NCBI GenBank assembly: GCA_017552985.1
Contig: JAFZNO010000013.1
Location: 124,001-188,000 of the forward strand
DNA from: Lachnospiraceae bacterium
GTDB taxonomy: Bacteria > Bacillota > Clostridia > Lachnospirales > Lachnospiraceae
Length of the DNA stretch: 64,000 bases
Direction: 5' to 3'
This document shows, piece by piece, positions 1 to 64,000 of this stretch. The notes under the pieces are model-generated. The model saw nothing but the letters and a program-made list of their open reading frames with translations. It was not told the DNA's origin and searched no databases. Every line of letters starts with the position of its first letter. The first letter of the stretch is position 1. A program made the translations under genes and the position numbers.

Positions 1-65
1 ACTTCCGCGAGTAAAAACTTCCGAAACTTCTTCATATTCCCACTCCAATCCTTTCCTGGGCTAAT

Positions 66-240
66 CTCTCCATTCCCTTGCGCCCCAGCGCAGCGTAACT
101 TCTTCCCTCGTCCGGCGCTTTCTCTCCATTCCCCTTCGCCCCAGCGCAGCGTAACTTCTTCCCTCGTCCGGCGCTTTCTCTCCATTTCCCTTGCGCCTCA
201 TAACTGCTTCGCACCTCCGGCGTTCTCCGCTTGGCCCCGT
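66..240. repeat. Three tandem copies of a ~56-bp unit
   Basis: Two nearly identical units begin with cgccccagcgcag at 81 and 137 (period 56), and a degraded third starts at 194. The array directly follows the 3' end of the LytTR gene, whose stop codon is at 240. Short open frames run through it, but their amino-acid repeats simply mirror the DNA repeat, so I do not call a gene. There are no unique spacers, so it is not CRISPR. Confidence 0.8.
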
Positions 241-680
241 CACTCCTTGCCTGCCAGGAGTCTTCGCAGCTTCTTTGCATACCGCCTTGAAATGATCACG
301 TGCTCACCGCCCGTCATCTGGGCGTCGATGCGGTTCCCCGCCTCACTCTTTAGCCGCTCCACGTGAAAGACGTTGATCACCATGGACTTGCTGCAGCGAA
401 AGAACCCGTCGTCCGCATACTCAGCCTCCGCGCCTGCAAGCGAGATCCCCGCCTGCAAGACGTCATTCTCCGTATATGCGTAGGTAGTACCGTCAACGCT
501 CTCCAAATAGATCACGTCCCCCGGCTTCACCAGCACGTCCTCCGCGTCCTTCCTGCAAAGTAACGCGCGGCTCCTTTTATTCAGATACGCAAGCAGCTCC
601 TCAACCTCCCGCGTCTTCTCCCGGTATTTGAGAACCACTTCCGTTTCTCCCTCCGAAATCCGTTCGATCCGTATCTTCAT
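240..680 (-). CDS. Stand-alone LytTR-family DNA-binding regulator
   Basis: 146 residues with no receiver domain. The N-terminal ~45 residues look like a short alpha/beta lead-in, and residues ~45-143 form a LytTR domain (IYLESVDGTTYAY early, FFRCSKSMVINVFHV in the middle, VIISRRYAKKLRRLL at the end). LytTR proteins bind pairs of short direct repeats in promoters. The ATG follows a GAGG ribosome site at proper spacing. It is a paralogue of the regulator at 7636. No DUF3021 partner is visible, but its 3' side runs into a tandem repeat and the window edge. Its target is unknown. Confidence 0.85.
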   Translation of the reverse strand: MKIRIERISEGETEVVLKYREKTREVEELLAYLNKRSRALLCRKDAEDVLVKPGDVIYLESVDGTTYAYTENDVLQAGISLAGAEAEYADDGFFRCSKSMVINVFHVERLKSEAGNRIDAQMTGGEHVIISRRYAKKLRRLLAGKE

Positions 681-830
681 GCTTTCCTCTTTCTCCCATC
701 ACTGACCGGGCGCACGTCAGGAATCCAAATCCCAACCGTCACTTTCCAAACGCGCCCTTCCGCACCGTAGCTTACCTTCGGCAAGCTTGTTTTGCGAATT
801 TCTTTCCTTGAATCTACCATACAAAAATCC

Positions 831-864
831 ATAAAAAAAAGCAACCCGTCCAAGGACAGGTTGC
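831..864 (-). terminator. Rho-independent terminator of the GH9 gene
   Basis: On the minus strand a GC-rich stem (gcaacctgtcc paired with acgggttgc, one mismatch) is followed by eight T residues. It lies 25 bp past the GH9 stop codon and separates that gene from the LytTR gene. Confidence 0.85.
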
Positions 865-889
865 ACTTTTTACGCCTTAAGCGGTCACT

Positions 890-3421
890 TTATGGTTTTG
901 GGGTCTGTTTTTGCGCATCGATCACGGCAAGCACCAGGAAGAGATAATTCGAAGAACCGCCGCCCATGACGTACTCCGCCTGCTGCCACAGGAAAGGATA
1001 ATCCAAAAGCTCCGGAAGATCCGGCTGGATCAATGCCGTTCCGCTGACCACGCCGCCCGGCACGTAGGACCAATCCGCGCGGTTTATCCCATACGCCACC
1101 GTCATGGACCTTGCACCGACGCCGGAAGCAAAGGATGCCGTATTGGAACCCGGATGACATCCCAGAACAAAATTCAGTACGTTCTCCAGAAATTCCTTCC
1201 CAAACAAGTCAGGAAAGGCCTTGTGCAGGAAATAATAACGGAAGGCCATGCCCTGAAGGCCCCAGCCGGCGCCGTAAACCATGGAGCGGTACGGAACGCC
1301 GTAAGGGCTGGATTCACAATCCTTTTCCTGCTTCTCTTTTACGGAAAGCAAACTTTCCCGGAGCCTTTCAGTGAATCCTTCCTCCTTCATGCGGTCCGCG
1401 ATCCGGGCACCGACCCAGCCGAGTTCCGCCGCGAACTCAAAGAAGTACTCCTGATTCTCCCGGAGTGCTTCCAGGAAGATCTCATCACCCGTCGTCAGGA
1501 AAAGCTCCGCTGCCGCCTGCAATCCCGTGCAGATCATGCCCCAGGAAAAGACTCCCTTCTCCTGTACGGCCACCTTCCCTTCCACCATCTTTCTTCCCGT
1601 CTCCGAGCTCAAAAACAGTTCCGTCGCAGCCCGCAACGCTTCCTTCGAAAGCGTGTCGTTAAAGCCCTTCATCACCCGGGACGTGGCTGCCAGATGGGCT
1701 GCCGTGCTGAGCTCCCGCCATGGATTTTCCTCCGTAAATACCAGACGGTCATCCTCATCTCCCGGAATCCCGCGCGTCATGCCGGCAGGATCCCCAAGGA
1801 GCACATATTGCCGGAGTTCCTTACAGATAATGCCCCGGTAAAGCCTTCCCAGCGACTTGTACCCGCCAACCACGGAGAGGGCACCGTGTTCAATCTGCTC
1901 CAGCACGTCATTTCTGCCGTCAGGCTGATGGATCTCCACCAGGTGTGCCCGCTGGTCGATCGTGGAGCAGTCATAATACGTGCCAAACGCCTCGTATGCA
2001 AGGGCCAGAATATAACATTCGCCGGACTGTGATTCCACCCGCAGGTCAAAGTCTCCCGCTTCATGCCAGCCGCCCACGTTCAGCCCCGGGACCACGTCCC
2101 CGGGCTTAAATTTAGTCAGGGTGGATGAGCCCTGTCTGTAGCCGTCAAAATGATTCCGGGAGACCGGTGCCATTCTCGCGTCATCCGCATGACAATGCCC
2201 ATGCCAGAGCCGGTACTTCTCGCGCACCTCCATGTGGCACATCTGCACCGGGAGGAAATATTCCAAAACAGGCTGCCAAACGCCCCTGTCATATACGTCC
2301 TTTCCAATGCGGAAGATCGCAGACCTTACGCCCTGAAACTCAGCGAAGTACAGTCCCGGCTCCTTCACCTTGGAAAAATCAAACCGGTAATAGCGATAGC
2401 GAAGAAAATCTCCCCAAGGCTTTGCCTCGCCCCGCAGGATCTCCTTCTGACCCTCTGCCGTGATCCGGTACAGCTTCACGTCATTCAGCTCTGCCTCGCT
2501 AAAAGCTTCCGTTGGATCGGTCTCGATCACCGCGATCTTCGCCTGATCCGGATGATATCCCACCTGAGAGGTTTGCACCACGGGCGGATATTTCCACCCC
2601 TCCACGGCATTGGGACGGATCCGCCATACCAGCGCTCCCTTCGTCTTTCCAGCAGGAAGCTCACTGCTCACCGTAAACCATCCGTTATTGTGATTCATCC
2701 GCCCGTCATAGAGCTTCAACGGCACTTCCCTGCTCTCGATGGTAATGCGGGCATAAGGATCCTCCGGGCATGCCATAAATACGTGGCCCTCCGCATAGGG
2801 CGCCGCAATGACGTCGTCGGCAATGATGGGCTGATAACCGCCTTTGCCTGCCAGCTCCTGCGTCGTCACGCCTTCCTCCACGCCCTCAAAATGACCGGCG
2901 TTTTGAAAATTACTCTCCTTCGTGATCGTCGGCCCGTTGGGCTGGCGAGGAAAGATGCCCTGCTGATCATCCATGATCCAGGTCTTTCCAAAAAGATCCC
3001 CCGGATAGAATTCCAAATTAAAACAGAGCTTTCCCAGATACTTTTCGGGAATCGCCCTGTCTAAGTCCACAGTGACCAGAACCGCGTCCCCGTCTGCCTT
3101 CGCGCTCACCTGATACGTGAATTCAAAATCCGGATAAATGATGGGATTAAAGCCCTTTAGGTGGGCATCCACGTCCGGATAGGCCAGCGTCGTAATGACG
3201 GTCTGCGATTTCGGATCTACGTTTCTCTCTAATTTTTTCGGTACCGGCTGCCACTGTCCGGGCGTGGGTTCAAAGCGCACGTCGCCATTCGACGCCACGC
3301 GATGACCGTGCATGATCACGCTGATGCCAGACTGTCGCCCTGCGGGATAAAAGTCAGAAAATGCCGTGACCTGTACTCCGCCCTTTTGAAAAAGCTCCTT
3401 CTCGTTCAACTGAAATTCCAT
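890..3421 (-). CDS. Glycoside hydrolase family 9 enzyme, intracellular
   Basis: 843 residues and no signal peptide, so probably cytoplasmic. Residues 1-270 are a beta-rich region I cannot name. Residues ~282-372 fit the cellulase N-terminal Ig-like domain (QVGYHPDQAKIAV ... GLYFAEF). Residues ~380-835 are a GH9 alpha-barrel. GGWHEAGDFD at 450-459 corresponds to the GH9 nucleophile/base motif. E816 in the segment AEYVMGGGSSNYLF is the likely acid. The catalytic motifs differ from classical cellulases (GGWHEAGDFD rather than GGWYDAGD), so an exo-acting enzyme on imported oligosaccharides is plausible; the substrate is not shown. It is monocistronic, with its own terminator. Possible promoter: TTGACG at 3478-3483, 17 bp, TTACAT at 3455-3460. 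Confidence 0.82.
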   Translation of the reverse strand: MEFQLNEKELFQKGGVQVTAFSDFYPAGRQSGISVIMHGHRVASNGDVRFEPTPGQWQPVPKKLERNVDPKSQTVITTLAYPDVDAHLKGFNPIIYPDFEFTYQVSAKADGDAVLVTVDLDRAIPEKYLGKLCFNLEFYPGDLFGKTWIMDDQQGIFPRQPNGPTITKESNFQNAGHFEGVEEGVTTQELAGKGGYQPIIADDVIAAPYAEGHVFMACPEDPYARITIESREVPLKLYDGRMNHNNGWFTVSSELPAGKTKGALVWRIRPNAVEGWKYPPVVQTSQVGYHPDQAKIAVIETDPTEAFSEAELNDVKLYRITAEGQKEILRGEAKPWGDFLRYRYYRFDFSKVKEPGLYFAEFQGVRSAIFRIGKDVYDRGVWQPVLEYFLPVQMCHMEVREKYRLWHGHCHADDARMAPVSRNHFDGYRQGSSTLTKFKPGDVVPGLNVGGWHEAGDFDLRVESQSGECYILALAYEAFGTYYDCSTIDQRAHLVEIHQPDGRNDVLEQIEHGALSVVGGYKSLGRLYRGIICKELRQYVLLGDPAGMTRGIPGDEDDRLVFTEENPWRELSTAAHLAATSRVMKGFNDTLSKEALRAATELFLSSETGRKMVEGKVAVQEKGVFSWGMICTGLQAAAELFLTTGDEIFLEALRENQEYFFEFAAELGWVGARIADRMKEEGFTERLRESLLSVKEKQEKDCESSPYGVPYRSMVYGAGWGLQGMAFRYYFLHKAFPDLFGKEFLENVLNFVLGCHPGSNTASFASGVGARSMTVAYGINRADWSYVPGGVVSGTALIQPDLPELLDYPFLWQQAEYVMGGGSSNYLFLVLAVIDAQKQTPKP

Positions 3422-3565
3422 GTCGCACCCCTCGCCCTTGCTTCATTTAGGTCAATGTAACACGCCTTGATTTACACCGTCAAGGTCATGAAGAAAGGTC
3501 AACAAGATACTACATTATAAAGCTAAAATCGCACCGACTTTTTCCCGGGATTCCTCCTTTTTCCG

Positions 3566-4510
3566 TCAATCCCTGGACGGTTCGTAATACTTATAGCTCT
3601 GGTAATATTGGAAAATCCCGCCGCCGTTATCACCGATCTGCGCGACCCATTGATCGATGATAAAGTATTCCTTTCCCTCATGGGAATAATAATATGCGGT
3701 GACGGACTTATCATTTTTATTATAAGACTGCTGATAGAAATTCTGATCCGAAATTCCAAGCTCACTGATCTTTTTCTTTTCCTTTCGGAGATAAGTGACG
3801 TCCTGAATGCCTCCAAGCTCTCTCGCCTGTTGCATGAAATACTCTATTCTCTCCTCCTCCGCAGTGGAAAAACCGCTTTCTTTCATTGTTCCCAAATAAT
3901 CCAGTTCCTCGGAATTATAGACTTTTATCTCATAACGATCCATGCCAAGCTCCGGAACCGCTTTGTAAGCACGTACCCGGTCCATCACAAATTGCAGGTC
4001 GCCCGCATAATCTTCCGGCGAGGAAACCAGCGTTTTACTCCTTAGGGAAAACTTTTTATTCCCCGGATAGGAAAGGTTCTGGACAAACGAAAGGTCATCG
4101 CAAAGCTCAATCCCCTGCTTCGCGAACGTGTCCTTTTCCTGCTCCGTGAAATATGATAAAAATGGCTCCTGATACTCATAATAGACAGAGGCACCGTCAT
4201 AGTAGAAGTTCGAACCGTCCAAGCCAACGCCATTCGGGCGGGAAGTCACCTGATACGTAAACCCATATTTCTTGTCGCGGAAGGTGAAAGTCCTTCTGTG
4301 CTTTTCCTTATTCTCTTCCATGCTGACAAATTCCGCATCCCCGTACCGCTCATCCAAAATCTTTTGCATTTCCTCTTTCGTGTGAAGCTTTACGCTGCTT
4401 GCGCTGAGGGTACAGCCAGACAAAAAGAATCCCATTCCCAAAAAGAAAGAGAGTATCGCAAGCACCTTGCGCAAAAGATACGTTACCACGTTACCATTTT
4501 CGACTGACAT
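3566..4510 (-). CDS. Predicted lipoprotein, function unknown
   Basis: 314 residues. The start at 4510 is preferred over upstream in-frame codons because it follows GAGGAGG at 7 bp and gives a clean signal peptide: hydrophobic residues ~11-30 ending in the lipobox FLSGC. The mature part is charged and tyrosine-rich (many YY pairs, and a C-terminal YYQSYKYYEP). I recognise no domain. It probably sits on the outer face of the membrane. Single gene between the GH9 gene and bcp. Confidence 0.7.
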   Translation of the reverse strand: MSVENGNVVTYLLRKVLAILSFFLGMGFFLSGCTLSASSVKLHTKEEMQKILDERYGDAEFVSMEENKEKHRRTFTFRDKKYGFTYQVTSRPNGVGLDGSNFYYDGASVYYEYQEPFLSYFTEQEKDTFAKQGIELCDDLSFVQNLSYPGNKKFSLRSKTLVSSPEDYAGDLQFVMDRVRAYKAVPELGMDRYEIKVYNSEELDYLGTMKESGFSTAEEERIEYFMQQARELGGIQDVTYLRKEKKKISELGISDQNFYQQSYNKNDKSVTAYYYSHEGKEYFIIDQWVAQIGDNGGGIFQYYQSYKYYEPSRD

Positions 4511-4629
4511 AACCACGCCTCCTCTGACTTCCAGAACCTTTTCTGACTTTATCCTATCGCGAAACGGCTTGGCCGCCAAGTGGAATACGTCATCGTTTTT
4601 CCCTGCGTAAATGACGTTTGTCACCCAAA

Positions 4630-4664
4630 TCAAAAAACCCGTCATCTCACGGATAACGGGTTCC
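4630..4664 (-). terminator. Terminator downstream of bcp
   Basis: Minus strand: AACCCGTTATCC pairs with GATGACGGGTT around a short loop, followed by a T run (ttttttgattt). It ends the LUD/esterase/msr/bcp run. Confidence 0.8.
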
Positions 4665-4753
4665 ATCTGATCATTTTTTCCTTATTCTTTTTCATTTCCC
4701 GCCGGAATATGACGCGGATGGTGGCAAAAATGATTTTTATGAAAAAGCAGTCT

Positions 4754-5221
4754 TTATTTGGCGTTCTGCGAGAGCTCGCCAAGCATCTTCTCCGGATCCT
4801 CGGCTGCCTTCACCTTGTCATTGGCGCGGATGATCACGCCCTTCTCATCGATGAGGTAAGTCGTGCGGACCACGCCCATCGAAACCTTTCCGTAATTTTT
4901 CTTTTCTTTCCAAACGTCATAAGCCTCGATCACCTTACGCTCCGGATCTGCGAGGATCGTGAACTTCAGACCATACTTTTCCTCAAATTTCTTGTGGGAT
5001 TCCACGGTGTCCTTGCTGATGCCAAGCACCACGGCTCCCTTCTCCGTAAACTGCGGCATCCTGTCGGAGAATCCGCAGGCCTGTTTCGTGCAGCCGGACG
5101 TGTTATCCTTGGGATAAAAGTACAAGATGACCTTCTTCCCTTTGTAATCTTTCAAGGAATGCATTTTTCCATTCTGATCCGGCAACGAAAACGCCGGTGC
5201 CTTTGTTCCAACCTCTAACAT
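4754..5221 (-). CDS. bcp: Thiol peroxidase of the Bcp/PrxQ peroxiredoxin type
   Basis: 155 residues, full length. Peroxiredoxins of this class reduce hydrogen and organic peroxides with thioredoxin as donor. The peroxidatic Cys44 lies in PKDNTSGCTKQACGF and the resolving Cys49 is five residues later, as in atypical 2-Cys PrxQ enzymes. The thioredoxin fold is visible (GKKVILYFYP; VVRTTYLIDEKGVI). The ATG follows AGGAGG, which lies at the end of a tandem 29-bp repeat joining this gene to the methionine sulfoxide reductase gene. Cytoplasmic peroxide defence, likely cotranscribed with the upstream repair enzyme. Confidence 0.93.
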   Translation of the reverse strand: MLEVGTKAPAFSLPDQNGKMHSLKDYKGKKVILYFYPKDNTSGCTKQACGFSDRMPQFTEKGAVVLGISKDTVESHKKFEEKYGLKFTILADPERKVIEAYDVWKEKKNYGKVSMGVVRTTYLIDEKGVIIRANDKVKAAEDPEKMLGELSQNAK

Positions 5222-5233
5222 GTTTTCCTCCTG

Positions 5234-5312
5234 TTCTCCTCGATCACTTCCATGCTCTCCTATTCTCCTCGATCACTTCCATGTTTCCCTATTCTTCTCG
5301 ATCACTTCCACA
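5234..5312. repeat. 29-bp tandem repeat at the msrC/bcp junction
   Basis: Units begin at 5234, 5263 and 5292 (ttctcctcgatcacttcca, with small changes). On the minus strand the first unit is the end of the reductase gene, encoding VIEKNRETWK. The next unit supplies the TGA stop in a shifted frame, and the last ends in the AGGAGG used by bcp. The repeat therefore came from duplication of the gene's own 3' end. Confidence 0.85.
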
Positions 5313-5731
5313 ACACGCCGGAGCCCCTTCTCATCTTCCTCCGTGAATCGCCCCTTTACGGGACTGTCGATATCCAAAACGCCAATGATCTTCCCGTTTT
5401 CCCGAATGGGAAGGACGATCTCCGACTCCGAGGCACAGTCGCAGGCAATGTGTCCCGGAAAGGCATGCACGTCTGCCACGCGTTGGATCCTTTCCTCCAA
5501 GACTGCCGTACCGCAAACTCCTTTTCCTATAGGGATCCGCGTGCAGGCCGTCTTTCCCTGAAATGGCCCAAGCTGCAGTTCTCCCTCGCGAAGCAGGTAA
5601 AATCCGGCCCAGTTTACGTCCCTCAGCGCTTCATATAAAAGCGCAGAAATATTAGCATAGAGCGTTACGTCCCAGACTGTTCCCTCCGCCAACGCCTCGG
5701 CCTGGGCAATGATCAATTCATAATCTGCCAT
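5273..5731 (-). CDS. msrC: Free methionine-(R)-sulfoxide reductase (GAF type)
   Basis: 152 residues from the ATG at 5731, which has AGGAG six bases upstream; upstream extensions are low-complexity. A single GAF domain carries the three cysteines of the family: Cys63 (TACTRIP), Cys73 (GVCGTA) and Cys97 (HIACD). Their spacing of 10 and 24 residues matches the E. coli enzyme. GPFQG, VHAFPGHIACD and GVLDIDSP are family signatures. It reduces free Met-R-sulfoxide in the cytoplasm using thioredoxin. Its pairing with bcp suggests one oxidative-stress operon. The C-terminus is reached through a duplicated 29-bp unit that provides the stop. Confidence 0.93.
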   Translation of the reverse strand: MADYELIIAQAEALAEGTVWDVTLYANISALLYEALRDVNWAGFYLLREGELQLGPFQGKTACTRIPIGKGVCGTAVLEERIQRVADVHAFPGHIACDCASESEIVLPIRENGKIIGVLDIDSPVKGRFTEEDEKGLRRVVEVIEKNRETWK

Positions 5732-5745
5732 GAGTTTCTCCTGCC

Positions 5746-6567
5746 TTATTCCTTCTCTACTTTTACGTTTCCGCTTCCCAGGCCGGCCTGCGCCTCCCCA
5801 AGCGGCAGCCAGTCCAACACCTTCTTGATCTGGCTGTCCCAGAAATCCCACTCGTGACCGGCATTGGGTTCCTCGTCCCAAGTCACGTCTGCCCCGCGCT
5901 CCGTCAGGAAATCGCGGAAAGACTCATTTGCCGGCATGAGATCATCCTTGCGCCCACAGGACAAATAAAACCTCGGTTGTTTGCGGCCCTCTGCCAGAAG
6001 TTCCTCAAACGCAACCTTTACGTTGAGGTTTGTCTTTGCGGCAGCTGCGGGATCTGCAAAGAATCCTTTTGTAAAGTGATCCTCGGACGGATTCTCCAAG
6101 AAATGAACGGCGGAAGAAAGTCCTGCCACGTGGCTGAATTTCTCTGAAAAAACAATGCCGTTCCGGATGGCGCCGTAACCACCCATGGAAAGCCCGGCGA
6201 TAAAGGTATCCTCGCGCTGATCAGAAAGCGGGAACATTCTCCTCGTCACGGTGAGAAGCTCTTCCCCAATAAACCTTTCATAATCATTCATGGGCGCGGG
6301 CCCCTTAAAGTAAAAGGAATTGTCTCCCGACGGCATGACGACTGCCAGGTTTTTCTCCTCCGCCCATCTCTGAATGCGCGTGCCGCTCACCCAGTCCGTA
6401 TAATTGCCCAAAAGTCCATGCAAGAGATACAATGTCTTAAACTTCTGCCCGTCCTTCATAAGATACGTGCCCGTCGCGTAATCAATCTTGTCCGTCGGCA
6501 AAATGACGTTCAGCGGCACCGTCCGGAACAGTGCGCAAGACAGATAATTTACTTGTAAAAGTGCCAT
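5746..6567 (-). CDS. Alpha/beta-hydrolase esterase (EstA/esterase D type)
   Basis: 273 residues. Nucleophile Ser127 in GLSMGGYGA, oxyanion strand YLLHGLLGNYTDW (47-59), Asp208 or Asp209 in CGRKDDLMP and His238 in NAGHEWDFW form the catalytic triad. The order and spacing fit the tributyrin/acetyl-xylan esterase group found in fibre-degrading Firmicutes. No signal peptide, so intracellular. Its likely role is deacylation of imported acylated sugars or general short-chain ester hydrolysis. Stop and the next start are 14 bp apart, so it is cotranscribed with msrC. Confidence 0.88.
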   Translation of the reverse strand: MALLQVNYLSCALFRTVPLNVILPTDKIDYATGTYLMKDGQKFKTLYLLHGLLGNYTDWVSGTRIQRWAEEKNLAVVMPSGDNSFYFKGPAPMNDYERFIGEELLTVTRRMFPLSDQREDTFIAGLSMGGYGAIRNGIVFSEKFSHVAGLSSAVHFLENPSEDHFTKGFFADPAAAAKTNLNVKVAFEELLAEGRKQPRFYLSCGRKDDLMPANESFRDFLTERGADVTWDEEPNAGHEWDFWDSQIKKVLDWLPLGEAQAGLGSGNVKVEKE

Positions 6568-6591
6568 ACGTTATCCCTCCATCCTCTTCCA

Positions 6592-7221
6592 TTAAAAGCC
6601 CAGATTCTCGTTAACCAGGATCACGTGGATTCTTCCGGGATGCTTGGAATATCTCGTGATCAGGAACTGACAGCAGATCGTGTCAGGGGACTTGCAATTC
6701 ATGCAGGCGCCCGTCTTTGCGCAGGGCGTTGCAAGGCCGAAACGCTGCGCGTTGATGGGTGCCGCCACGTTCCTCGCGCGCTTCATCGCACTGTCAACGT
6801 CGATGCAGATCTTATTCATGCTCACAATAAAGATGACCTTCTTCGGACCATAGGCGATCGCCGAAACGCGGTTGGCATTGCCGTCAATGTTGACAAGAAC
6901 GCCGTCTTCCGTCATGGCGTTGGCACTTGCAAGATATACGTCGGCAGAATATGCCTCGCGCTCAGCCGCCTGCTTGTCCGGTGCGGCATACCTGTCAATA
7001 AACCGGTACTCCGGCGTCTTTACCGCATCCACCAGACCAATCTCCTGCGCGCTCATGCAACCGCCCATGGTAATGCTGCTGCCCTTCGGGATCAGCTCCA
7101 GCGCCTTCTTTAACGCCTCCTCCTTTGTTGCCGCATAATACCCCGACATGTTCCGGGACTCCAGCCCCTTGATCACCTTCTGCGCCCACAACTCATTTCT
7201 CTTTACAATATTCTCGTTCAT
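6592..7221 (-). CDS. LUD-domain protein (LutC/YkgG-like)
   Basis: 209 residues. The LUD fold is seen from the N-terminal helix (KRNELWAQKVIKGLESRNM) through GSSITMGGCMSAQEIGL, DVYLASANAMTEDGVLVNIDG and KKVIFIVSMNKI. A cysteine cluster near the C-terminus (CAKTGACMNCKSPDTICC, ~165-182) suggests a metal or Fe-S site, common in the stand-alone clostridial form. Relatives take part in lactate oxidation, but lutA/lutB are absent here, so that role cannot be assumed. First gene of the run that ends with bcp. Confidence 0.82.
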   Translation of the reverse strand: MNENIVKRNELWAQKVIKGLESRNMSGYYAATKEEALKKALELIPKGSSITMGGCMSAQEIGLVDAVKTPEYRFIDRYAAPDKQAAEREAYSADVYLASANAMTEDGVLVNIDGNANRVSAIAYGPKKVIFIVSMNKICIDVDSAMKRARNVAAPINAQRFGLATPCAKTGACMNCKSPDTICCQFLITRYSKHPGRIHVILVNENLGF

Positions 7222-7635
7222 AACCTACCCCTTTCCAAACCGGCCCCACGCCCTTATTCCCAAGAACCCGGGACTTTTATCTCCAAACTCACGTACCTTA
7301 AGTGTACCTTTTCCACCCTTCCACGTCAAACGTTTCTCCTCCCCACCTATTGTCCCCCCTTCCCAATTATTTACGCCTCCCCACACGTACCTCTCATCCT
7401 GTTACGCATACCTCCCCAGAACCAACATACAATTCCTTGGAACTAACGCCATATGTATCTCTGGTGAACTCCCTCCTCATTCTTCCCCTATTATGCACGC
7501 TCCCGTGGAACTAACGCTGCACGTAACTCGAGGCATTTGCAACTTGTTCCACGTTTCAGTGCAACTTGTTTCCAAGGCATTTACTTTTGGCCGACGTCTG
7601 TTATGATGGTATTGTAGTAAAAAGGAGGTGCCAAA
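7222..7635. other. Intergenic region between divergent genes, rich in short direct repeats
   Basis: No gene is visible in this stretch of about 410 bp. It is pyrimidine-rich on the plus strand and holds several acgtacc/tgtacct motifs (7290-7400), two copies of aactaacgc (near 7441 and 7509) and a pair of gcaacttgtt repeats next to the LytTR promoter. Confidence 0.5.
7539..7607 (+). promoter_or_regulatory. Promoter with upstream direct repeat, probable LytTR operator
   Basis: The decamer gcaacttgtt occurs at 7539 and 7561, 22 bp apart, which is two helical turns and the spacing typical of LytTR sites. Just downstream are TTTACT (7580-7585), 16 bp and TATGAT (7602-7607). A repeat pair abutting the -35 box is the usual activator position, so autoregulation is inferred. 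The repeat does not closely match the AgrA consensus. Confidence 0.5.
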
Positions 7636-8085
7636 ATGAAGATCCGAATCTCCGTTTCGGCGGAAAATTACGACCTTGTAAAAGAATACCTGGCCAGGCA
7701 TGGGGTCGAAATCAGTGAAGACGCCGAATACGTGATCTCGGAATCCTCGAGGTTTCCCGAATTTCTAAACGTCCGCGACGAGAAAAAGGAACGGCTCCGG
7801 TTGTCCGTGGACGAAGTGATCTACGTGGAAGCCTTTGGAAAGGAAATCGAGATCCATGCGCAGCAAGGAACCTTTTATGCGCTAGACCGAATGTACCAGT
7901 TGGAAGAACTGTTGGATCCGCAGAAATTCCTACGCGTCAGCAAATCGGTCATCATCTCAAAAAAACACGTGAAAAAGATCAGGGCGTCCCTGTCCATGAA
8001 ATACGTGCTGACGCTGTCAGACGGAACGCTCGTCGACGTCACAAGAAGTTACTACGCTGACTTCCGCAGATTTTTTAACATTTAA
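7636..8085 (+). CDS. Stand-alone LytTR-family DNA-binding regulator
   Basis: 149 residues. The N-terminal ~50 residues precede a LytTR domain at ~52-148 (EVIYVEAFGKEIEIHA, FLRVSKSVIISKKHVKKI, VDVTRSYYADFRRFF). There is no receiver domain or membrane segment, so if its activity is gated the signal must come from a partner or from expression level. The ATG follows AAAGGAGGTG at ideal spacing. The next gene starts 59 bp downstream and encodes an anchored extracytoplasmic protein, a reasonable candidate partner. Confidence 0.87.
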   Translation: MKIRISVSAENYDLVKEYLARHGVEISEDAEYVISESSRFPEFLNVRDEKKERLRLSVDEVIYVEAFGKEIEIHAQQGTFYALDRMYQLEELLDPQKFLRVSKSVIISKKHVKKIRASLSMKYVLTLSDGTLVDVTRSYYADFRRFFNI

Positions 8086-8144
8086 ACTAATACACTTGAT
8101 GAGACTTTATTATAAAAGCTCCATCCATAAACAGGAGGAATCAT

Positions 8145-9146
8145 ATGTCAAAAGCATTATTTTTAGTCATTATTTTAATGATCCTGGCAGCAATCATTAT
8201 CATTGTCAGCTTTCTTGCATACAACAAAAGATTGAACCGGATCGCAAGCGGCGAGATCAGGGATACCCACAGCAACATCCCGGAGCCCGGAACGACGGCA
8301 GGCATTACTTACAAGACCGTACTGATTTGTCTTACGATCTTTACGTTACTTAGCGTCAGCACGCTAACCGGCATCGTCCGCTCCATGAACAACACCATAG
8401 ACAACATGAAATCATCGCAACATGACATGAACATGAACATTCTGGAGCTTCAGCGCCAGATCGAGCAAAGTAACTCGCTGTTGTCCGACATTTCTTGGGA
8501 GATCACCGGGCAAGATGCAGAAAAGAAAACCGTAGACCTGAAATTCACCATTTCCTTAAAGCAATTCTCCGAGAACACCACCGTTACGCTTGGCTTAAAG
8601 GACAAGGAATTCCCTCTCACCAAGACGACGCTTGGAAATTACGTTGGACAAATTACCACAAGTCTCTTTGAGGACTATGAGCAGTTGAAGGTCTGCATCA
8701 CCGAGAATGGCGTTACCAAAGTTGAGTCCGCAAATTTTGACCGTTATCTGTTCTGGGATACGCTTCCCATGCCCAGTATTGAATGCAACTTTACGTCAAA
8801 GGATTCCATGGGAAAGATTAAGTGCAACGGATGGTATCGTTTAGTCTTTAACGCACCGGAAAAGATCAAAAAGGTCACCGTTACCTATCTTGCAGACGGT
8901 AAGGAACTGAAATCCTTTGACGCCACGAAGGAAGCAAAGGACAACACGCAGATCGATCTGGAAAAGGATCTCACGATAGAAAAGAATCTCGCCCTTCTCA
9001 TCGAGATCCAAACCGAGGACGGTTACAAGATCTGCCAAAAGACTGTTGTCATTTATAATGCATCACCCGATTCCGTCGACGAGGATTACGAGAGAATCTA
9101 TGATTCTGCCGGCAATCTCGTATGGGAAAATGAAAAATATAAATAG
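8145..9146 (+). CDS. Membrane-anchored extracytoplasmic protein, unknown
   Basis: 333 residues. Two hydrophobic segments (residues 4-26 and ~58-80) flank a short loop with KRLNRIASGEIRD. A predicted coiled region follows (IVRSMNNTIDNMKSSQHDMNMNILELQRQIEQS, given here only as residues ~79-112). The remaining ~215 residues are beta-rich, with strand-turn patterns such as TVTLGLKDKEF and KKVTVTYLADGKEL that look Ig-like. I recognise no family. AGGAGG precedes the ATG. It follows the LytTR gene and may be cotranscribed with it. Confidence 0.65.
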   Translation: MSKALFLVIILMILAAIIIIVSFLAYNKRLNRIASGEIRDTHSNIPEPGTTAGITYKTVLICLTIFTLLSVSTLTGIVRSMNNTIDNMKSSQHDMNMNILELQRQIEQSNSLLSDISWEITGQDAEKKTVDLKFTISLKQFSENTTVTLGLKDKEFPLTKTTLGNYVGQITTSLFEDYEQLKVCITENGVTKVESANFDRYLFWDTLPMPSIECNFTSKDSMGKIKCNGWYRLVFNAPEKIKKVTVTYLADGKELKSFDATKEAKDNTQIDLEKDLTIEKNLALLIEIQTEDGYKICQKTVVIYNASPDSVDEDYERIYDSAGNLVWENEKYK

Positions 9147-9148
9147 CT

Positions 9149-9208
9149 TTGACCAAAGTGACAACTTATGGTACAATGTGCCGGGACTCTGTTCCCGGCA
9201 TATTTATT
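9149..9208 (+). promoter_or_regulatory. Strong promoter and hairpin before the ABC-F gene
   Basis: TTGACC (9149-9154), 17 bp, TACAAT (9172-9177) is a near-consensus sigma-A promoter. Immediately after the -10 an 8-bp perfect stem (TGCCGGGA / TCCCGGCA, 9179-9200) is followed by tatttattta. Because it falls at the start of the transcript it may be a leader hairpin; it could also end transcription from the preceding gene. Confidence 0.7.
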
Positions 9209-9222
9209 TACGGAGAGTATTT

Positions 9223-10776
9223 ATGAGCATCTTAAACGTAGAACACTTGACTCACGGTTTTGGCGACCGTGCGATTTTTAACGACGTATCCTTCCGCCTC
9301 TTAAAGGGCGAGCACGTGGGCCTGATCGGCGCCAACGGAGAAGGAAAATCCACCTTCATGAACGTGATCACCGGGACCTTGCAGCCCGACGAGGGAAAGA
9401 TTGAATGGGCGAAGAACGTGCGCGCCGGTTACCTTGACCAGCATACGGTCTTGACCGCAGGGCAGACCGTTCGCGACGTCCTCTCCTCCGCCTTCGATTT
9501 TCTATATGACATGGAAGCGCAGATGAATGAGATCTGTGAGAAGATGGGGGATGCCACGCCGGAGGAATTGGAAAAATATATGGAGGATCTTGGCACCATC
9601 CAGGATCTCCTCGACGCCCACGACTTTTACGTCATCGACGCGAAGGTCGAGGAAGTCGCACGCGCCCTCGGCCTTACGGACATTGGCTTAGACCGCGACG
9701 TAACGGAGCTTTCGGGCGGTCAGAGAACGAAGGTCCTGCTGGGCAAGCTTCTTCTGGAAAAGCCTGACATCCTGCTTCTCGACGAGCCCACAAACTATCT
9801 GGACGCAGAACATATCACGTGGCTCACCCGCTACCTACAGGAATATGAGAATGCCTTTATCCTCATCAGCCATGACATTCCATTCCTTAACAGCGTCGTG
9901 AACCTGATCTATCACGTGGAAGGCCAGACGCTCACCCGCTACGTGGGCGATTATGATAAATTCCAGGAAGTTTACGCTATGAAGAAGGCCCAGCTGGAAG
10001 CCGCATACAACCGCCAGCAAAAAGAGATCGCGGACCTGAAGGATTTCGTGGCAAGAAACAAGGCCCGCGTCAGCACGAGAAACATGGCAATGTCCCGTCA
10101 GAAGAAATTGGATAAGATGGACGTGATCGAACTGGCGGCAGATAAGCCCAAGCCGGAATTTCATTTTCAGGAGGCAAGGACGCCGGGGCGCGTTATCTTC
10201 GAAACGAAAGATCTCGTGATCGGTTATGACGATCCGCTATCCAGCCCCTTAAACCTCGTGGTGGAGCGCGGCAACAAGATCGTTCTCACCGGTGCCAACG
10301 GCATCGGCAAGACAACGCTCTTAAAAAGTCTCCTCGGTCTGATCCCACCCCTTTCCGGCAGCGTGGAGCAGGGCGATTATCTGGAGATTGGGTATTTCGA
10401 GCAGGAAATGAGCGGAAGCGGCTTCAAGAGTTGCTTAGAGGAGCTCTGGGATGAATTCCCGGGCATGTCCCAGTATGAGGTGCGTTCTGCCCTCGCAAAG
10501 TGCGGCCTGACGACCAAGCACATTGAGAGCAAAGTAAAGGTTCTCTCCGGCGGAGAACAGGCGAAGGTCCGCCTGTGCAAGCTCATCAACCGCCCCAGCA
10601 ATCTCCTTCTTTTGGACGAGCCGACGAACCACTTGGACGTGGATGCCAAGGCAGAGCTTCGCCGTGCGCTTGAGGAATACAAGGGCAGCATCCTCATGGT
10701 ATGTCATGAGCCTGAATTCTATGACGGCCTGGCTACGGCAGTCTGGGATTGCACAAAATGGACCACGAGAATATAA
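9223..10776 (+). CDS. ABC-F family ATPase
   Basis: 517 residues from the ATG with GGAG upstream. Two ABC domains and no membrane segments: Walker A GANGEGKST (36-44) and GANGIGKTT in the second half, signatures LSGGQ and LSGGEQ, Walker B ILLLDEPTN and LLLLDEPTN. The interdomain linker (~235-320) is basic and helical (KKAQLEAAYNRQQKEIADLK), as in ribosome-binding ABC-F factors. The second H-loop is CHEPEFY instead of the usual SHDRxF. ABC-F proteins act on the ribosome to relieve stalling or protect against antibiotics; which one applies cannot be told from sequence. Confidence 0.92.
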   Translation: MSILNVEHLTHGFGDRAIFNDVSFRLLKGEHVGLIGANGEGKSTFMNVITGTLQPDEGKIEWAKNVRAGYLDQHTVLTAGQTVRDVLSSAFDFLYDMEAQMNEICEKMGDATPEELEKYMEDLGTIQDLLDAHDFYVIDAKVEEVARALGLTDIGLDRDVTELSGGQRTKVLLGKLLLEKPDILLLDEPTNYLDAEHITWLTRYLQEYENAFILISHDIPFLNSVVNLIYHVEGQTLTRYVGDYDKFQEVYAMKKAQLEAAYNRQQKEIADLKDFVARNKARVSTRNMAMSRQKKLDKMDVIELAADKPKPEFHFQEARTPGRVIFETKDLVIGYDDPLSSPLNLVVERGNKIVLTGANGIGKTTLLKSLLGLIPPLSGSVEQGDYLEIGYFEQEMSGSGFKSCLEELWDEFPGMSQYEVRSALAKCGLTTKHIESKVKVLSGGEQAKVRLCKLINRPSNLLLLDEPTNHLDVDAKAELRRALEEYKGSILMVCHEPEFYDGLATAVWDCTKWTTRI

Positions 10777-10931
10777 CGACAGACTCGAAATTAGAAATTA
10801 CTGGAAATTGATTTCTTTTTAGCAGAAGCAGTTGAAAATCGAAACGATTTTAGGTATAGTAAAGGGTAGAACAATTTTCAAAAAAAGGAAGCATTCTTCC
10901 TAAAAGAGATAAAAGAAAGAGGAACTTACGC

Positions 10932-12194
10932 ATGAGAAAAAAATGGAAACTTGTTGTAGCAGGCATACTGCTGGGCACCATGCTCACCGCCTGCACGGAC
11001 GCATCTGACGTCCCGGCCACCGGCGGTGCCATAAGCGGCGAACCAATCGTCATTGATGAGCCCACGATTACGCCTCCTCCGTCGAGTGAGGACGCGAACC
11101 CTTCCACGGAATCTTCCGAGGCAGAGACCAAACCGCAAAAGACCACTCCTCCCGATAAGGAAAACTGTTATCGAAGCGAGTTGACGGGCGAGTGGATCAG
11201 CAAGGACCTCAAGGATCAGCGTCCCGTAGCCATCATGGTTGACAACGAGATACTGACCTATCCCCACTACGGCATCAACCAAGCTGACGTGGTATATGAA
11301 ATGATGAACTCCACCGCAAACGGACGGATCACCCGTTTCATGTGCATCGTAAAGGATTACGCTCAGATCGAACGCTTTGGCGGCGTTCGTTCCATACGTC
11401 CCACCAACTTCCTTGTTGGATTCCCTTACGAAGCAATCTTCTGTCACGACGGCGGTCCGTTCTACATCAACGACTACGTGGCAAAGAAATACTGTGCACA
11501 CTTCAGCGGCATTTTTGCAAGATTTACCAGACCGACCTCCGAGCGTCCTTCCTGGGCGTCCTCTTATGCGGGAAGAACCTATGCTTCCGAGTTTACGGAG
11601 TTCGTCACCTACGAGAATTATAAGAATCCCAATACTGGCAAGAGCTACACTGGTCTGAAGAGTGCCCTTGAGAAAGCAAAGTTTAGCAAGGAATACTCTT
11701 CTTCCTACAAGGGAACGGGCTTCAATTTCCTGGAAGACAAAGAGACGGATCTCTCCGACGTAAGCGGCGTAAAATCTGCATCTGAGATCAGCCTTCCCTT
11801 CTCCCACACCTCTACCGCACTGAAGTACAACAAGACCACCAAGACCTATGATCTTTACGAGTATGGCAACGCTCATACCGATGCGGCAGACAATGACAAC
11901 GTTACGACCTTCAAGAACGTGCTGATCCTGAACTGCTCTTTCTCACAGCTTGACGAGCACGGTTACATGATCTACAACTATTACAACTACTACGGTACCA
12001 ACAAGAAAAAAGCTGACGGTTATTACCTGACCAACGGCAACGTGATCCCCATCAAGTGGACGAAGTCCAACGACGATTCCGATCCCGCCCATTACTATGA
12101 CGCAAAGACGGGCGAAGAGCTTGTGATGAACGTGGGCAAGATCTACGTCAGCCTGATACCCTCCGATTCCTGGAGCAAGGTAACAATTAAATAA
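10932..12194 (+). CDS. DUF3048-family lipoprotein (YerB-like)
   Basis: 420 residues. Signal peptide with lipobox LTAC (C21), then a Thr/Ser/Pro/Glu-rich linker to ~80. The DUF3048 region follows: RPVAIMVDNE, GINQADVVYEMMNSTANGRITRFMC, RFGGVRSIRPTNF, FCHDGGP, and a C-terminal half with KNVLILNCSF and VIPIKWTK. YerB-type proteins are surface lipoproteins of unknown function. Monocistronic, with GAGG before the ATG and a strong terminator after the stop. Confidence 0.88.
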   Translation: MRKKWKLVVAGILLGTMLTACTDASDVPATGGAISGEPIVIDEPTITPPPSSEDANPSTESSEAETKPQKTTPPDKENCYRSELTGEWISKDLKDQRPVAIMVDNEILTYPHYGINQADVVYEMMNSTANGRITRFMCIVKDYAQIERFGGVRSIRPTNFLVGFPYEAIFCHDGGPFYINDYVAKKYCAHFSGIFARFTRPTSERPSWASSYAGRTYASEFTEFVTYENYKNPNTGKSYTGLKSALEKAKFSKEYSSSYKGTGFNFLEDKETDLSDVSGVKSASEISLPFSHTSTALKYNKTTKTYDLYEYGNAHTDAADNDNVTTFKNVLILNCSFSQLDEHGYMIYNYYNYYGTNKKKADGYYLTNGNVIPIKWTKSNDDSDPAHYYDAKTGEELVMNVGKIYVSLIPSDSWSKVTIK

Positions 12195-12202
12195 ATGCAT
12201 AA

Positions 12203-12238
12203 AAAACTGGTCACGCCTTACGCATGACCAGTTTTTTG
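12203..12238. terminator. Bidirectional terminator between convergent genes
   Basis: The stem aaaactggtca / tgaccagtttt encloses an 11-nt loop. A and T runs lie on both sides, so it can serve the DUF3048 gene (plus) and the DUF4173 gene (minus). Confidence 0.88.
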
Positions 12239-12248
12239 TTTGTCTCTT

Positions 12249-13880
12249 TTATTTTCCTGCCTCTTGAATGGCGAGGTAACGGGAGATGTTAAAGTTCCGG
12301 ATTCCCCGTTCAATAGAGTCTCTCCGGATTTCATCCATGTAATTTATCCACAGATTCGTGGAGGATTCCTTTGGTTTCCAATTGCTCCTGTCCAGCTTCC
12401 AATTCGACTTTCCAAAATTCCCACCCTTGTATTTCTCTGCGCCTGCCGTGATCCGGGAAAGATCATATCCCTTTTCCCGAAGGTACGGAAGGATCACTGG
12501 GGCTGCATCCGCGGAAAGCTCGCTCAAATAGCGCACGTCGACAGGATCTTTTACGGAGTATTCCAAATTGTACTTTGCAATAATATAATCCGGATGAGAA
12601 AATGCAAGTCCTATATAGAATACCGTCACCACCACCATCCCGTACCGGAATAGGGGGAAATCCTGCTTAAATATCTGGATCACGACGCCCAGGAACAGCA
12701 GGGACAACACGGCCAGCCCCCAAAGAACAAGGATTCTCAGGAAGGTCAGGTCATAGGTTGATACGTAAAGGATCATGCGCATGGCACTGGATGCGATCAT
12801 GATAAACGTACACAGGGACATGACCGTCAACACGCCCTTTAATACTTTACTCTCACGGAAGAATGCCATGCAAAACAGCACGATCACCAGATTTGCGATG
12901 GATACCGCAAGCAGCTGGAAAAAGCCTTCCCTGGCATACTTCGCGTAAGTATATCCTCCCGGAAGCTTCATTTGGCCAAGGAACAATCCAAAGATCTGTA
13001 TGGCACTAAAGACCAGATACATCAGGGACAGCATGGAGGTTACCGTGATCGCCAAAACCGGCTCGCCCGTGCGGTGATCCCGTACTTCCTCGCGGATTTT
13101 TTTCCGGCAAAGTCTTGCCACCAGCATATAGGTTGCAAAATAGCAGAGCACCACGCGGAAAACCACGCCGAACACGTTGCCAAGATTGATAAACCCAAGT
13201 ACCGCATCCGTGATCTGACGGAACAGCACGTCCGCACTGCTAAGAAGCGCCGCCATGATCAGAAAGAGAGGAAGGGCAAGCAGTAATCCCAAAAAAACGT
13301 AGATCACGCGTCTGGTTCCCTGGGATTGTTCTTTTTTGGCGAAGCCCGCCATATCCTGAATGGGCCGGATCAATTCCTCCAGGGACGACAGCAAGACTTC
13401 CGGGATCGTCGCCGCAAATTTACCGAATCCCCATTTCGCCGTATCACAAAACTGCGAGATCAAAAAACTGATCATCAAGAGGAAAATCCCTATTTTATTA
13501 AACGTAATGATTCTTTGGTCATCAGTGCAAAAGGTCGCTATGGCAAGCAGCATCACGCTCACCCCGTAAAAGGCACTGCCGCTCTTTAAGGTAAGCTCTA
13601 GTTTTTTCAAAGAGTAATAAAAATACAAGAGGCTGCTTGCGACGAAAAAAGGGAAGGTGATCCCCGATTCGTTCTTATACATGCAAAATGCATAAAATAG
13701 TGCGTAGGCCGCCGTTGCGGGGCCAAAGAACTGATAATTCTCCTTTAATTTTTTCGTCTCCTCGGTATCCTTAGCACCCGGAATCACCGTCAGGGGAGGC
13801 GTCCCCATTGGAGCTCCGGCAGGTACACCCTTATTGTCATTCGGCATTGGTTCCCCGCCGCTTACTAACTGTTCATCCAT
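12249..13880 (-). CDS. DUF4173 polytopic membrane protein
   Basis: 543 residues. A hydrophilic N-terminus (~1-48) is followed by about ten or more membrane segments between ~50 and ~425, and a soluble C-terminal tail of ~110 residues that ends in charged helices. The segment pattern, with FLLMISFLISQFCDTAKWGF and LFLIMAALLSSADVLF, fits DUF4173 (DUF4153-related). Function unknown. ATG after GGAGGAAAG. It lies downstream of the HTH gene on the same strand, so cotranscription is possible. Confidence 0.75.
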   Translation of the reverse strand: MDEQLVSGGEPMPNDNKGVPAGAPMGTPPLTVIPGAKDTEETKKLKENYQFFGPATAAYALFYAFCMYKNESGITFPFFVASSLLYFYYSLKKLELTLKSGSAFYGVSVMLLAIATFCTDDQRIITFNKIGIFLLMISFLISQFCDTAKWGFGKFAATIPEVLLSSLEELIRPIQDMAGFAKKEQSQGTRRVIYVFLGLLLALPLFLIMAALLSSADVLFRQITDAVLGFINLGNVFGVVFRVVLCYFATYMLVARLCRKKIREEVRDHRTGEPVLAITVTSMLSLMYLVFSAIQIFGLFLGQMKLPGGYTYAKYAREGFFQLLAVSIANLVIVLFCMAFFRESKVLKGVLTVMSLCTFIMIASSAMRMILYVSTYDLTFLRILVLWGLAVLSLLFLGVVIQIFKQDFPLFRYGMVVVTVFYIGLAFSHPDYIIAKYNLEYSVKDPVDVRYLSELSADAAPVILPYLREKGYDLSRITAGAEKYKGGNFGKSNWKLDRSNWKPKESSTNLWINYMDEIRRDSIERGIRNFNISRYLAIQEAGK

Positions 13881-13958
13881 AGTCCTTTCCTCCTTGCCAT
13901 ATGGTCATGGCATGATCCGCAATCCGCGTGCTTTCCGTACGCGCGGACTGCCGCATGA

Positions 13959-14219
13959 TTAAGCTTGCTTCTCGTCTTTTGGCTCATACGCCAATAGATC
14001 ACCAGGCTGACAGTTTAGCGCATCGCAGAGCTTTGCAAGCGTTGAAACCTTGATGGCCTTTGCCTTACCCGTCTTTAAGATCGACATGTTCGCAAGCGTG
14101 ATTCCCACGCGGTTTGCCAGCTCTCCCACGCTCATCTTCCTCTTTGCCAGCATCACGTCTATGTTAAATACAATATTTCCGTTCAATTCATTTAATTCTT
14201 CTCTCAATTCTTCTTCCAC
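13959..14219 (-). CDS. Small XRE/YozG-type helix-turn-helix regulator
   Basis: 86 residues. HTH at ~28-75: MSVGELANRVGITLANMSILKTGKAKAIKVSTLAKLC spans recognition and dimer helices (reported here as residues ~29-65), ending QPGDLLAYEP. The start is GTG after AGGGAG at suitable spacing. YozG-type regulators are typically encoded beside DUF2975 membrane proteins, as here. The pair probably controls its own expression. Confidence 0.88.
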   Translation of the reverse strand: MEEELREELNELNGNIVFNIDVMLAKRKMSVGELANRVGITLANMSILKTGKAKAIKVSTLAKLCDALNCQPGDLLAYEPKDEKQA

Positions 14220-14291
14220 GGCGTTCTCCCTTCTTCACGCAGATTTCTACGCAATCTCAACAAGTAATGATTTATTGCAAGTTACGGTCAG

Positions 14292-14771
14292 TTAAATTGT
14301 CAGGTCGCTTTGCTCCTGCAAAACAGCTGCCTTGCGCACCAGGTGAGAAAGACAGGCCGCTGCCACCGTGATCGCAATGCCTGCAAAAACAACGATCATG
14401 GAAGCAAAAAGAATACCGGGATGATTCATGTTACATATGAGCATAATGACGTTGCCAAGGAAGAATACGGCGCTGTCTCCCGCTGCCATCCATGCCACCC
14501 ATTTCAACAGATTCGCATTCTCGAAGGAAAAGGATTTATCTTTTCCAATGTTGACCGCGATCTTCCATCCAAATACCAGAACGCAGAAACAGGGAATGGA
14601 GCAGATCCACAAAAAGATCAGCCAAGGCCAATACGCATGAGAAAATTCCGGGTACATGTTCGTGAAGATCTGCCCGCATGCCGGAAATACGTAGAAGCAA
14701 ATGAATAAGCCAAAGATTCCCGTGCCGATGATGATAATTTTTACTAGATTTGCAAAAGTTTTCTGTTCCAT
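14292..14771 (-). CDS. DUF2975 membrane protein
   Basis: 159 residues with four membrane segments (about 8-30, 45-70, 90-112, 118-142) and the DUF2975 pattern FSFENANLLKWVAW. ATG after AGGAGG. Stands between the DUF6688-like gene (9 bp upstream) and the HTH regulator gene (72 bp downstream). It may act as membrane partner of that regulator. Confidence 0.82.
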   Translation of the reverse strand: MEQKTFANLVKIIIIGTGIFGLFICFYVFPACGQIFTNMYPEFSHAYWPWLIFLWICSIPCFCVLVFGWKIAVNIGKDKSFSFENANLLKWVAWMAAGDSAVFFLGNVIMLICNMNHPGILFASMIVVFAGIAITVAAACLSHLVRKAAVLQEQSDLTI

Positions 14772-14780
14772 AACTACCTC

Positions 14781-15917
14781 CTAATTCATTGCTTTTTTCT
14801 TTTTGAAATCCTGCCAGAATTCCCGATATCCCGGCATATATTGTATTGCGATCAAATCCTCCGGATTGGGCTGCGTCAAATAGAGGACGATCAAAAACAT
14901 CCACTCTAAGGGTTTCATCAGTATGTACGTCACGTCGCAGGCACCCTCAGTTCGAATCATCTTTGCGATTGGAAATCCATAGTGATCGTAAAAGTTCCTC
15001 ACCGCTTTATGAAGTCGGGGCGTTTTCTCCTCTAGTACAATCTCAAACGCGTTTGCAATCTCTAACTGTCGGTTGACAATGACTCGGCACCCTCGTCTTT
15101 CTCCCATGCGGAGTGGTTTCACCACTCGCTTGTGTCCTCCGGCCGCCACGGTACACAAATAGTGTCCGTCGCTCGGTGCAATTATGTTTGGAGGCCCAAC
15201 TCTCGTGGACAAGTTCCAGTCTGCCGTCTCGGTCCATGTCTTAATAATCGCATCCGGTTGCTGTCCCCGCAGAATGGAGATCCCAAGCACAATTCCCAAA
15301 ATGGGTAAAGAAAAAACCAGCGCAAATAATGGCCAATACTTTGATTTTGACAGAACCCTTTGGTACCATTTTTGTTGCTCATCCGGTTCCTTAAGTTCCA
15401 TGTATTTCTGATACTCCAAGATTTTCTCTCGAATCAGTGAGCAGGCTATAACCACCAAGTTGAGCGGCAATATCATCCAGGTAAACCCTATTTCGCCTTG
15501 ATCAATGCTGATGCCGAATCCAGGCATCACTTGCGCACAAAACACAAGGCAGGCAGCCATTGCAGGATAAAGTGCCGCCATCGCAAGCACCGTTATCAGC
15601 GGTGGCATTTCCCCAGGGTGACTTCGCAAGAGTAACAGGAAACCACAAAACCCCGTAAAAAGAATCCAACCGTATACGTTTCGGTATTCCGTACATGCCA
15701 GTTGATGAACCTGGGAATTGTATAATTGTACCGTCCAATGCGCGTCCTTCACAAAGATAAACTGCACGAGTTGATAAAAGAAAACGTTAAACAACATGCC
15801 TGTAATCACCGTGAGCTCCCAAAAGAGCTTTTTTCTTTCCACGTCAGGCTTAAACAGGCCAACCACGTTTCTTATGCTAAACCAAAAAGCGATTCCATAA
15901 CATACTAAAATTGGCAT
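14781..15917 (-). CDS. Polytopic membrane protein resembling DUF6688
   Basis: 378 residues from the ATG at 15917. This start is preferred because AAGGAG lies 7 bp before it; an ATG two codons earlier overlaps that site too closely. There are six or seven membrane segments to ~235. A conserved-looking soluble domain follows (DGHYLCTVAAGGHKRVVKP, NRQLEIANAFEIVLEE, HKAVRNFYDHYGFP), then a final membrane segment and EDLIAIQY. The family assignment rests on my memory of this C-terminal block. Function unknown. Confidence 0.6.
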   Translation of the reverse strand: MPILVCYGIAFWFSIRNVVGLFKPDVERKKLFWELTVITGMLFNVFFYQLVQFIFVKDAHWTVQLYNSQVHQLACTEYRNVYGWILFTGFCGFLLLLRSHPGEMPPLITVLAMAALYPAMAACLVFCAQVMPGFGISIDQGEIGFTWMILPLNLVVIACSLIREKILEYQKYMELKEPDEQQKWYQRVLSKSKYWPLFALVFSLPILGIVLGISILRGQQPDAIIKTWTETADWNLSTRVGPPNIIAPSDGHYLCTVAAGGHKRVVKPLRMGERRGCRVIVNRQLEIANAFEIVLEEKTPRLHKAVRNFYDHYGFPIAKMIRTEGACDVTYILMKPLEWMFLIVLYLTQPNPEDLIAIQYMPGYREFWQDFKKKKAMN

Positions 15918-16137
15918 CCGCATTCTCCTTACTTGGCGTACCGCTTGATACTTCACCGGTGATAAAGTGGTATTTACCCCTTCGAACATACAATATCATG
16001 CTTCGTTTCGAATGTCAATATAATTTTATCGTATTTCGATAATTTATTTTCGTGAATTTTGTTTAGTCATCAACTGCGTGCGCGTGCGCCATGCAGGCAA
16101 GATCCTCACAAAAGTAAATTGCAATTTGAAAAGCGCA

Positions 16138-16166
16138 CAAAAAAGCGGGTGATTTTCATCACCCGC
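16138..16166 (-). terminator. Terminator of the DUF3846 gene
   Basis: Minus strand: perfect 9-bp stem GCGGGTGAT / ATCACCCGC with a 4-nt loop, followed by TTTTTT. The rest of 15918-16213 is AT-rich and shows no gene. Confidence 0.88.
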
Positions 16167-16213
16167 ATAAAGCCTTTCTATTATTGTGTCATCAGACACG
16201 TCCCCGTGACACG

Positions 16214-16531
16214 TTATCTGGACAATTGTTTCATGTAGAGTTTGATCTGCTGGTCATTGAGCGGAAGCAGGGAGCCATCCACGTCCAAGCTGGCCACAAA
16301 GAAATTACCGTAAATAGACACACTCTTAAAAAGCCCGCCGACATTCCTGTTATACTCCAGGCCGGTACTGTCGCTCGCATAATTCTCGTTTACAACCACG
16401 CCTACGTTTCTGTCCTTGAAGGGCCTTAGCAGCAAACGATTGTCACCCATAACCGTTCCCAAAAGAGTGGTTTCGACCTCCGCTTCCATCGGAGGTTTTC
16501 CCGGTTCACAAATAATACCACGTACGATCAT
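16214..16531 (-). CDS. DUF3846-type small cytosolic protein
   Basis: 105 residues. The opening IICEPGKPPMEAEVETTL, central NRLLLRPFKDRNVGVVVNE and closing GNFFVASLDVDGSLLPLNDQQI match the DUF3846 layout. In that family the segment GNRAL...GTFFV is usual; here it is EYNRNVGGLFKSV then GNFFV. Often encoded on mobile elements and plasmids, but here alone. ATG after GGGAGG. Function unknown. Confidence 0.65.
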   Translation of the reverse strand: MIVRGIICEPGKPPMEAEVETTLLGTVMGDNRLLLRPFKDRNVGVVVNENYASDSTGLEYNRNVGGLFKSVSIYGNFFVASLDVDGSLLPLNDQQIKLYMKQLSR

Positions 16532-16648
16532 AGAATACCTCCCAAAACTAACTAACTCTTCCCCTCTTTGTTGCTAATTATATAATACTTTACCCTTTTG
16601 TTCAAGTAATTACAGAAAAATTTAATGATTTCCGAAAACTTGTTGAAT

Positions 16649-19006
16649 TTAAGGCAACACTGGGGTCCAATAGGTCTGCTGATAAATGTCTGTTAGCCGA
16701 TACGTCACGGAAACTTTCGATCCTCTGATCATAATGTTGCCGATCTCGGCACTGCCGTCATAGGTCATGGGATCGCCAAGATAATAGGTGTCCTTGTACT
16801 CACCGCGGTAAGTATAGTAGTCACACAGGAAGTCCAGCTGATCCCCCTTCTTCAGCTCGATCAGGTTTTTCGGCTCAACCTGCACTTCTCCGCTCGTGTA
16901 AACCTCCCGTGCGCCGGCAACGTAACCGTTTGGTCTCGCGTCGTCAAACACCAGGATCAGCTCGGAGCGAGTGCCATTGATCATCACGGGAACGTAACCG
17001 GTGGTGGAATAATGATTCCCCTCCTCCACGGTGTCCAGATGATAATATGCCACGATCTGCCCGTCAAAGGAAAGCCAGGTGCCATCGTATTCTCCGATGA
17101 GATTTCCCTTGGAATCCAACTCAAAGGTATTGTCCAAACCGAGATCGATATAGCCTTCCCCGTCATCCACGAACACGTTCAGATCCAGATCCTGCACCAG
17201 CTTCCACTGCTGCTCGGAGAGCATGAGCTTTTGCTTTCCGTCGGAATCCTTCTTCCAGGTAAGGGCGGACGCGTCCAGGGAGTTATTGCTAACGTAATTC
17301 TGGATCTGCTGCGTCTGCGACCAGTCGCTGGGCGCGGTGCTGGTCGTCGAACCGGTGAGCAGGCCTCCCAGCAGGGAAGCAAGCGGCGAACCGATGGCGG
17401 AACCCGTGCCGCTGCCGGTGGAAACGGCATTTGCCTGTCCGGCATAGTTCACGTTGGCAAATTCCTTAATGCACTTCGTATACTCAGAATCCATACCGAT
17501 CTGCTGATATTCCTTCACGGCAGTATCCACTTTTCCTGACTTTTTATACGGGAAATAGATGGAAATGCCGTTGGCATGGGTCATGTTCGAGGAAGTTCTG
17601 TTATATTTTACTGCCTCCAGCACGGCGCTGGCCAATTGCTTGCCTTCCGCGCTGTTCAAGTTCTGCGCGAGGTGCACCAGATCGATCTGATCGATCTTGG
17701 AGGACTGTGCAAATTCCCTGGTGTTATGTCTCGCGTCAGAAACCGTCTGATACTCGTTATTCTGAATGAGCTTACTCATGGAGGAAGAGAACGCGCTCAT
17801 CTTCCCCGGCACGGTATTGCTAAACTCCGCAAGGTCTACCACGGAGAGGGTCGTCTTCTGACCGTTACATCTTCTGTCACAGACCTCAACAAAATCATCG
17901 ACGATCATCTTGCCGATCTCGATGGTCGGCATGGACGTGTTCTTTCCAAGCGCCGTCAGCCAGTTCACGTAATACCAGCCCACGCCCGGCTCCGTCTCCT
18001 CGGAAGCGATCAGGTAGTCCGCATAATCCGACAGCATCACGGCGGTCTCATACGTTGCCATAAGACAAGCGTCAAAACCAATAAAATCATACCGGATGCC
18101 GGCATCCCTCAGCGCACCGTCAATCTCCGCCAGACTCATGGAGCCACTGGCCGCGTTCTTCTCGTCATAGCCATAGCCCGACAGGGAGCCGCCGCCGTGA
18201 TCCCAAAAGATCAGTACGTTTCTGTTGGCAGGATAATTCTTCGAGCAATAATTAATAAACTTGGTCAGGGTTTCCGGCTTCGTCATGGCCGCACTGCCCA
18301 TGTCCTTCTCCAGGCAGACCAGCTTTCCGTCCTTGATCTGATAGATCTGGTTCTTGTCATTGCTGACAACGTTGTTCTTCCAACGCTTGCATCCGCCGGT
18401 GTAGACGATCAGGTTCACGTTACTGCCAAACTGTGCCTTCATCATCTCCTGCAAGTCAGAGGTCGCCATGCCGCCCTTTGACTCAAGGTCCGTGCCGCAC
18501 AGATACACCATCATGGTGACAACGTCCTTCCCGTCGCCAAGGATCTCCGTGTATTTTTCGCGTGATCCCGTCGCCACGCGGGTATTGAGGTCAGCGGAGC
18601 TCAGCTGCAAGTTGCCGACTCCCTGGGAACCAATCTGGAATTCATCCGCAATATTCCCCGCACCGTTTGTCAGATCCGTCAGAACGCTAGCCGCGTTACC
18701 GCCGCCCGTCACGGTGTTCAAAATGCTCGAAATTCCACCGGTGCCAGACATGAGCTTCATTCCCACAAACAGAACAACGACAACCACTACAATTCCAATC
18801 AGCTTTCCGCCCATGCCGCCGGATGGATATCCGCCGCCAGAGGACCCACTACCGTAGCTACCTCCGCCGGAAGAACCGTAACCACCGGAAGACTTTCTTC
18901 CGCCGGTAGTTCCCACGGGGCCCGTTCCCAAACCGCTGCCGCGCTTACGGACAGTGCCGCTGCCGCCAATGACGTTTTTTCTTCTTGATCCAGGTCTGTT
19001 ATCCAT
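16649..19006 (-). CDS. Membrane-anchored clostripain-family (C11) cysteine peptidase
   Basis: 785 residues. Residues 1-67 are basic and then Gly/Ser-rich and lie before one membrane segment (69-86), so they should face the cytoplasm while the peptidase domain is outside. The C11 domain covers ~160-530: catalytic His270 in FWDHGGG, Cys314 in GFDACLM. The family cleaves after Arg. The C-terminal ~230 residues are beta-rich and may bind substrate or surface partners. ATG after GAGG. First two genes of the operon are the zinc-ribbon protein and an 86-residue membrane protein. Confidence 0.88.
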   Translation of the reverse strand: MDNRPGSRRKNVIGGSGTVRKRGSGLGTGPVGTTGGRKSSGGYGSSGGGSYGSGSSGGGYPSGGMGGKLIGIVVVVVVLFVGMKLMSGTGGISSILNTVTGGGNAASVLTDLTNGAGNIADEFQIGSQGVGNLQLSSADLNTRVATGSREKYTEILGDGKDVVTMMVYLCGTDLESKGGMATSDLQEMMKAQFGSNVNLIVYTGGCKRWKNNVVSNDKNQIYQIKDGKLVCLEKDMGSAAMTKPETLTKFINYCSKNYPANRNVLIFWDHGGGSLSGYGYDEKNAASGSMSLAEIDGALRDAGIRYDFIGFDACLMATYETAVMLSDYADYLIASEETEPGVGWYYVNWLTALGKNTSMPTIEIGKMIVDDFVEVCDRRCNGQKTTLSVVDLAEFSNTVPGKMSAFSSSMSKLIQNNEYQTVSDARHNTREFAQSSKIDQIDLVHLAQNLNSAEGKQLASAVLEAVKYNRTSSNMTHANGISIYFPYKKSGKVDTAVKEYQQIGMDSEYTKCIKEFANVNYAGQANAVSTGSGTGSAIGSPLASLLGGLLTGSTTSTAPSDWSQTQQIQNYVSNNSLDASALTWKKDSDGKQKLMLSEQQWKLVQDLDLNVFVDDGEGYIDLGLDNTFELDSKGNLIGEYDGTWLSFDGQIVAYYHLDTVEEGNHYSTTGYVPVMINGTRSELILVFDDARPNGYVAGAREVYTSGEVQVEPKNLIELKKGDQLDFLCDYYTYRGEYKDTYYLGDPMTYDGSAEIGNIMIRGSKVSVTYRLTDIYQQTYWTPVLP

Positions 19007-19022
19007 GTCTTTTACCTCACTT

Positions 19023-19283
19023 TTATTTCACTCCGTCCTGCTCATTCTCAAAAATAACTTTTCTGCGCCGCTCCGCCAGCAACATGATCCCTCGCTCAGG
19101 CGCCACGCGAATGGAATGCATGCCGTCCTCCATTTCGAGCATCTCTAAATGTCCAAAATCCCTGAGCGGCGCTTTATGATTTCCAAAATCATTTGATTTT
19201 CTGATCATGGAAATTGTGATGCTGCCTGCAAACCCTGCCGCGATCGCAATTCCAAAAAGAACTCCAAGCACGTACCCCATCAT
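19023..19283 (-). CDS. Small single-pass membrane protein, unknown
   Basis: 86 residues: membrane helix at ~3-27 (GVLFGIAIAAGFAGSITIS), then a charged cytoplasmic tail with a repeated LEMLEMEDGMHSI segment. Its ATGATG overlaps the stop of the upstream zinc-ribbon gene, and the peptidase gene begins 16 bp beyond its stop, so the three genes form one operon. No family recognised. Confidence 0.65.
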   Translation of the reverse strand: MMGYVLGVLFGIAIAAGFAGSITISMIRKSNDFGNHKAPLRDFGHLEMLEMEDGMHSIRVAPERGIMLLAERRRKVIFENEQDGVK

Positions 19284-20575
19284 CGTTCCTGCCTTTCCGT
19301 TGCATACTCCTTCGTCTTCAGCGAAGTGATCATGACCATTTGATCCTGTAGCTTTTCAAACTTTCGGATCACCATCAGCCAAATCGTAAAACAACTGGCA
19401 AATGCCAAGCCAACCGGAATCACTTTTAATAACCAATGTAAGTCAATGCTCAAAATCAAATTCAAAAGCACGGCCAGCGCCGGTGCCAAAACCGCGCCAA
19501 ATAGGGCCGTCAAAACCCCAAACGTAAAATACGCCTTTTTCTTGTCATATGGCAGGGCTCCCACCATCTTTCCCGTCTGACCGTTCATCAGTACGTTGTA
19601 AAATTTCCCTTCATGGCCAAATACAAAGAACCATGCGGGCAAAAGGACGTACTCTCGCTTTTTCACGTAATGGGTGGAATTGGTATAACATATCGTGGCG
19701 TCCTGAAATTCCAAAGTTTCTTTTATTGCTTCGTCAAATTTTTCCTTTGCCAGGTCAAGCGCCAATTGCTCTCCCTTGTCTCCGTCCAAGTCGAACCGGT
19801 CTGCGTAAAAACCGGAGAGATATCTGGGATCAAAAGCTACCGCCTCGTCGAAGAAATAGGGTTCCAGGCGCTGGGACAATGCGTCACAGAATTTTATGGA
19901 GCCGTCGATGCCGATGTTTGAATATACGCAATCTGCGGTTCTGTGGCTGTATCGCACTAGCCTTTCACGATCTTCCTGAAACGTATACTTCCAATATTGA
20001 TCATCCCCGTAATAAATGTCAAACATCCAATAGGGAACGTAAATGCCGATGATCCTGTCCACTTCCAGATCCTTCAATTCCTTCGGGACAAAAAAGCTTC
20101 TTGCCGGCCTAAGCTTCTTTTTCATGGCCGCTTCCGCATCTTTCTTTGAAACCTTAAACGGTATCATGCGATCCGGCTCTAAGCACTCGTCAACGCGGTC
20201 CAAAACGATCGCGGGCTGTCCACAGTAAGCGCAGAAGGTTGCCGATTCCATTTCGTTCATCACCATTTCCGCGCCACAGGACTTGCAGTGCAAGATCTGC
20301 ATTTTCATCGTGGCGTTGCGCCACTTATTCTCCTTAAACCGCTTGACAAGACGGACGTCATCCGGCGGCATTAAGTAGCCTTCCTCATCCGGATGGCCCA
20401 TCATTTTATCCCATGGATCCAGATCGATTGCTTTCTTTGCCACGGCGTTATATTGAGCAACCTTCAGCTCCTCAACCGTCATCGTAACGCCGCAGTATGG
20501 GCAATACATTTTACCCGTTTGAGGATAATATTCCATTGTCGCTTCACAGCTTGGGCAACGAAAGTTTTCTGGCAT
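19280..20575 (-). CDS. Double zinc-ribbon membrane protein
   Basis: 431 residues. Two four-cysteine zinc ribbons: CPSC...CPYC at ~7-30 and CKSC...CAYC at ~95-120. A mixed alpha/beta domain follows with YVPYWMFDIYY and LLPAWFFVFGHEGKFYNVLMNGQTG, then two membrane helices (~345-400) and a charged tail. Databases often label such proteins as PriA-like, but there is no helicase domain. The start at 20575 is chosen over an ATG two codons earlier because AGGA is correctly spaced only for it. First gene of the peptidase operon. Confidence 0.75.
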   Translation of the reverse strand: MPENFRCPSCEATMEYYPQTGKMYCPYCGVTMTVEELKVAQYNAVAKKAIDLDPWDKMMGHPDEEGYLMPPDDVRLVKRFKENKWRNATMKMQILHCKSCGAEMVMNEMESATFCAYCGQPAIVLDRVDECLEPDRMIPFKVSKKDAEAAMKKKLRPARSFFVPKELKDLEVDRIIGIYVPYWMFDIYYGDDQYWKYTFQEDRERLVRYSHRTADCVYSNIGIDGSIKFCDALSQRLEPYFFDEAVAFDPRYLSGFYADRFDLDGDKGEQLALDLAKEKFDEAIKETLEFQDATICYTNSTHYVKKREYVLLPAWFFVFGHEGKFYNVLMNGQTGKMVGALPYDKKKAYFTFGVLTALFGAVLAPALAVLLNLILSIDLHWLLKVIPVGLAFASCFTIWLMVIRKFEKLQDQMVMITSLKTKEYATERQER

Positions 20576-20721
20576 TCTCATTTCCTTTCAAAAAAACTGA
20601 ACCTATAGTACCCCACCATAAATATTTTATCACGGGGATTGCACCATGACAATATGATATTGTGCGTGTTACGCCCCCTTATCATGCATCTGACGATCCA
20701 ATAGCCCGGCTCAAAAAAACG

Positions 20722-20750
20722 TTGACGTACGTGAAATCACGTAGTATGTT
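20722..20750 (+). promoter_or_regulatory. Promoter of the metG T-box leader
   Basis: TTGACG (20722-20727), 17 bp, TATGTT (20745-20750), immediately upstream of the T-box leader. Confidence 0.75.
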
Positions 20751-20756
20751 ATTTTC

Positions 20757-21053
20757 AATATCCAAAAAGGCAATGAAGAGAAGAGTAGGCGGTTAGATAC
20801 GGCACAGAGAGTCCGGAATGGTGAGAACGGACGCGGAAGGAACTGCTGAAAATGGTCTCGGAGCTGCGCACCGAAGTCTGTGGACCAAGGCTGCGACGGG
20901 TTCACCCGTTATCGTGACAGGCTATCGATGAATCATTTTTCGTCCGTAGCTGATAAGGCCGTTATCGCGAGGTGACGGTAAATTTAGGGTGGTACCGCGA
21001 AGCGTAAGCTCTCGTCCCTGAAAAGAAATTTTCAGAGAGGAGGGCTTTTTTGA
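20757..21053 (+). ncRNA. T-box riboswitch (tRNA-Met sensing)
   Basis: The T-box sequence AGGGTGGTACCGCG is at 20986-20999. The specifier ATG (Met) sits at 20852-20854 in the context ctgaaaATGgtctc, consistent with the downstream gene. The attenuator (CTGAAAA gaaa TTTTCAG, then agggcTTTTTT) is at 21018-21052. Uncharged tRNA-Met should pair with the specifier and T-box and favour read-through into metG. Confidence 0.95.
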
Positions 21054-21122
21054 TGCGAAAAATGAGTCAAGTTACCGCAACACGCTGTTAAACCTAAATT
21101 GAATGAAACGAGGTGGATATTT

Positions 21123-22910
21123 ATGAGAAAAATTTTAATTGGCGGGGCATGGCCCTATGCAAACGGATCTTTACACATTGGACACGTGGCAGGACTTCTG
21201 CCGGGAGACGTGCTGGCAAGATATCACCGCGCCGCCGGTGATCAGGTATATTTTGTTTCAGGAAGCGACTGTCACGGAACGCCCGTGGCGATCCGCGCAA
21301 AGCAGGAAGGAAAAACGCCGCGCGAGATCAGCGACCACTATCACGAAGAATTTACGGAATGCTTTGAGAAGCTTGGATTCAGCTACGATTGCTATACCAA
21401 GACTTCCTCCCGCGAGCATATTGATTTTATCCAAAGATTTCACAGAAAGCTTTATGAGAGCCCGTACGTTTATGAAAAGGAGTCCCCACAGGCCTTTTGC
21501 GAGTGCTGTAACACCTTCCTCGCGGACCGGTTTGTTACGGGACTTTGCCCAAAGTGCGGTGCTCCCGCAAGGGGCGACCAGTGCGACGAGTGCGGAACGG
21601 TTTTGGAGCCTGAAAACCTTGAGCAGCCCGTTTGTGCCGTCTGCGGCAAACCCATTCAGTTCAAGACTTCCAAGCACCTCTATATCGCAATTTCAAAGCT
21701 TGAGAAAGAACTGAAGGATCTGGTCGACAAGCATCCCGAGTGGCGCAAAAATGCCATCGCTTTCACCAATAAGTATATCTCGGAGGGCCTTCGCGACCGC
21801 GCCCTGACGAGGGATTTGGAATGGGGCATCCCCGTACCCAAGGAAGGGTACGAAAACAAGACCATTTACATTTGGGCGGAGAACGTGCTGGGATATCTTT
21901 CCGCCAGCGAAGTTGCGGCAAATAAGGTGAATTCAACAACGCCGTCTGGAAATTCAGCGGAACTGCCGGCAGATACAGCGGCCGAGCGTGCAAGGACGGA
22001 TCATGCCGCACTTTGGGATCCCAAGGATCCTGACAGCATCCATTATTACGTCCACGGAAAGGATAACATTCCCTTCCATACCATCATTCTGCCCGCCCTC
22101 CTGATCGCGAACGGGGAAGGATGGCGCCTGCCCGACCGCATCATCTCCAGTGAATACCTGACGCTGGAAGGGCGCAAGATCTCCACAAGCCGCAACTACG
22201 CCATCTGGCTGAAGGACCTGCTGGACCAGTTCGACGCAGATTCCATCCGCTACTACTTCCTGGCCAACGGCCCTGAAAAGAGGGACGCGGACTTCTCGTG
22301 GAATGATTACGTGTTAAGCCATAACAGCGAATTATTAGGTGCTTACGGGAACTTCGTCAACAGAACCCTCGCGTTTGTAACAAAGTATTATGATGGGATC
22401 GTTCCAAGTCCCCTCAGCGGAAATAATGATGCCGCCAGGGATGACGCTGCCCACGATGATGACACGTACAATGATGACGCATACCATGACGCACGCCGGA
22501 CCATCGATCCTGCCATTCTAACTCTGGCAAAGAACGCTTTCGCCTCCGTCGGCAAACAGATCGAGGCCGGTGCCTTCCGGGATGCCATCCGCGAAGTCTT
22601 TGACTTTGTGCACTTTGCAAACAAATACTTTGATGCCGAGCAGCCTTGGATCACAAGGACTGCAGATCCTGCAAAATGTGAGAACACCATCTTCCAGTGC
22701 GTTCAGATCATTGCAAATCTCGCCGCCCTGCTGGCTCCGTTCCTGCCCTTTTCTTCAGAAAAAATAAGCCGCTGGCTAGGCACGGACCTGACGTGGGAAA
22801 TCCATGGCGTTCCCGCAGGTTATGCCTTGCCAGCGACGGAGATTCTGTTCCAACGCATTGACAAGAAAGTGATCGAGGAAGAGACGGCAAAGCTGAAAGA
22901 ACTGATTTAA
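21123..22910 (+). CDS. metG: Methionyl-tRNA synthetase
   Basis: 595 residues from the ATG after GAGGTGG; an upstream in-frame ATG lacks a site. Class I motifs: HIGH at 18-21 and KISTS at 352-356. A connective domain with four CxxC-type zinc knuckles (CECC, CPKC, CDEC, CAVC, ~125-175) gives the type with four zinc ligand pairs. No C-terminal EMAPII tRNA-binding domain. Odd: residues ~434-460 are a low-complexity Asp/Ala/His run (NNDAARDDAAHDDDTYNDD), and ~265-298 is another Ala/Ser/Thr-rich insert. Controlled by the T-box leader above. Confidence 0.96.
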   Translation: MRKILIGGAWPYANGSLHIGHVAGLLPGDVLARYHRAAGDQVYFVSGSDCHGTPVAIRAKQEGKTPREISDHYHEEFTECFEKLGFSYDCYTKTSSREHIDFIQRFHRKLYESPYVYEKESPQAFCECCNTFLADRFVTGLCPKCGAPARGDQCDECGTVLEPENLEQPVCAVCGKPIQFKTSKHLYIAISKLEKELKDLVDKHPEWRKNAIAFTNKYISEGLRDRALTRDLEWGIPVPKEGYENKTIYIWAENVLGYLSASEVAANKVNSTTPSGNSAELPADTAAERARTDHAALWDPKDPDSIHYYVHGKDNIPFHTIILPALLIANGEGWRLPDRIISSEYLTLEGRKISTSRNYAIWLKDLLDQFDADSIRYYFLANGPEKRDADFSWNDYVLSHNSELLGAYGNFVNRTLAFVTKYYDGIVPSPLSGNNDAARDDAAHDDDTYNDDAYHDARRTIDPAILTLAKNAFASVGKQIEAGAFRDAIREVFDFVHFANKYFDAEQPWITRTADPAKCENTIFQCVQIIANLAALLAPFLPFSSEKISRWLGTDLTWEIHGVPAGYALPATEILFQRIDKKVIEEETAKLKELI

Positions 22911-22953
22911 ACAATCAGCAGCACGTATGCCAATCTCATGCGATAACAATTCG

Positions 22954-22982
22954 TGGACTCAATAACGCATTTGTGCTATAAT
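22954..22982 (+). promoter_or_regulatory. Promoter of the LRR lipoprotein gene
   Basis: TGGACT (22954-22959), 17 bp, TATAAT (22977-22982), 45 bp before the ATG. Confidence 0.65.
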
Positions 22983-23027
22983 ACGGGATAAGTTCTGCAA
23001 CAACGTCGCTCACAAAGGAGTAAACAA

Positions 23028-24029
23028 ATGCACAAATTAATTATCTCTATGTTGATTGGCATTACGTGCGCCAGCTTGGCTGCATGTTCTAATACGAACC
23101 AAAACGGCGCCGAGTCGTCTGAAACTTCAAAGAAAAAAACGATTGCGATTGACGAGGAACACTTTCCTGACGAAGCGTTTCGCTCCTTCGTGAAAGATAC
23201 CGTTGACACTAACGGCGACGACGTCCTTTCATCCAAAGAAATAAAATCAGCCACGGACTTTTACTTTTGTGGATACTTGGCCGATACGGGTTATAACAAA
23301 TGCTGCTCTTTAGAGGGAATTCAATATTTCACCGAATTACAGAGCTTGCAATTAATAGGGCTTCACGGAATCACTGAATTTGATCTTTCCTTGAATCCCA
23401 AGCTAACGATGGCGTATTTCCTAGATTGCGGCTTTAACTCTCTTGACGTTTCCAAATGTTCTAGTTTAAGAATACTCAACATTCATGATGAATGTTTGGA
23501 AACTCTCATCCTGGACAACCCAGAACTTCAACAATTTACTTGTTCCTACTGTCCCATAAAAGAATTGGATTTGAGCAAGTGTCCCTCTCTGGAGGAGTTT
23601 ACGTGCGATAACATGGATCTCACTAGCATTGACTTAAGTCATAATCAAGAATTATGCAGGCTGGAATGCGAAAGCCTTCCCCAAATAACGGCTTTTGACT
23701 TTAGCAATAACGGCCATCTCTATTACGTGAAACTTACGGACTTGAGCAACGTTGAAACGCTGGATTTTAGTCATAACTCTGAATTACGATATCTTACCGT
23801 TAATAATTTAGGCGTCACGGAGCTGGATTTAAGCAAGAATCCCATCATGGAAGGCCTTTACTGCCATGAATCCTCCATAACTAAGGTGGATATCCGAAAT
23901 TGCAGTATACTTAAAAATTTGATCGTGAATGATTGCAAACTGGATTCCGTAAATGGACAGATTTGGGATTCCGATACTCTTGGCGGAGGTCAAATGTTTG
24001 TCCCCTTTGATTGTGAAATAACATATTAA
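23028..24029 (+). CDS. Leucine-rich-repeat surface lipoprotein
   Basis: 333 residues. Signal peptide with lipobox LAAC (C20). A short calcium-loop-like segment follows (DTNGDDVLSSKE, ~64-75). From ~95 to ~315 there are degenerate ~21-residue repeats built on LxxLDLSxNxxL (FDLSLNPKL, LDLSKCPSL, IDLSHNQEL, LDFSHNSEL, LDLSKNPIM). Such repeats generally mediate binding; the ligand is unknown. Own promoter and AAAGGAG. It converges with the next gene without a clear terminator. Confidence 0.85.
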   Translation: MHKLIISMLIGITCASLAACSNTNQNGAESSETSKKKTIAIDEEHFPDEAFRSFVKDTVDTNGDDVLSSKEIKSATDFYFCGYLADTGYNKCCSLEGIQYFTELQSLQLIGLHGITEFDLSLNPKLTMAYFLDCGFNSLDVSKCSSLRILNIHDECLETLILDNPELQQFTCSYCPIKELDLSKCPSLEEFTCDNMDLTSIDLSHNQELCRLECESLPQITAFDFSNNGHLYYVKLTDLSNVETLDFSHNSELRYLTVNNLGVTELDLSKNPIMEGLYCHESSITKVDIRNCSILKNLIVNDCKLDSVNGQIWDSDTLGGGQMFVPFDCEITY

Positions 24030-24037
24030 AACAATAT

Positions 24038-24562
24038 TTATCTGCGGTTGTCCGCATTCATTTTCATGATCTTATATTCGTGTTCCGTGACAAAAATATA
24101 GTCCTTTTGCTTGTCCGAAACAGCCCGCACAAAGAAGCCCTTTACGTCCTTGTGGATATGGTTGGTAGCGCGGATCAAAGCATAGTGCACGCACTTCTGT
24201 TGTTCCTCCGACCAAAGGTCAACGGCCCGCAGATCTCCGGCATGATACTCCGTCGAAACCACCTCCATTGGAACGATCCCAAAATCATAATAGCCCTTTT
24301 GCGGAAATACTTTTGCCAAATACCAACCGATCAGGACAAGCAAAAGGACCGAGAACGCAAATGCCGCAATCCCGGCAATCAGCCCTATAAACAGGTAAAG
24401 AGATACGGTGGCCACGATTCCGAGGAGGATTACCATCCCCAAGGCAAAGATCCTGGCTGCCTTATCTCTTTCATTGATCATCCGCAGAACGCGCTGCTGC
24501 TCGGCATCCGCCCGTTCATACTCCAATCCCTCCGGTGCCGTCATATACTCCTTATAATCCAT
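24038..24562 (-). CDS. Two-helix membrane protein, unknown
   Basis: 174 residues from the ATG at 24562 (GGGGGT six bases upstream). Cytoplasmic N-terminal ~45 residues, two adjacent membrane helices (~48-90) and a C-terminal soluble domain with VPMEVVSTEYHAGDLRAVDLWS. No family recognised. Confidence 0.6.
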   Translation of the reverse strand: MDYKEYMTAPEGLEYERADAEQQRVLRMINERDKAARIFALGMVILLGIVATVSLYLFIGLIAGIAAFAFSVLLLVLIGWYLAKVFPQKGYYDFGIVPMEVVSTEYHAGDLRAVDLWSEEQQKCVHYALIRATNHIHKDVKGFFVRAVSDKQKDYIFVTEHEYKIMKMNADNRR

Positions 24563-24618
24563 GATGCTACCCCCTTTGTTTAATGCCATCCTCTCCTGTT
24601 TTCCGCCAACAGAAGGAA

Positions 24619-25005
24619 TTAATAAGTCTTCACCACATGGTCTTTGAAAAACAAAGCATCATTCTTTGAAAGAAGATACACGCAATATTGATTCATGCTA
24701 ATACCTTCTTCCTTGGAATGGCGTGCGAGTGCCCTGTGAAGACTCCGGGGCATTCTCAACTTAAATTGTCCTGAATAATCATTTAGGCTTTCCGGCTCTT
24801 GAATCTCGATCCCATCTTCAATCGCCGCTTCTAACCAAGCTCTCTTTGCATCCATCAAGTTTCTGACTGCACTTTCAATGGTATCGCCACATGAAATACA
24901 GCCTGGCAGTTCCGGATAGGAAGCAATAAACCCGCCTTCATCCATATCTTCCATGATTTCCATACGATAGTTTAATTTATCATAATCCTTTATTGTTTTC
25001 TTCAT
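24619..25005 (-). CDS. hicB: HicB-type antitoxin
   Basis: 128 residues from the ATG at 25005 (AAGGAG upstream). The N-terminal HicB fold has the family pattern GGFIASYPELPGCISCGDT and AVRNLMDAKRAWLEAA. The C-terminal ribbon-helix-helix (FKLRMPRSLHRALARHSKEEGIS) binds DNA for autorepression. Overlaps hicA by 26 bp, the normal toxin-first order. Confidence 0.92.
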   Translation of the reverse strand: MKKTIKDYDKLNYRMEIMEDMDEGGFIASYPELPGCISCGDTIESAVRNLMDAKRAWLEAAIEDGIEIQEPESLNDYSGQFKLRMPRSLHRALARHSKEEGISMNQYCVYLLSKNDALFFKDHVVKTY

Positions 25006-25243
25006 GCTCCAACTCTCCTTCCACGATTCGTTTAACCATCTCAACGTAAACCTTTTTAATAGGTTCATGTTTGGGAATGGTTATTGGTCGGCACCCTGGT
25101 TTCCTGAACGTGTAATGACTGCTGCCGCTTTTCGGTGCGTTCATAACGTAACCATAGCTTTCTAAGACTTTGCATAGCTCTTCAAATCGAAGATCCTTCG
25201 ACAACATAGTGATTTTAGTAAGCAGTTTATCCCATTTAGACAT
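24980..25243 (-). CDS. hicA: HicA-type mRNA interferase toxin
   Basis: 87 residues from the ATG at 25243. Double-stranded RNA-binding-like fold with the catalytic histidine in GSSHYTFRKPG and the closing ITIPKHEPIKKVYVEMVKRI. HicA cleaves mRNA independently of the ribosome and is neutralised by HicB. Slightly longer than the usual ~60-80 residues because of an N-terminal SKWDKLLTKI extension. Confidence 0.93.
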   Translation of the reverse strand: MSKWDKLLTKITMLSKDLRFEELCKVLESYGYVMNAPKSGSSHYTFRKPGCRPITIPKHEPIKKVYVEMVKRIVEGELEHEENNKGL

Positions 25244-25261
25244 TTTTAGTCCCTTTCTTTT

Positions 25262-25290
25262 ATTATATGCGGTGTCATATATGGTGTCAA
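25262..25290 (-). promoter_or_regulatory. Consensus promoter of hicAB with repeated operator
   Basis: Minus strand: TTGACA (25285-25290), 17 bp, TATAAT (25262-25267), a perfect consensus. The hexamer-plus TGACACC occurs twice across the -35 and spacer, so a HicB dimer could cover the promoter directly. Confidence 0.85.
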
Positions 25291-25374
25291 TAGTGTACAA
25301 AAACCGTATATCAGTAAAACAACCATAAAAAAATGAAAAGCGGTAGAAAAACCTGTGAAGAAAAGACGTAATAG

Positions 25375-25400
25375 AAAAGGAACTGATTTCTCAGTTCCTT
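25375..25400 (-). terminator. Original chromosomal terminator of tRNA-Gln
   Basis: Minus strand: aaggaactga gaaa tcagttcctt followed by TTC. It directly follows the displaced tRNA 3' fragment, as expected if this was the tRNA's terminator before integration. Confidence 0.75.
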
Positions 25401-25401
25401 A

Positions 25402-25448
25402 AGCAGCGCTACAAGGATTCGAACCTTGAAATGACGGAGTCAGAGTCC
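25402..25448 (-). repeat. attL: displaced 3' half of tRNA-Gln
   Basis: 47 nt identical to 37771-37818 apart from one missing A. It covers the tRNA from the anticodon loop to the discriminator, then stops being tRNA-like. This is the classic scar left at the integrase-distal end when an element inserts into a tRNA. Confidence 0.9.
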
Positions 25449-25504
25449 AAAGCCCAAAGGCCCAAAAGCACCTGCAATCATCATGCTTTTGAGCTTTGGG
25501 CTTT
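25449..25504. repeat. Long inverted repeat flush with attL
   Basis: AAAGCCCAAAG (25449-25459) pairs with CTTTGGGCTTT (25494-25504). Inside it AAAAGCA pairs with TGCTTTT. The structure begins at the first base after the att repeat, so it marks the element's distal end. It may be a terminator shielding the cargo. Confidence 0.75.
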
Positions 25505-25505
25505 G

Positions 25506-25670
25506 TCCATGTTACCAATAAATTTACCTATGTTTGGATCGCTGACCCCTGTTTACCTTACCAGCATTATGGACCTGTATTCCCGCAAAATCATCGTCTG
25601 GAACCTTTCTAAGACGATGGAGGTCTCCTGCGTTATCGACACCGTATTAATTGATATGCCCCTCGCTTAA
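25506..25670 (+). pseudogene. IS3-family transposase (OrfB) fragment
   Basis: One frame gives YLTSIMDLYSRKIIVW followed by NLSKTMEVSCVIDTV, the DDE integrase-core segment of IS3/IS150 OrfB around its first or second Asp. The upstream part HVTNKFTYVWIAD lies in another frame, so there is an indel. Both ends are missing. It is a remnant and not active. Confidence 0.75.
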
Positions 25671-25683
25671 ATGATAATCAAGG

Positions 25684-25905
25684 TTATTCATCCATAATCT
25701 GTATTTTCCGGCAATCATATAACCATTCTTCCACATAAGGCAGTCCTGTCTCTGGATCCACCCTATTTTCACCATAGGTCACTTGGTTAAGTGTTAACGC
25801 CGGGTAGAAATCGCCAATTTTACGCAGGCACTTTAATAACAAGAAGAATGTCTCCTCAAGATCCTTATTATCCGCAAAATATGCTTGTGCCTCTCTTCCA
25901 CCATC
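25684..25905 (-). pseudogene. Open frame of 73 codons without a start, gene remnant
   Basis: Frame runs from a stop at 25906-25908 to TAA at 25684-25686. It reads DGGREAQAYFADNKDLEETF, then LLLKCLRKIGDFYPAL and ends YDCRKIQIMDE. It has no start codon or ribosome site, and its composition is protein-like. I do not recognise the parent family. It is probably the 3' part of a gene cut by insertions at the element's end. Confidence 0.45.
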
Positions 25906-25929
25906 TCACGCGGTCAATTGATTCTAATA

Positions 25930-28122
25930 TCACATATTATTTTCTTTTACATACAATAATACCCTATTTTTTAGGTGGTCAATCAATAAATCCTCACTCT
26001 GTTCGCCCGAAAAATATTTAGAAAACTCTTCTTCCAAAATGTTCTTGTAAGGGTCTTGACCTTCATATATAGCAACGGAATTCTTTATAATTTCCAAGAG
26101 TTCCACGTAGATTGCCTCATTATCTGGTTGATCAAGGTATCTTCCCAACTCGTAAAATCCTGCGGGACACGACCAAGTTTTACCTTCCACGGCAAATACT
26201 TGATCCTTTAGCACGTCCGATCGGATGCTAAGTTGGAAATCATCCTCCTTTGTCATGGCAGTCTGCACCTCTTTTGACAAAAGCATTTTTGCGAACTCCT
26301 TAGCCGTCTCTTTGTCCTGATTGTTAGCTGTTTTTCGGATAATGCATATGTGTGAACTGCTGATTAAGTTCTTCGCGCCGTCCTTTCTCGGAAATCCTTT
26401 GATCTTTACCTTCTCTCCGTATGTCTGATGATAAAAGATCAAATCCGAAGGCTTGAAAATATAGACTAAATTACCCAAAACTTCACCTTCGTTTATTCCC
26501 TCCACGTATGGAATCTGCGTCTGTCCCGGGCCATAAGTCCTGATAATCTGTGCGGCATGTTGCAATGCTTCAACCTTCACTTGCAGTGCTTCTCCATCCA
26601 GGTCAAAATAAAAACTGTCCTCTAACCCACCGTCAAGAATGGCACATGCGATCCACTCCTTACTCTCTCCCATTGCATTATCAACGATGTACTTTACGTT
26701 ATCTTCGCCAATGCATTGAAGGAATGTCTTGTAATCCCAATCTTCTTCATCCGAGGCGGAAAGTAATGTCTGAATGTAAAAATCAAGAACAATCCCATAG
26801 TATTTCTCATCAACTGCCCCCAACTTTAACGCTGCCTCATTCAGAATACCCGTCAAGCCAAGCTCGTCATAGATTTCATTTAACGGCTCAAAATATTCCG
26901 TATGATCGCGAAAGGACAGAAGCCTTGAATCAATCATGGCTGGACCTTCTCCCGCCATGAGCATTGTCAGCAACTGCGTCTTGTCATAATCATCCTTTAT
27001 GACAATTTGTCGATCAGGATGCTTCAGATTAAACTCAGACACGGCTGCGTTGTAAGCCTGCACCCCTTTGGGTACTGCTAACTCCGTCACGTGGATCTCC
27101 TTCGGTGCAGGTACCAAATATAGAAAAAACATCCCCTGCTGATTTTGGATCAGAAGGGAAACCTTACCTGCCCCATCAACGGATATGTTTGTTACGTCAT
27201 TTACTTCCATTCCGTACTCCTTAAAGGAATATAGACAGCCCAGCTCCTTCCCTGCATTGTCGCATAAATATAAACCCGCTTGTTTTACAATAAGCCATCG
27301 TTCCTGATCCAGTCGGTTTACTGCCCTTATGGTCTCCCATCCCTTGTCATTTTCCTCTGCATATTTGAATAAAATGCATTCCTCACCAGTCTTGACGTTT
27401 ATCTGCGCAATTTGATGCTGATAACTTTGCTCTCCGTCCTTCATTCTTGAGTCCACGGCCACAGACCCGTCCGACAGCGTGAGCATTCTCCAAAACGCAT
27501 CCTTAGAAAAGCTTTTACTCCAGATTTTTTCCCCCTCAGGTGAATAGATCTGGTAATCTGAAAAATCATCCCTAAGAGCCTCTCCAGCCAAATGTACGTA
27601 TCCATCTGCATCGACGGTTACCGTATCCGGACCTAATTCTCCATAGGCCGCTTGAAGATCAAGCACCATGGTCTTCTCCACTTGCCCGTTCTTTCCACGC
27701 GTTTCCACATGAAATCCATTCCCGTCAGCCTTACCGCGTTCCATGAGAATGGTTACGAATCCTTCCTTCAATTCAACGTTTCCCGCACCGGTAATGTAGC
27801 CCATCTCGTCAAAAGGCCATTTAATGGTTTCCTTCAAACCATTGGCACTTACTCTCAAGACTTCCGTTTCGCTGTCTGAATATTTTTCCGCATAGTAATT
27901 CGTAATCTGGCATGCAAAACCGTTTCCCGTTATAAAATAGGTTTTGCCATTTTCGGCTTCAGCTTCTCCTCTTCCTGCTTCCAGTCTGATGTTTGTTGTG
28001 CATACATACTTCTCAACATCACCTTGTTTTATCTGCGAAGGCGAGTTCTTTTGAAAACACCCGCCAAGCAAAGAAGTCATCAGCAAAATCCCCAAAGCAT
28101 ATAGTTTTTTGCTTCTTTTCAT
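25930..28122 (-). CDS. Lipoprotein: beta-propeller plus solute-binding domain
   Basis: 730 residues. Signal peptide with lipobox LLGGC (C22). Residues ~40-365 show repeated blade-like segments (VDADGYVHLAGE, LSDGSVAVDSR, SVDGAGKVSLLIQNQQG). Residues ~375-700 resemble a family 1 extracellular solute-binding protein: YNAAVSEFNLKHPDRQIVI, LLTMLMAGEGPAMIDS, and a late segment KTANNQDKETAKEFAKMLLSKEVQ. No ABC permease is nearby, so it may be a sensor or orphan binder. It is the last gene of a run preceded by an ECF-type promoter, 21 bp after the previous stop. Confidence 0.72.
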   Translation of the reverse strand: MKRSKKLYALGILLMTSLLGGCFQKNSPSQIKQGDVEKYVCTTNIRLEAGRGEAEAENGKTYFITGNGFACQITNYYAEKYSDSETEVLRVSANGLKETIKWPFDEMGYITGAGNVELKEGFVTILMERGKADGNGFHVETRGKNGQVEKTMVLDLQAAYGELGPDTVTVDADGYVHLAGEALRDDFSDYQIYSPEGEKIWSKSFSKDAFWRMLTLSDGSVAVDSRMKDGEQSYQHQIAQINVKTGEECILFKYAEENDKGWETIRAVNRLDQERWLIVKQAGLYLCDNAGKELGCLYSFKEYGMEVNDVTNISVDGAGKVSLLIQNQQGMFFLYLVPAPKEIHVTELAVPKGVQAYNAAVSEFNLKHPDRQIVIKDDYDKTQLLTMLMAGEGPAMIDSRLLSFRDHTEYFEPLNEIYDELGLTGILNEAALKLGAVDEKYYGIVLDFYIQTLLSASDEEDWDYKTFLQCIGEDNVKYIVDNAMGESKEWIACAILDGGLEDSFYFDLDGEALQVKVEALQHAAQIIRTYGPGQTQIPYVEGINEGEVLGNLVYIFKPSDLIFYHQTYGEKVKIKGFPRKDGAKNLISSSHICIIRKTANNQDKETAKEFAKMLLSKEVQTAMTKEDDFQLSIRSDVLKDQVFAVEGKTWSCPAGFYELGRYLDQPDNEAIYVELLEIIKNSVAIYEGQDPYKNILEEEFSKYFSGEQSEDLLIDHLKNRVLLYVKENNM

Positions 28123-28143
28123 TTCTCACCCCATTGACAGATT

Positions 28144-28962
28144 TTAGTGCCGTTCATAAGCCTTTAATACCAATAGCTTTGGTATTTTATCACTTTCTAT
28201 TAGAATAAATATCGTTCCAGAATTATCTGAAGCAAGATTATAAATATATGAAATCGGAAATCCGTTTTCTTTCCAATCAAATATTTTACATAAGTTTTTC
28301 CTTTCTTTATCCGCCAAGTAGATGCCTTCCATGTCTGCTAGTATAACTCGTCCGTCATAATAAATGTTGGCTGCACACAACCAGTCCATTCTATCATCTA
28401 ATTCATCATATTCCATAATGGTATTTTTATTGTTTTCATCGTTGCCTAATTCCATTATTATGTGTTTAATACTTATTATATCCCCGTTCTTTTGAACAAT
28501 GCAACATAAATCCATCGCCGCTTTACCATCTGGCAATAATATAAAACGATAAAACTTATAATCAGACGGCATATCGAAAACCTGAAACTCTCCTTTGTTA
28601 GATATCTCGTAATAACATTTTTCCCATGCGAAAAAAACAATGTCATCATTTGCTATGATCGCAATAGGCAAATCAATGTCTTTGGGATTCATAAAATCCA
28701 AAGTTATTGTCTTTAATATCTTTCCATCATTACTGCATCTTTCCACATAATATTGATAAAAATACTCTCCATTAAGCGTCACGGATGCTACGATCGAGTC
28801 AGTAGCGCGAGGTGCATATACTCGCAAGGAACAAGTAGCCGTCGTTCCACTGAAACTCAACCCCGGAAACGCACTGGCACCAGACTCATTTGCAGCCTTT
28901 GATGGAAATCCCATCACCATCACGATTGCTAAAACTGATAATATGGCAATAAGTTTTCGCAT
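28144..28962 (-). CDS. Secreted chimeric protein: Ig-like head, propeller fragment
   Basis: 272 residues. Cleavable signal peptide (1-24, ending SKAA), no lipobox. Residues ~25-67 (FPGLSFSGTTATCSLRVYAP, then DSIVASVTLNG) resemble small secreted Ig-like proteins of the DUF6147 kind. From ~68 to the end it resembles the propeller of the downstream lipoprotein (YYVERCSNDGKILKTITLD, LPDGKAAMD, ASDNSGTIFILIESDK), but it stops exactly where that protein's solute-binding domain would begin. It looks like a deletion fusion of two secreted-protein genes. AAAGGAGGGG precedes the ATG. Confidence 0.6.
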   Translation of the reverse strand: MRKLIAILSVLAIVMVMGFPSKAANESGASAFPGLSFSGTTATCSLRVYAPRATDSIVASVTLNGEYFYQYYVERCSNDGKILKTITLDFMNPKDIDLPIAIIANDDIVFFAWEKCYYEISNKGEFQVFDMPSDYKFYRFILLPDGKAAMDLCCIVQKNGDIISIKHIIMELGNDENNKNTIMEYDELDDRMDWLCAANIYYDGRVILADMEGIYLADKERKNLCKIFDWKENGFPISYIYNLASDNSGTIFILIESDKIPKLLVLKAYERH

Positions 28963-28990
28963 AAGAATTCCCCTCCTTTCTTCGTTATGT

Positions 28991-29024
28991 CATATATAAC
29001 GTTTTGGGAGGGGAAAAAGGGACA
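28991..29024 (-). promoter_or_regulatory. ECF-type promoter, copy 1
   Basis: Minus strand: TGTCCC (29019-29024), 17 bp, CGTTATATATG (28991-29001). The same hexamers with the same 17-bp spacing occur at 31260-31292. It lies ~30 bp before the start of the secreted protein gene. Confidence 0.75.
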
Positions 29025-29096
29025 GGTTATGTAATTTTAAAGTTTTAAAGTTTTTAAAAGTTAAAAGTTTTTTATATTTCTGATTACATTTCAAAA

Positions 29097-29759
29097 CTAT
29101 TTTATTTTCTCTGCCAATTCTATCAGTTGGTTTTTATCCAGAAAACCTTGGATGCTAAGCAATATGCCATTTGCACTTTGCCATACAATTATGTTTGATT
29201 CGTCAGGCTTTTCAGACAAATATAAATCTGCCTTGATCCCGTTTACATATACCGTTTGACTTTCCATGTTCTCATCAAACAACAAATAAAACTCCTCTTC
29301 ACGCGTGGAATTCATTGCGGTAAAAATCAACAACTCTCCTTTCTCGCTCGTATATGCTTCGTTAACTGTATCTTCATCCTCATGCCTGTCAACCAACTGA
29401 TATTCTTCAAATACAATTCCTTCTAAAGTATAAGCAGATAAATTCTCGGTTGCTCCCATATTGTTCTGATATCTATACTCATTATCCATAAAGCGCTCGG
29501 CAAACCATCTTATTACTTCTGCCCTTGCTTCTTCACTAAATCCCAGAACCAGTCCACCCGAAATACCGAGCACAACAAGTATTGTTGCGGCTACCCTGCG
29601 CACCTGATACAACAGAGGATGTTTTTCCATCGCAATGAGCTGTTTCATTTTTCTGTGAAATTTTGGCGAAAACACACAATCTTTTTCTGCAACGGGGAAC
29701 TGTGTCAACATATGATCTCGCACTTCAATCAATGCGCTTTTCAATTGTTCATCAGTCAA
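29097..29759 (-). CDS. DUF4367 anti-sigma-like membrane protein
   Basis: About 220 residues. The probable start is TTG at 29759, 9 bp after AAGGAGG; this site lies inside the end of the sigma gene and overlaps it by 8 bp. An N-terminal cytoplasmic part (~75 residues, HTH-free, LLYQVRRVAATI at its end) would contact sigma. One membrane helix follows (~68-88), then an extracellular DUF4367 domain (NLSAYTLEGIVFEEYQLV ... GIKADLYLSE ... VWQSANGILLSIQG). Such proteins hold or transmit signals to the cognate ECF sigma factor. Confidence 0.8.
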   Translation of the reverse strand: MTDEQLKSALIEVRDHMLTQFPVAEKDCVFSPKFHRKMKQLIAMEKHPLLYQVRRVAATILVVLGISGGLVLGFSEEARAEVIRWFAERFMDNEYRYQNNMGATENLSAYTLEGIVFEEYQLVDRHEDEDTVNEAYTSEKGELLIFTAMNSTREEEFYLLFDENMESQTVYVNGIKADLYLSEKPDESNIIVWQSANGILLSIQGFLDKNQLIELAEKIK

Positions 29760-30288
29760 TGCTTTGATCCTCCTTCCCCATGGCTTTTTCAAGTCGCTGT
29801 TTAGCCCTTTGTCCTGCCTTCTTGGCTGCTTCCGTTGATATTCCTAAAATCTGACCAATTTCCGAATACTCATATCCGTGCAAATACTTTAACATTATTA
29901 TGTCCCTGTCACGCGGAGCCAGCCCCTCGATTCGTTTCGCAATTTCACTTTCCCCGTCATACGGCACCAAAGAATCTTCACCGACCAGATCTTCTTCCAG
30001 GGACATTTCCTGTTTCCATTGTTTCTTTTTCTTTCTGTATATTTCTCTTGCTGCATTCCTGGTTACTTGCATAACATACCATTTTGTATTTTTATCCTTC
30101 GGATCCTGTAGTTTTTTTACATGCTTGCACGCATTTAACATGGCCGTCTGCACCGCGTCTTCAGCATCTTCTTCGCTTCGCAATATGGAGGTTGCGATTA
30201 TTTTCATGCTCGTAGCATATAGCTCATAAATTTGTTCTATTTTTGTTCTGTCTTCTTTATCTTCAATTGTCGCCAAAAAAATAAACAT
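29752..30288 (-). CDS. ECF-family RNA polymerase sigma factor
   Basis: 178 residues. Region 2 at ~18-85 (YELYATSMKIIATSILRSEEDAEDAVQTA, described here as residues 21-50; KWYVMQVTRNAAREIYR) and region 4 at ~118-172 (LAPRDRDIIMLKYLHGYEYS, EIGQILGISTEAAKKAGQRA). It should direct polymerase to the TGTCCC-17-CGTTAT promoters on the same element. The ATG has only a weak GGGGG upstream. A 14-bp palindrome (30304-30317) sits just before the gene. Confidence 0.9.
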   Translation of the reverse strand: MFIFLATIEDKEDRTKIEQIYELYATSMKIIATSILRSEEDAEDAVQTAMLNACKHVKKLQDPKDKNTKWYVMQVTRNAAREIYRKKKKQWKQEMSLEEDLVGEDSLVPYDGESEIAKRIEGLAPRDRDIIMLKYLHGYEYSEIGQILGISTEAAKKAGQRAKQRLEKAMGKEDQSID

Positions 30289-30303
30289 GCCCTGCCCCCA
30301 TCC

Positions 30304-30317
30304 CGAACTTTTGTTCG
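30304..30317. promoter_or_regulatory. Palindrome CGAAC-N4-GTTCG, LexA-box-like
   Basis: CGAACAAAAGTTCG (minus strand) differs from the Firmicutes LexA consensus CGAACRNRYGTTYC at two positions. It lies 16 bp upstream of the sigma factor start codon. It could instead be the binding site of another regulator. Confidence 0.35.
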
Positions 30318-30529
30318 TTTTCGTGACAAAATAAGCTATCTACTTTATAACATCAGCATGTTATTTTTTCAATCGACAAATATAATAAATTTTCATGGTA
30401 CATTCCAGACTGACTTAATTGTAAACCAACTGATATAAATTCATCAAAAGTTAAATAAACTAATCTATTCGGTATATCGATTTACCCATTCACAACACTA
30501 AGCAAACCACTTTGCATCGTAAATGTGTA

Positions 30530-30618
30530 GTCGAGTAGACTAGGGGCTCACGCCCCTAGCCCCTCACAGATCCGTGCATGTGGCTTTTCCGCACACGGCT
30601 CCTCGCAGTAACGACCGC
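30530..30618 (-). mobile_element. Group II intron remnant (ribozyme part)
   Basis: Minus strand carries gagGAGCCGTGTGCGG, GCACGGATCTGTGAGGGG, the stem CTAGGGGC/GCCCCTAG and GTCTACTCGAC, in the order seen before intron-encoded reverse transcriptases. No reverse transcriptase is present. The remaining bases of 30318-30645 are AT-rich and hold nothing else I can support. Confidence 0.55.
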
Positions 30619-30645
30619 CCAGACTCCCTCGGCTATGCTTCATTA

Positions 30646-31065
30646 TTATTGCTCATTCACAAAATCAATAGATATAAAATTTCCTTTTTCGCCCTCCCCT
30701 GAATAAATTATCATTATTTTAAATTTATTTCCCTCCTTTGATGTTACTATCGCATCCTCTACCTCATACCCCATATTGCGATAATAATTAAAAAACTGAA
30801 CTAGGTTCGCATAAGTATAGTATGTACAAGCCGTGTCGGATGTTTTATAAGCGAATGCTGTATGTGGAGGAAGTGGAATGGTATATTTTTTCGTGTCATT
30901 CTCATTTATGAGATAAGATATGTGCTCCTTCCGCCCGTTAAAATGTGCATCAAACCAGTATCTAAACTCAGGATAGGAAAACCTCAAATATACCAAGATA
31001 ATTATGGAAAATCCCAAAAATAATATCGCTATCCAAATAATCCGCATGCCCTTTTTCTTGTTCAT
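30646..31065 (-). CDS. Small membrane-anchored extracytoplasmic protein
   Basis: 139 residues: basic N-terminus (MNKKKGMR), membrane helix at ~8-28, then an outside domain of ~110 residues (KYTIPLPPHTAFAYKT, then YTYANLVQFFNYYRNMGYEVE). No family recognised. The nearest GGAG is 14 bp from the ATG, an unusually long spacing. The second ECF-type promoter is ~200 bp upstream. Confidence 0.6.
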   Translation of the reverse strand: MNKKKGMRIIWIAILFLGFSIIILVYLRFSYPEFRYWFDAHFNGRKEHISYLINENDTKKYTIPLPPHTAFAYKTSDTACTYYTYANLVQFFNYYRNMGYEVEDAIVTSKEGNKFKIMIIYSGEGEKGNFISIDFVNEQ

Positions 31066-31259
31066 ATGCCATTCAAAATCTCCTTATGCATTTATTATTG
31101 TAAAACACCCAAAGTCAAGCGACATTGCTTCCCAATGGATACCTTCCTTTCCATAAAATCAGTTGATCTATAAACTTTGTTTCAAAGCAAGTTACTATCC
31201 ATTTAATACATTGGAATCCCCCCTTTGTCTAGTATATATGGCTGATATCGCTATTTGCC

Positions 31260-31292
31260 ATATATAACGTTTTAAAATGCTCAAAAGGGACA
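31260..31292 (-). promoter_or_regulatory. ECF-type promoter, copy 2
   Basis: Minus strand: TGTCCC (31287-31292), 17 bp, CGTTATATATGG. It shares both hexamers, the AAAA before CGTTAT and the exact spacing with copy 1. The leader to the 30646-31065 gene would be ~195 nt, and AAGGGGGG with an immediately closed ATG in between hints at a lost gene. Confidence 0.7.
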
Positions 31293-31376
31293 TTTGCCTT
31301 GCTATTTTTTTATGGCACTATTTTCTAAATCTTTTAAAAAGATTTTAAAAGTTAAAAAAGTTGAAAATACTAAACG

Positions 31377-31408
31377 AAAAGCTGAGAATCCGCACAATTC
31401 TCAGCTAA
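31377..31408 (-). terminator. Terminator of the DUF3800 gene
   Basis: Minus strand: perfect stem AGCTGAGAAT / ATTCTCAGCT with a 7-nt loop, then TTTTCG. Confidence 0.82.
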
Positions 31409-31468
31409 TTCCTCTAAGCTCTGCAATTCCTTAGGTTATGAAAGAACCCAACCGACCAGCCGCTCTCA

Positions 31469-32149
31469 TTAATCTCTAAATTCTTTCTCCTTAATCCTTT
31501 TGAGAAAATCTTTTCTCAAATCATTTCTTGAATGAAACATCAAAAGATCTGAACGCGTAAGACTGTTTGCATCATAACGTTGCTGCAGCAACGCCAAAGT
31601 ACATAGCAAATCTGCTGCCTGAAACAGGCGATAATTCACTGGATGAACTTTTCTCATTTCAAAATCAGTAAGTTCTGTAGCCAAAACAGCATTTAGCATT
31701 CTTGTAATCTGTCTTTGACCATTATCATAATATACGATAACTTTATCGAATTCCTGAAAATAATCCCGATGGTTTCTAAGAAAAAAAGAAAGGTCTTTAG
31801 CCATTTTGGCCTGCAACTTCATGTCATCTTCATAATGTATCTTCTCATAAAGAAAAGTCTTGTATTTTATGTCGGAATGAAGCACAAAATAGTATAGCTT
31901 CGAAAACAAGGCTCTTCGTTCGTTTGGGGGAACATTCTCATAAATCTCTTCCCTCCGAATCAGCGGTTCCGAGTGAATCGCCGTGTTTCCATATCCTCTG
32001 TTTCGCAAATTCTCGTTTAGGATATCTAGCTGCTTGGATATGTCAACACTCTGATCGTGAAAAACCATTGTTACCACATAATACGGCGAATGCTTGGCAT
32101 AATTGCCAAAATCACCACTTTCATCGACAAAAATACTTAATTCGTGCAT
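31469..32149 (-). CDS. DUF3800 protein (predicted RNase H-like)
   Basis: 226 residues from the ATG at 32149 (GGAG upstream); this start puts the acidic motif FVDESGD at residues ~6-12. A later KVIVYYDNGQRQI and a C-terminal QAADLLC complete the acidic residues of DUF3800, thought to have an RNase H-like fold. Members are frequent on mobile elements and near defence genes; their activity is not established. It is preceded by a structured leader and terminator. Confidence 0.85.
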   Translation of the reverse strand: MHELSIFVDESGDFGNYAKHSPYYVVTMVFHDQSVDISKQLDILNENLRNRGYGNTAIHSEPLIRREEIYENVPPNERRALFSKLYYFVLHSDIKYKTFLYEKIHYEDDMKLQAKMAKDLSFFLRNHRDYFQEFDKVIVYYDNGQRQITRMLNAVLATELTDFEMRKVHPVNYRLFQAADLLCTLALLQQRYDANSLTRSDLLMFHSRNDLRKDFLKRIKEKEFRD

Positions 32150-32161
32150 TACTTTATCTCC

Positions 32162-32222
32162 AATAAAAAACGGCGGAGAGACTCCCCGCCTATTCGGTTG
32201 GACCAAGATCTTTCGACCAGCC
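32162..32222 (-). ncRNA. Structured leader and terminator before DUF3800
   Basis: Minus strand: a hairpin-forming segment (GGCTGGTC...GGTCCAACC, 32195-32222) followed by GGCGGGGAG t CTCTCCGCC and TTTTTT (32162-32190), 13 bp before the gene. Transcription should end here unless relieved, so this could be an attenuator or a separate small RNA. GGCTGGTCG plus GTTGG recurs just past the gene's 3' end (31447-31462). Confidence 0.55.
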
Positions 32223-32324
32223 CACAACAGGCATCGCCTGTTATATATAATATAACAAAACCCTCTGGCGTTTGCAAGTGCTTTTGAATAATTATCTTTG
32301 GATTATTTTGGGAAATCTCTATTG

Positions 32325-33632
32325 CTACAATACTTTCATCTGATTTTTCTTACCATCTTTTTCTTGTCCATATTCTTTTGCTGCTTTTCTCCCTTCCTCC
32401 AGTTTTTCCTTCAACGTCTTCGGTCTTTCGCTCTCCTCCCATTCCTTGGTGAGTCCCATGCGGGAGACAAACTTCCCGAGTCTGTCAGCCAACCGGTTCA
32501 CCTTGTCCAGCTTCCTCCTTAACCCTTCAACGGTATCGCGCAGGCTGCCAATCACCTTCTCATATTCCGCCGTCACGTATTCCGCCATGGATGCCTGCCG
32601 ATATTTTCCAAGAAGCCTCTCAAAAGTTTTCTCCGGGATCTTCACCATTGGCTCCGGATCCAGAATACCCTTGGCCAGTTTTGCTTCCTGCCTGATTCTT
32701 TCGATTTCTCGACCAACCTTTCCGTCCGTTCCCGCAAGGGAGTCGGCCATGTCCTTGTAAGACTGAAGCCTCTCCCGTCTTTGTTCGATCTCCTGATTGA
32801 TCCTTTTCAGTTCTTCCTGGTGCCTTTCCTCTTCGGATTCGCTCTCCGCGATCCGCACCCCCGAAGCCGCAAGCTCTGACTCAAGCTCTTGTTTTTCCGC
32901 TCCGAGGATTTCAAGCTGGGACTCCATTTCATCTACTTCCCTCTGTGCCTTTCGGTATTCCGGAAGCATCATGCCGCCGTGGCTTTCTCCCAAAATTTCT
33001 GTTTCGATCCCACGCTCCCTGCAAAGTTGTCCCAGGAAATCCCTTTCCCGTTCCTGCCAGTGCATGGTTTCCGTGTCATTTTTGCTGACTGCGGGGGCGA
33101 TTCCCATTTCCTGCAGTGCCTTCGTCAGGCTGTTTCTGGTTTTCAGCCCGGTTCTGTAACCGTGTGCCACCGGAACGTAATCCAGGTGCAGGTGCGGCGT
33201 TGACTCGTCCATGTGAAGAACTGCGTTAAAGAGGTACAGGTTTGGATTTCTCTCCTGAAACGTTCTTGCGTACTCCTCCAGCACTTCCTTCGCAAGCCTT
33301 GCCTCCTCGCTCAGGTTTCCCCCCTCGTCCAGCACCCCGGTGTCATCCCTCTTTCCGACCTGCACAACGGTTTCATAAAACGTTTTTTCGTTGTTCCCCG
33401 AGTTTTTGATCTTTCCAAGGTAATCGTCAATTTTGCGGTCGCTTCTTTTTTGTTTTTCATTGTATTCCCTCACGGCCTCCCCAAAGATTTGACCATAAGC
33501 AGCCTCCAGGGACTGCCTTACGAAAGTTTCATTCCAGGATATTCTTTGCGGGTCCACGTTGGCCGCCACGAACTCCCGGTTATCGTGATTTAGCGATCCC
33601 TTTCCCTTTACGAATGAAATGGTTTTCGCCAA
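32325..33632 (-). CDS. MobV-family relaxase (Pre/Mob)
   Basis: 435 residues from a TTG start at 33632, 8 bp after AAGGAGG. The MobV histidine-rich motif HMDESTPHLHLDYVP is at ~141-155 and binds the metal for oriT nicking. The N-terminal ~210 residues are the catalytic part. From ~225 to ~325 there is a long coiled coil rich in Glu/Gln/Arg, then a basic C-terminus. It would nick the oriT just upstream and lead the strand into a helper conjugation channel. Confidence 0.92.
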   Translation of the reverse strand: MAKTISFVKGKGSLNHDNREFVAANVDPQRISWNETFVRQSLEAAYGQIFGEAVREYNEKQKRSDRKIDDYLGKIKNSGNNEKTFYETVVQVGKRDDTGVLDEGGNLSEEARLAKEVLEEYARTFQERNPNLYLFNAVLHMDESTPHLHLDYVPVAHGYRTGLKTRNSLTKALQEMGIAPAVSKNDTETMHWQERERDFLGQLCRERGIETEILGESHGGMMLPEYRKAQREVDEMESQLEILGAEKQELESELAASGVRIAESESEEERHQEELKRINQEIEQRRERLQSYKDMADSLAGTDGKVGREIERIRQEAKLAKGILDPEPMVKIPEKTFERLLGKYRQASMAEYVTAEYEKVIGSLRDTVEGLRRKLDKVNRLADRLGKFVSRMGLTKEWEESERPKTLKEKLEEGRKAAKEYGQEKDGKKNQMKVL

Positions 33633-33699
33633 TGCTTCTTCCTCCTTCCCTGACTGGTTTCGCCCTTTTTCCCTTCCGGTCTTGCTTTTTTCTCTTTCC

Positions 33700-33801
33700 T
33701 GCCCGCGCAAGCGGGTTCCGGCGGCAACGCCGGGGTTCTGTTACTCTTGTCAAGAGTAACGCCTTATTAGTTTTGACACTGCGTATCAAAACATAAGTCG
33801 C
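33700..33801. other. Candidate oriT with four consecutive stem-loops
   Basis: Directly upstream of the relaxase gene (minus order): GTTTTGATACGCAGTGTCAAAAC (as an inverted repeat of GTTTTGA), GTTACTCTTG/CAAGAGTAAC (33738-33758), CCGGCG/CGCCGG and CCCGC/GCGGG. MobV oriTs lie at this position and carry such hairpins. The rest of 33802-33969 is GC-rich with further short inverted repeats and no gene. Confidence 0.6.
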
Positions 33802-33969
33802 TCTTCCGAGGGATCCTTCCGGAGGACTCCTGCGGAGGGCATCCGGAACCGAGAAAGCCGGTCCCGGAATTGGTCGCCTGCCCGGACCTGCGGGTTTCCT
33901 CCCGTCAGTTCCCCTCTGGCGACCTTCACGGGCGCGTGCCACGCGCCCGTTTATCGTCATCAAGTGAAA

Positions 33970-34203
33970 TCACCACCGAAAATCCTGACGCATCCCGACG
34001 GCGTCCAGGTATTTCCGACGGTTTCTTTCCCTTTCTTCCTCCGTCGCTGCGGTCTTCGATTTCGCGTACCATTCGTGCCGCGTCATCGATTCGACCTTCC
34101 GCTCCAAAAACCTTACGACGTCCTTTTCTTCCTCCTTCTCCCCCATCAAGTGATAATTGATCATTTTAATGAATATGTCATACGGGATCATTACGTTGTT
34201 CAT
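33970..34203 (-). CDS. Small acidic/basic mobile-element protein
   Basis: 77 residues from the ATG at 34203, with AAGGAGG five bases upstream. It opens MNNVMIPYDIFIKMINYH, then has a charged helix (EKEEEKDVVRFLERKV) and ends RRKYLDAVGMRQDFRW. Similar small proteins sit beside relaxase or replication genes of Firmicutes plasmids and are sometimes mislabelled complexin. Function unknown. Confidence 0.7.
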   Translation of the reverse strand: MNNVMIPYDIFIKMINYHLMGEKEEEKDVVRFLERKVESMTRHEWYAKSKTAATEEERERNRRKYLDAVGMRQDFRW

Positions 34204-34310
34204 GCCGTCCTCCTTCAAGGCCGCAACGTTGCAATGCGTTTGATTTTTTGCAACCTTGCGGTCTTCATGTCCGCATTCTTAGTGTCATTGCATTGTTGCG
34301 GTCTTCCCCT

Positions 34311-35294
34311 TTATTCCGTCTTCATCCCTCCAAGCTCCCAGTACCAGACGCTGCCAACCTTCCGTGCCTTAATGCCAAGCTGCTTCTTGATCATTTCCAT
34401 CGTCCTTCTGGAAATGCCTGCCTCCGCTGCGGCTTCAAACACTTCATTGCTCGCCACGGGAGATCCGTCTTCGGCTAACCTTTCCAAAAGTTTCATCGCG
34501 GTCTGTTGTTTGCTTTCCCTCGGTGCGTATCCTCCGAGAACCTCATCCGCTGTGATCTCGTAATCCCCGATCCAGGTAAAGCCCTCCTCGGAAAGCCTGA
34601 ATGCCTTCGCATGTCCGAATGCCGCGAGGTTGTTCTTGATCTGCACCACCGCCCTCAGGGAATCCTCCCCCTGTATCCTTCCGACCAGCAGGACGCTCCT
34701 CGCCACCGCATAAAAATCGATGGATCCCATCCCCCGATATGCCGCCTTGTTGCCCGCCGCCTTGTTCATGTGTCCGATCAGAATGATCGCGCACTTGTGT
34801 TTGTCCGCCAGGGCTCCCAGGCGTTTCGTCACGTCCCTTGCTTCGTTCGCCCTGTTCATGTCCACGGTTCCGCCGAGGTATGCCTGCATGGGATCCAGGA
34901 TCAGAACCCTGGCCCCCGTCTCCGTAAGCGCCTGATCCAGCCTGGCGTCACTCATTGAAAGGGACTGATCACCCTCGTCTATGACCATGACGTTTGAGCA
35001 GTCGGCCCCCGCGGCTTCGAGTCTTGGCTTTACCGTGTCCGCCAGACCGTCCTCGGCAGTCTGATAAATGATTTTCACGGCTCCTCCGTTCACTTCGCCT
35101 TCTTCCAGCCCCTCTCCCCGCGACAGTCTGGCCGCGAGATTGAGGACAAAGGTTGTTTTTCCGTCACCCGGATCCCCCTGAATGATCGTCAGCTTTCCGT
35201 ACGGAATGAAGGGATGCCACAGCCATGACACTTCCTCCGTCTCCACCTCGGACATTTGAATGATCCTGATGTCCGTCTTTTTGTTACTTTCCAT
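34311..35294 (-). CDS. RepA-like hexameric AAA/RecA ATPase
   Basis: 327 residues. Walker A GDPGDGKTT (~40-48), Walker B VLILDPMQAYLG (~128-139), then AIILIGHMNK and a RecA-type core, which fits RSF1010 RepA/KaiC-like helicases carried by mobilizable elements. The C-terminal ~65 residues look like a winged helix (SPVASNEVFEAAAEAGISRR). It probably helps replicate the excised circle or unwinds DNA for transfer. Confidence 0.87.
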   Translation of the reverse strand: MESNKKTDIRIIQMSEVETEEVSWLWHPFIPYGKLTIIQGDPGDGKTTFVLNLAARLSRGEGLEEGEVNGGAVKIIYQTAEDGLADTVKPRLEAAGADCSNVMVIDEGDQSLSMSDARLDQALTETGARVLILDPMQAYLGGTVDMNRANEARDVTKRLGALADKHKCAIILIGHMNKAAGNKAAYRGMGSIDFYAVARSVLLVGRIQGEDSLRAVVQIKNNLAAFGHAKAFRLSEEGFTWIGDYEITADEVLGGYAPRESKQQTAMKLLERLAEDGSPVASNEVFEAAAEAGISRRTMEMIKKQLGIKARKVGSVWYWELGGMKTE

Positions 35295-35398
35295 CTTGTC
35301 TTCCTTTCCGTAATTTCGCGTTGAAATCTGGAAAAGCCTTTGCTATAATAAATTTACTGGATTCATCAAGGCAAAGGCTTGTTCCTTTGGTTTTGGTG

Positions 35399-36652
35399 TC
35401 AAGAGTCCTCGCCTGCGGCGGGGACTTTTCTTTTGCCGCCGGGCATCGGTACCATCTGCGTGACCGCCTCTCCCACCCTCACTTTTCTTCGCGCCGCTAT
35501 GTAATACTGCCGCGTCGTGGATTCCAGGTCTCCCACGTAGGCGGCTATGTCCTTTACCTCCGCCCCGCCTTCATAAAGCCTCGTGGCAAAGGTTCTTCGG
35601 AACACGTGGAGCCCACTCACCGCTTCGTCAAGTCCCGCGTTTCGGTAGACGGTGTTCATGCAGTGTTCCATCATCGTCGCCGTGTAAGCCCTTCCGTTCC
35701 TGGTCCTGCAGATCAGGTCTCCGGGCTTGCCGCGCTTTTCCTCAAAAATCATCCGAAGGTCTTCCACCGCTTCCGGAAACAATTGAATGATCCTTGCTTT
35801 CTGGTTCTTGGTCGTTCCCTGAACGGACACGTACTTTCGGTCTCCCCCGTCCCGGTTTCTGGTCACGGACGTGCTTTTGCAGATGGTCAGAAGCCCGTTC
35901 TTTTCGTCGTAATCCTCCCACTTAAGGCTGATCATCTCTCCAACCCGCATGCCCGTGTGAAGAAGAAGCCTCCCGTAAAGTCCCCCGGCATATTTGTATT
36001 CCCCGTTGTTCGCGTTTCTACGAAGCGTTTCCGCTAGGAACCTTTGCTCCTCTTCCTCCGAAAGCACGATCACGTCAGCTTCGTTGGCTTCCTTTGTTTC
36101 CAGCTTTGTAAGCCTTCGCACGATGGTCTTTTTGATCTGCAGCACCGGATTGACGACCAGGTCTCCCCTCGCCACGGCCCACTCATACGCGGCGTTCAGC
36201 ACGTCCAGCGCTTTCTTGATGGATGAAGTGCTTAATTTCGCTTTCGTCAGTGCCGCCATGTGGTTTTCCACGTCCGACGGCGTTACCGCCCGTACCTGAA
36301 AGTGCCCAAACGGATACCTGGCTATTTGGTTCTTTATGGTGTCCTCCCTCCGGTCTATTGACTTTGGCTTGAGTTCGTCGTTTTTTACCTGAAACTCCAG
36401 GTGTCTTTGGCAAAGCTCCTCCACCGTGTTTACGTCGGTAATTTCCAGCCGCCTTTGCTCCTTTTCCCAAAGGGCTTCCTTTTCCTTCATAAGCTGTATG
36501 CAAGTTGCCTTGGACGATGCCGTAACGGTCAGCACCTTTCTTTTCCCTTGGGAATTATACCCGACACTTTTTCTGTAGAGGTAACGGCCGTTTTTCTGTT
36601 CCACAAAGCATCCCTGTCCCTTCACATTTCGCTTGGGTTTTGAATTCTCCAT
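35399..36652 (-). CDS. Tyrosine recombinase (Tn916/phage-type integrase)
   Basis: 417 residues. The start at 36652 is preferred over a GTG three codons earlier because AAGGGAGG is 8 bp before it. N-terminal AP2-like arm-binding domain (GRYLYRKSVGYNSQGKRKV, ~24-42), SAM-like core-binding domain (~75-180), catalytic domain ~190-405. Catalytic residues: Arg in HTGMRVGE, His-x-x-Arg in HVFRRTFATRLYEGG, and nucleophile Tyr in STTRQYY. It catalyses integration into and excision from tRNA-Gln. Confidence 0.95.
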   Translation of the reverse strand: MENSKPKRNVKGQGCFVEQKNGRYLYRKSVGYNSQGKRKVLTVTASSKATCIQLMKEKEALWEKEQRRLEITDVNTVEELCQRHLEFQVKNDELKPKSIDRREDTIKNQIARYPFGHFQVRAVTPSDVENHMAALTKAKLSTSSIKKALDVLNAAYEWAVARGDLVVNPVLQIKKTIVRRLTKLETKEANEADVIVLSEEEEQRFLAETLRRNANNGEYKYAGGLYGRLLLHTGMRVGEMISLKWEDYDEKNGLLTICKSTSVTRNRDGGDRKYVSVQGTTKNQKARIIQLFPEAVEDLRMIFEEKRGKPGDLICRTRNGRAYTATMMEHCMNTVYRNAGLDEAVSGLHVFRRTFATRLYEGGAEVKDIAAYVGDLESTTRQYYIAARRKVRVGEAVTQMVPMPGGKRKVPAAGEDS

Positions 36653-36682
36653 TCTAATCACCTCCCTTCAGCGTTCATTCCT

Positions 36683-36895
36683 TCAGATTGCGAACTGTTT
36701 GTGTTCGTAATCCTTAAGCCATCTCCCCAATGCCTGTTCCGTAACGAAATACCTCTTCCCGATACAGATTGAGGGAAATGCCTTGGATCTCATAAGCGCA
36801 TAAGCCGTATCTCTCCCGATTTTTAGCCTTCTGCTGAGATCCTTCACCGTCAAAAGCTCCGTGTACTCATTGTCGCTTTCAAAGCCTTCTTTCAT
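36683..36895 (-). CDS. Excisionase-type helix-turn-helix protein
   Basis: 70 residues with a MerR/Xis-like winged helix: LTVKDLSRRLKIGRDTAYAL and ICIGKRYFVTEQALGRWL. ATG after AAAGGAGG, stop 30 bp before the integrase gene. It should bend the att arms to favour excision and may regulate int. Confidence 0.88.
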   Translation of the reverse strand: MKEGFESDNEYTELLTVKDLSRRLKIGRDTAYALMRSKAFPSICIGKRYFVTEQALGRWLKDYEHKQFAI

Positions 36896-36906
36896 GTAGT
36901 CCTCCT

Positions 36907-36993
36907 TTCGTAATTTCTGCGTTTACGATTTCAAGACCATCATAGCATTCTTTTTCGTCTTTGTCAATACTTCGTATTTCTGATATTTACGAA
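36907..36993. promoter_or_regulatory. Paired operator-like repeats in the xis/XRE divergent region
   Basis: Two copies of TTCGTA-(N)-TTTACGA: 36907-36930 (ttcgtaatttctgcgtttacga) and 36971-36993 (ttcgtatttctgatatttacgaa), 64 bp apart. Each is an imperfect palindrome. Likely sites for the XRE repressor or the excisionase. Confidence 0.65.
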
Positions 36994-37084
36994 ATAAGTT
37001 TATATTTTTCTGTTTCATTTTCATCGAATTCGTGATAATATATTTATGAATATCGGAAATTTTGTTTTTACTAAAGGAGGACAT

Positions 37085-37564
37085 ATGAGCGACGGTCAGA
37101 ATCTTAAAAGAATTTTGGATGAAAAGAATACAAATGTGAGAAAAATAGCCAAACTAACCGGCATTAGCGCAACGACGCTCTATTCTGCCATTCAAAAGGA
37201 TACTCACATACGTTTTGATAATGCCTTGCGTTTGGCGAACGCACTTGGCGTGGATGTCGATGAGATATGCACCTCTGTTCCCTTTTCCGGAGACATACAA
37301 AAAGAGGAGATTTATCCATCCGTGCCCGAATGGCTAGGTTCGCTAGACGAAACAAGAGTTAAATCATATACCAAGTATTCGCTATATCCGCTGATGATGC
37401 TGTATGGTCCCGTAGCCATGTCAGACGTAGACTATCTGTTGACTTCATTTTATCAGCTTGATGATGAGGCCAGGCAGGAGATCATTGCAACCATAAAACT
37501 CAAACTGCAATTTCACAGGGATTCTGAAAGAGCGGAACAGGTAAAACAAATCAAAAAATGGTAA
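37085..37564 (+). CDS. XRE-family repressor of the element
   Basis: 159 residues from the ATG at 37085, which has AAAGGAGG just upstream (an in-frame ATG at 37046 does not). HTH at ~5-62: NVRKIAKLTGISATTLYSAI and FDNALRLANALGVDVDEIC. The C-terminal ~90 residues, with YTKYSLYPLMMLYGPVAMSD, may dimerise or sense. Divergent from xis and int, so probably the lysogeny-type regulator. Confidence 0.87.
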   Translation: MSDGQNLKRILDEKNTNVRKIAKLTGISATTLYSAIQKDTHIRFDNALRLANALGVDVDEICTSVPFSGDIQKEEIYPSVPEWLGSLDETRVKSYTKYSLYPLMMLYGPVAMSDVDYLLTSFYQLDDEARQEIIATIKLKLQFHRDSERAEQVKQIKKW

Positions 37565-37572
37565 TTCTTTTA

Positions 37573-37602
37573 TTACCTATATGTTACCTATTTTTTACCT
37601 AT
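37573..37602. repeat. Three TTACCTAT repeats with 11-bp period
   Basis: Copies start at 37573, 37584 and 37595, one helical turn apart, between the repressor gene and the att core. The position suggests integrase arm-type sites. Confidence 0.75.
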
Positions 37603-37626
37603 CATGCCTTAAAAAACCTGTTTTAA

Positions 37627-37696
37627 CCCCAGATTTACGAATTTCGTTACTGTTTTTTCCGGTTTCGTACAGTCGTAAATTTGGGGTTTTTATTTT
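37627..37696 (+). terminator. Inverted repeat/terminator after the XRE gene
   Basis: ccccagatttacga (37627-37640) pairs with tcgtaaatttgggg (37673-37686) with one mismatch, followed by ttttattttac. The arms also contain the TTTACGA motif seen in the operators, so protein binding is an alternative role. Confidence 0.55.
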
Positions 37697-37742
37697 ACTT
37701 CTAATGCTTAAAAACCTTATTTTACGGGCTTTTCAGACATCG

Positions 37743-37770
37743 AAAAGGGAGCTGAACATCAGCTCCCTTT
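37743..37770 (-). terminator. Element-borne terminator of tRNA-Gln
   Basis: Minus strand: aaagggagctga tgt tcagctccctttt directly after the tRNA 3' end. It replaces the original terminator now stranded at 25375-25400. Confidence 0.8.
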
Positions 37771-37772
37771 AG

Positions 37773-37845
37773 CAGCGCTACAAGGATTCGAACCTTGAAA
37801 ATGACGGAGTCAGAGTCCGTTGCCTTACCGTTTGGCGATAGCGCT
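37773..37845 (-). tRNA. tRNA-Gln (anticodon CTG), integration target
   Basis: 73 nt. Acceptor AGCGCTA/TAGCGCT, D arm GCC...GGC, anticodon stem ACGGA/TCCGT around CTCTGAC (anticodon CTG), T arm CAAGG TTCGAAT CCTTG, discriminator G. CCA is not encoded. The 3' half (37771-37818) is supplied by the element and duplicated at 25402-25448. Confidence 0.93.
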
Positions 37846-37951
37846 ATAAGTATTCATCAAGTAGTCGTTCGAACGGCTACTTGATGAATTATACACTAGT
37901 TGTTTTGAAAATGCAAGCCCTAATTTAAAGATTTTTTCTATCCGGACCAGA

Positions 37952-40066
37952 CTATACCTCGAAGATCAGGTCGCCGTAGGTCGGCATGGGCCATACGGAC
38001 TTGTCGACAAGCATTTCGAGTGCGTCCACGGGGGCGCGGAGGGCTGCCATGGCAACAAATACCTGATCCTTGTAGTAGAAGGCTTTTTCCTTCTCGTCTT
38101 TCACGGTTGCCGCCTCTGCCACCTTTTTCTCAAGCGCATGCACTGCTTCCCTTGCCTGGGCAAGCAGTCCGGAAACCTCCTGCAGCATTTCGATCTGAAC
38201 GGTCGCGTCGGTCACGCCTGCTGCCTTCACGCTCGTCACGGCATCCGCCAGAGTCTTCACGTATCCGTTTACGGCGGGAAGAATCTGCTTCTTTGCCATG
38301 TCGATCATGGTCAGGGCCTCGATGTTGATGGTCTTGGAGTAGGTTTCGTACAGGATCTCCTCGCGGGATTCCAGCTCCGTGCGGGTAAAGATTCCAAACT
38401 TCTCAAACAGCGCGATGGACTTCTCCGTGGTCAGCGCACAGGACGCCTCCACCATGGATTTGATGTTGGGAAGGCCACGTCTTTCCGCCTCCTTCACCCA
38501 TGCTTCGGAATAGCCGTCACCGTTGAAGATGATGCGCTGATGCTCAGTCATGTATTCCTTGATAAGGTCATGAACGGCAATGTCAAAGTCCTCTGCCTTT
38601 TCCAGGCGGTCAGCCGCGTCGCAGAAGGCTTCTGCCACGATGGCATTCAATACGACGTTGGCATCCGCAACGGAATCGGAACTACCCACGCTACGGAATT
38701 CAAATTTATTACCGGTAAATGCAAAAGGTGAGGTACGGTTTCTGTCGGTGGCGTCGCGGTCCATGTTGGGAAGCGTCGAAACGCCGGTCTCCAGCTTACC
38801 GCCCTGCAGTGCCCTTGCGGCAACGCCAGTCTCCACAAGCTGCTGTACCACGTCCTCAAGCTGTTCGCCAAGGAACATGGAAATGATGGCGGGCGGCGCC
38901 TCGTTGGCACCAAGTCTGTGATCGTTTCCTACGTCGGCAGCACTTTGACGCAACAGGTCGGCATGGGTGTCAACGGCCTTCATGATGCAGGCGAGCACCA
39001 ACAGGAACTGAATGTTCTCGTTCGGGGTGTCGCCGGGATCGAGCATGTTCACGCCGTTATCCGTGGTCAGGGACCAGTTGTTGTGCTTACCGGAACCGTT
39101 CACGCCTGCGAAGGGCTTCTCGTGAAGCAGGCAGTTCAAACCGTGACGGACGGCAACCTTCTTCATGGTCTCCATGATGATCTGGTTGTGGTCCACGGCA
39201 ATGTTTGCGGTCTCATAGATGGGTGCAAGCTCATGCTGTGCAGGCGCAACCTCATTGTGCTGCGTCTTGGCCGTAACGCCAAGCTTCCAAAGCTCAACGT
39301 TGAGGTCCTTCATAAAGGCGCCGATGCGCTCGCGGATCGTACCAAAGTAATGATCCTCAAGCTCCTGTCCCTTGGGTGCGGGTGCGCCAAAGAGCGTGCG
39401 TCCTGCAAAGATCAGGTCCTCGCGCTTTAGGTAATTTTCATGATCCACCAGGAAGTATTCCTGCTCAGGTCCCACGCTGGGCGTGACCTTGGTGGCCTCC
39501 GTATTTCCAAAGAGTCTAACGATTCTGATGGCCTGCTGGCTGATCGCTTCCATGGAACGCAGAAGCGGCGTCTTCTTGTCCAACGCCTCTCCCTTATAGG
39601 AACAGAAAGCCGTGGGAATGCAAAGGATGATGCCTGCTGCACTGTCCTTTAAGAATGCGGGGGACGTAATGTCCCAAGTGGTGTAGCCTCTCGCCTCGAA
39701 GGTGGAACGAAGTCCGCCGGAGGGGAAGGAGGATGCATCCGGTTCGCCCTTGATCAGCTCTTTTCCGGAAAACTCCAAGAGCATTTTTCCATCCGCGTCG
39801 GGATGGGTCACAAATGCGTCATGCTTTTCCGCCGTGATGCCGGTGAGGGGCTGGAACCAGTGTGTGTAATGGGTTGCCCCATTCTCTACGGCCCAATCCT
39901 TCATGGCCTTTGCCACGACGTCAGCCGTTGCAAGCGACAACTCGCCGCCCTGTTCCATGACTCTGCGCACTTCCTTGTACACGTTCTTAGGAAGCCGCTC
40001 TCTCATCTTGGTCAGGGTAAAGACTTTACTGCCAAAGATCTCGTCGACTTTCAAAATCTCGCTCAT
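37952..40066 (-). CDS. glnN: Glutamine synthetase type III
   Basis: 704 residues, full length for GSIII (far longer than GlnA). Signature segments: SVGPEQEYFLVD, AKTQHNEVAPAQHELAPIYE, KPFAGVNGSGKHNNWSL (ATP/Glu site) and NRTSPFAFTGNKFEFRSVGSS. It joins ammonium and glutamate in the cytoplasm. The start at 40066 has AAAGGA nine bases upstream. Being beside tRNA-Gln is probably chance. Monocistronic. Confidence 0.97.
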   Translation of the reverse strand: MSEILKVDEIFGSKVFTLTKMRERLPKNVYKEVRRVMEQGGELSLATADVVAKAMKDWAVENGATHYTHWFQPLTGITAEKHDAFVTHPDADGKMLLEFSGKELIKGEPDASSFPSGGLRSTFEARGYTTWDITSPAFLKDSAAGIILCIPTAFCSYKGEALDKKTPLLRSMEAISQQAIRIVRLFGNTEATKVTPSVGPEQEYFLVDHENYLKREDLIFAGRTLFGAPAPKGQELEDHYFGTIRERIGAFMKDLNVELWKLGVTAKTQHNEVAPAQHELAPIYETANIAVDHNQIIMETMKKVAVRHGLNCLLHEKPFAGVNGSGKHNNWSLTTDNGVNMLDPGDTPNENIQFLLVLACIMKAVDTHADLLRQSAADVGNDHRLGANEAPPAIISMFLGEQLEDVVQQLVETGVAARALQGGKLETGVSTLPNMDRDATDRNRTSPFAFTGNKFEFRSVGSSDSVADANVVLNAIVAEAFCDAADRLEKAEDFDIAVHDLIKEYMTEHQRIIFNGDGYSEAWVKEAERRGLPNIKSMVEASCALTTEKSIALFEKFGIFTRTELESREEILYETYSKTINIEALTMIDMAKKQILPAVNGYVKTLADAVTSVKAAGVTDATVQIEMLQEVSGLLAQAREAVHALEKKVAEAATVKDEKEKAFYYKDQVFVAMAALRAPVDALEMLVDKSVWPMPTYGDLIFEV

Positions 40067-40145
40067 TCCCATCATTCCTTTCAAAAACCTTAATCAACAT
40101 GCGATTATTTTATACTCTATTGTTAGATTGGTCAATCCATTTTTT

Positions 40146-41324
40146 TCATCGCATAAAAAAGCCTTCGCCCGCCACCAGGCGCACGAAGAAATATAATCCG
40201 CACCAAAGATGCCAGCCATAGACGCAAACGCAGGCCATCTTCACCAAAAGCCATCCTTTCGTCTGCTTCATCTGCATGCATTTCACGCTGCACAGGGCAA
40301 AGAGCAAAAACAGGCAAAAGCCATAGCCCCAAAGGAAATTGCCATCCACGGACCTGCTGCCGTTTTCCACCAGGCAAAGGGCCTCCAGGAATCCAAGTGC
40401 CGTCATGCCCAGGATAAACTGATATTGCCGCTCCTTCCAATCCCAAAGGGCCGTCGCAGCAACCACCAGAATGCAAAACAGCGCGGAACAGATCACGGCG
40501 AGCTTGGGGATCGCCGCATGTAAGGAGAAGGAATACCAAGGCTGGAAACCAATGCCGTTCCCCGTATCCTCCCCAAAGAGCACGGCATTCTGCCACAGGA
40601 TCACCAGACCGCTGGGAAGAAGGGCCGAGCCAAAGATCAAAATCTTCGAAAACGGAACCTTGCGGAAAAGATCCACGAGTAAATAAATGCCCATGATGGG
40701 CGAAAATGCCACGAGAAAGCTGGGCTTGATGCCGGTACAAAGCACGTTCATGAGCATGAACGTGACCCATTCCTTTACGGAAAGGCCTTTATCATAGTGA
40801 TCAGCCAGCTTGAAATAATACCAGATCGTGATCACGGCAACCAGCTTCATGCAAAGGTAAGTCGAGTTGTGCCACACGTTGGGCGACTGATAACTGACGT
40901 AGCGGAATTCACCCACAAAGGAAAGAAACGCGGGCATCACCAGGTTTAAGCTCAGCGCCAGTCCAAGCGTCTGCCAGGTCTTCTCCTTTTCTTTTGCAAA
41001 AAGGCAGACCAGATTCTCCGTCGCGTAGACGGTCAAGGTGCTGACCACCGCCAAAAAGAGCGCGATGCCAATGGTGCTTCCGCCGCAGATCCAGCTTAAG
41101 ATCTGGTAGGCATAGGCCGTAAAGCTGTAATACCAGTGATCCTCCAGCACCATGCTGATATGGAGTGGCAGATCCGACTGATAGGGAATGTTGCCCTCCA
41201 CGGTCAGGTCCGCGATGGACTGGTGATAATACAGCCAAAGGCACGCCGCGCCGTAGATCGCAACGATCGCATGCGCAATCCACCGAAACGTTATGCTGTT
41301 GTTCCTGCTGCCTTCACGGTTCAT
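40146..41324 (-). CDS. Polytopic membrane protein, possibly GT-C-like
   Basis: 392 residues with about nine or ten membrane helices spread along the chain. An acidic loop after the first helix (SDLPLHISMVLED, ~49-61) resembles the catalytic loop of GT-C glycosyltransferases that use lipid-linked sugars. No other family signature is clear, so this remains a guess. It starts 24 bp after the U32 gene's stop, so it is likely in the same operon. Confidence 0.5.
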   Translation of the reverse strand: MNREGSRNNSITFRWIAHAIVAIYGAACLWLYYHQSIADLTVEGNIPYQSDLPLHISMVLEDHWYYSFTAYAYQILSWICGGSTIGIALFLAVVSTLTVYATENLVCLFAKEKEKTWQTLGLALSLNLVMPAFLSFVGEFRYVSYQSPNVWHNSTYLCMKLVAVITIWYYFKLADHYDKGLSVKEWVTFMLMNVLCTGIKPSFLVAFSPIMGIYLLVDLFRKVPFSKILIFGSALLPSGLVILWQNAVLFGEDTGNGIGFQPWYSFSLHAAIPKLAVICSALFCILVVAATALWDWKERQYQFILGMTALGFLEALCLVENGSRSVDGNFLWGYGFCLFLLFALCSVKCMQMKQTKGWLLVKMACVCVYGWHLWCGLYFFVRLVAGEGFFMR

Positions 41325-41348
41325 AAGCTACGTTTTCCTTTTCACAAG

Positions 41349-42851
41349 CTAGTTGGCATCCTGCCTCAGCACGTCGCCTTCTTCCACGTCCACCGTCCGG
41401 AAGGAGACGTCATCCACCAGCCATACCCAAATCTTCTGCTTTGCGTGAGGAGCGCTTTCCATGGGTTCCAATTCCTCATTGTAGATGGCGCCGACCCGTA
41501 CGGAAAGATCGCGCCCGTCACGCTTCATGATCTCGATATGGTCGCCCACGCAGAATTTGTTGCGCTGCGTGATCCGGATCAATTCCAGGAAACCGGTAAG
41601 GCGCTGTTCCCTGTGGCCTGCTTCGGCCGATGCGTCTTCCTCCGTCGGTTCCCCGTCTGCCGGCATCTCCATCCACGCCAGCGTCTCCGCCTCCAGCTGC
41701 GCCTGGATCCAAGGTAGGTTCTCTCCCTTTTCATAATCCTTCGTCAGGTCGCTTAGGATCGCCATTTTCTCTTCCACGATCCCCAGGTAAATTGACTCGC
41801 TGACGTAGGTGCTGTTGTCATAAATTTGATTCTCAGAAGTGGGCTTTCCAAAGTAAAAACCCGTGGAATACTGACGATAGGTACATTTCGCGATCTCGGC
41901 GCGGTACCAGTCCAGATTTTTCTGATAAATCTCCTCGCCAAGGAAATAATCGTCGATGGCCTTGCGATAGGTTCTTGTCACGGATGCCACGTAGAGCGCC
42001 GTCTTCATGCGTCCCTCGATCTTAAAGCTGTCGATCCCGGCCGCGATCATCTCCGGCACGTGCTCGATCATGCAAAGATCCTTGGAATTAAAGAGGAACG
42101 TACCCCTTTCGTTTTCAAAAACGGGAAGATACTCTCCCGGCCTGCTCTCCTCCATCACCGCGTATTTCCAGCGGCAGGGGTGCGTGCAGTTCCCTTGATT
42201 GGCATCCCTTCCCGTAAAATAATTGCTCAAAAGGCATCTTCCGGAATAGGAAATGCACATGGACCCGTGAATAAAGCTCTCGATCTCCATCTCTTCGGGA
42301 ATGCGGTCGCGGATCTCGCGGATCTCCTGAAGCGACAGCTCCCGCGCGCTCACCACGCGCTTTGCGCCCAGCTTCCACCAGAAAAGATAGGTCTCGTAAT
42401 TTGTGTTGTTGGCCTGGGTCGACACGTGGATCTCACAATCCGGCCAAACCTCCCGCGCGATCATAAACATGCCGGGATCTGAGATGATCAAAGCGTCTGG
42501 CTGCGCCGTCACGGGATCCTGCACCGCATTGGGGCAATCTTCGCACGATGCGGCATTCGCCGGAACGTACTTCAAGTCCCGGAGCGCCGCAAAGTATTCC
42601 CGTGCTTCCTCCAAGTCCTCATTATGTGCCAGAATGTTTGCCGTCACGTAGACCTTCACGCCATGCTCATGCGCGAACGCGATTCCCTCCGCCATGTCTT
42701 CCATGGAAAAGTTCTTCGCCTTCGCCCGGAGGCTGAAAACCTCCCCTCCGACGTATACCGCGTCCGCCCCGTACAGAACTGCCGTCTTTAACACCTCAAG
42801 GCTGCTGGCCGGTATCAGCAATTCGGGTTTTTTACCATTTCTCACTATCAT
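41349..42851 (-). CDS. U32-family protein, probable tRNA wobble-uridine hydroxylase
   Basis: 500 residues. U32 core: PELLIPASSLEVLKTAVLYGADAVY region at the N-terminus, EIHVSTQANNTNYE and FIHGSMCISYSGRCLLSNY with further NQGNCTHPCRW, the four cysteines expected to hold an Fe-S cluster. SFKIEGRMKTALYV is also conserved. In Bacillus the U32 proteins TrhP1/TrhP2 make ho5U34 in tRNA and lie beside trmR, as here, which supports that role over a protease. An acidic linker (~420-440) is inserted before the C-terminal beta domain. Confidence 0.85.
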   Translation of the reverse strand: MIVRNGKKPELLIPASSLEVLKTAVLYGADAVYVGGEVFSLRAKAKNFSMEDMAEGIAFAHEHGVKVYVTANILAHNEDLEEAREYFAALRDLKYVPANAASCEDCPNAVQDPVTAQPDALIISDPGMFMIAREVWPDCEIHVSTQANNTNYETYLFWWKLGAKRVVSARELSLQEIREIRDRIPEEMEIESFIHGSMCISYSGRCLLSNYFTGRDANQGNCTHPCRWKYAVMEESRPGEYLPVFENERGTFLFNSKDLCMIEHVPEMIAAGIDSFKIEGRMKTALYVASVTRTYRKAIDDYFLGEEIYQKNLDWYRAEIAKCTYRQYSTGFYFGKPTSENQIYDNSTYVSESIYLGIVEEKMAILSDLTKDYEKGENLPWIQAQLEAETLAWMEMPADGEPTEEDASAEAGHREQRLTGFLELIRITQRNKFCVGDHIEIMKRDGRDLSVRVGAIYNEELEPMESAPHAKQKIWVWLVDDVSFRTVDVEEGDVLRQDAN

Positions 42852-42900
42852 CAGTAATCCTTCTTCTCTCTGACGTTAAACAGGTTTTCCCTGCCAGGCG

Positions 42901-43230
42901 TCAGCAAAACTCTACGTCATTGAAATTAATGCTTTCGTACTCTTCCGTATCACCGGTAGCGTCGATCTCTACGTAGAAGGTATCGTCAAACGTAATGATC
43001 TCACCCGTACAAGTTGCGGTGCTGTCGCTGATAAGCTCGTCACAAGCCTCACTGTATTCATCCTCATCCCCGTACTCACTGCAGGCGATGACCTTCGTAA
43101 CCGTGCAAGGCACGTACTCTCTCTCATCCACGATCTGAGCGGCATTCGCTCCGACCTCAGGCTTTTCGATCCAAAGGATCCAATCATCGTATTCAGAAGC
43201 AAGTCCACCAACAATTTCTTTCGTATTCAT
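42901..43230 (-). CDS. Small acidic cysteine-containing protein, unknown
   Basis: 109 residues, strongly acidic (YGDEDEYSEACDELISDS) with five cysteines. Starts after AGGAGG, so it is a real gene. No family recognised. It sits between trmR and the U32 gene. Confidence 0.6.
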   Translation of the reverse strand: MNTKEIVGGLASEYDDWILWIEKPEVGANAAQIVDEREYVPCTVTKVIACSEYGDEDEYSEACDELISDSTATCTGEIITFDDTFYVEIDATGDTEEYESINFNDVEFC

Positions 43231-43273
43231 GTTTAAGTTCCTCCTTTTATTTATGACAAAGTCTCCTTGGACT

Positions 43274-43918
43274 TCAGTCTAGCTTGGTTGTCAGCGTGAT
43301 TCCGTCACCCACGGGCAGGATCACGGTCTCCAGTCCCGGCGCGTGCTTGAGTTCATAAAGGTACTCCCGCATTCTCGCGTGGGTCGTGCGTTTGCGGCGC
43401 TCCAGTGCAAAGCGCGACTCGATGACGTCGCCGTCCTGCAGCACGTTATCGGAAAGGAGCAGTCCTCCAGGCGCCAAAAGCCGCAGCACGTCTGGCAGGA
43501 AGGCCAGATACTGCCCTTTGGCCGCATCCATAAAGATCAGGTCATAGGGCCCCTCAAGATCCTTTAGGATCTCCGCCGCGTCGCCCTCCAACAGGGTGAT
43601 CTTCCCTTCCTTCCCGAATTTGCGGAAGTTTTCCTTCGCAATGGGAATCCGCTTTTCATATTTCTCGATGGTCGTGATCTTGCAATCCTCAGGCGCGTAT
43701 TCGCTCATTAAAATTGCAGAAAAGCCGATGGCCGTCCCGACTTCCAGGATGCTCTTCGGCTTTACGTATTTCAATAAAAATCTAAAAAAGCTCTGTAACG
43801 GCTTTCTGATGATCGGTACGTCCCCTGCGATCGCCTCTTTTTCCAGTTCATCTAAATAGGGAGGATTCCCCGGATCCATGGAATCTATAAACGTTGCCAT
43901 TCTGGGATCGATGATCAT
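43274..43918 (-). CDS. trmR: tRNA 5-hydroxyuridine O-methyltransferase
   Basis: 214 residues. COMT-like class I methyltransferase: SAM loop ILEVGTAIGFSA (~58-69), acidic strand TTIEKYEKR, metal/substrate segment DLIFMDAAKGQYLAFLP (~126-142), LLLSDNVLQDG. The neighbours (MltG-like upstream with ATGA overlap, U32 downstream) match the Bacillus yrrL-yrrM-yrrN/O block, where YrrM (TrmR) turns ho5U34 into mo5U34. Confidence 0.87.
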   Translation of the reverse strand: MIIDPRMATFIDSMDPGNPPYLDELEKEAIAGDVPIIRKPLQSFFRFLLKYVKPKSILEVGTAIGFSAILMSEYAPEDCKITTIEKYEKRIPIAKENFRKFGKEGKITLLEGDAAEILKDLEGPYDLIFMDAAKGQYLAFLPDVLRLLAPGGLLLSDNVLQDGDVIESRFALERRKRTTHARMREYLYELKHAPGLETVILPVGDGITLTTKLD

Positions 43919-44301
43919 TCGTCTCCCTCCTCATGCCCGGCCATGACCGCAAACATGTCCTCCGCCGTCATGGTGGAACGGAGCACGTAAGTTCCGGCTT
44001 TTATGTCCTTCCGGTATTCCGAACAATAGTACTGAAGGATAAAGAGCCATTTGTCCCGGATCAGCCCCTTCGCCTCCAAAAGCTCGCCCAAGGAACGGGG
44101 GGATACTTCCTCGCCAATGGTGATGGTGATGCTCTTTCCATCTCCCGTTTCAGGATCCGTGACCGCTTGCTCCTTAAATACCCGCAATCCGTATTCATTA
44201 AACTTGATGGCATATTTATTAATAAATAAAAGCGCCACGGCGACCATGCCGGCAAGGATCAAAAAACGAAGCATGCCGAACAAAAGATTGTCTCTTTTCA
44301 T
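43915..44301 (-). CDS. Short MltG-like protein without catalytic domain
   Basis: 128 residues: cytoplasmic start, membrane helix (~9-28), and one extracellular LysM-like YceG subdomain (ITIGEEVSPRSLGELLEAKGLIRDKWLF; given as ~59-86) ending KAGTYVLRSTMTAEDMFAVM. Full MltG has ~340 residues with a catalytic Glu domain, which is missing. It may bind peptidoglycan or septal partners. Overlaps trmR by ATGA. Confidence 0.78.
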   Translation of the reverse strand: MKRDNLLFGMLRFLILAGMVAVALLFINKYAIKFNEYGLRVFKEQAVTDPETGDGKSITITIGEEVSPRSLGELLEAKGLIRDKWLFILQYYCSEYRKDIKAGTYVLRSTMTAEDMFAVMAGHEEGDE

Positions 44302-44331
44302 AAAAACTTACTCCTTAATGCCTTTTGTGCC

Positions 44332-44652
44332 TTATTCGAAGTCAATTCGTCCGACCAGGCGGTTTTCCACGTCCTGTACCATGCGGCAAAACGCCAGCTC
44401 TGCCGCCAGGAAATCGGAAACCAGGGGATCATCCCGGAACGTCTGATATTCCCTCTGAAATTGCTCCATTTTGTCAAAAGCATAGTCCGGACTCTGCTGT
44501 AATTCATAATTGCGCATGCGGAACTCATCGATCTGACGCTTTAGGTCAGGATACTGTTTCACTTGATCCAGCTTGCTTTTGTATTCTTGATAAATGTCTG
44601 AGTTTAGCAAAGCGTCTGCCAGGGCCTCCGCCGCCTCCTCTACCTGGTTCAT
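44332..44652 (-). CDS. YlbF-family regulator
   Basis: 106 residues, almost wholly helical, with the YlbF/YmcA pattern ALADALLNSDIYQEYKS, LKRQIDEFRMRNYELQ and ELAFCRMVQDVENRL. In Bacillus YlbF-type proteins associate with RNase Y and RNA maturation. Its ribosome site lies in the last codons of the RNase J gene, 3 bp upstream, so the two are tightly coupled. Confidence 0.85.
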   Translation of the reverse strand: MNQVEEAAEALADALLNSDIYQEYKSKLDQVKQYPDLKRQIDEFRMRNYELQQSPDYAFDKMEQFQREYQTFRDDPLVSDFLAAELAFCRMVQDVENRLVGRIDFE

Positions 44653-44655
44653 TGC

Positions 44656-46332
44656 CTAAACCTCCATAATGATCGGCAGGATCATGGGTCTTCTCTTGGT
44701 TTTCTTCCAGACAAAATCTGAAAGCACGTCCTTGGTGGTGCTCTTAAGCTTACCCCAATCCGTAATGCCGCGATCCAGGCAGGCCTGTACCGCTTCATCC
44801 ACGATCAGCCGGGCTTCTTCGATCAGTTCGTCGGACTCACGCACGTAGACAAAGCCGCGGGAAACAATGTCCGGGCCGGAAAGTAAAAGGCCCGTCTCCC
44901 TCTCGAGACTCATGACTACGATCATGATGCCCTCCTCAGACAGGTGCTGGCGATCCCGGAGCACGACGTTGCCCACGTCTCCCACGCCGAGTCCGTCTAC
45001 CAAAATGCCTCCGGTGACTACCTTGTCCGTCACCTGGGCGCCCTCGTCATTCAATTCCATCACGTCCCCGGAGGACAGGATAAAGATGTTCTCCTTGGGA
45101 ATGCCAAGGCTCTCGGCGATCCTCGCCTGGGCCTTCAAATGCTTGTATTCACCGTGTACCGGAATGGCGTACTTCGGCTGTACCAGAGTGTAGATCAGCT
45201 TGATCTCCTCTTGGCAGGCATGTCCGGATACGTGCACGTCCTGGAAGATCACGTCCGCGCCCTTGCGGAGCAGCTCATTAATGATCTTCGTCACGGATTT
45301 CTCATTTCCCGGGATCGGGGAAGACGAAAAGATGACCGTGTCCCCAGGGCCAATGGTGATCTTGCGGTGCATGCCGCTGGCCATGCGGGACAGCGCCGCC
45401 ATGCTCTCGCCCTGACTGCCCGTGGTGATGATGACCTGCTTTTCCGCAGGCTCGTTCTTCAATGCGTCCAGATCCACCAGCGTATTTTCCGGAATGGTAA
45501 TGCAGCCCAGTTCGATGGCGGTCTCAATAGTGTTTGTCATGCTGCGGCCTTCGACCGCAACCTTTCTCCCACGCTTATACGCGGAATTGATGATCTGCTG
45601 AACGCGATCCACGTTGGAAGCAAACGTCGCAACGAAGATACGCGTATTCTTGTGTTCCTCAAACAACGTGTCGAAGGTTTTTCCCACGGTCTTCTCCGAG
45701 GGAGTAAAGCCCGGGCGCTCCGCGTTAGTGGAGTCGCACATCAGGGCAAGCACGCCCTTCCTTCCGATCTCCGCAAAGCGCTGCAGGTCAATGGCATCAC
45801 CGTAAACCGGCGTAAAGTCCACCTTAAAGTCGCCCGTGTGCACCACGACGCCAGCCGGCGAATAGATGGCCAGCGCAGCCGCGTCAACAATGCTGTGATT
45901 CGTCTTGATAAACTCCACGCGGAAGCTCCCAAGATTCACGGACTGTCCAAATTTTACGACCTTCCGCTTCGTTCCCTTCGTCAGGCCGTGCTCCTCAAGC
46001 TTGTGCTCGATCAGACCCATGGTAAGACGCGTCGCGTAGACCGGAATGTTTAAGTCCTTCAAAATATAGGGCAGCGCGCCGATGTGATCCTCGTGTCCGT
46101 GGGTGATCACAAAGCCCTTGACCCTCTCCTTGTTCTCCTTCAGGTAAGTCACGTCGGGAATCACCAGGTCAATGCCCAGCATGTCGTCCGCCGGAAAAGC
46201 CAGCCCGCAATCCACGACAATAATACTGTCTTCATATTCGAAGGCAGTAATGTTCATGCCAATCTGCTCCAAGCCGCCCAAAGGTATGATCTTCAGCCTG
46301 GGGCCAGTTATATTCTCTTTTTTCTTTCTCAA
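44656..46332 (-). CDS. rnj: Ribonuclease J
   Basis: 558 residues. Metallo-beta-lactamase/beta-CASP nuclease: ITHGHEDHIGALPY with His78, His80, Asp82, His83 as metal ligands, later HTGDFKVD and CDSTNAERPG, DVHVSGHACQEE and VHGEYKHL. RNase J has both 5' exo- and endonuclease activity in mRNA turnover and rRNA maturation. The start is TTG after GGAGG at 7 bp. Confidence 0.96.
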   Translation of the reverse strand: MRKKKENITGPRLKIIPLGGLEQIGMNITAFEYEDSIIVVDCGLAFPADDMLGIDLVIPDVTYLKENKERVKGFVITHGHEDHIGALPYILKDLNIPVYATRLTMGLIEHKLEEHGLTKGTKRKVVKFGQSVNLGSFRVEFIKTNHSIVDAAALAIYSPAGVVVHTGDFKVDFTPVYGDAIDLQRFAEIGRKGVLALMCDSTNAERPGFTPSEKTVGKTFDTLFEEHKNTRIFVATFASNVDRVQQIINSAYKRGRKVAVEGRSMTNTIETAIELGCITIPENTLVDLDALKNEPAEKQVIITTGSQGESMAALSRMASGMHRKITIGPGDTVIFSSSPIPGNEKSVTKIINELLRKGADVIFQDVHVSGHACQEEIKLIYTLVQPKYAIPVHGEYKHLKAQARIAESLGIPKENIFILSSGDVMELNDEGAQVTDKVVTGGILVDGLGVGDVGNVVLRDRQHLSEEGIMIVVMSLERETGLLLSGPDIVSRGFVYVRESDELIEEARLIVDEAVQACLDRGITDWGKLKSTTKDVLSDFVWKKTKRRPMILPIIMEV

Positions 46333-46405
46333 GTTAATTCCTCCAAATCAATTCCAAACAATCGAAAACGCACCCCACGGCTTCTTCGCGTGGATGCGCG
46401 TCCGA

Positions 46406-46663
46406 TCACGATTCTAAATCCACGTCGTCCAGCATGTTCTCAAACACGCCGGCCACGGCGGCCATCTCATCATCGTCTTCCACGAAGACGTACCTGCCTT
46501 CCGCCTCGCCATCCTCGGACAGATCCTTCATGATCCATGCTTCCCCGTCCCCATCTTCAACGTCCGTCACGAGAATGTAGTTGCTCCCCCCAATGCGGGT
46601 CTGCTCCAATACGTAAAATTCTACCGGTTCCTCTCCCTCGGGAGTAAATAAAATCTTTTCCAT
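46406..46663 (-). CDS. DUF1292 protein (YrzB family)
   Basis: 85 residues from the ATG at 46663 (GGAGG upstream). Beta-rich: ILFTPEGEEPVEFYVLEQTR, NYILVTDVE, then a very acidic C-terminus. Usually encoded with ruvX and ireB, as here. Function unknown. Confidence 0.85.
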   Translation of the reverse strand: MEKILFTPEGEEPVEFYVLEQTRIGGSNYILVTDVEDGDGEAWIMKDLSEDGEAEGRYVFVEDDDEMAAVAGVFENMLDDVDLES

Positions 46664-46693
46664 GCGTTTACCTCCAAGGCTTGTCACCTTGCT

Positions 46694-47146
46694 TTATTTC
46701 TCCTGCGCGCCCTCTGCCTTCGCCTGATTTGCCAGATAATCCAAATATCCCTGCAAGATAAAGGTCGCAGCTATCTTGTCCACGTATTCCTTGCGGTGCT
46801 CCCTGCGGATCCCCGCCTCCATCATGGCCCGGTCGGCCGCAACGGTGGTCAGTCTCTCGTCCCAAAAGATCACGGGCAGTCCCGTGCGCCGCTCCAGCTT
46901 TTCCTTGAACTCCTCCGTGAGTTCCACCCTCACGCCTTCCGTACCGTTCATGTGCTTGGGCTGTCCCAGCACGATCCTGTCAACTTCGTATTCCTGAATA
47001 AGCTCTTCGATCCTGGCAAGAGTCTGGCGTAGCTTATTTTCCTCCTTGCGGCGGACGATCTCGATCCCTTGGGCGGTGATCAGCAAGGCGTCACTAATGG
47101 CTACTCCCACCGTCTTTGATCCAAAATCCAATCCCATGATCCGCAT
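46694..47146 (-). CDS. ruvX: RuvX/YqgF-type nuclease
   Basis: 150 residues. RNase H-like fold with [16 protein letters not shown] (first Asp), [23 protein letters not shown] (Glu) and the C-terminal [15 protein letters not shown] (Asp). Proposed Holliday-junction resolvase or pre-16S rRNA nuclease. Confidence 0.94.
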
Positions 47147-47182
47147 GGCAGTCCTCCTATTAAAATCGCTTCGTACAGTCCG

Positions 47183-47446
47183 TTATTGTTCCAGTTTGTT
47201 GTCGATGTAAAAGCGCAGCATCTCCTCCACCAGTTCATCCCGCTCAACCTTCATGATCAGGCTTCTCGCGTTTTTATGGCTGGTGATGTAGGTAGGATCG
47301 CCGCTCATAATGTATCCAACAATCTGATTGACGGGATTGTACCCCTTCTCCCGCAACGCTTCGTAAACGGCAGACAGCACGATCTGTGCCCCCGTCTCCT
47401 GCTCCGTTTCCACGGTAAAATATTGAGTATTTGATAAATCATCCAT
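47183..47446 (-). CDS. ireB: IreB-family regulatory phosphoprotein
   Basis: 87 residues from the ATG at 47446 (GAGGG upstream). UPF0297/IreB pattern: [48 protein letters not shown]. Thr residues near the N-terminus (NTQYFTVE) correspond to sites phosphorylated by the Ser/Thr kinase IreK in Enterococcus. Confidence 0.93.
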
Positions 47447-47598
47447 AATAACCCTCGCTTTCCACGTGCACTCCCGTTTCCTGCACGTTCCGCGCATCCC
47501 CAAATGACGCCATTATTCCATTTTAGGTACTAATTATGAACATTTTAATCCATTTTTCAGAAAATTTCAATACCCGCGAAGGGATTGCCTCCAAATGT

Positions 47599-48135
47599 TT
47601 ACGACAGTTTTCCGTATTTTTCGCGATAATTATCGATGCAGTGCTCGATCACCTTCACCGCTTCCGCGGCATCCATGATGTCATCCACCTTCGTTTCCTT
47701 GCCTTCCAGATTCTTGTAGACGGTAAAAAAGTGCTGGATTTCATCGAACACGTGCTTTGGCAGTTCCGAAACGTCATGATAAGTATTGTAAGTTGGATCA
47801 CCGAATGGCACCGCGATGATCTTCTCGTCGCCCATCCCGCAGTCCAACATTTTCATAACGCCAATGGGATAGCAGCGGACCAAGGTCATGGGCTGAATGG
47901 GCTGGGTGCAGAGCACCAGCACGTCCAGCGGGTCATGATCGTCGCCGAGGGTCTTGGGGATAAAACCATAATTCGCGGGATAGTGGGTCGCCGTGTAGAG
48001 AACGCGGTCCAGGCAAAGAACGCCCGTCTCCTTGTCCAGCTCGTATTTCATGTTGCTTCCCTTACTGATTTCAATCACCGACATAAAATCCATGGTCTGG
48101 ATTCTCTTCTCATCAATGTCATGCCATACGTTCAT
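47599..48135 (-). CDS. ppa: Inorganic pyrophosphatase (family I)
   Basis: 178 residues from the ATG at 48135 (AAGGAGG upstream). Family I residues: KYELDKETG, ANYGFIPKT, and DHDPLDVLVL with metal-binding aspartates, then IPFGDPTY-like AVPFGDPTYNTY. Hydrolyses pyrophosphate in the cytoplasm. Follows the HAD gene. Confidence 0.92.
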   Translation of the reverse strand: MNVWHDIDEKRIQTMDFMSVIEISKGSNMKYELDKETGVLCLDRVLYTATHYPANYGFIPKTLGDDHDPLDVLVLCTQPIQPMTLVRCYPIGVMKMLDCGMGDEKIIAVPFGDPTYNTYHDVSELPKHVFDEIQHFFTVYKNLEGKETKVDDIMDAAEAVKVIEHCIDNYREKYGKLS

Positions 48136-48158
48136 GCGTTTTCCTCCTTCGCAAATCC

Positions 48159-48971
48159 CTATAAAACGCCCAGCCAGTCCAGCGCCTTCCATATGCCGTC
48201 CGCCATGACGTCCGCCGTCACGTGGTCCGCCATGGAAAGTACCGCCTGCGAAGACTCTCCCATGGCAATGGCGATCCCCGCGTGTTCCAGCATGGGCAGG
48301 TCATTATTACTGTCCCCAATGGCCACCGTATCCGCCAGCGTTATCTTTTTCGGATATTTCCCCAAATTGTTTAAGTGCTCCACCAAAAAGTCCATGCAGG
48401 TCGCCTTGGAATATCCCTTGGGAACGATCTCAAAATACCCGCGCTCCCGGTCGATCAGATCCAGCAGGTCACCCTGCTCCGCCATAAAATCCCTAACGCT
48501 TTGGGGATCGTCCGCAAAGCAATAAAATTTGTCAAACTTCCCCGGCGCCTCGCGGTAGCTCGCCCAGCTTCTGTCCGAATAATGATCCGTTACGTACTTG
48601 AGGAAGGTCTCCGTGTGCATCTTGTCCAGATCATTGTGATAATTGTTGTCCTCGCCCTCCAGGATCGCGTCGATCTTATGCTTTTCCAGGCAGCGGATCA
48701 CGCTCTCTCCCTCTGACTTGGAAAGGGTCTTGTGCATAAGCTCCTTTCCGTGAAAGAAGATCTGCGTGCCGCACCCGCATAAATAGCCATCAAAGGGGGC
48801 CAGCTTCGGGAGCCAGTCCATGACGAGACTTGCGGTGCGTCCCGTGTTGACAAGGCACAGATGCCCGTTTTCCCTCGCCTTCCGGATCGCCCGTGCGGCA
48901 GACTCCGGCATGTCCCGCCAGTTGCTGATCAGCGTTCCGTCAATGTCAAAAAAGATCAGTTTCACGTCCAA
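48159..48971 (-). CDS. Cof-type HAD phosphatase
   Basis: 270 residues. Motif I FFDIDGTL (nucleophile Asp), motif II VNTGRT, motif III Lys near PKGYSKA, motif IV AIGDSNNDLPML. Cap type C2 as in Cof/sugar-phosphate phosphatases. Start appears to be TTG at 48971, 9 bp after GGAGG; it overlaps the mtaB end by 26 bp. Substrate unknown. Confidence 0.88.
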   Translation of the reverse strand: MDVKLIFFDIDGTLISNWRDMPESAARAIRKARENGHLCLVNTGRTASLVMDWLPKLAPFDGYLCGCGTQIFFHGKELMHKTLSKSEGESVIRCLEKHKIDAILEGEDNNYHNDLDKMHTETFLKYVTDHYSDRSWASYREAPGKFDKFYCFADDPQSVRDFMAEQGDLLDLIDRERGYFEIVPKGYSKATCMDFLVEHLNNLGKYPKKITLADTVAIGDSNNDLPMLEHAGIAIAMGESSQAVLSMADHVTADVMADGIWKALDWLGVL

Positions 48972-50457
48972 GTAAAATGTCCTCCGTAAGAAATTCCAGT
49001 AATTCGAGTCTCAAGATCTCTCCCGCCCGCGCTTTTTTTCCGGCAGTTTCGGGCGCGTCAGTCCCTGCGCCGGGTCGTACCTTTGCTCCGTTACCCGGCA
49101 GCGGTAGCGCCACGCGGACGTAGTCCGTCGTGTGTCCCAACAAATAGTTCTTTCCCCCAATTACCTTCTCTTCTTCCATGAGAACTTCCACAACCTGCCC
49201 CAGCTTTCGGCTGCGAAACTCCAAGGACTGCTTTCTTTCCAGCTCCAAAAGCACGTCGCTTCTCTGCGCCTTCACGGGCTCCGGCACCTGACCGTCCATC
49301 ACGGCAGCCCTGGTTCCCTTGCGCTTGGAATACTTGAACACGTGCATCTCATAAAAGCCAACCTTTTCCAAAAAGGCTTTCGTCTCTGCAAATTCTTCCT
49401 CCGTCTCTCCGGGGAAGCCCGCGATCACGTCCGTCGTAATGGCGGGAATCCTTGGCGCGTAAGCACTTCGCAGGGCCTCCACGCTCTCAAAATACTGCTG
49501 TGCGGTATAATGCCTGTTCATGCGCTTTAAGGTCGCGTCACATCCGCTCTGGAGCGAGAGATGAAAATGTGGGCAAACCTTCGGAAGTGCCGCAAGACGC
49601 TTCGCCGTCTCCGGCGTCACGATCCTGGGCTCCAGTGAGCTGATGCGGATCCTTTGCAGTCCTGGGATCTTGTGGATCTCCTCGATCAGGTCAAAGAGCC
49701 TCGTCACGCCCCGGTAATCCCTCGCGCCGCTCTCGACTTCATTTGCAAAGTCGATTCCGTAGGAGCTTACGTGAATGCCCGTGAGGACGATCTCCAGATA
49801 TCCCGCGTCCACGATCCCGCGGATCTCCTTTAATATGTCCTCCTGCTTTCTGCTCCGCACGCGCCCCCTCGCCAGCGGGATCGCGCAATAGGAACAAAAC
49901 TGATTGCAGCCGTCCTGGATCTTGATATAGGCACGGGTGTGCTCCGCCGTGGTCTTTAACTGCATTTCCTCATATTCTTTTTCATGGGCAATGTCAAGGA
50001 CCGTCTCGCCGCCGAGGGTTTTGTCCACCACTGCACTAATTTCGTAGCTTTCAGCCTTTCCGCTAATTTCGCCTGGCTCTCCCCCATCAGCCGCGTCACG
50101 GTTTATCTCCCTCTCTGCCAGGTACCGTTCCAATATCTCCGCGATGTCCTTCTTGCGGTTGTTTCCGATGGCAAGGTCGATCGCCGGGTCCTTCACCGCG
50201 CCCGCAAGGTCCGTCTGCACGTAACAGCCCACCGCCACCACCACCGCCTCTGGGTTCTTTTGCTTTGCCCTGTGCAGCATCTGACGGCTCTTTCTGTCCG
50301 CAATGTTTGTCACCGTACACGTGTTGATCACGTAAACGTCGGCTTTTTTGTCAAAAGGGACAATTTCGTACCCTTTCTCACGCATGATTTGTTGCATGAC
50401 GTCCAACTCATAGGAGTTGACCTTGCATCCCAGATTGTGAAATGCTATGGTTTTCAT
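48946..50457 (-). CDS. mtaB: tRNA t6A37 methylthiotransferase MtaB
   Basis: 503 residues from the ATG at 50457 (GGAG upstream). N-terminal UPF0004 domain with HNLGCKVNSYE, NTCTVTNIADRKSRQ and VGCYVQTD (three Fe-S cysteines); radical SAM CNQFCSYC (CxxxCxxC); C-terminal TRAM-like domain. Adds methylthio to t6A37 of ANN-decoding tRNAs. Odd: Gly/Ala/Glu-rich inserts (~117-150 and near the C-terminus). Confidence 0.92.
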   Translation of the reverse strand: MKTIAFHNLGCKVNSYELDVMQQIMREKGYEIVPFDKKADVYVINTCTVTNIADRKSRQMLHRAKQKNPEAVVVAVGCYVQTDLAGAVKDPAIDLAIGNNRKKDIAEILERYLAEREINRDAADGGEPGEISGKAESYEISAVVDKTLGGETVLDIAHEKEYEEMQLKTTAEHTRAYIKIQDGCNQFCSYCAIPLARGRVRSRKQEDILKEIRGIVDAGYLEIVLTGIHVSSYGIDFANEVESGARDYRGVTRLFDLIEEIHKIPGLQRIRISSLEPRIVTPETAKRLAALPKVCPHFHLSLQSGCDATLKRMNRHYTAQQYFESVEALRSAYAPRIPAITTDVIAGFPGETEEEFAETKAFLEKVGFYEMHVFKYSKRKGTRAAVMDGQVPEPVKAQRSDVLLELERKQSLEFRSRKLGQVVEVLMEEEKVIGGKNYLLGHTTDYVRVALPLPGNGAKVRPGAGTDAPETAGKKARAGEILRLELLEFLTEDILLGRETDLF

Positions 50458-50502
50458 TCTTTTCTCCGTATTTTTTCTGCTATTATTCCCTGATTTTTTC
50501 CC

Positions 50503-50531
50503 TTGACTTTTCATGAAGCACCAATTATGAT
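50503..50531 (+). promoter_or_regulatory. Promoter of the HPr-like gene
   Basis: TTGACT (50503-50508), 17 bp, TATGAT (50526-50531), followed by AAGGAGG before the ATG. Confidence 0.78.
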
Positions 50532-50570
50532 GTAGGCAGAAGGTATGACACAGACAAGGAGGTAACATTC

Positions 50571-50801
50571 ATGAAAACTGTTCAAATTTCTTTAAACTCG
50601 ATCGACAAGGTAAAATCTTTCGTAAACGACATTACTAAGTTTGATTACGATTTCGATCTGGTATCCGGAAGATACGTGATCGATGCCAAGTCCATCATGG
50701 GGATCTTCAGCCTGGATCTTTCCAAGCCCATCGACCTGAACATCCATACCGAGGATGGTGCTGAAGAAGTTCTGAAGGTTCTGAAGAACTACGAGGTTTA
50801 A
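50571..50801 (+). CDS. HPr-like protein lacking the catalytic histidine
   Basis: 76 residues. The second half is HPr-like: IDAKSIMGIFSLDLSKPIDL, with Ser41 at the place of regulatory Ser46. The usual GLHARPA around His15 is absent; the region reads LNSIDKVKSFVND. It cannot carry the PEP-derived phosphate, but might be phosphorylated on Ser41 as Crh is. Single gene with own promoter and terminator. Confidence 0.82.
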   Translation: MKTVQISLNSIDKVKSFVNDITKFDYDFDLVSGRYVIDAKSIMGIFSLDLSKPIDLNIHTEDGAEEVLKVLKNYEV

Positions 50802-50858
50802 TCCTCACGCATCCTTGAATCGCATGGCGGTCCAAGGCTTCACAAAAAGAAACGTACG

Positions 50859-50892
50859 CCCTCCGGAGCAAATGCTTCGGAGGGTGTTTTTA
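50859..50892 (+). terminator. Terminator of the HPr-like gene
   Basis: CCCTCCGGAGCA aa TGCTTCGGAGGG (one G-T) followed by gTTTTTattc. Confidence 0.88.
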
Positions 50893-52068
50893 TTCTACGA
50901 TGATCAATTCTTCCGTTTCCAGAGCTTTCTTTACCAGCTCGTCCATTTTCTCCCCAAGCTTTTCCTCATGCCTGCGAATGTACTTGGGATTGGGCTTTGT
51001 GACGGGGTGCTTTGCCACAAAGATGGTACAACAATCCTCAAAGGGCTGGATTGAGGTTTCATAGGTACCAATCTTCTCCGAAACGTCAACAATGTCCTGC
51101 TTGTCAAAGCCGATGAGGGGCCGGTAAATGGGAAGCTCGCAGACCTCATTGATGACGGCCATGGAAGCCAAAGTCTGGGAAGCCACCTGTCCAATGCTCT
51201 CGCCGGTGACCAGTCCAAGGCATTCCGTGTCCAGGGCGAGCTTTTCCGCAAGCCGCATCATGTAACGCTTCATAATGATGGTCAGCTCCTCGTGCGGACA
51301 CGTTTCATAGATATGGAGTTGTACGTCCGTAAAGTTGATCACGTGAAGGTAGATGGGTCCCGCATATTTTGCAACGATCCTGGCGAGATCCACTACCTTT
51401 TGCTTCGCGCGCTCGCTGGTATATGGCGGCGCGTGGAAATAAACCGCGTCAATCTTGACGCCGCGCTTTGCGATCATGTAACCGGCCACGGGGGAATCAA
51501 TGCCGCCGGAAAGAAGGAGCATGGCCTTTCCGCCAGTCCCCACGGGCATGCCGCCGGGTCCGGGAATAATCTCGGAATAAATATAGATCTTCTCGCGGAT
51601 CTCCACGTTCAGCATAATATCCGGCTCATGAACGTCCACGGACATCTCCGGATATGCATTCAAAAGCACCTCACCGAGATCCGCGTTGATTTCCATGGAT
51701 TCCTTGGGATAATCCTTGCGCGCGCGGCGTGCATTCACCTTAAAGGTCTTATTCTTGTCGGGATACACCTTGTCGACGTATTCCACAATGCGCTCAGCCA
51801 GCTTGTCAAAGCCCTCATCCTCCGCGTAAACCACGGGACAGATGCCTGAGATTCCAAAGACCTGCTTTAGACACGCAACGGTCTCGTCAAAATCAAATTC
51901 GCCTTCCGCCTCCACAAAGATCCTTCCCTGGGTCTTGTGCACGAAAAACTTTCCTTCACAGCGCTTCAGGGCCACCTTGATCTGATGCACCAACGCATCC
52001 TCAAACAGATGCCTGTTCTTTCCCTTCACGCCAATTTCCGCGTACTTAATCAAAAATGCCTTAAACAT
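50890..52068 (-). CDS. thiI: tRNA 4-thiouridine synthetase ThiI
   Basis: 392 residues. Ferredoxin-like and THUMP domains (~1-165), then the PP-loop LLLSGGIDSPVAGY (~184-197) and CTIFVAKHP near the end. It lacks a rhodanese domain, as in the shorter Gram-positive form. Sulfur would come from the cysteine desulfurase encoded next to it. Makes s4U8 in tRNA. Confidence 0.95.
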   Translation of the reverse strand: MFKAFLIKYAEIGVKGKNRHLFEDALVHQIKVALKRCEGKFFVHKTQGRIFVEAEGEFDFDETVACLKQVFGISGICPVVYAEDEGFDKLAERIVEYVDKVYPDKNKTFKVNARRARKDYPKESMEINADLGEVLLNAYPEMSVDVHEPDIMLNVEIREKIYIYSEIIPGPGGMPVGTGGKAMLLLSGGIDSPVAGYMIAKRGVKIDAVYFHAPPYTSERAKQKVVDLARIVAKYAGPIYLHVINFTDVQLHIYETCPHEELTIIMKRYMMRLAEKLALDTECLGLVTGESIGQVASQTLASMAVINEVCELPIYRPLIGFDKQDIVDVSEKIGTYETSIQPFEDCCTIFVAKHPVTKPNPKYIRRHEEKLGEKMDELVKKALETEELIIVE

Positions 52069-52195
52069 ATCTTTCTCCCTTAATGTCTTCCTCTCTGAAC
52101 GTGCCTTTGTTCAATACCTTCTCCATATAAATGCGTCTGCGTTTAATGCCTTCTCCTTTGAACGTGCCTGCGAAGAAGACGGATAAGGTTTCCTT

Positions 52196-53368
52196 TTATC
52201 GTTTTCTTGTATACATCCGAAGCATTGGCACGATCTCCCGAAGCACTGATAAAGTATACTCCAACTCCTGCTGATTCGTAAAGACCGAAAAACTAAACCG
52301 GATGGTAGATCCCAGCAGATCCTGCGAAATCCCCATGGCCTTTAACGTGGCGGACGGCTGGGGCTTTCTTGCGGAGCAGGCGCTGCCCGCCGATACGAAA
52401 ATCCCCCGTTCCTCCAAAGCGTGAAGCAATACTTCGCTCCGGACTCCCTTGAAGGAAACGCTGACCACGTGGGGTGCCGTGCCCTCACCGTGAGGCATTT
52501 CGGGAAGCAGTCCATTAATGCGCGTTCCTTCCATCTGCTGAATGCCGTCGATAAAGAAGCTCTTGCATCCCTCTAATTTTCTGACGTCCTCGTCATAATT
52601 ATCATATAATTTCTTCGCCGCCATGGCCATGCCGGCAATGCCAGGTACGTTTTCGGTTCCGGACCGGAGGTTCCCCTGCTGCCCGCCGCCAAACAGAATG
52701 GGGCGAACCCGCACTTTTTCATCCACATAAAGAAGTCCAACTCCTTTGGGACCATGAATCTTATGGCCGCTTACGCTCATCAGGTCAATATTCATCTTCT
52801 TGGGATAGATTTTCGCCTTGCCAAAGCCCTGTACCGCATCCACGTGGAACAGTGTGTTGGGATTCATGCGTTTGATCAATGCGCCCGCCTCGGCGATGGG
52901 TTGCTGCGCGCCAACTTCATTGTTTGTATGCATGATAGATACCAAGATCGTGTCCTGCCGCATGCTGCGCTGCAAATCCTCCAGGCGGATGCGTCCGTTA
53001 GCGTCCACGGGAAGGTAAGTCACCTGAAATCCCTGTTCTTCCAGATAATGCATGGTCTGCAGGATCGCAGGATGCTCGATCTGCGTCGTGATGAGGTGCC
53101 GTCCCCGTCGCTGATAGGCTGAAGCTACGCCCCGGAGCGCCAGATTGTCAGATTCCGTGCCGCCGGAGGTAAATAAAAGCTCCTTCTCATTTACCTTCAA
53201 TATTTTCGCCAGGGTTTCCTTTGCGCTGCGAAGAATCTGCTCCGCCTCCATTCCCTTTAAGTGCAGGCTGGAGGGATTGCCATATTGCTGACACATGATC
53301 TGCGTCATATAAGCCGCAACTTCAGGAAAAACCTGTGTGGTTGCGGAATTGTCCAAATAAACTTCCAT
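52196..53368 (-). CDS. Cysteine desulfurase (NifS/IscS class)
   Basis: 390 residues from the ATG at 53368, with AGGAGG four bases upstream; longer readings are Pro/Ser-rich noise from the rsmE overlap. PLP lysine in SGHKIHGPKG, YLDNSATTQV at the start, catalytic loop SAGSACSA. Next to thiI, so it likely feeds tRNA thiolation. Confidence 0.94.
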   Translation of the reverse strand: MEVYLDNSATTQVFPEVAAYMTQIMCQQYGNPSSLHLKGMEAEQILRSAKETLAKILKVNEKELLFTSGGTESDNLALRGVASAYQRRGRHLITTQIEHPAILQTMHYLEEQGFQVTYLPVDANGRIRLEDLQRSMRQDTILVSIMHTNNEVGAQQPIAEAGALIKRMNPNTLFHVDAVQGFGKAKIYPKKMNIDLMSVSGHKIHGPKGVGLLYVDEKVRVRPILFGGGQQGNLRSGTENVPGIAGMAMAAKKLYDNYDEDVRKLEGCKSFFIDGIQQMEGTRINGLLPEMPHGEGTAPHVVSVSFKGVRSEVLLHALEERGIFVSAGSACSARKPQPSATLKAMGISQDLLGSTIRFSFSVFTNQQELEYTLSVLREIVPMLRMYTRKR

Positions 53369-53432
53369 GGGACCTCCTAAATACTTTCCTATACTATCAT
53401 ATTCCCAAAATTCTTGCCGCGTTCCAACATCC

Positions 53433-54236
53433 TTAGGCTTCCAGCTGGTAGCCGAGCCATGCGAGGATGGCGAGGGGGGCCGTCTCGGTGCGGAGGATGC
53501 GGCGTCCAAGGGTGATGGGCTCGATGCCGGCCTCCTGGGCTGCCTGGATTTCGGCTTCATCAAAGCCGCCCTCCGGGCCAATAAAAATGGCAATCGACTG
53601 GCCGGGCTTGATGCTCTCTATGAGCTGACGCGTCTTCTCCATCCCTTCCGCAAGCTCATAAGGAATGAGCTTCACGTCCATTTCCTTCGCAAGCTCCAGC
53701 GCTTTCTTAAAGCTCACGGGTTCCTTCACTTCCGGGATGATGCCGCGCTTGCTCTGCTTTGCGGCAGCCTCGGAAATCTGCTGCCATCTGGCCGTCTTTG
53801 CCTTCGCTTTTTTCTCATCGAGTTTTACCACGGAGCGCTTTGTCTCCACGGGGATCACTTGATAAACGCCAAGCTCCACGGACTTTTGAATGATGAGCTC
53901 AAGTTTGTCCGCCTTGGGAAGTCCCTGAAACAAGTAAATCTTGGAGGGAAGCTCCACGCCATCCTCCTTGATAAAGCGAAGTTCGCACTCGACTGTAGCT
54001 TCCTGCCACACACCGCCTGCAATCCCGATCCCACAGGCTTCCGCATGCTCACCTTTCTCATGAAAGGCCCGAATGGCGCAGCGGTACTCCTTCCCGTCCT
54101 GCCCATTGCTGACGGCAAGCTCTTCGCCACTCTTCATCCGCAACACGTTTTTGATATGATTTACGTCCGCGCCCGTGATCGTCACCGTCTTATTTAGGGC
54201 GTCAATTTGCGCTTGATCCACAAAAAACTGATACAT
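53433..54236 (-). CDS. rsmE: 16S rRNA m3U1498 methyltransferase
   Basis: 267 residues. N-terminal PUA-like domain (~1-75) and C-terminal SPOUT knot domain with IFIGPEGGFDEAEI and LGRRILRTETAPLAIL. Methylates U1498 of 16S rRNA. In these bacteria it usually follows prmA; here the toxin cassette separates them. Confidence 0.95.
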   Translation of the reverse strand: MYQFFVDQAQIDALNKTVTITGADVNHIKNVLRMKSGEELAVSNGQDGKEYRCAIRAFHEKGEHAEACGIGIAGGVWQEATVECELRFIKEDGVELPSKIYLFQGLPKADKLELIIQKSVELGVYQVIPVETKRSVVKLDEKKAKAKTARWQQISEAAAKQSKRGIIPEVKEPVSFKKALELAKEMDVKLIPYELAEGMEKTRQLIESIKPGQSIAIFIGPEGGFDEAEIQAAQEAGIEPITLGRRILRTETAPLAILAWLGYQLEA

Positions 54237-54279
54237 TTCGATTCCTCTTCAGGATGCCTTATCCGCAACTCTTTCCGTT

Positions 54280-55365
54280 CTACGTGAGAAAGGTTAATTT
54301 GTGCGCAGGCGTTTGTTTCATGGTTTTTTCTATCATGTTGTATAAAAGAAGCGTGGTGTTTTCATTCTCTCCACCCAAAATCTTCTGTAGATACACCATG
54401 CACGGGTTCACCCAGTTTTCATCCGGGGATACGACACAAAATACTGCGTCTTCAGCCGTACTTCCTACTCCCTTCCACTTCCAGCCGTAACCGGTTACCA
54501 GGGCATGTCCATAAAGGCATCCAAGCCCAATGGCGACGTCCGCAACGTCCCCATACTGTCTGGGATATCGCCCGGTACGTATCACCTTATCCACAGCCTT
54601 GTAAACTCGCGCCGCCAGATCCTTACCCTCAGAATACTTGGGGATCCAAAACAGCTTTCTTGCGTAGGCAATCTCACTGTTGATCTCCGACGTCACCTCG
54701 TCATCCAGATCACCGACATACGCTAATCCCTCCGCTTCGGGAGAAGACTGTTCATTCGGTATGCCCGCTGCATCAGCATGATTCTTCTCACCCGCAGCTG
54801 CAGGCGCTGCCTGTTCCTGAACCGACTGTTCCTCACTGTCCCAGACCAGTTCAAATTCAAAACCGGTCAGGCCGTTCTCTTCCACTGCCTGTTTGAATGC
54901 ATCCGAAACGAAAGGCCATCTTCTTCTCTCGTCTACAATCTTGAAAATGTGATGATTCTTTAATTCATCGCACTCTCGAAAAGAGTATTTGATAAACCTC
55001 ATGATTCCACCATCACTATATGTTTTGTATATCGACTCTTTGTAATCAACGACATCCAAAATGGCCGTTATGTTGACTGCCACAAATTTCCTCTCACTAA
55101 ACACCAGTTCCAATTCTTCTGATGAGTTCTCAATTAATGGCCTTAATATCCGTAAAGCATTTTCACTTAGCACGGGAATTGTAAATCCAGGATAATCACT
55201 CCATTTTGGTCTCTTTTTTTTCTCCAATGGCTCAACGGGTAAGGGAATCCATTCAGACTTTAGGGATCGTCCGTCAAAGGCCTGAAGTTCATCTGCAGTA
55301 AAATCTTTTACTGGACATAAATTCTCATACTTATTAACTTCCGCACATAGTTTCCATATCTTCAT
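54280..55365 (-). CDS. Probable two-domain immunity protein (Imm43-like + DUF3806-like)
   Basis: 361 residues, no signal peptide, cytoplasmic. N-terminal ~180 residues fit the Imm43/DUF1629 immunity fold (PGFTIPVLSENALRILRP, FVAVNITAILDVVDYKES, HHIFKIVDERRRWPFVSDAF). After an Ala/Glu-rich linker, ~235-330 resembles DUF3806 (DVAIGLGCLYGHALVTGYGW, CVVSPDENWVNPCMVYLQ). Starts 24 bp after the toxin stop, with a ribosome site, so it is cotranscribed. Two-domain architecture suggests protection against more than one toxin, or a fusion of two genes. Confidence 0.78.
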   Translation of the reverse strand: MKIWKLCAEVNKYENLCPVKDFTADELQAFDGRSLKSEWIPLPVEPLEKKKRPKWSDYPGFTIPVLSENALRILRPLIENSSEELELVFSERKFVAVNITAILDVVDYKESIYKTYSDGGIMRFIKYSFRECDELKNHHIFKIVDERRRWPFVSDAFKQAVEENGLTGFEFELVWDSEEQSVQEQAAPAAAGEKNHADAAGIPNEQSSPEAEGLAYVGDLDDEVTSEINSEIAYARKLFWIPKYSEGKDLAARVYKAVDKVIRTGRYPRQYGDVADVAIGLGCLYGHALVTGYGWKWKGVGSTAEDAVFCVVSPDENWVNPCMVYLQKILGGENENTTLLLYNMIEKTMKQTPAHKLTFLT

Positions 55366-55389
55366 AACACATTGTCACCTTTCTCGAAA

Positions 55390-58300
55390 TTAATTTGGGA
55401 ATGTTCCGTTTAATAACATAGTAGCAATATCTTCCAGAATTTCCCGCGCTCGTTTTTCGCTTGTTGCATCTTGCAGTAATCTATTTACGGTCTCATAGTA
55501 CTTGTTTGTGTGCAAACTGGGATGGTATGCTGCGGGCGAAACATTCTTTACAGTTGGTAGAAACACTCCATTAACCGCATCATTTATATCTATCCCATAT
55601 TTTAACAAAATCGCTCTAGCCTCCCTAGCTCCTTTTGCCCTCCCTGCAACAATATGATGCGTTGCAAACGGAAAATTAGGTGTTACCTTTCCAAGTTTTT
55701 TTATCATGTTGTCTCTTAATACTCTTGCACTTGGTTTGGATCCCTTTTCCAAAATCTTTATTGCATTGTCAGCATACCCTGCTTTCTTTAGCAGTTTTGC
55801 AAGCCCTTTCCTTTCTATATCCGTCATTCTTGTAAGGTCGGATTTTGCAAGTTTCATAATTGCTGCATCAAATTCGTCACTTTTGGATACCTGTTTCGCC
55901 AAATCAGGAAAGTTTTTTTCCAAAAACTCAACAAGCTCGATTATTAATGATGGATTATCTGCATTCTTCGCAATAAACTTAACACACTTTCCTGAAGAAC
56001 CAGCAATATCACCGAAAACGGGAAATAATCCCACCATGCTTAGTCCCGTCATCAGAGGTCTTCCGTAATATGTATTTGCTGCAACGTCACGAATGTCAAT
56101 TAGCGGAAGAAAACTACCTACAATCTGACCGGCCATTGTAGGAAAATCCTGCGGATCCTTAATGAAATCTCCTTTAAGAGCTCCATTCAAAAAAGCGAGC
56201 AGATATTCATCCCATGTCATGTCATAAACATAAGGACTAGTACCTTCGGCCATTTCTTGTTTATCAAGTCTTCCGTCATGATCCGCATCTTCCTCAAGCG
56301 GATCATATCCCAAATCCACCTCAAATCCATCTCTAAGTCCGTCATAATCGGTATCCTGACGCTTAGCCGCCGTTCCCCAGACATACAACTCATCTTCATC
56401 CCACAAGCCATCATGATCTGTATCCTGATCGCATGGATTGCAAACAAAATGTGCAAGTATTCGCACTTTTGTTTTATCTTCATTTAATTCATAAGAACAT
56501 CCGGTAACTTCATCTCCGTCGAAAATACCATCATCATCCGTATCTTTGTCATTCTCATCTAAATGAATGGGTTTATTTCCATAAGCTACAATATTTCTCT
56601 CATAAAAATCAGCCAGACCGTCTTCGTCCGTATCCGTTTTATCATCAACGCGATAGTATACTTGCTCATATAACCAATTTATCAGATCATTTGGGCTGTC
56701 CGGATTTCTGGTTTCACTAAGATAATCCCCATTTACTTTAAGCAAGTAATTTGTTTCTTTTCTTATATCATCATCTGAATAACTTCCATTGTTGTTCCAA
56801 ATATTATAATATGCGAAAGATACCGTGCTTTTCTTTACGTTATGCTCCCATAGCTGAATCGCATTCACTTGCGAAACATCTTTTTCCATTATGCCATCAT
56901 CAATAAAGAAAACCATATGTTTCTCTTTATCATGATCATCCGTATCCAACATGGAATACGCTAATCTTGAGCCCTTAGAATATCCGGTAGCCCCTTCAGA
57001 TTTAAAATACTCAGACGTTAAAAATGATTTTAATAATTCTTTGTCATTGGTTAATTCTTCCGTAAAGCTTTCGGCAACATCTGCACACCTAATGATTCCC
57101 ATCTTACAACCATCAGGCATTTTATCAATCAAATCCTTGGCATATTGTAATCTTTTATAAAGAGGATCTCTATTTCCCATGGAAAGTGAGTCTTCTATTA
57201 CCAACACCACTTCGGTCTCAGCTTGACCCCAAAATTGATCGGCATCTCTCCACACCTGTTTTTCATAATACCATCCGTTAAACATGAATTTACTGAAAAA
57301 CAAAAGATAGGTAGAAAAATGCTTAACCTTTGCAATAGCAACATTATTAATCACGGTAGTTTCTATTGCTTCAAGTTCCTGTGTTTCTTGATTAAAATAA
57401 CATATAATTGGATCAAACTCAGGATCATTTAATAATTCTTCCGGAAACTCGAATCTAATAGTTGCTTCAGATATGTCTCCTCGTACTGAAAAATCGTATG
57501 CGCCGCCTACATACTCTTTTGCATCCTCTGGAATATAATACGAATCGTCCTTATGAACTGAAAGACTATCTGCCTGCTCTCCAGTTAATTCAGCTTCAAC
57601 GGAAACCCTTACATTATCTTCATCCTGCGATACGACAATGACGCGAACGCGAGCATCATATCCATTGGGATCTGACCCTAACGTAATTTCCAACCCATCC
57701 CAAATCTTATCACCATCAGAGTCCTTATTTGTTGGATTTGTATTATGGATGCGAAGTTCCTCTTCATCCTGTAAACCATCTTCATCCGTATCTTTATTTT
57801 GCGGATTCGTAGAAAGCAATATCTCATCATAATTTGATAATCCATCGCCGTCTTCGTCATCCTGCGCATCGCCAATTCCATCGCCATCTGAATCTGGATT
57901 CGTAGGATTAGTTAGCGTAAAGAACACCTCTTCATAGTCACTTAATCCATCACCATCTGAATCCGGCAAATCCTTCCTTGTTCCTAAATACTCCTCATAA
58001 TAATTTGGTAAACCGTCCTCATCGTCATCATTTCGGTCAAGTTCAGTTTGTGAATTATCATCGTTTTGCCATATTATTACTATGTCATCTTTGATTATGA
58101 CGCCTGACTTTTCCCTAGCAAAAACTTCTATGGTATTTCGGCCTTCCGACAACTCTAGGGCTTGTGTCGTCCATTCAGAAGCAACAGGGATGGCATATCG
58201 CTTAGAACCACCTTCCTCGTTTATTTCAAGCCACAACTCATCTATTAACTCCGCTCCCGAAAGAGTACCGTGCAGAACAATCTCGCTATTTGACGATCTT

Positions 58301-59175
58301 ACTTCGTTCGGTATTTCCGTACCCTCAAAATCAAATTTATCTATCTGCAAAATGCATTCTTGTACTGCTTCTATTTGATTTACGTCATATAAAACAATAT
58401 TCGTGGGTTCACTTTTATCGCCTACGGCATTAAACCCAAATAAAATCGTTTGCCCGGGCAAAATATTAGCATTATAACCATTATTTTGTATTACGTAATG
58501 ATTGTTTTCATGTTTTATAGTCGATGCATTCCAAATATCATATATCTCACCGCCAAAATCAAATTCAATTACCCAATCTTCTAAGCTAGATCTGTCTAAT
58601 CTGTTCGAGACAGCGATTTCAGCCGTATATCCATCATCCCACTGACTATTTATTCTAAAATCAACTGAATAGATTTCTTGATCAACCTGATCTAAATTTC
58701 CTAAAAACAGATAACGAACTGGAAAATTCGTAAAATCGCCTTGTCCTCTAAATCCAAAACTGACTTTTTCCCCCACATTAATATCTTGGTTCCATCCTGC
58801 ATTTTTAATCTTGTATCCCGTTTCCGTTTTTTCATCAATGGCAGCATTCCATATATCAACCACACTTCCAGCCCATGTCATATCCAAACACCAATTTTGA
58901 ATCGACTCGGAACTCTCATTAGCGATAATTACCTCAGCAATATATCCATCATCCCACTGATCCAGGAGGCTAAACTGCACGTGACACCCCACTGCGTTAG
59001 ATACCTCCAAGCATGCACTTTGGGACATATTATTATTTTCAATACTCTGCGCCGCTATTATGCCAGTTTGTCCAGAAAGCTGCTCGGAATATGCGGTGAC
59101 TTGAGAATCCACACATAAAACCAGCAAAGCCACCGTAAGGAACCACGCCAAACTCTTCATCAATTCTCTTCTCAT
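55390..59175 (-). CDS. Secreted polymorphic toxin: CBM2 x2, TSP3, VWA, AHH nuclease
   Basis: 1261 residues from the ATG at 59175 (AGGAGG upstream). Order: signal peptide ~1-29; CBM2-like modules ~62-165 and ~170-265 (both with QWDDGY and DIWNA); Ig-like ~270-370; TSP3 calcium repeats ~382-500 (DSDGDGLSDYEE type); beta domain ~505-625; VWA ~654-815, with MIDAS start EDSLS (Glu in place of the first Asp); more TSP3 repeats ~848-978; a helical pre-toxin region ~985-1070 (AGQIVGSFLPLIDIRDVAAN); AHH nuclease ~1168-1256 with THH at 1172-1174, NGVFLP and HPSLHT. It should bind cellulose or a cell surface, and the released nuclease would kill competitors. Confidence 0.87.
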   Translation of the reverse strand: MRRELMKSLAWFLTVALLVLCVDSQVTAYSEQLSGQTGIIAAQSIENNNMSQSACLEVSNAVGCHVQFSLLDQWDDGYIAEVIIANESSESIQNWCLDMTWAGSVVDIWNAAIDEKTETGYKIKNAGWNQDINVGEKVSFGFRGQGDFTNFPVRYLFLGNLDQVDQEIYSVDFRINSQWDDGYTAEIAVSNRLDRSSLEDWVIEFDFGGEIYDIWNASTIKHENNHYVIQNNGYNANILPGQTILFGFNAVGDKSEPTNIVLYDVNQIEAVQECILQIDKFDFEGTEIPNEVRSSNSEIVLHGTLSGAELIDELWLEINEEGGSKRYAIPVASEWTTQALELSEGRNTIEVFAREKSGVIIKDDIVIIWQNDDNSQTELDRNDDDEDGLPNYYEEYLGTRKDLPDSDGDGLSDYEEVFFTLTNPTNPDSDGDGIGDAQDDEDGDGLSNYDEILLSTNPQNKDTDEDGLQDEEELRIHNTNPTNKDSDGDKIWDGLEITLGSDPNGYDARVRVIVVSQDEDNVRVSVEAELTGEQADSLSVHKDDSYYIPEDAKEYVGGAYDFSVRGDISEATIRFEFPEELLNDPEFDPIICYFNQETQELEAIETTVINNVAIAKVKHFSTYLLFFSKFMFNGWYYEKQVWRDADQFWGQAETEVVLVIEDSLSMGNRDPLYKRLQYAKDLIDKMPDGCKMGIIRCADVAESFTEELTNDKELLKSFLTSEYFKSEGATGYSKGSRLAYSMLDTDDHDKEKHMVFFIDDGIMEKDVSQVNAIQLWEHNVKKSTVSFAYYNIWNNNGSYSDDDIRKETNYLLKVNGDYLSETRNPDSPNDLINWLYEQVYYRVDDKTDTDEDGLADFYERNIVAYGNKPIHLDENDKDTDDDGIFDGDEVTGCSYELNEDKTKVRILAHFVCNPCDQDTDHDGLWDEDELYVWGTAAKRQDTDYDGLRDGFEVDLGYDPLEEDADHDGRLDKQEMAEGTSPYVYDMTWDEYLLAFLNGALKGDFIKDPQDFPTMAGQIVGSFLPLIDIRDVAANTYYGRPLMTGLSMVGLFPVFGDIAGSSGKCVKFIAKNADNPSLIIELVEFLEKNFPDLAKQVSKSDEFDAAIMKLAKSDLTRMTDIERKGLAKLLKKAGYADNAIKILEKGSKPSARVLRDNMIKKLGKVTPNFPFATHHIVAGRAKGAREARAILLKYGIDINDAVNGVFLPTVKNVSPAAYHPSLHTNKYYETVNRLLQDATSEKRAREILEDIATMLLNGTFPN

Positions 59176-59209
59176 TTTCCCCTCCTGAAACAATCGATAT
59201 TTTTAACTC

Positions 59210-60193
59210 TTACTTCCTCGCGGTCACGCTGACCCACTCGCCCTGATACGTTACCTCAAGCACTTCCATGCCTGCTGCTTTCACTGCCTCGACAACGGTC
59301 TGCTCCTTGTCATCAATAATTCCGGAAGTAATATAGATTCCGCCGGGTTTTAGCTGATGGAGGATGACGGGCGTCAGGGGCACGAGAACGTCCGCAAGAA
59401 TATTTGCGACAACAATGTCATATTTTTCATAACCCACCTGATCCTGGACTTCCTTCTCCGTGATAATATTGCCGATCATCATGGTAAACTGCTCGGGGCG
59501 GATCCCGTTATTTGCGCAATTATCCTCCACGGCAGGCACGGCACAGGGATCCAGGTCCGTTCCCACCACGTGCTTCGCGCCAAACATGAGGGAGAGAATG
59601 CCAAGGATGCCGCTTCCGGTGCCCACGTCGAGAAGCTCCGTCTCCGGGGTGATGAACTTGCGAAGCTGGCGGATGCAAAGCTGCGTGGTCTCGTGCATGC
59701 CCGTTCCAAAGGCCGTGCCGGGATCGATGTGCAGCACCATGCGCTCGCCATCCTCTGGCTTTACGTCCTCCCAGGAAGGAATGACAAGTATGTCATCTAT
59801 ATAGAATTGGTGGAAATATTGTTTCCAGTTGTTGATCCAGTCAATGTCCTCGGTCTCGTCCACGGTGATGGTACCCTCACCGATCTCGCAGAATGCGCGA
59901 AGATCGTCAAGCTCCCGCCTCACGTCCTCCAAAATGGATTCCCTCGTGCGCTCCTCGCCCTGTACCAAAAGCGTTCCGTCCTCCTGCTCCTCCACGAAGA
60001 AGCTCAGGTACGCCACGCCGTCATCCGCAGGTCCCTCCGGCAGGATGTCCACAAACATCTGCTCCTTCTCCAGCGCCGTGAGCGGAACCTTATCCTCGAT
60101 CTGCGCGCCCTCCAGACCGATGTCATAAAGGGTGCTGATGATAATGTCCTCCGCGTCCGTAACCGTCTTTATCTTAAACTTTGTCCACTTCAC
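59210..60193 (-). CDS. prmA: Ribosomal protein L11 methyltransferase
   Basis: 327 residues from a GTG at 60193, 9 bp after AAGGAGG; longer readings lack a site. N-terminal substrate-binding domain, then the SAM domain: IDPGTAFGTGMHETTQLC, LLDVGTGSGILGI, GTDLDPCAV, ANILADVL. Methylates L11 in the cytoplasm. Stands 16 bp beyond the toxin gene start. Confidence 0.95.
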   Translation of the reverse strand: MKWTKFKIKTVTDAEDIIISTLYDIGLEGAQIEDKVPLTALEKEQMFVDILPEGPADDGVAYLSFFVEEQEDGTLLVQGEERTRESILEDVRRELDDLRAFCEIGEGTITVDETEDIDWINNWKQYFHQFYIDDILVIPSWEDVKPEDGERMVLHIDPGTAFGTGMHETTQLCIRQLRKFITPETELLDVGTGSGILGILSLMFGAKHVVGTDLDPCAVPAVEDNCANNGIRPEQFTMMIGNIITEKEVQDQVGYEKYDIVVANILADVLVPLTPVILHQLKPGGIYITSGIIDDKEQTVVEAVKAAGMEVLEVTYQGEWVSVTARK

Positions 60194-60380
60194 TTTCCAT
60201 ACCCTCCTTGGACCTATTGCATTCTTCCGATCTCCAAAATCCAAACGTATTGCCGCGTAAATCCGCACATCGCCGTCGTTTCACGCAATCACCCAAATTA
60301 TATACGCAAATGCTCCCTTTTGTCAAAAGAAAACCACCCCCCATCCTCCCGAAAACGTTCATTTCGCCGCTTTTTGTCTA

Positions 60381-60409
60381 TTGCGTTAGCACGTAACAGG
60401 TTTTATAAT
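60381..60409 (+). promoter_or_regulatory. Promoter of the lipoprotein / J-protein operon
   Basis: TTGCGT (60381-60386), 17 bp, TATAAT (60404-60409), 43 bp before the ATG. Confidence 0.72.
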
Positions 60410-60451
60410 AAAATTGATTCCACGGAAACCCATACTACAAGGAGAATCGTT

Positions 60452-61366
60452 ATGAAAAGATTGCGAACCTATCTGTTCCTTCTGTTTCCCTTGCTTCTCT
60501 GCCTTGCCGCATGCGGCAATAAGGGAAAACTTGACGAGGGAGACTGTGCCGGCGTTGTCACCTTTAGCAACATTCCCAAAGAGTTTTCACTGTTGGATGA
60601 GAATCTCCAGAAGGAATACGCGATTCACGTAACGCTAAAGAATCTCACGACGGAAAAAGAATACAGTATCCACTTAAATCAGAAAAATGATTTTAAGAAA
60701 ACCGTATCGCTTCATCCTGGAAAATACTCCGTTCGCGTAAGTGCTTCCCTGGATTCCCTGGTACACCTTCAGGTAAAAGCCACGGAAGAGATCGTCACCT
60801 TTGATCGCGGCGTGGAAGCAAACGTGATCGTTATCCCCGAGAATGCGGAGGAGTTTTCCAATTACTGGATGCAAACGCATCCGCAGGCGGAGATCCTGAC
60901 GGCGGACAAATTCTCCAGACTCATTCAGGTCAACCGCAAAATCATGACCATCAAGGACATTGTCACGGAGTTGGATCTGTCCGACATGGATAAGGTTCTC
61001 GAGGGCGCTCAAAAGACGACTCTTACTGACAACGAACGCGGCGTGTCTATTACGTTATTGAATACCATGTCTACGCCTCAACCCCTTTCCAAATGTGAAG
61101 TGGTTAGCCTTTCCGTGACCAAGAACACCGTGGTCTTCCCTGATGGCGTAACGTTAGGCCTTGCTCCCGATAAGGTTTGTCACAAGCAGACCGGACTGTA
61201 CGGCGAGCCCACGAGATTTGAGGGAATGTATCTCTTCGGCTGGGGACTGGATGAGACAAAGGCCATTTATTGGGATCCCATCAGCAATGATCAGATTACA
61301 ATTGAATTTTCGCCGTCCGGTGACAGCATCACGCGAATCACCTACGAGATACTGGCAACTAAGTAG
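60452..61366 (+). CDS. Predicted lipoprotein, unknown
   Basis: 304 residues from the ATG after AAGGAG. Signal peptide with lipobox LAAC (C21). Beta-rich mature part (SIHLNQKNDFKKTVSLHPGKYSVRVSASL region, ~65-95), and later ADKFSRLIQVNRKIMTIKDIV and LFGWGLDETKAIYWDP. No family recognised. The next gene begins 17 bp after its stop. Confidence 0.7.
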   Translation: MKRLRTYLFLLFPLLLCLAACGNKGKLDEGDCAGVVTFSNIPKEFSLLDENLQKEYAIHVTLKNLTTEKEYSIHLNQKNDFKKTVSLHPGKYSVRVSASLDSLVHLQVKATEEIVTFDRGVEANVIVIPENAEEFSNYWMQTHPQAEILTADKFSRLIQVNRKIMTIKDIVTELDLSDMDKVLEGAQKTTLTDNERGVSITLLNTMSTPQPLSKCEVVSLSVTKNTVVFPDGVTLGLAPDKVCHKQTGLYGEPTRFEGMYLFGWGLDETKAIYWDPISNDQITIEFSPSGDSITRITYEILATK

Positions 61367-61383
61367 GAAGGGAGGGCAAACGA

Positions 61384-62664
61384 ATGAATGCAGCAATAAA
61401 AATACTGAAGATTAACGGAATGTCCCTGCTCGCCCTACCCCTTTTGCTTGTGGCAACGTTTTTTAAGCTTCTGGCCAAGGCATTTGAAAAGATCACGATC
61501 TTCCTGGCGATGGGGTTCTTTGCTCTGGTACTGATTGTCTTGTTGACAGCGGGGCTCACGCCAAAGGATCTCGTGGGATTCCTTGTCGTGATCGTCGGAG
61601 TCATAGCGGTCTTTGGCATCAGCATTCTGATTTTCAGCTGGATCCTCTCGCTGATCTCCAGCGTTATGATGGTGATCTGGAACGCGATCATCTCCCTGTT
61701 CGACAATCTGTACGAGATTTCCTATAACTGGTATCTCTCCCTGTTTACGTCGTGCGAGGCGGATTACCGCATCCTTTCGATTAACGGAAAGAAGGTTCCA
61801 AATGCCATCGCCTGCATCTTTTTCACGATTCTGAAGGGCGTGAGCTGGTGCATCACGATGCTGGTTTCCCTGTCCTATATCATCGCCAGCATCTTCAGCG
61901 TTGGCCTTGTGCTCCTTACTCTCATCAGTGAAAACAGAACCCTGAAACATGACTTTGGAATGAACCTGATCCAATATACGCAGCATTGTCAGTTGCATTC
62001 CGTTTTGTTCGGCATTTTCCTCTATATCGTGATCGTAGGCATTATCATCGTTGGCGTCATGGCACTGGCATCGGAATGGTATGAATGGGGTCAGGAGCTC
62101 AGAATGACGAGCAAGGAGATTTCGAAGGAAGTGACTGATCTTGTAAAGAGTGACCTGAAGATGGCCACTGGTTCATCTGATGAGGTGGAAGGAAATCTTA
62201 CTTACCTGAAAAAACTGGAGGAACATCTGGATTCGCTGGAGCCTCTAAGCGCGCAGGTAACTTCCGTGTTAGACCAGAAGGACAATCCCCTTCTCCGGAG
62301 CTACTGGGGCATTTACATGCGCAACTTAAATCCCCTGGTTGACGAATGCTCTGACAAGAAGTCCATCGACATCCGCCGCTTCAAGCAGTTGATCCCCCAG
62401 ATCCAGATGCTGGACAGGCAGCGCGATGACGTGCAAAAGCTGGTAAAAAAACTGGCATCCGAATTGGAAAAGCCTTCCGGAGTCGCCGTATTTTTCTCCG
62501 GCTGTGACACTCTGGACAAGCTGGAAAAGCGTTACAAGAACCTCTGCAAGGCTTATCACCCCGACATTGCCGAGGGTGACACGGAGACCTTCCAGAAAAT
62601 GCAATCCGAATACCATGCATTAAAGGCATCCCTTAGCACTCCCGTAAAATCTAAAAAGTCATAA
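61384..62664 (+). CDS. Membrane protein with C-terminal J-domain
   Basis: 426 residues. Four to six membrane helices up to ~230, then a helical region (KEISKEVTDLVKSDLKM, ~240-256; YLKKLEEHLDSLEPLS) and at ~375-420 a J-domain-like segment, LDKLEKRYKNLCKAYHPDIAEGD, with the key HPD triplet. It would recruit DnaK to the membrane. Located beside dnaJ but on the other strand, so independently expressed. Confidence 0.8.
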   Translation: MNAAIKILKINGMSLLALPLLLVATFFKLLAKAFEKITIFLAMGFFALVLIVLLTAGLTPKDLVGFLVVIVGVIAVFGISILIFSWILSLISSVMMVIWNAIISLFDNLYEISYNWYLSLFTSCEADYRILSINGKKVPNAIACIFFTILKGVSWCITMLVSLSYIIASIFSVGLVLLTLISENRTLKHDFGMNLIQYTQHCQLHSVLFGIFLYIVIVGIIIVGVMALASEWYEWGQELRMTSKEISKEVTDLVKSDLKMATGSSDEVEGNLTYLKKLEEHLDSLEPLSAQVTSVLDQKDNPLLRSYWGIYMRNLNPLVDECSDKKSIDIRRFKQLIPQIQMLDRQRDDVQKLVKKLASELEKPSGVAVFFSGCDTLDKLEKRYKNLCKAYHPDIAEGDTETFQKMQSEYHALKASLSTPVKSKKS

Positions 62665-62676
62665 AATAAAAAGTCA

Positions 62677-62729
62677 AAAAAAGGGTCATGGGGACGTGTC
62701 TGTTGACACGCTTTCCATGACCCTTTCTT
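62677..62729. terminator. Bidirectional terminator between J-protein and dnaJ
   Basis: AAAGGGTCATGG pairs with CCATGACCCTTT, with an inner GTGTC/GACAC pair, and has T/A runs on both sides. Confidence 0.88.
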
Positions 62730-62731
62730 AA

Positions 62732-63913
62732 TTATTTCTCCCAGAATTTCTTTTTCTTTCCGCCATGTCCGCCGCCGTCATCTTTCTTGTCATCACTGGA
62801 TCCAGAAGCTCTCTGCACGGCCGTCAGGGAATCATCGCTGGCCTCATCAAACTTGCGAAGCAGTTCCTTCGCCTCGTTGCTCAGCTTGTCAGGCACCTGT
62901 ACCACAAGCGTTACGTAATGGTCACCGCGGATTTCCTTATTCCGCAGGGAAGGAACACCCTTGCCCTTTAAGCGGACTCTCGTATCCGTCTGCGTGCCGG
63001 CCTTAACGTCGTAAATCACCTTGCCGTCTACGGTGTCGATAAAGATCTCACCGCCAAGCGTTGCCACCGCAAAGGAGATGGGCACGGTGGAAAAGATGTT
63101 CACGTCCTGACGCTGGAAGATGGGATGGCGTCCAACGATTACTTCTACAAGCACGTCGCCGCGCGCTCCGCCATTGATGCCAGGCTCGCCAAGACCAGGC
63201 ATTCTGATGGCCTGACCGTTATCAATACCTGCAGGAATGTCTGCGGAATAACGCTTCTTCATAGGGATAAAGCCTGATCCGCGACAATCCGAACACTTCT
63301 CTTTAATGATCTTACCCGTTCCCTGACAGTTGGGACACGTCGACCTGTTGCGGACGGTTCCAAAGAAGGTCTGCTGCGTGATCGTGATCTGTCCGCTGCC
63401 ATTACATTTAGAACAGGTCTCGGGCTTCGTACCAGGCTTTGCGCCGTTGCCGCCACAGGTCTTACAGGTTTCCTTTACCGTCAGTTCTATCTCTTTCTTC
63501 GTACCAAATACGGCCTCTTCAAAGGTTACGCGCACGCTGGTGCGAATGTTGGCACCCTTCATGGGTCCATTGCTTGCGCCCCTGGATCTGCCGCCACCAA
63601 AAATGTCGCCGAAGATGTCGCCGAAGATGTCGCCGAAATCCATGTTGCCAAAGTCGAATCCGCCCGCGCCGCCGGCACCGCCGTCAAATGCGGCGTGGCC
63701 AAACTGATCGTACTGACGTCTCTTCTCGGGATCACTCAATACGGCATATGCCTCGGAAGCTTCCTTAAATTTTTTCTCTGCTTCCGCGTCACCGGGATTT
63801 ACGTCCGGGTGATATTTTTTGGCCAAGACACGGTATGCCTTCTTAATGGCCGCCTCGTCAGCAGTTTTATCTACGCCAAGAACCTCATAATAATCTCGCT
63901 TTTGTTCTGCCAT
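62732..63913 (-). CDS. dnaJ: Chaperone protein DnaJ
   Basis: 393 residues, complete. J-domain ~6-70 with HPD ([11 protein letters not shown]), Gly/Phe linker with a threefold GDIF repeat (from a 12-bp DNA repeat, ~92-107), four zinc-knuckle repeats [32 protein letters not shown] (~150-215), C-terminal substrate domains. Co-chaperone of DnaK, whose gene would be expected just beyond the window edge. Confidence 0.97.
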
Positions 63914-63949
63914 GATACGTTAGCCTTTCTTCACATGCTAATACATTAC

Positions 63950-63983
63950 ATTAGGGAATGATCTAGGATTAGACCATTCCCTG
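63950..63983. other. Hairpin upstream of dnaJ
   Basis: agggaatg (63952 on) pairs with cattccct around a ~14-nt loop. No T run follows on the minus strand, so it is more likely a processing or leader structure between dnaK and dnaJ than a terminator. Confidence 0.4.
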
Positions 63984-64000
63984 ATAATAGGCTGCGCCCT

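What the first reader, a model, noticed from the sequence alone, without database searches (positions are those of the whole stretch)
54280..59175. Cellulose-binding, VWA-bearing AHH nuclease toxin with a two-domain immunity gene
A secreted protein joins two CBM2-like modules, two blocks of calcium-binding repeats, a VWA domain and a C-terminal AHH nuclease, followed 24 bp later by an Imm43-like/DUF3806-like fusion. AHH domains are known in polymorphic toxins, but display through cellulose-binding modules is an unusual arrangement that suggests competition among fibre-attached bacteria. There is no LXG, WXG or Rhs part, so delivery must be by Sec secretion and surface binding.
Basis: partly seen in the sequence, partly recalled or inferred. 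Interest (0 to 1): 0.88.

Follow-up and report, generated by a model that had tools for sequence, protein, structure and literature searches.

The report
Cellulose-binding polymorphic toxin with immunity gene
A bacterium carries a secreted toxin gene for a DNA-cutting enzyme that looks built to stick to plant fibre, together with a likely antidote gene; it belongs to a series of related proteins that keep the fibre-binding front and exchange the toxic end, which suggests that bacteria may fight on shared food particles.

Summary
The minus-strand gene 59175-55390 encodes a signal peptide, two CBM2 modules, two TSP3 blocks, a VWA domain and a C-terminal AHH nuclease. A 361-residue protein follows 24 bp later. 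That neighbour is Imm11-like (PF07791) plus an unnamed second domain, not Imm43/DUF3806.

Twenty-seven proteins with the double-CBM2/TSP3 front (the window's included) carry about 13 C-terminal types; 22 of 27 have a close downstream ORF. The window's pretoxin module carries a CDI EC869-type nuclease in three other genomes, and the AHH/Imm11 pair rides on an Rhs carrier elsewhere. This is a polymorphic toxin system on a carrier found in no paper searched.

Two new points. (1) In the nearest same-genus genome searched, the toxin is precisely absent and an orphan immunity gene lies between prmA and rsmE; synonymous divergence shows a recombination joint at codon 151/152 of that gene. (2) C-termini without the pretoxin module have mostly exported or membrane neighbours (27 of 31), those with it mostly cytosolic ones (1 of 5 exported).

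Toxicity, cellulose binding and entry are inferred, not shown. New variant of a known kind.

The parts
55390..59175 (-). toxin gene, 1261 aa from the ATG (the mechanical ORF begins at TTG 59193, 1267 aa)
59089..59175 (-). Sec-type signal peptide (hydrophobic N-terminus, 15-residue hydropathy 2.54)
   Evidence: sequence; no signal-peptide predictor was available
58744..58980 (-). CBM2 module 1, Trp at all three planar-face positions
58426..58677 (-). CBM2 module 2 (Trp, Trp, Tyr at the three positions)
57685..58029 (-). first block of TSP3 calcium-binding repeats
57298..57648 (-). conserved spacer domain without a Pfam match (labelled UPA in my scripts; the label is recalled, not a test)
56617..57225 (-). 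VWA domain; the metal-site motif reads E-x-S-x-S instead of D-x-S-x-S
56224..56610 (-). second block of TSP3 repeats
55777..56223 (-). pretoxin (PT) module, shared with relatives that carry a different nuclease; candidate entry module
55435..55698 (-). AHH nuclease domain (motif reads THH; both His, Asn, HxxxH and Tyr kept)
54280..55365 (-). immunity gene, 361 aa
54820..55365 (-). front half of the immunity protein (Imm11-like), found alone as a 176-182-residue protein beside AHH domains in L065 and L067; low G+C
54283..54819 (-). rear half of the immunity protein, higher G+C, no Pfam match; found elsewhere as the end of a 565-aa protein (L066) and in a 100-109-codon frame (L068)
54910..54914 (.). 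recombination joint (codon 151/152 of the immunity gene) against the nearest same-genus genome searched
60297..60326 (-). 12-of-12 sigma-70 promoter-like site upstream of prmA; possible promoter of prmA-toxin-immunity-rsmE
   Evidence: 13 promoter-like sites found, 14.5 expected in shuffles; the only 12-of-12 site listed
59210..60268 (-). prmA, upstream flank of the insert (name by recall, no family search)
53433..54236 (-). rsmE, downstream flank of the insert (name by recall, no family search)

Best explanation
It is a polymorphic toxin-immunity pair on a Sec-secreted, substrate-binding carrier. Inferred working: the protein is exported by its signal peptide; Ca2+ rigidifies the TSP3 stalks; the two CBM2 modules hold it on cellulose in plant fibre (or on a cell-bound polysaccharide); the C-terminal AHH nuclease is delivered into a neighbouring bacterium, with the PT module as the candidate entry device; there it cuts nucleic acid. 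The cytosolic Imm11-like neighbour binds the AHH domain and protects the producer. The carrier stays and the C-terminus is exchanged together with the antidote, here through a recombination joint inside the immunity gene. Shown by sequence: domains, exchange of C-termini, pairing, orphan immunity gene, recombination joint. Inferred: secretion, cellulose binding, entry, killing, neutralisation.
For: Domain profiles over cut-off. 27 single-ORF proteins (window's included) with double CBM2, TSP3 and a complete C-terminus carry about 13 C-terminal types; 22 of 27 have an ORF within -60..100 bp, median gap 9. The same PT module with a CDI EC869-type nuclease: L043 on the same carrier (38% over 833 aa; PF21111 8.1e-7), L160 as an orphan cassette in the same genus (4e-6), and L087 on a front without CBM2, with VWA and TSP3, followed by three tandem homologous antidotes (C-terminus alone 9.9e-7). 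The AHH/Imm11 pair on an Rhs carrier (L065: AHH 61%, Imm11-like 45%, Rhs core 1e-19), as a remnant plus antidote (L067), and on the same carrier plus a two-part antidote (L040). Zhang et al. 2012 list Imm11 with Tox-AHH (PMC3482391, passages). The nearest same-genus genome searched keeps the antidote without the toxin; codon-resolved joint, 12 of 34 against 78 of 92 fourfold sites identical, p 1.8e-7. Aromatic CBM2a positions kept. The host has a CBM2 endoglucanase and two GH9 matches.
Against: No experiment and no structure (prediction switched off). AHH on this carrier was seen in two places only (window and L040, whose toxin lies in two ORFs). PT is rare: 2 of 397 family genomes. A near downstream ORF is not distinctive by itself: 94 of 183 other same-strand neighbour pairs in these loci are as close. 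Five of 27 carriers lack one, and in some C-terminal groups the downstream ORFs are unrelated to each other (NC..W and Lipase_3 groups). The VWA metal site is imperfect in the window protein. CBM2 folds can also bind xylan or chitin (recalled; the best solved match of CBM2-1 is in a chitinase), so cellulose is likely, not proven. Entry into a target cytosol is unexplained.
Confidence: 0.82

Rival explanations
1. Cell-surface display: the CBM2 modules bind the producer's own wall or capsule polysaccharide, so the protein is a contact-dependent toxin held on the producer cell, and fibre plays no part.
For: Pfam reports no other anchor domain in the protein. L087 has a different N-terminus in place of CBM2 with TSP3, VWA and PT kept, so the module may simply be an anchor.
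Against: The Trp/Trp/Trp and Trp/Trp/Tyr positions of CBM2a are kept in most copies; solved relatives are modules of cellulose, xylan and chitin enzymes; the genome's own endoglucanase uses a CBM2.
Confidence: 0.25
2. The carrier is a secreted adhesin-enzyme family for fibre colonisation; the C-terminal enzymes serve nutrition or matrix remodelling and the nuclease degrades extracellular DNA; the neighbour genes are accessory.
For: Related tandem-CBM2 proteins carry subtilases instead of toxins (own genome L101, and L048). Several C-termini are hydrolase-like (Lipase_3; C39-like below cut-off). Close downstream neighbours are common in these loci, 94 of 183.
Against: Known interbacterial toxin domains (AHH, CDI EC869) sit on the same carrier with an Imm11-type or tandem downstream genes; 8 of 33 loci have further homologous downstream ORFs; the downstream proteins of C-termini without PT are exported far above background, 27 of 31 against 72 of 208.
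Confidence: 0.08
3. The locus is a decayed or non-functional relic: the VWA metal site and the AHH motif are altered and only one copy exists.
For: E-x-S-x-S in VWA and THH for AHH.
Against: One uninterrupted frame of 1261 codons with a good ribosome-binding site; both His, Asn, HxxxH and Tyr of AHH kept.
Confidence: 0.05

Closest known systems
Polymorphic toxin systems, Tox-AHH/Imm11 (Zhang et al. 2012, PMC3482391; passages seen)
   Same: C-terminal AHH nuclease, adjacent Imm11-type gene, exchange of C-termini; in relatives orphan cassettes and tandem antidotes.
   Different: The terms VWA, von Willebrand, TSP3, thrombospondin, CBM, cellulose and sortase do not occur in the held main text (first 300,000 characters; the search listing counts one 'von Willebrand' in the whole file, which I did not see); the carrier here is CBM2-TSP3-VWA-TSP3.
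CDI EC869-type nuclease modules (PF21111; CDI papers seen only as search listing with abstract starts)
   Same: The same toxin family rides on the window's carrier and PT module in L043 and on PT in L160 and L087; a separate module before the toxin parallels the CDI cytoplasm-entry domain.
   Different: No two-partner or filamentous domain in the Pfam scan of the window protein; PT matches no Pfam family.
Tandem-CBM2 subtilases of the same genome and a relative (L101, L048)
   Same: Same double-CBM2 front.
   Different: Peptidase_S8 body instead of TSP3-VWA-toxin.

Membership tests
Polymorphic toxin system | conserved N-terminal carrier joined to different C-terminal toxin domains | tested here: met
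   27 carriers, about 13 C-terminal types; L043 keeps carrier and PT, changes the toxin
Polymorphic toxin system | immunity gene directly downstream | tested here: met
   24 bp in the window; near ORF in 22 of 27 carriers, against 94 of 183 for other neighbour pairs
Polymorphic toxin system | same toxin-immunity pair on other carriers | tested here: met
   L065 Rhs-AHH with Imm11-like. AHH also in L174 (Rhs core over cut-off), L150 (PT-HINT; Rhs core on a neighbouring ORF below cut-off) and L173 (Rhs by eye only); their neighbours were not compared
Polymorphic toxin system | toxicity and neutralisation | not testable with these tools
   needs the bench
Tox-AHH (PF14412) | profile match over cut-off | tested here: met
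   56.7 bits against 22.3
Tox-AHH (PF14412) | [AG]HH, N, H, H, Y residues | tested here: inconclusive
   THH instead of [AG]HH; residues that fit the other listed positions present
Imm11 (PF07791) | profile match over cut-off and full length | tested here: inconclusive
   34.6 bits against 22.1, but only profile positions 110-190 of 194
Imm43 / DUF3806 | profile match | tested here: not met
   Imm43 not among Pfam matches at E <= 1; DUF3806 no match in the own genome at E <= 10
CBM2a (cellulose-binding) | three aromatic residues of the planar face | tested here: met
   alignment with 1exg/6qfs; W/W/W in repeat 1, W/W/Y in repeat 2 of the window protein; which residues form the face is recalled
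LXG/WXG (T7SS) or Rhs carrier | LXG, WXG or RHS domain in the toxin | tested here: not met
   no such Pfam match at E <= 1

The most novel reading that the evidence does not exclude
A class of polymorphic toxins whose adhesion module binds the shared food substrate rather than the victim: secreted toxins are laid on plant fibre, and exchangeable C-termini attack whichever bacterium settles there, with surface-acting enzymes countered by exported antidotes, and nucleases entering through a separate PT module countered by cytosolic antidotes. In the chromosome, the toxin and the toxin-facing half of the antidote are replaced as one allele while the rear half of the antidote stays.
Probability: 0.42. 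Interest if true: 0.85.

Novelty: new variant of a known kind. Interest (0 to 1): 0.68.

Why it matters
Gram-positive fibre degraders have few described weapons outside LXG/T7SS toxins (my knowledge, not searched). A Sec-exported, substrate-bound polymorphic toxin series would explain how attached cells could defend a particle without a secretion machine, and gives directly testable pairs. An antidote with a recombination joint inside the gene gives a natural case for asking which part of an immunity protein decides specificity.

Tried and rejected
Phage records hold no relative of the toxin at E <= 1e-5, and a pattern scan of viral contigs found none of the PT+AHH part; plasmid records give matches in 41 records, none covering 80% of the toxin, the ten listed being TSP3/VWA-range matches; PADLOC has no match. 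Imm43 and DUF3806 rejected. Sequence searches of solved structures gave nothing convincing for PT+AHH (best E 0.27), the antidote (0.64), the C39-like group or the L043 PT plus C-terminus. Rapid selection on the antidote's front half, my first idea, was rejected: dS is 2.05 there against 0.25-0.41 in the rear half and flanking genes, which points to allele replacement. Seven paper searches listed no paper on CBM2/VWA/TSP3 polymorphic toxins; I read only passages of PMC3482391 and PMC12419801 and saw the rest as listings with abstract starts. The weak matches of the class search include one that looks false (L182, phosphoglucomutase-like by eye). My crude export rule calls the L043 antidote exported although its relatives L087 and L160 are not. 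My home-made VWA and spacer profiles missed L087; Pfam finds its VWA.

Full report
What is there. The minus-strand gene 59175-55390 starts at an ATG with AGGAGGGG just upstream and encodes 1261 residues; the next ORF, 55365-54280, follows after 24 bp. Pfam finds CBM_2 (two stretches), five TSP3_bac stretches, VWA_2 and AHH, all above cut-off, and Imm11 (not Imm43) in the neighbour. AHH has one match in the genome. The pair lies between prmA (59210-60268) and rsmE (53433-54236) in a low-G+C block (about 0.33-0.42 inside, about 0.5-0.59 in prmA and rsmE), and G+C rises again inside the immunity gene. The only 12-of-12 promoter-like site listed for the region lies upstream of prmA (60326-60297); the number of promoter-like sites as such does not exceed chance (13 found, 14.5 expected).

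Is it polymorphic? A pattern scan of named genomes with the CBM2 part gave 30 loci, and 19 of 299 family genomes match the TSP3/spacer part (own genome included). Among the ORFs of the loci I read, 27 single-ORF proteins, the window's included, have two CBM2, TSP3 and a complete C-terminus of at least 150 residues (split ORFs, contig-end cuts and proteins without two CBM2 are left out; three of the 27, L034-L036, come from one MAG). Their C-termini fall into about 13 types: C39-like 7, DUF3289 3, Lipase_3 3, an NC..W group 3, two unnamed groups of 2, and one each of DUF4474, AHH, EC869, M6-like, L061, L080 and L091 (AHH and EC869 share one phmmer cluster through PT and are split by Pfam). Pfam support: Lipase_3 3.3e-17 (L053), DUF3289 1.1e-30, DUF4474 2.7e-14, CDI EC869-like 8.1e-7; the C39 and M6 matches are below cut-off and several C-termini match nothing. 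I scanned 20 of the 41 clustered C-termini besides the window's; the others are placed by phmmer similarity. In 22 of 27 an ORF of at least 80 residues starts within -60..100 bp, median gap 9. As a control, 94 of 183 other same-strand neighbour pairs in these loci are equally close, so closeness alone is weak evidence. In 8 of 33 examined loci further homologous ORFs follow.

The pretoxin module. Residues 991-1139 match no Pfam family but recur at 40-43% identity in L040 (AHH), L043, L087 and L160. The C-termini of L043 (8.1e-7), L160 (4e-6) and L087 (9.9e-7 alone; 25.2 bits in the whole protein, below the cut-off of 27) are CDI EC869-like; L043 and L087 share 41% there. So the same PT carries two nuclease families. 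L087 has VWA, TSP3 and PT but another N-terminus, and three tandem antidotes; L160 is an orphan cassette beginning at the end of the TSP3 block in a genome of the window's genus. PT occurs in 2 of 397 family genomes. In a class-wide search with alignment A1 (PT and AHH), 11 of 391 genomes match, own included. L176, in another family, again shows VWA and TSP3 before a PT-like stretch. Four weak PT-like matches (L178-L181) lie before other C-terminal domains, of which Ntox50, DUF2247 and Ntox37 are recognised in three. One match looks false (L182).

Where the antidote acts. By a crude rule (hydropathy of the first 55 residues, or a lipobox), the downstream protein is exported or membrane-bound for 27 of 31 C-termini without PT and for 1 of 5 with PT (Fisher p 0.005; 36 of 43 rows had a near ORF, the other 7 were left out). 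Background ORFs of 100-400 residues in the same loci: 72 of 208. This fits antidotes placed where the enzyme acts: outside for lipase- or peptidase-like ends, inside for nucleases. The rule is simple, the sets are small, relatives are not independent, many C-termini are of unknown activity, and two of the four 'cytosolic' cases without PT have a hydrophobic helix further in.

The AHH/Imm11 pair elsewhere. A search with the antidote gave matches in 8 of 299 family genomes, own included. L065 has a protein with an Rhs core (1e-19) ending in AHH (61% identical), followed by a 182-residue protein like the front half only; L067 has an AHH remnant plus a 176-residue antidote; L040 has the same carrier in two ORFs plus a 360-residue two-part antidote. 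The rear half occurs in L066 as the end of a 565-residue protein and in L068 as a 100-109-codon frame. This suggests that the front half suffices elsewhere and the rear half is an addition. Zhang et al. list Imm11 among Tox-AHH antidotes (PMC3482391, passages).

An orphan antidote and a joint. rsmE was sought in 41 same-genus genomes, own included, and found in 39; 30 gave loci. Of these, 28 hold both genes, and in 23 of 28 the aligned ends of prmA and rsmE are within 130 bp (the other two are the own genome, where the locus is too short, and L113, a contig end). In the nearest genome by rsmE (G407, 95% identical) a 368-codon ORF lies between them: the two-part antidote without the toxin. The alignment to the window stops at 59209 and resumes at 55369. 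A genus search found no PT/AHH match in G407 (94% complete) at E <= 0.001. Between the window and G407, antidote residues 1-174 have dN 0.171 and dS 2.05; the rest 0.031 and 0.25; rsmE 0.033 and 0.39; prmA 0.038 and 0.41. Fourfold sites are identical in 12 of 34 up to codon 152 and 78 of 92 after (p 1.8e-7). Both copies have a low-G+C front (0.374, 0.378) and a higher-G+C rear (0.510, 0.506), so the two-part gene is probably older than the split and the front was replaced later in one lineage. Whether G407 lost the toxin or the window's lineage gained it is open. In L043 a relative of the whole system sits directly upstream of prmA-rsmE, so this neighbourhood has been used at least twice.

Cellulose binding. 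CBM2-1 aligns with the Cex CBM2a structures 1exg and 6qfs (E about 2e-10); its best solved match is a module of a chitinase, 6bt9 (7.4e-13). At the three aromatic positions, first repeats (45, from the carriers and other CBM2 proteins read) have W in 44, 42 and 36, with Y in most of the rest; second repeats (39) have W in 39, W in 34, Y in 34. The genome encodes a GH5 endoglucanase with CBM2 and two GH9 matches, so fibre is a plausible habitat. That these residues form the binding face is recalled knowledge.

Most likely working: secretion through Sec, capture on fibre by CBM2, TSP3 stalks and VWA as spacer or adhesive, entry by PT, cutting of nucleic acid by AHH, protection by the front half of the antidote. 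Every step after the anatomy is inference. The carrier class was not found in the papers searched, which cover only openly licensed PubMed Central text.

Noticed in passing
L003/L101 (own genome, contig C14): A tandem-CBM2 subtilase (Peptidase_S8) preceded by two similar small ORFs, at least one lipoprotein-like by eye; the same front end used without a toxin.
   Followed up: partly
L065:662-1318: Just downstream of the Rhs-AHH/Imm11 cassette another Rhs-repeat ORF carries a dockerin-like stretch (Dockerin_1, E 0.0011, below cut-off): perhaps another way to put a toxin on a fibre-bound complex.
   Followed up: no
window 56617-57225: The VWA metal-ion motif is E-x-S-x-S here, while most relatives have D-x-S-x-S.
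   Followed up: partly
window 55435-55698: The AHH motif reads THH in the window but AHH in the three relatives aligned.
   Followed up: partly
L112, L116, L117, L129 between prmA and rsmE: Different cargo between prmA and rsmE in same-genus genomes: orphan antidote, a 310-residue membrane protein, an ATPase fragment, a deaminase-like gene (names by eye).
   Followed up: partly
window 1103-2218: GH9 match in an 850-codon frame, near the other end of the window.
   Followed up: no
window 61384-62664: A plus-strand membrane protein ending in a J-domain-like stretch (HPD), next to dnaJ at 62732-63913 (by eye).
   Followed up: no
L178, L179, L180, L181: A short hydrophobic PT-like motif precedes Ntox50, DUF2247 or Ntox37 domains (three of the four; L178 has no toxin match) outside the window's family: perhaps a common pretoxin element without a Pfam model.
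   Followed up: partly
L034, L037, L051, L087 downstream of the toxin: Arrays of homologous downstream genes.
   Followed up: partly
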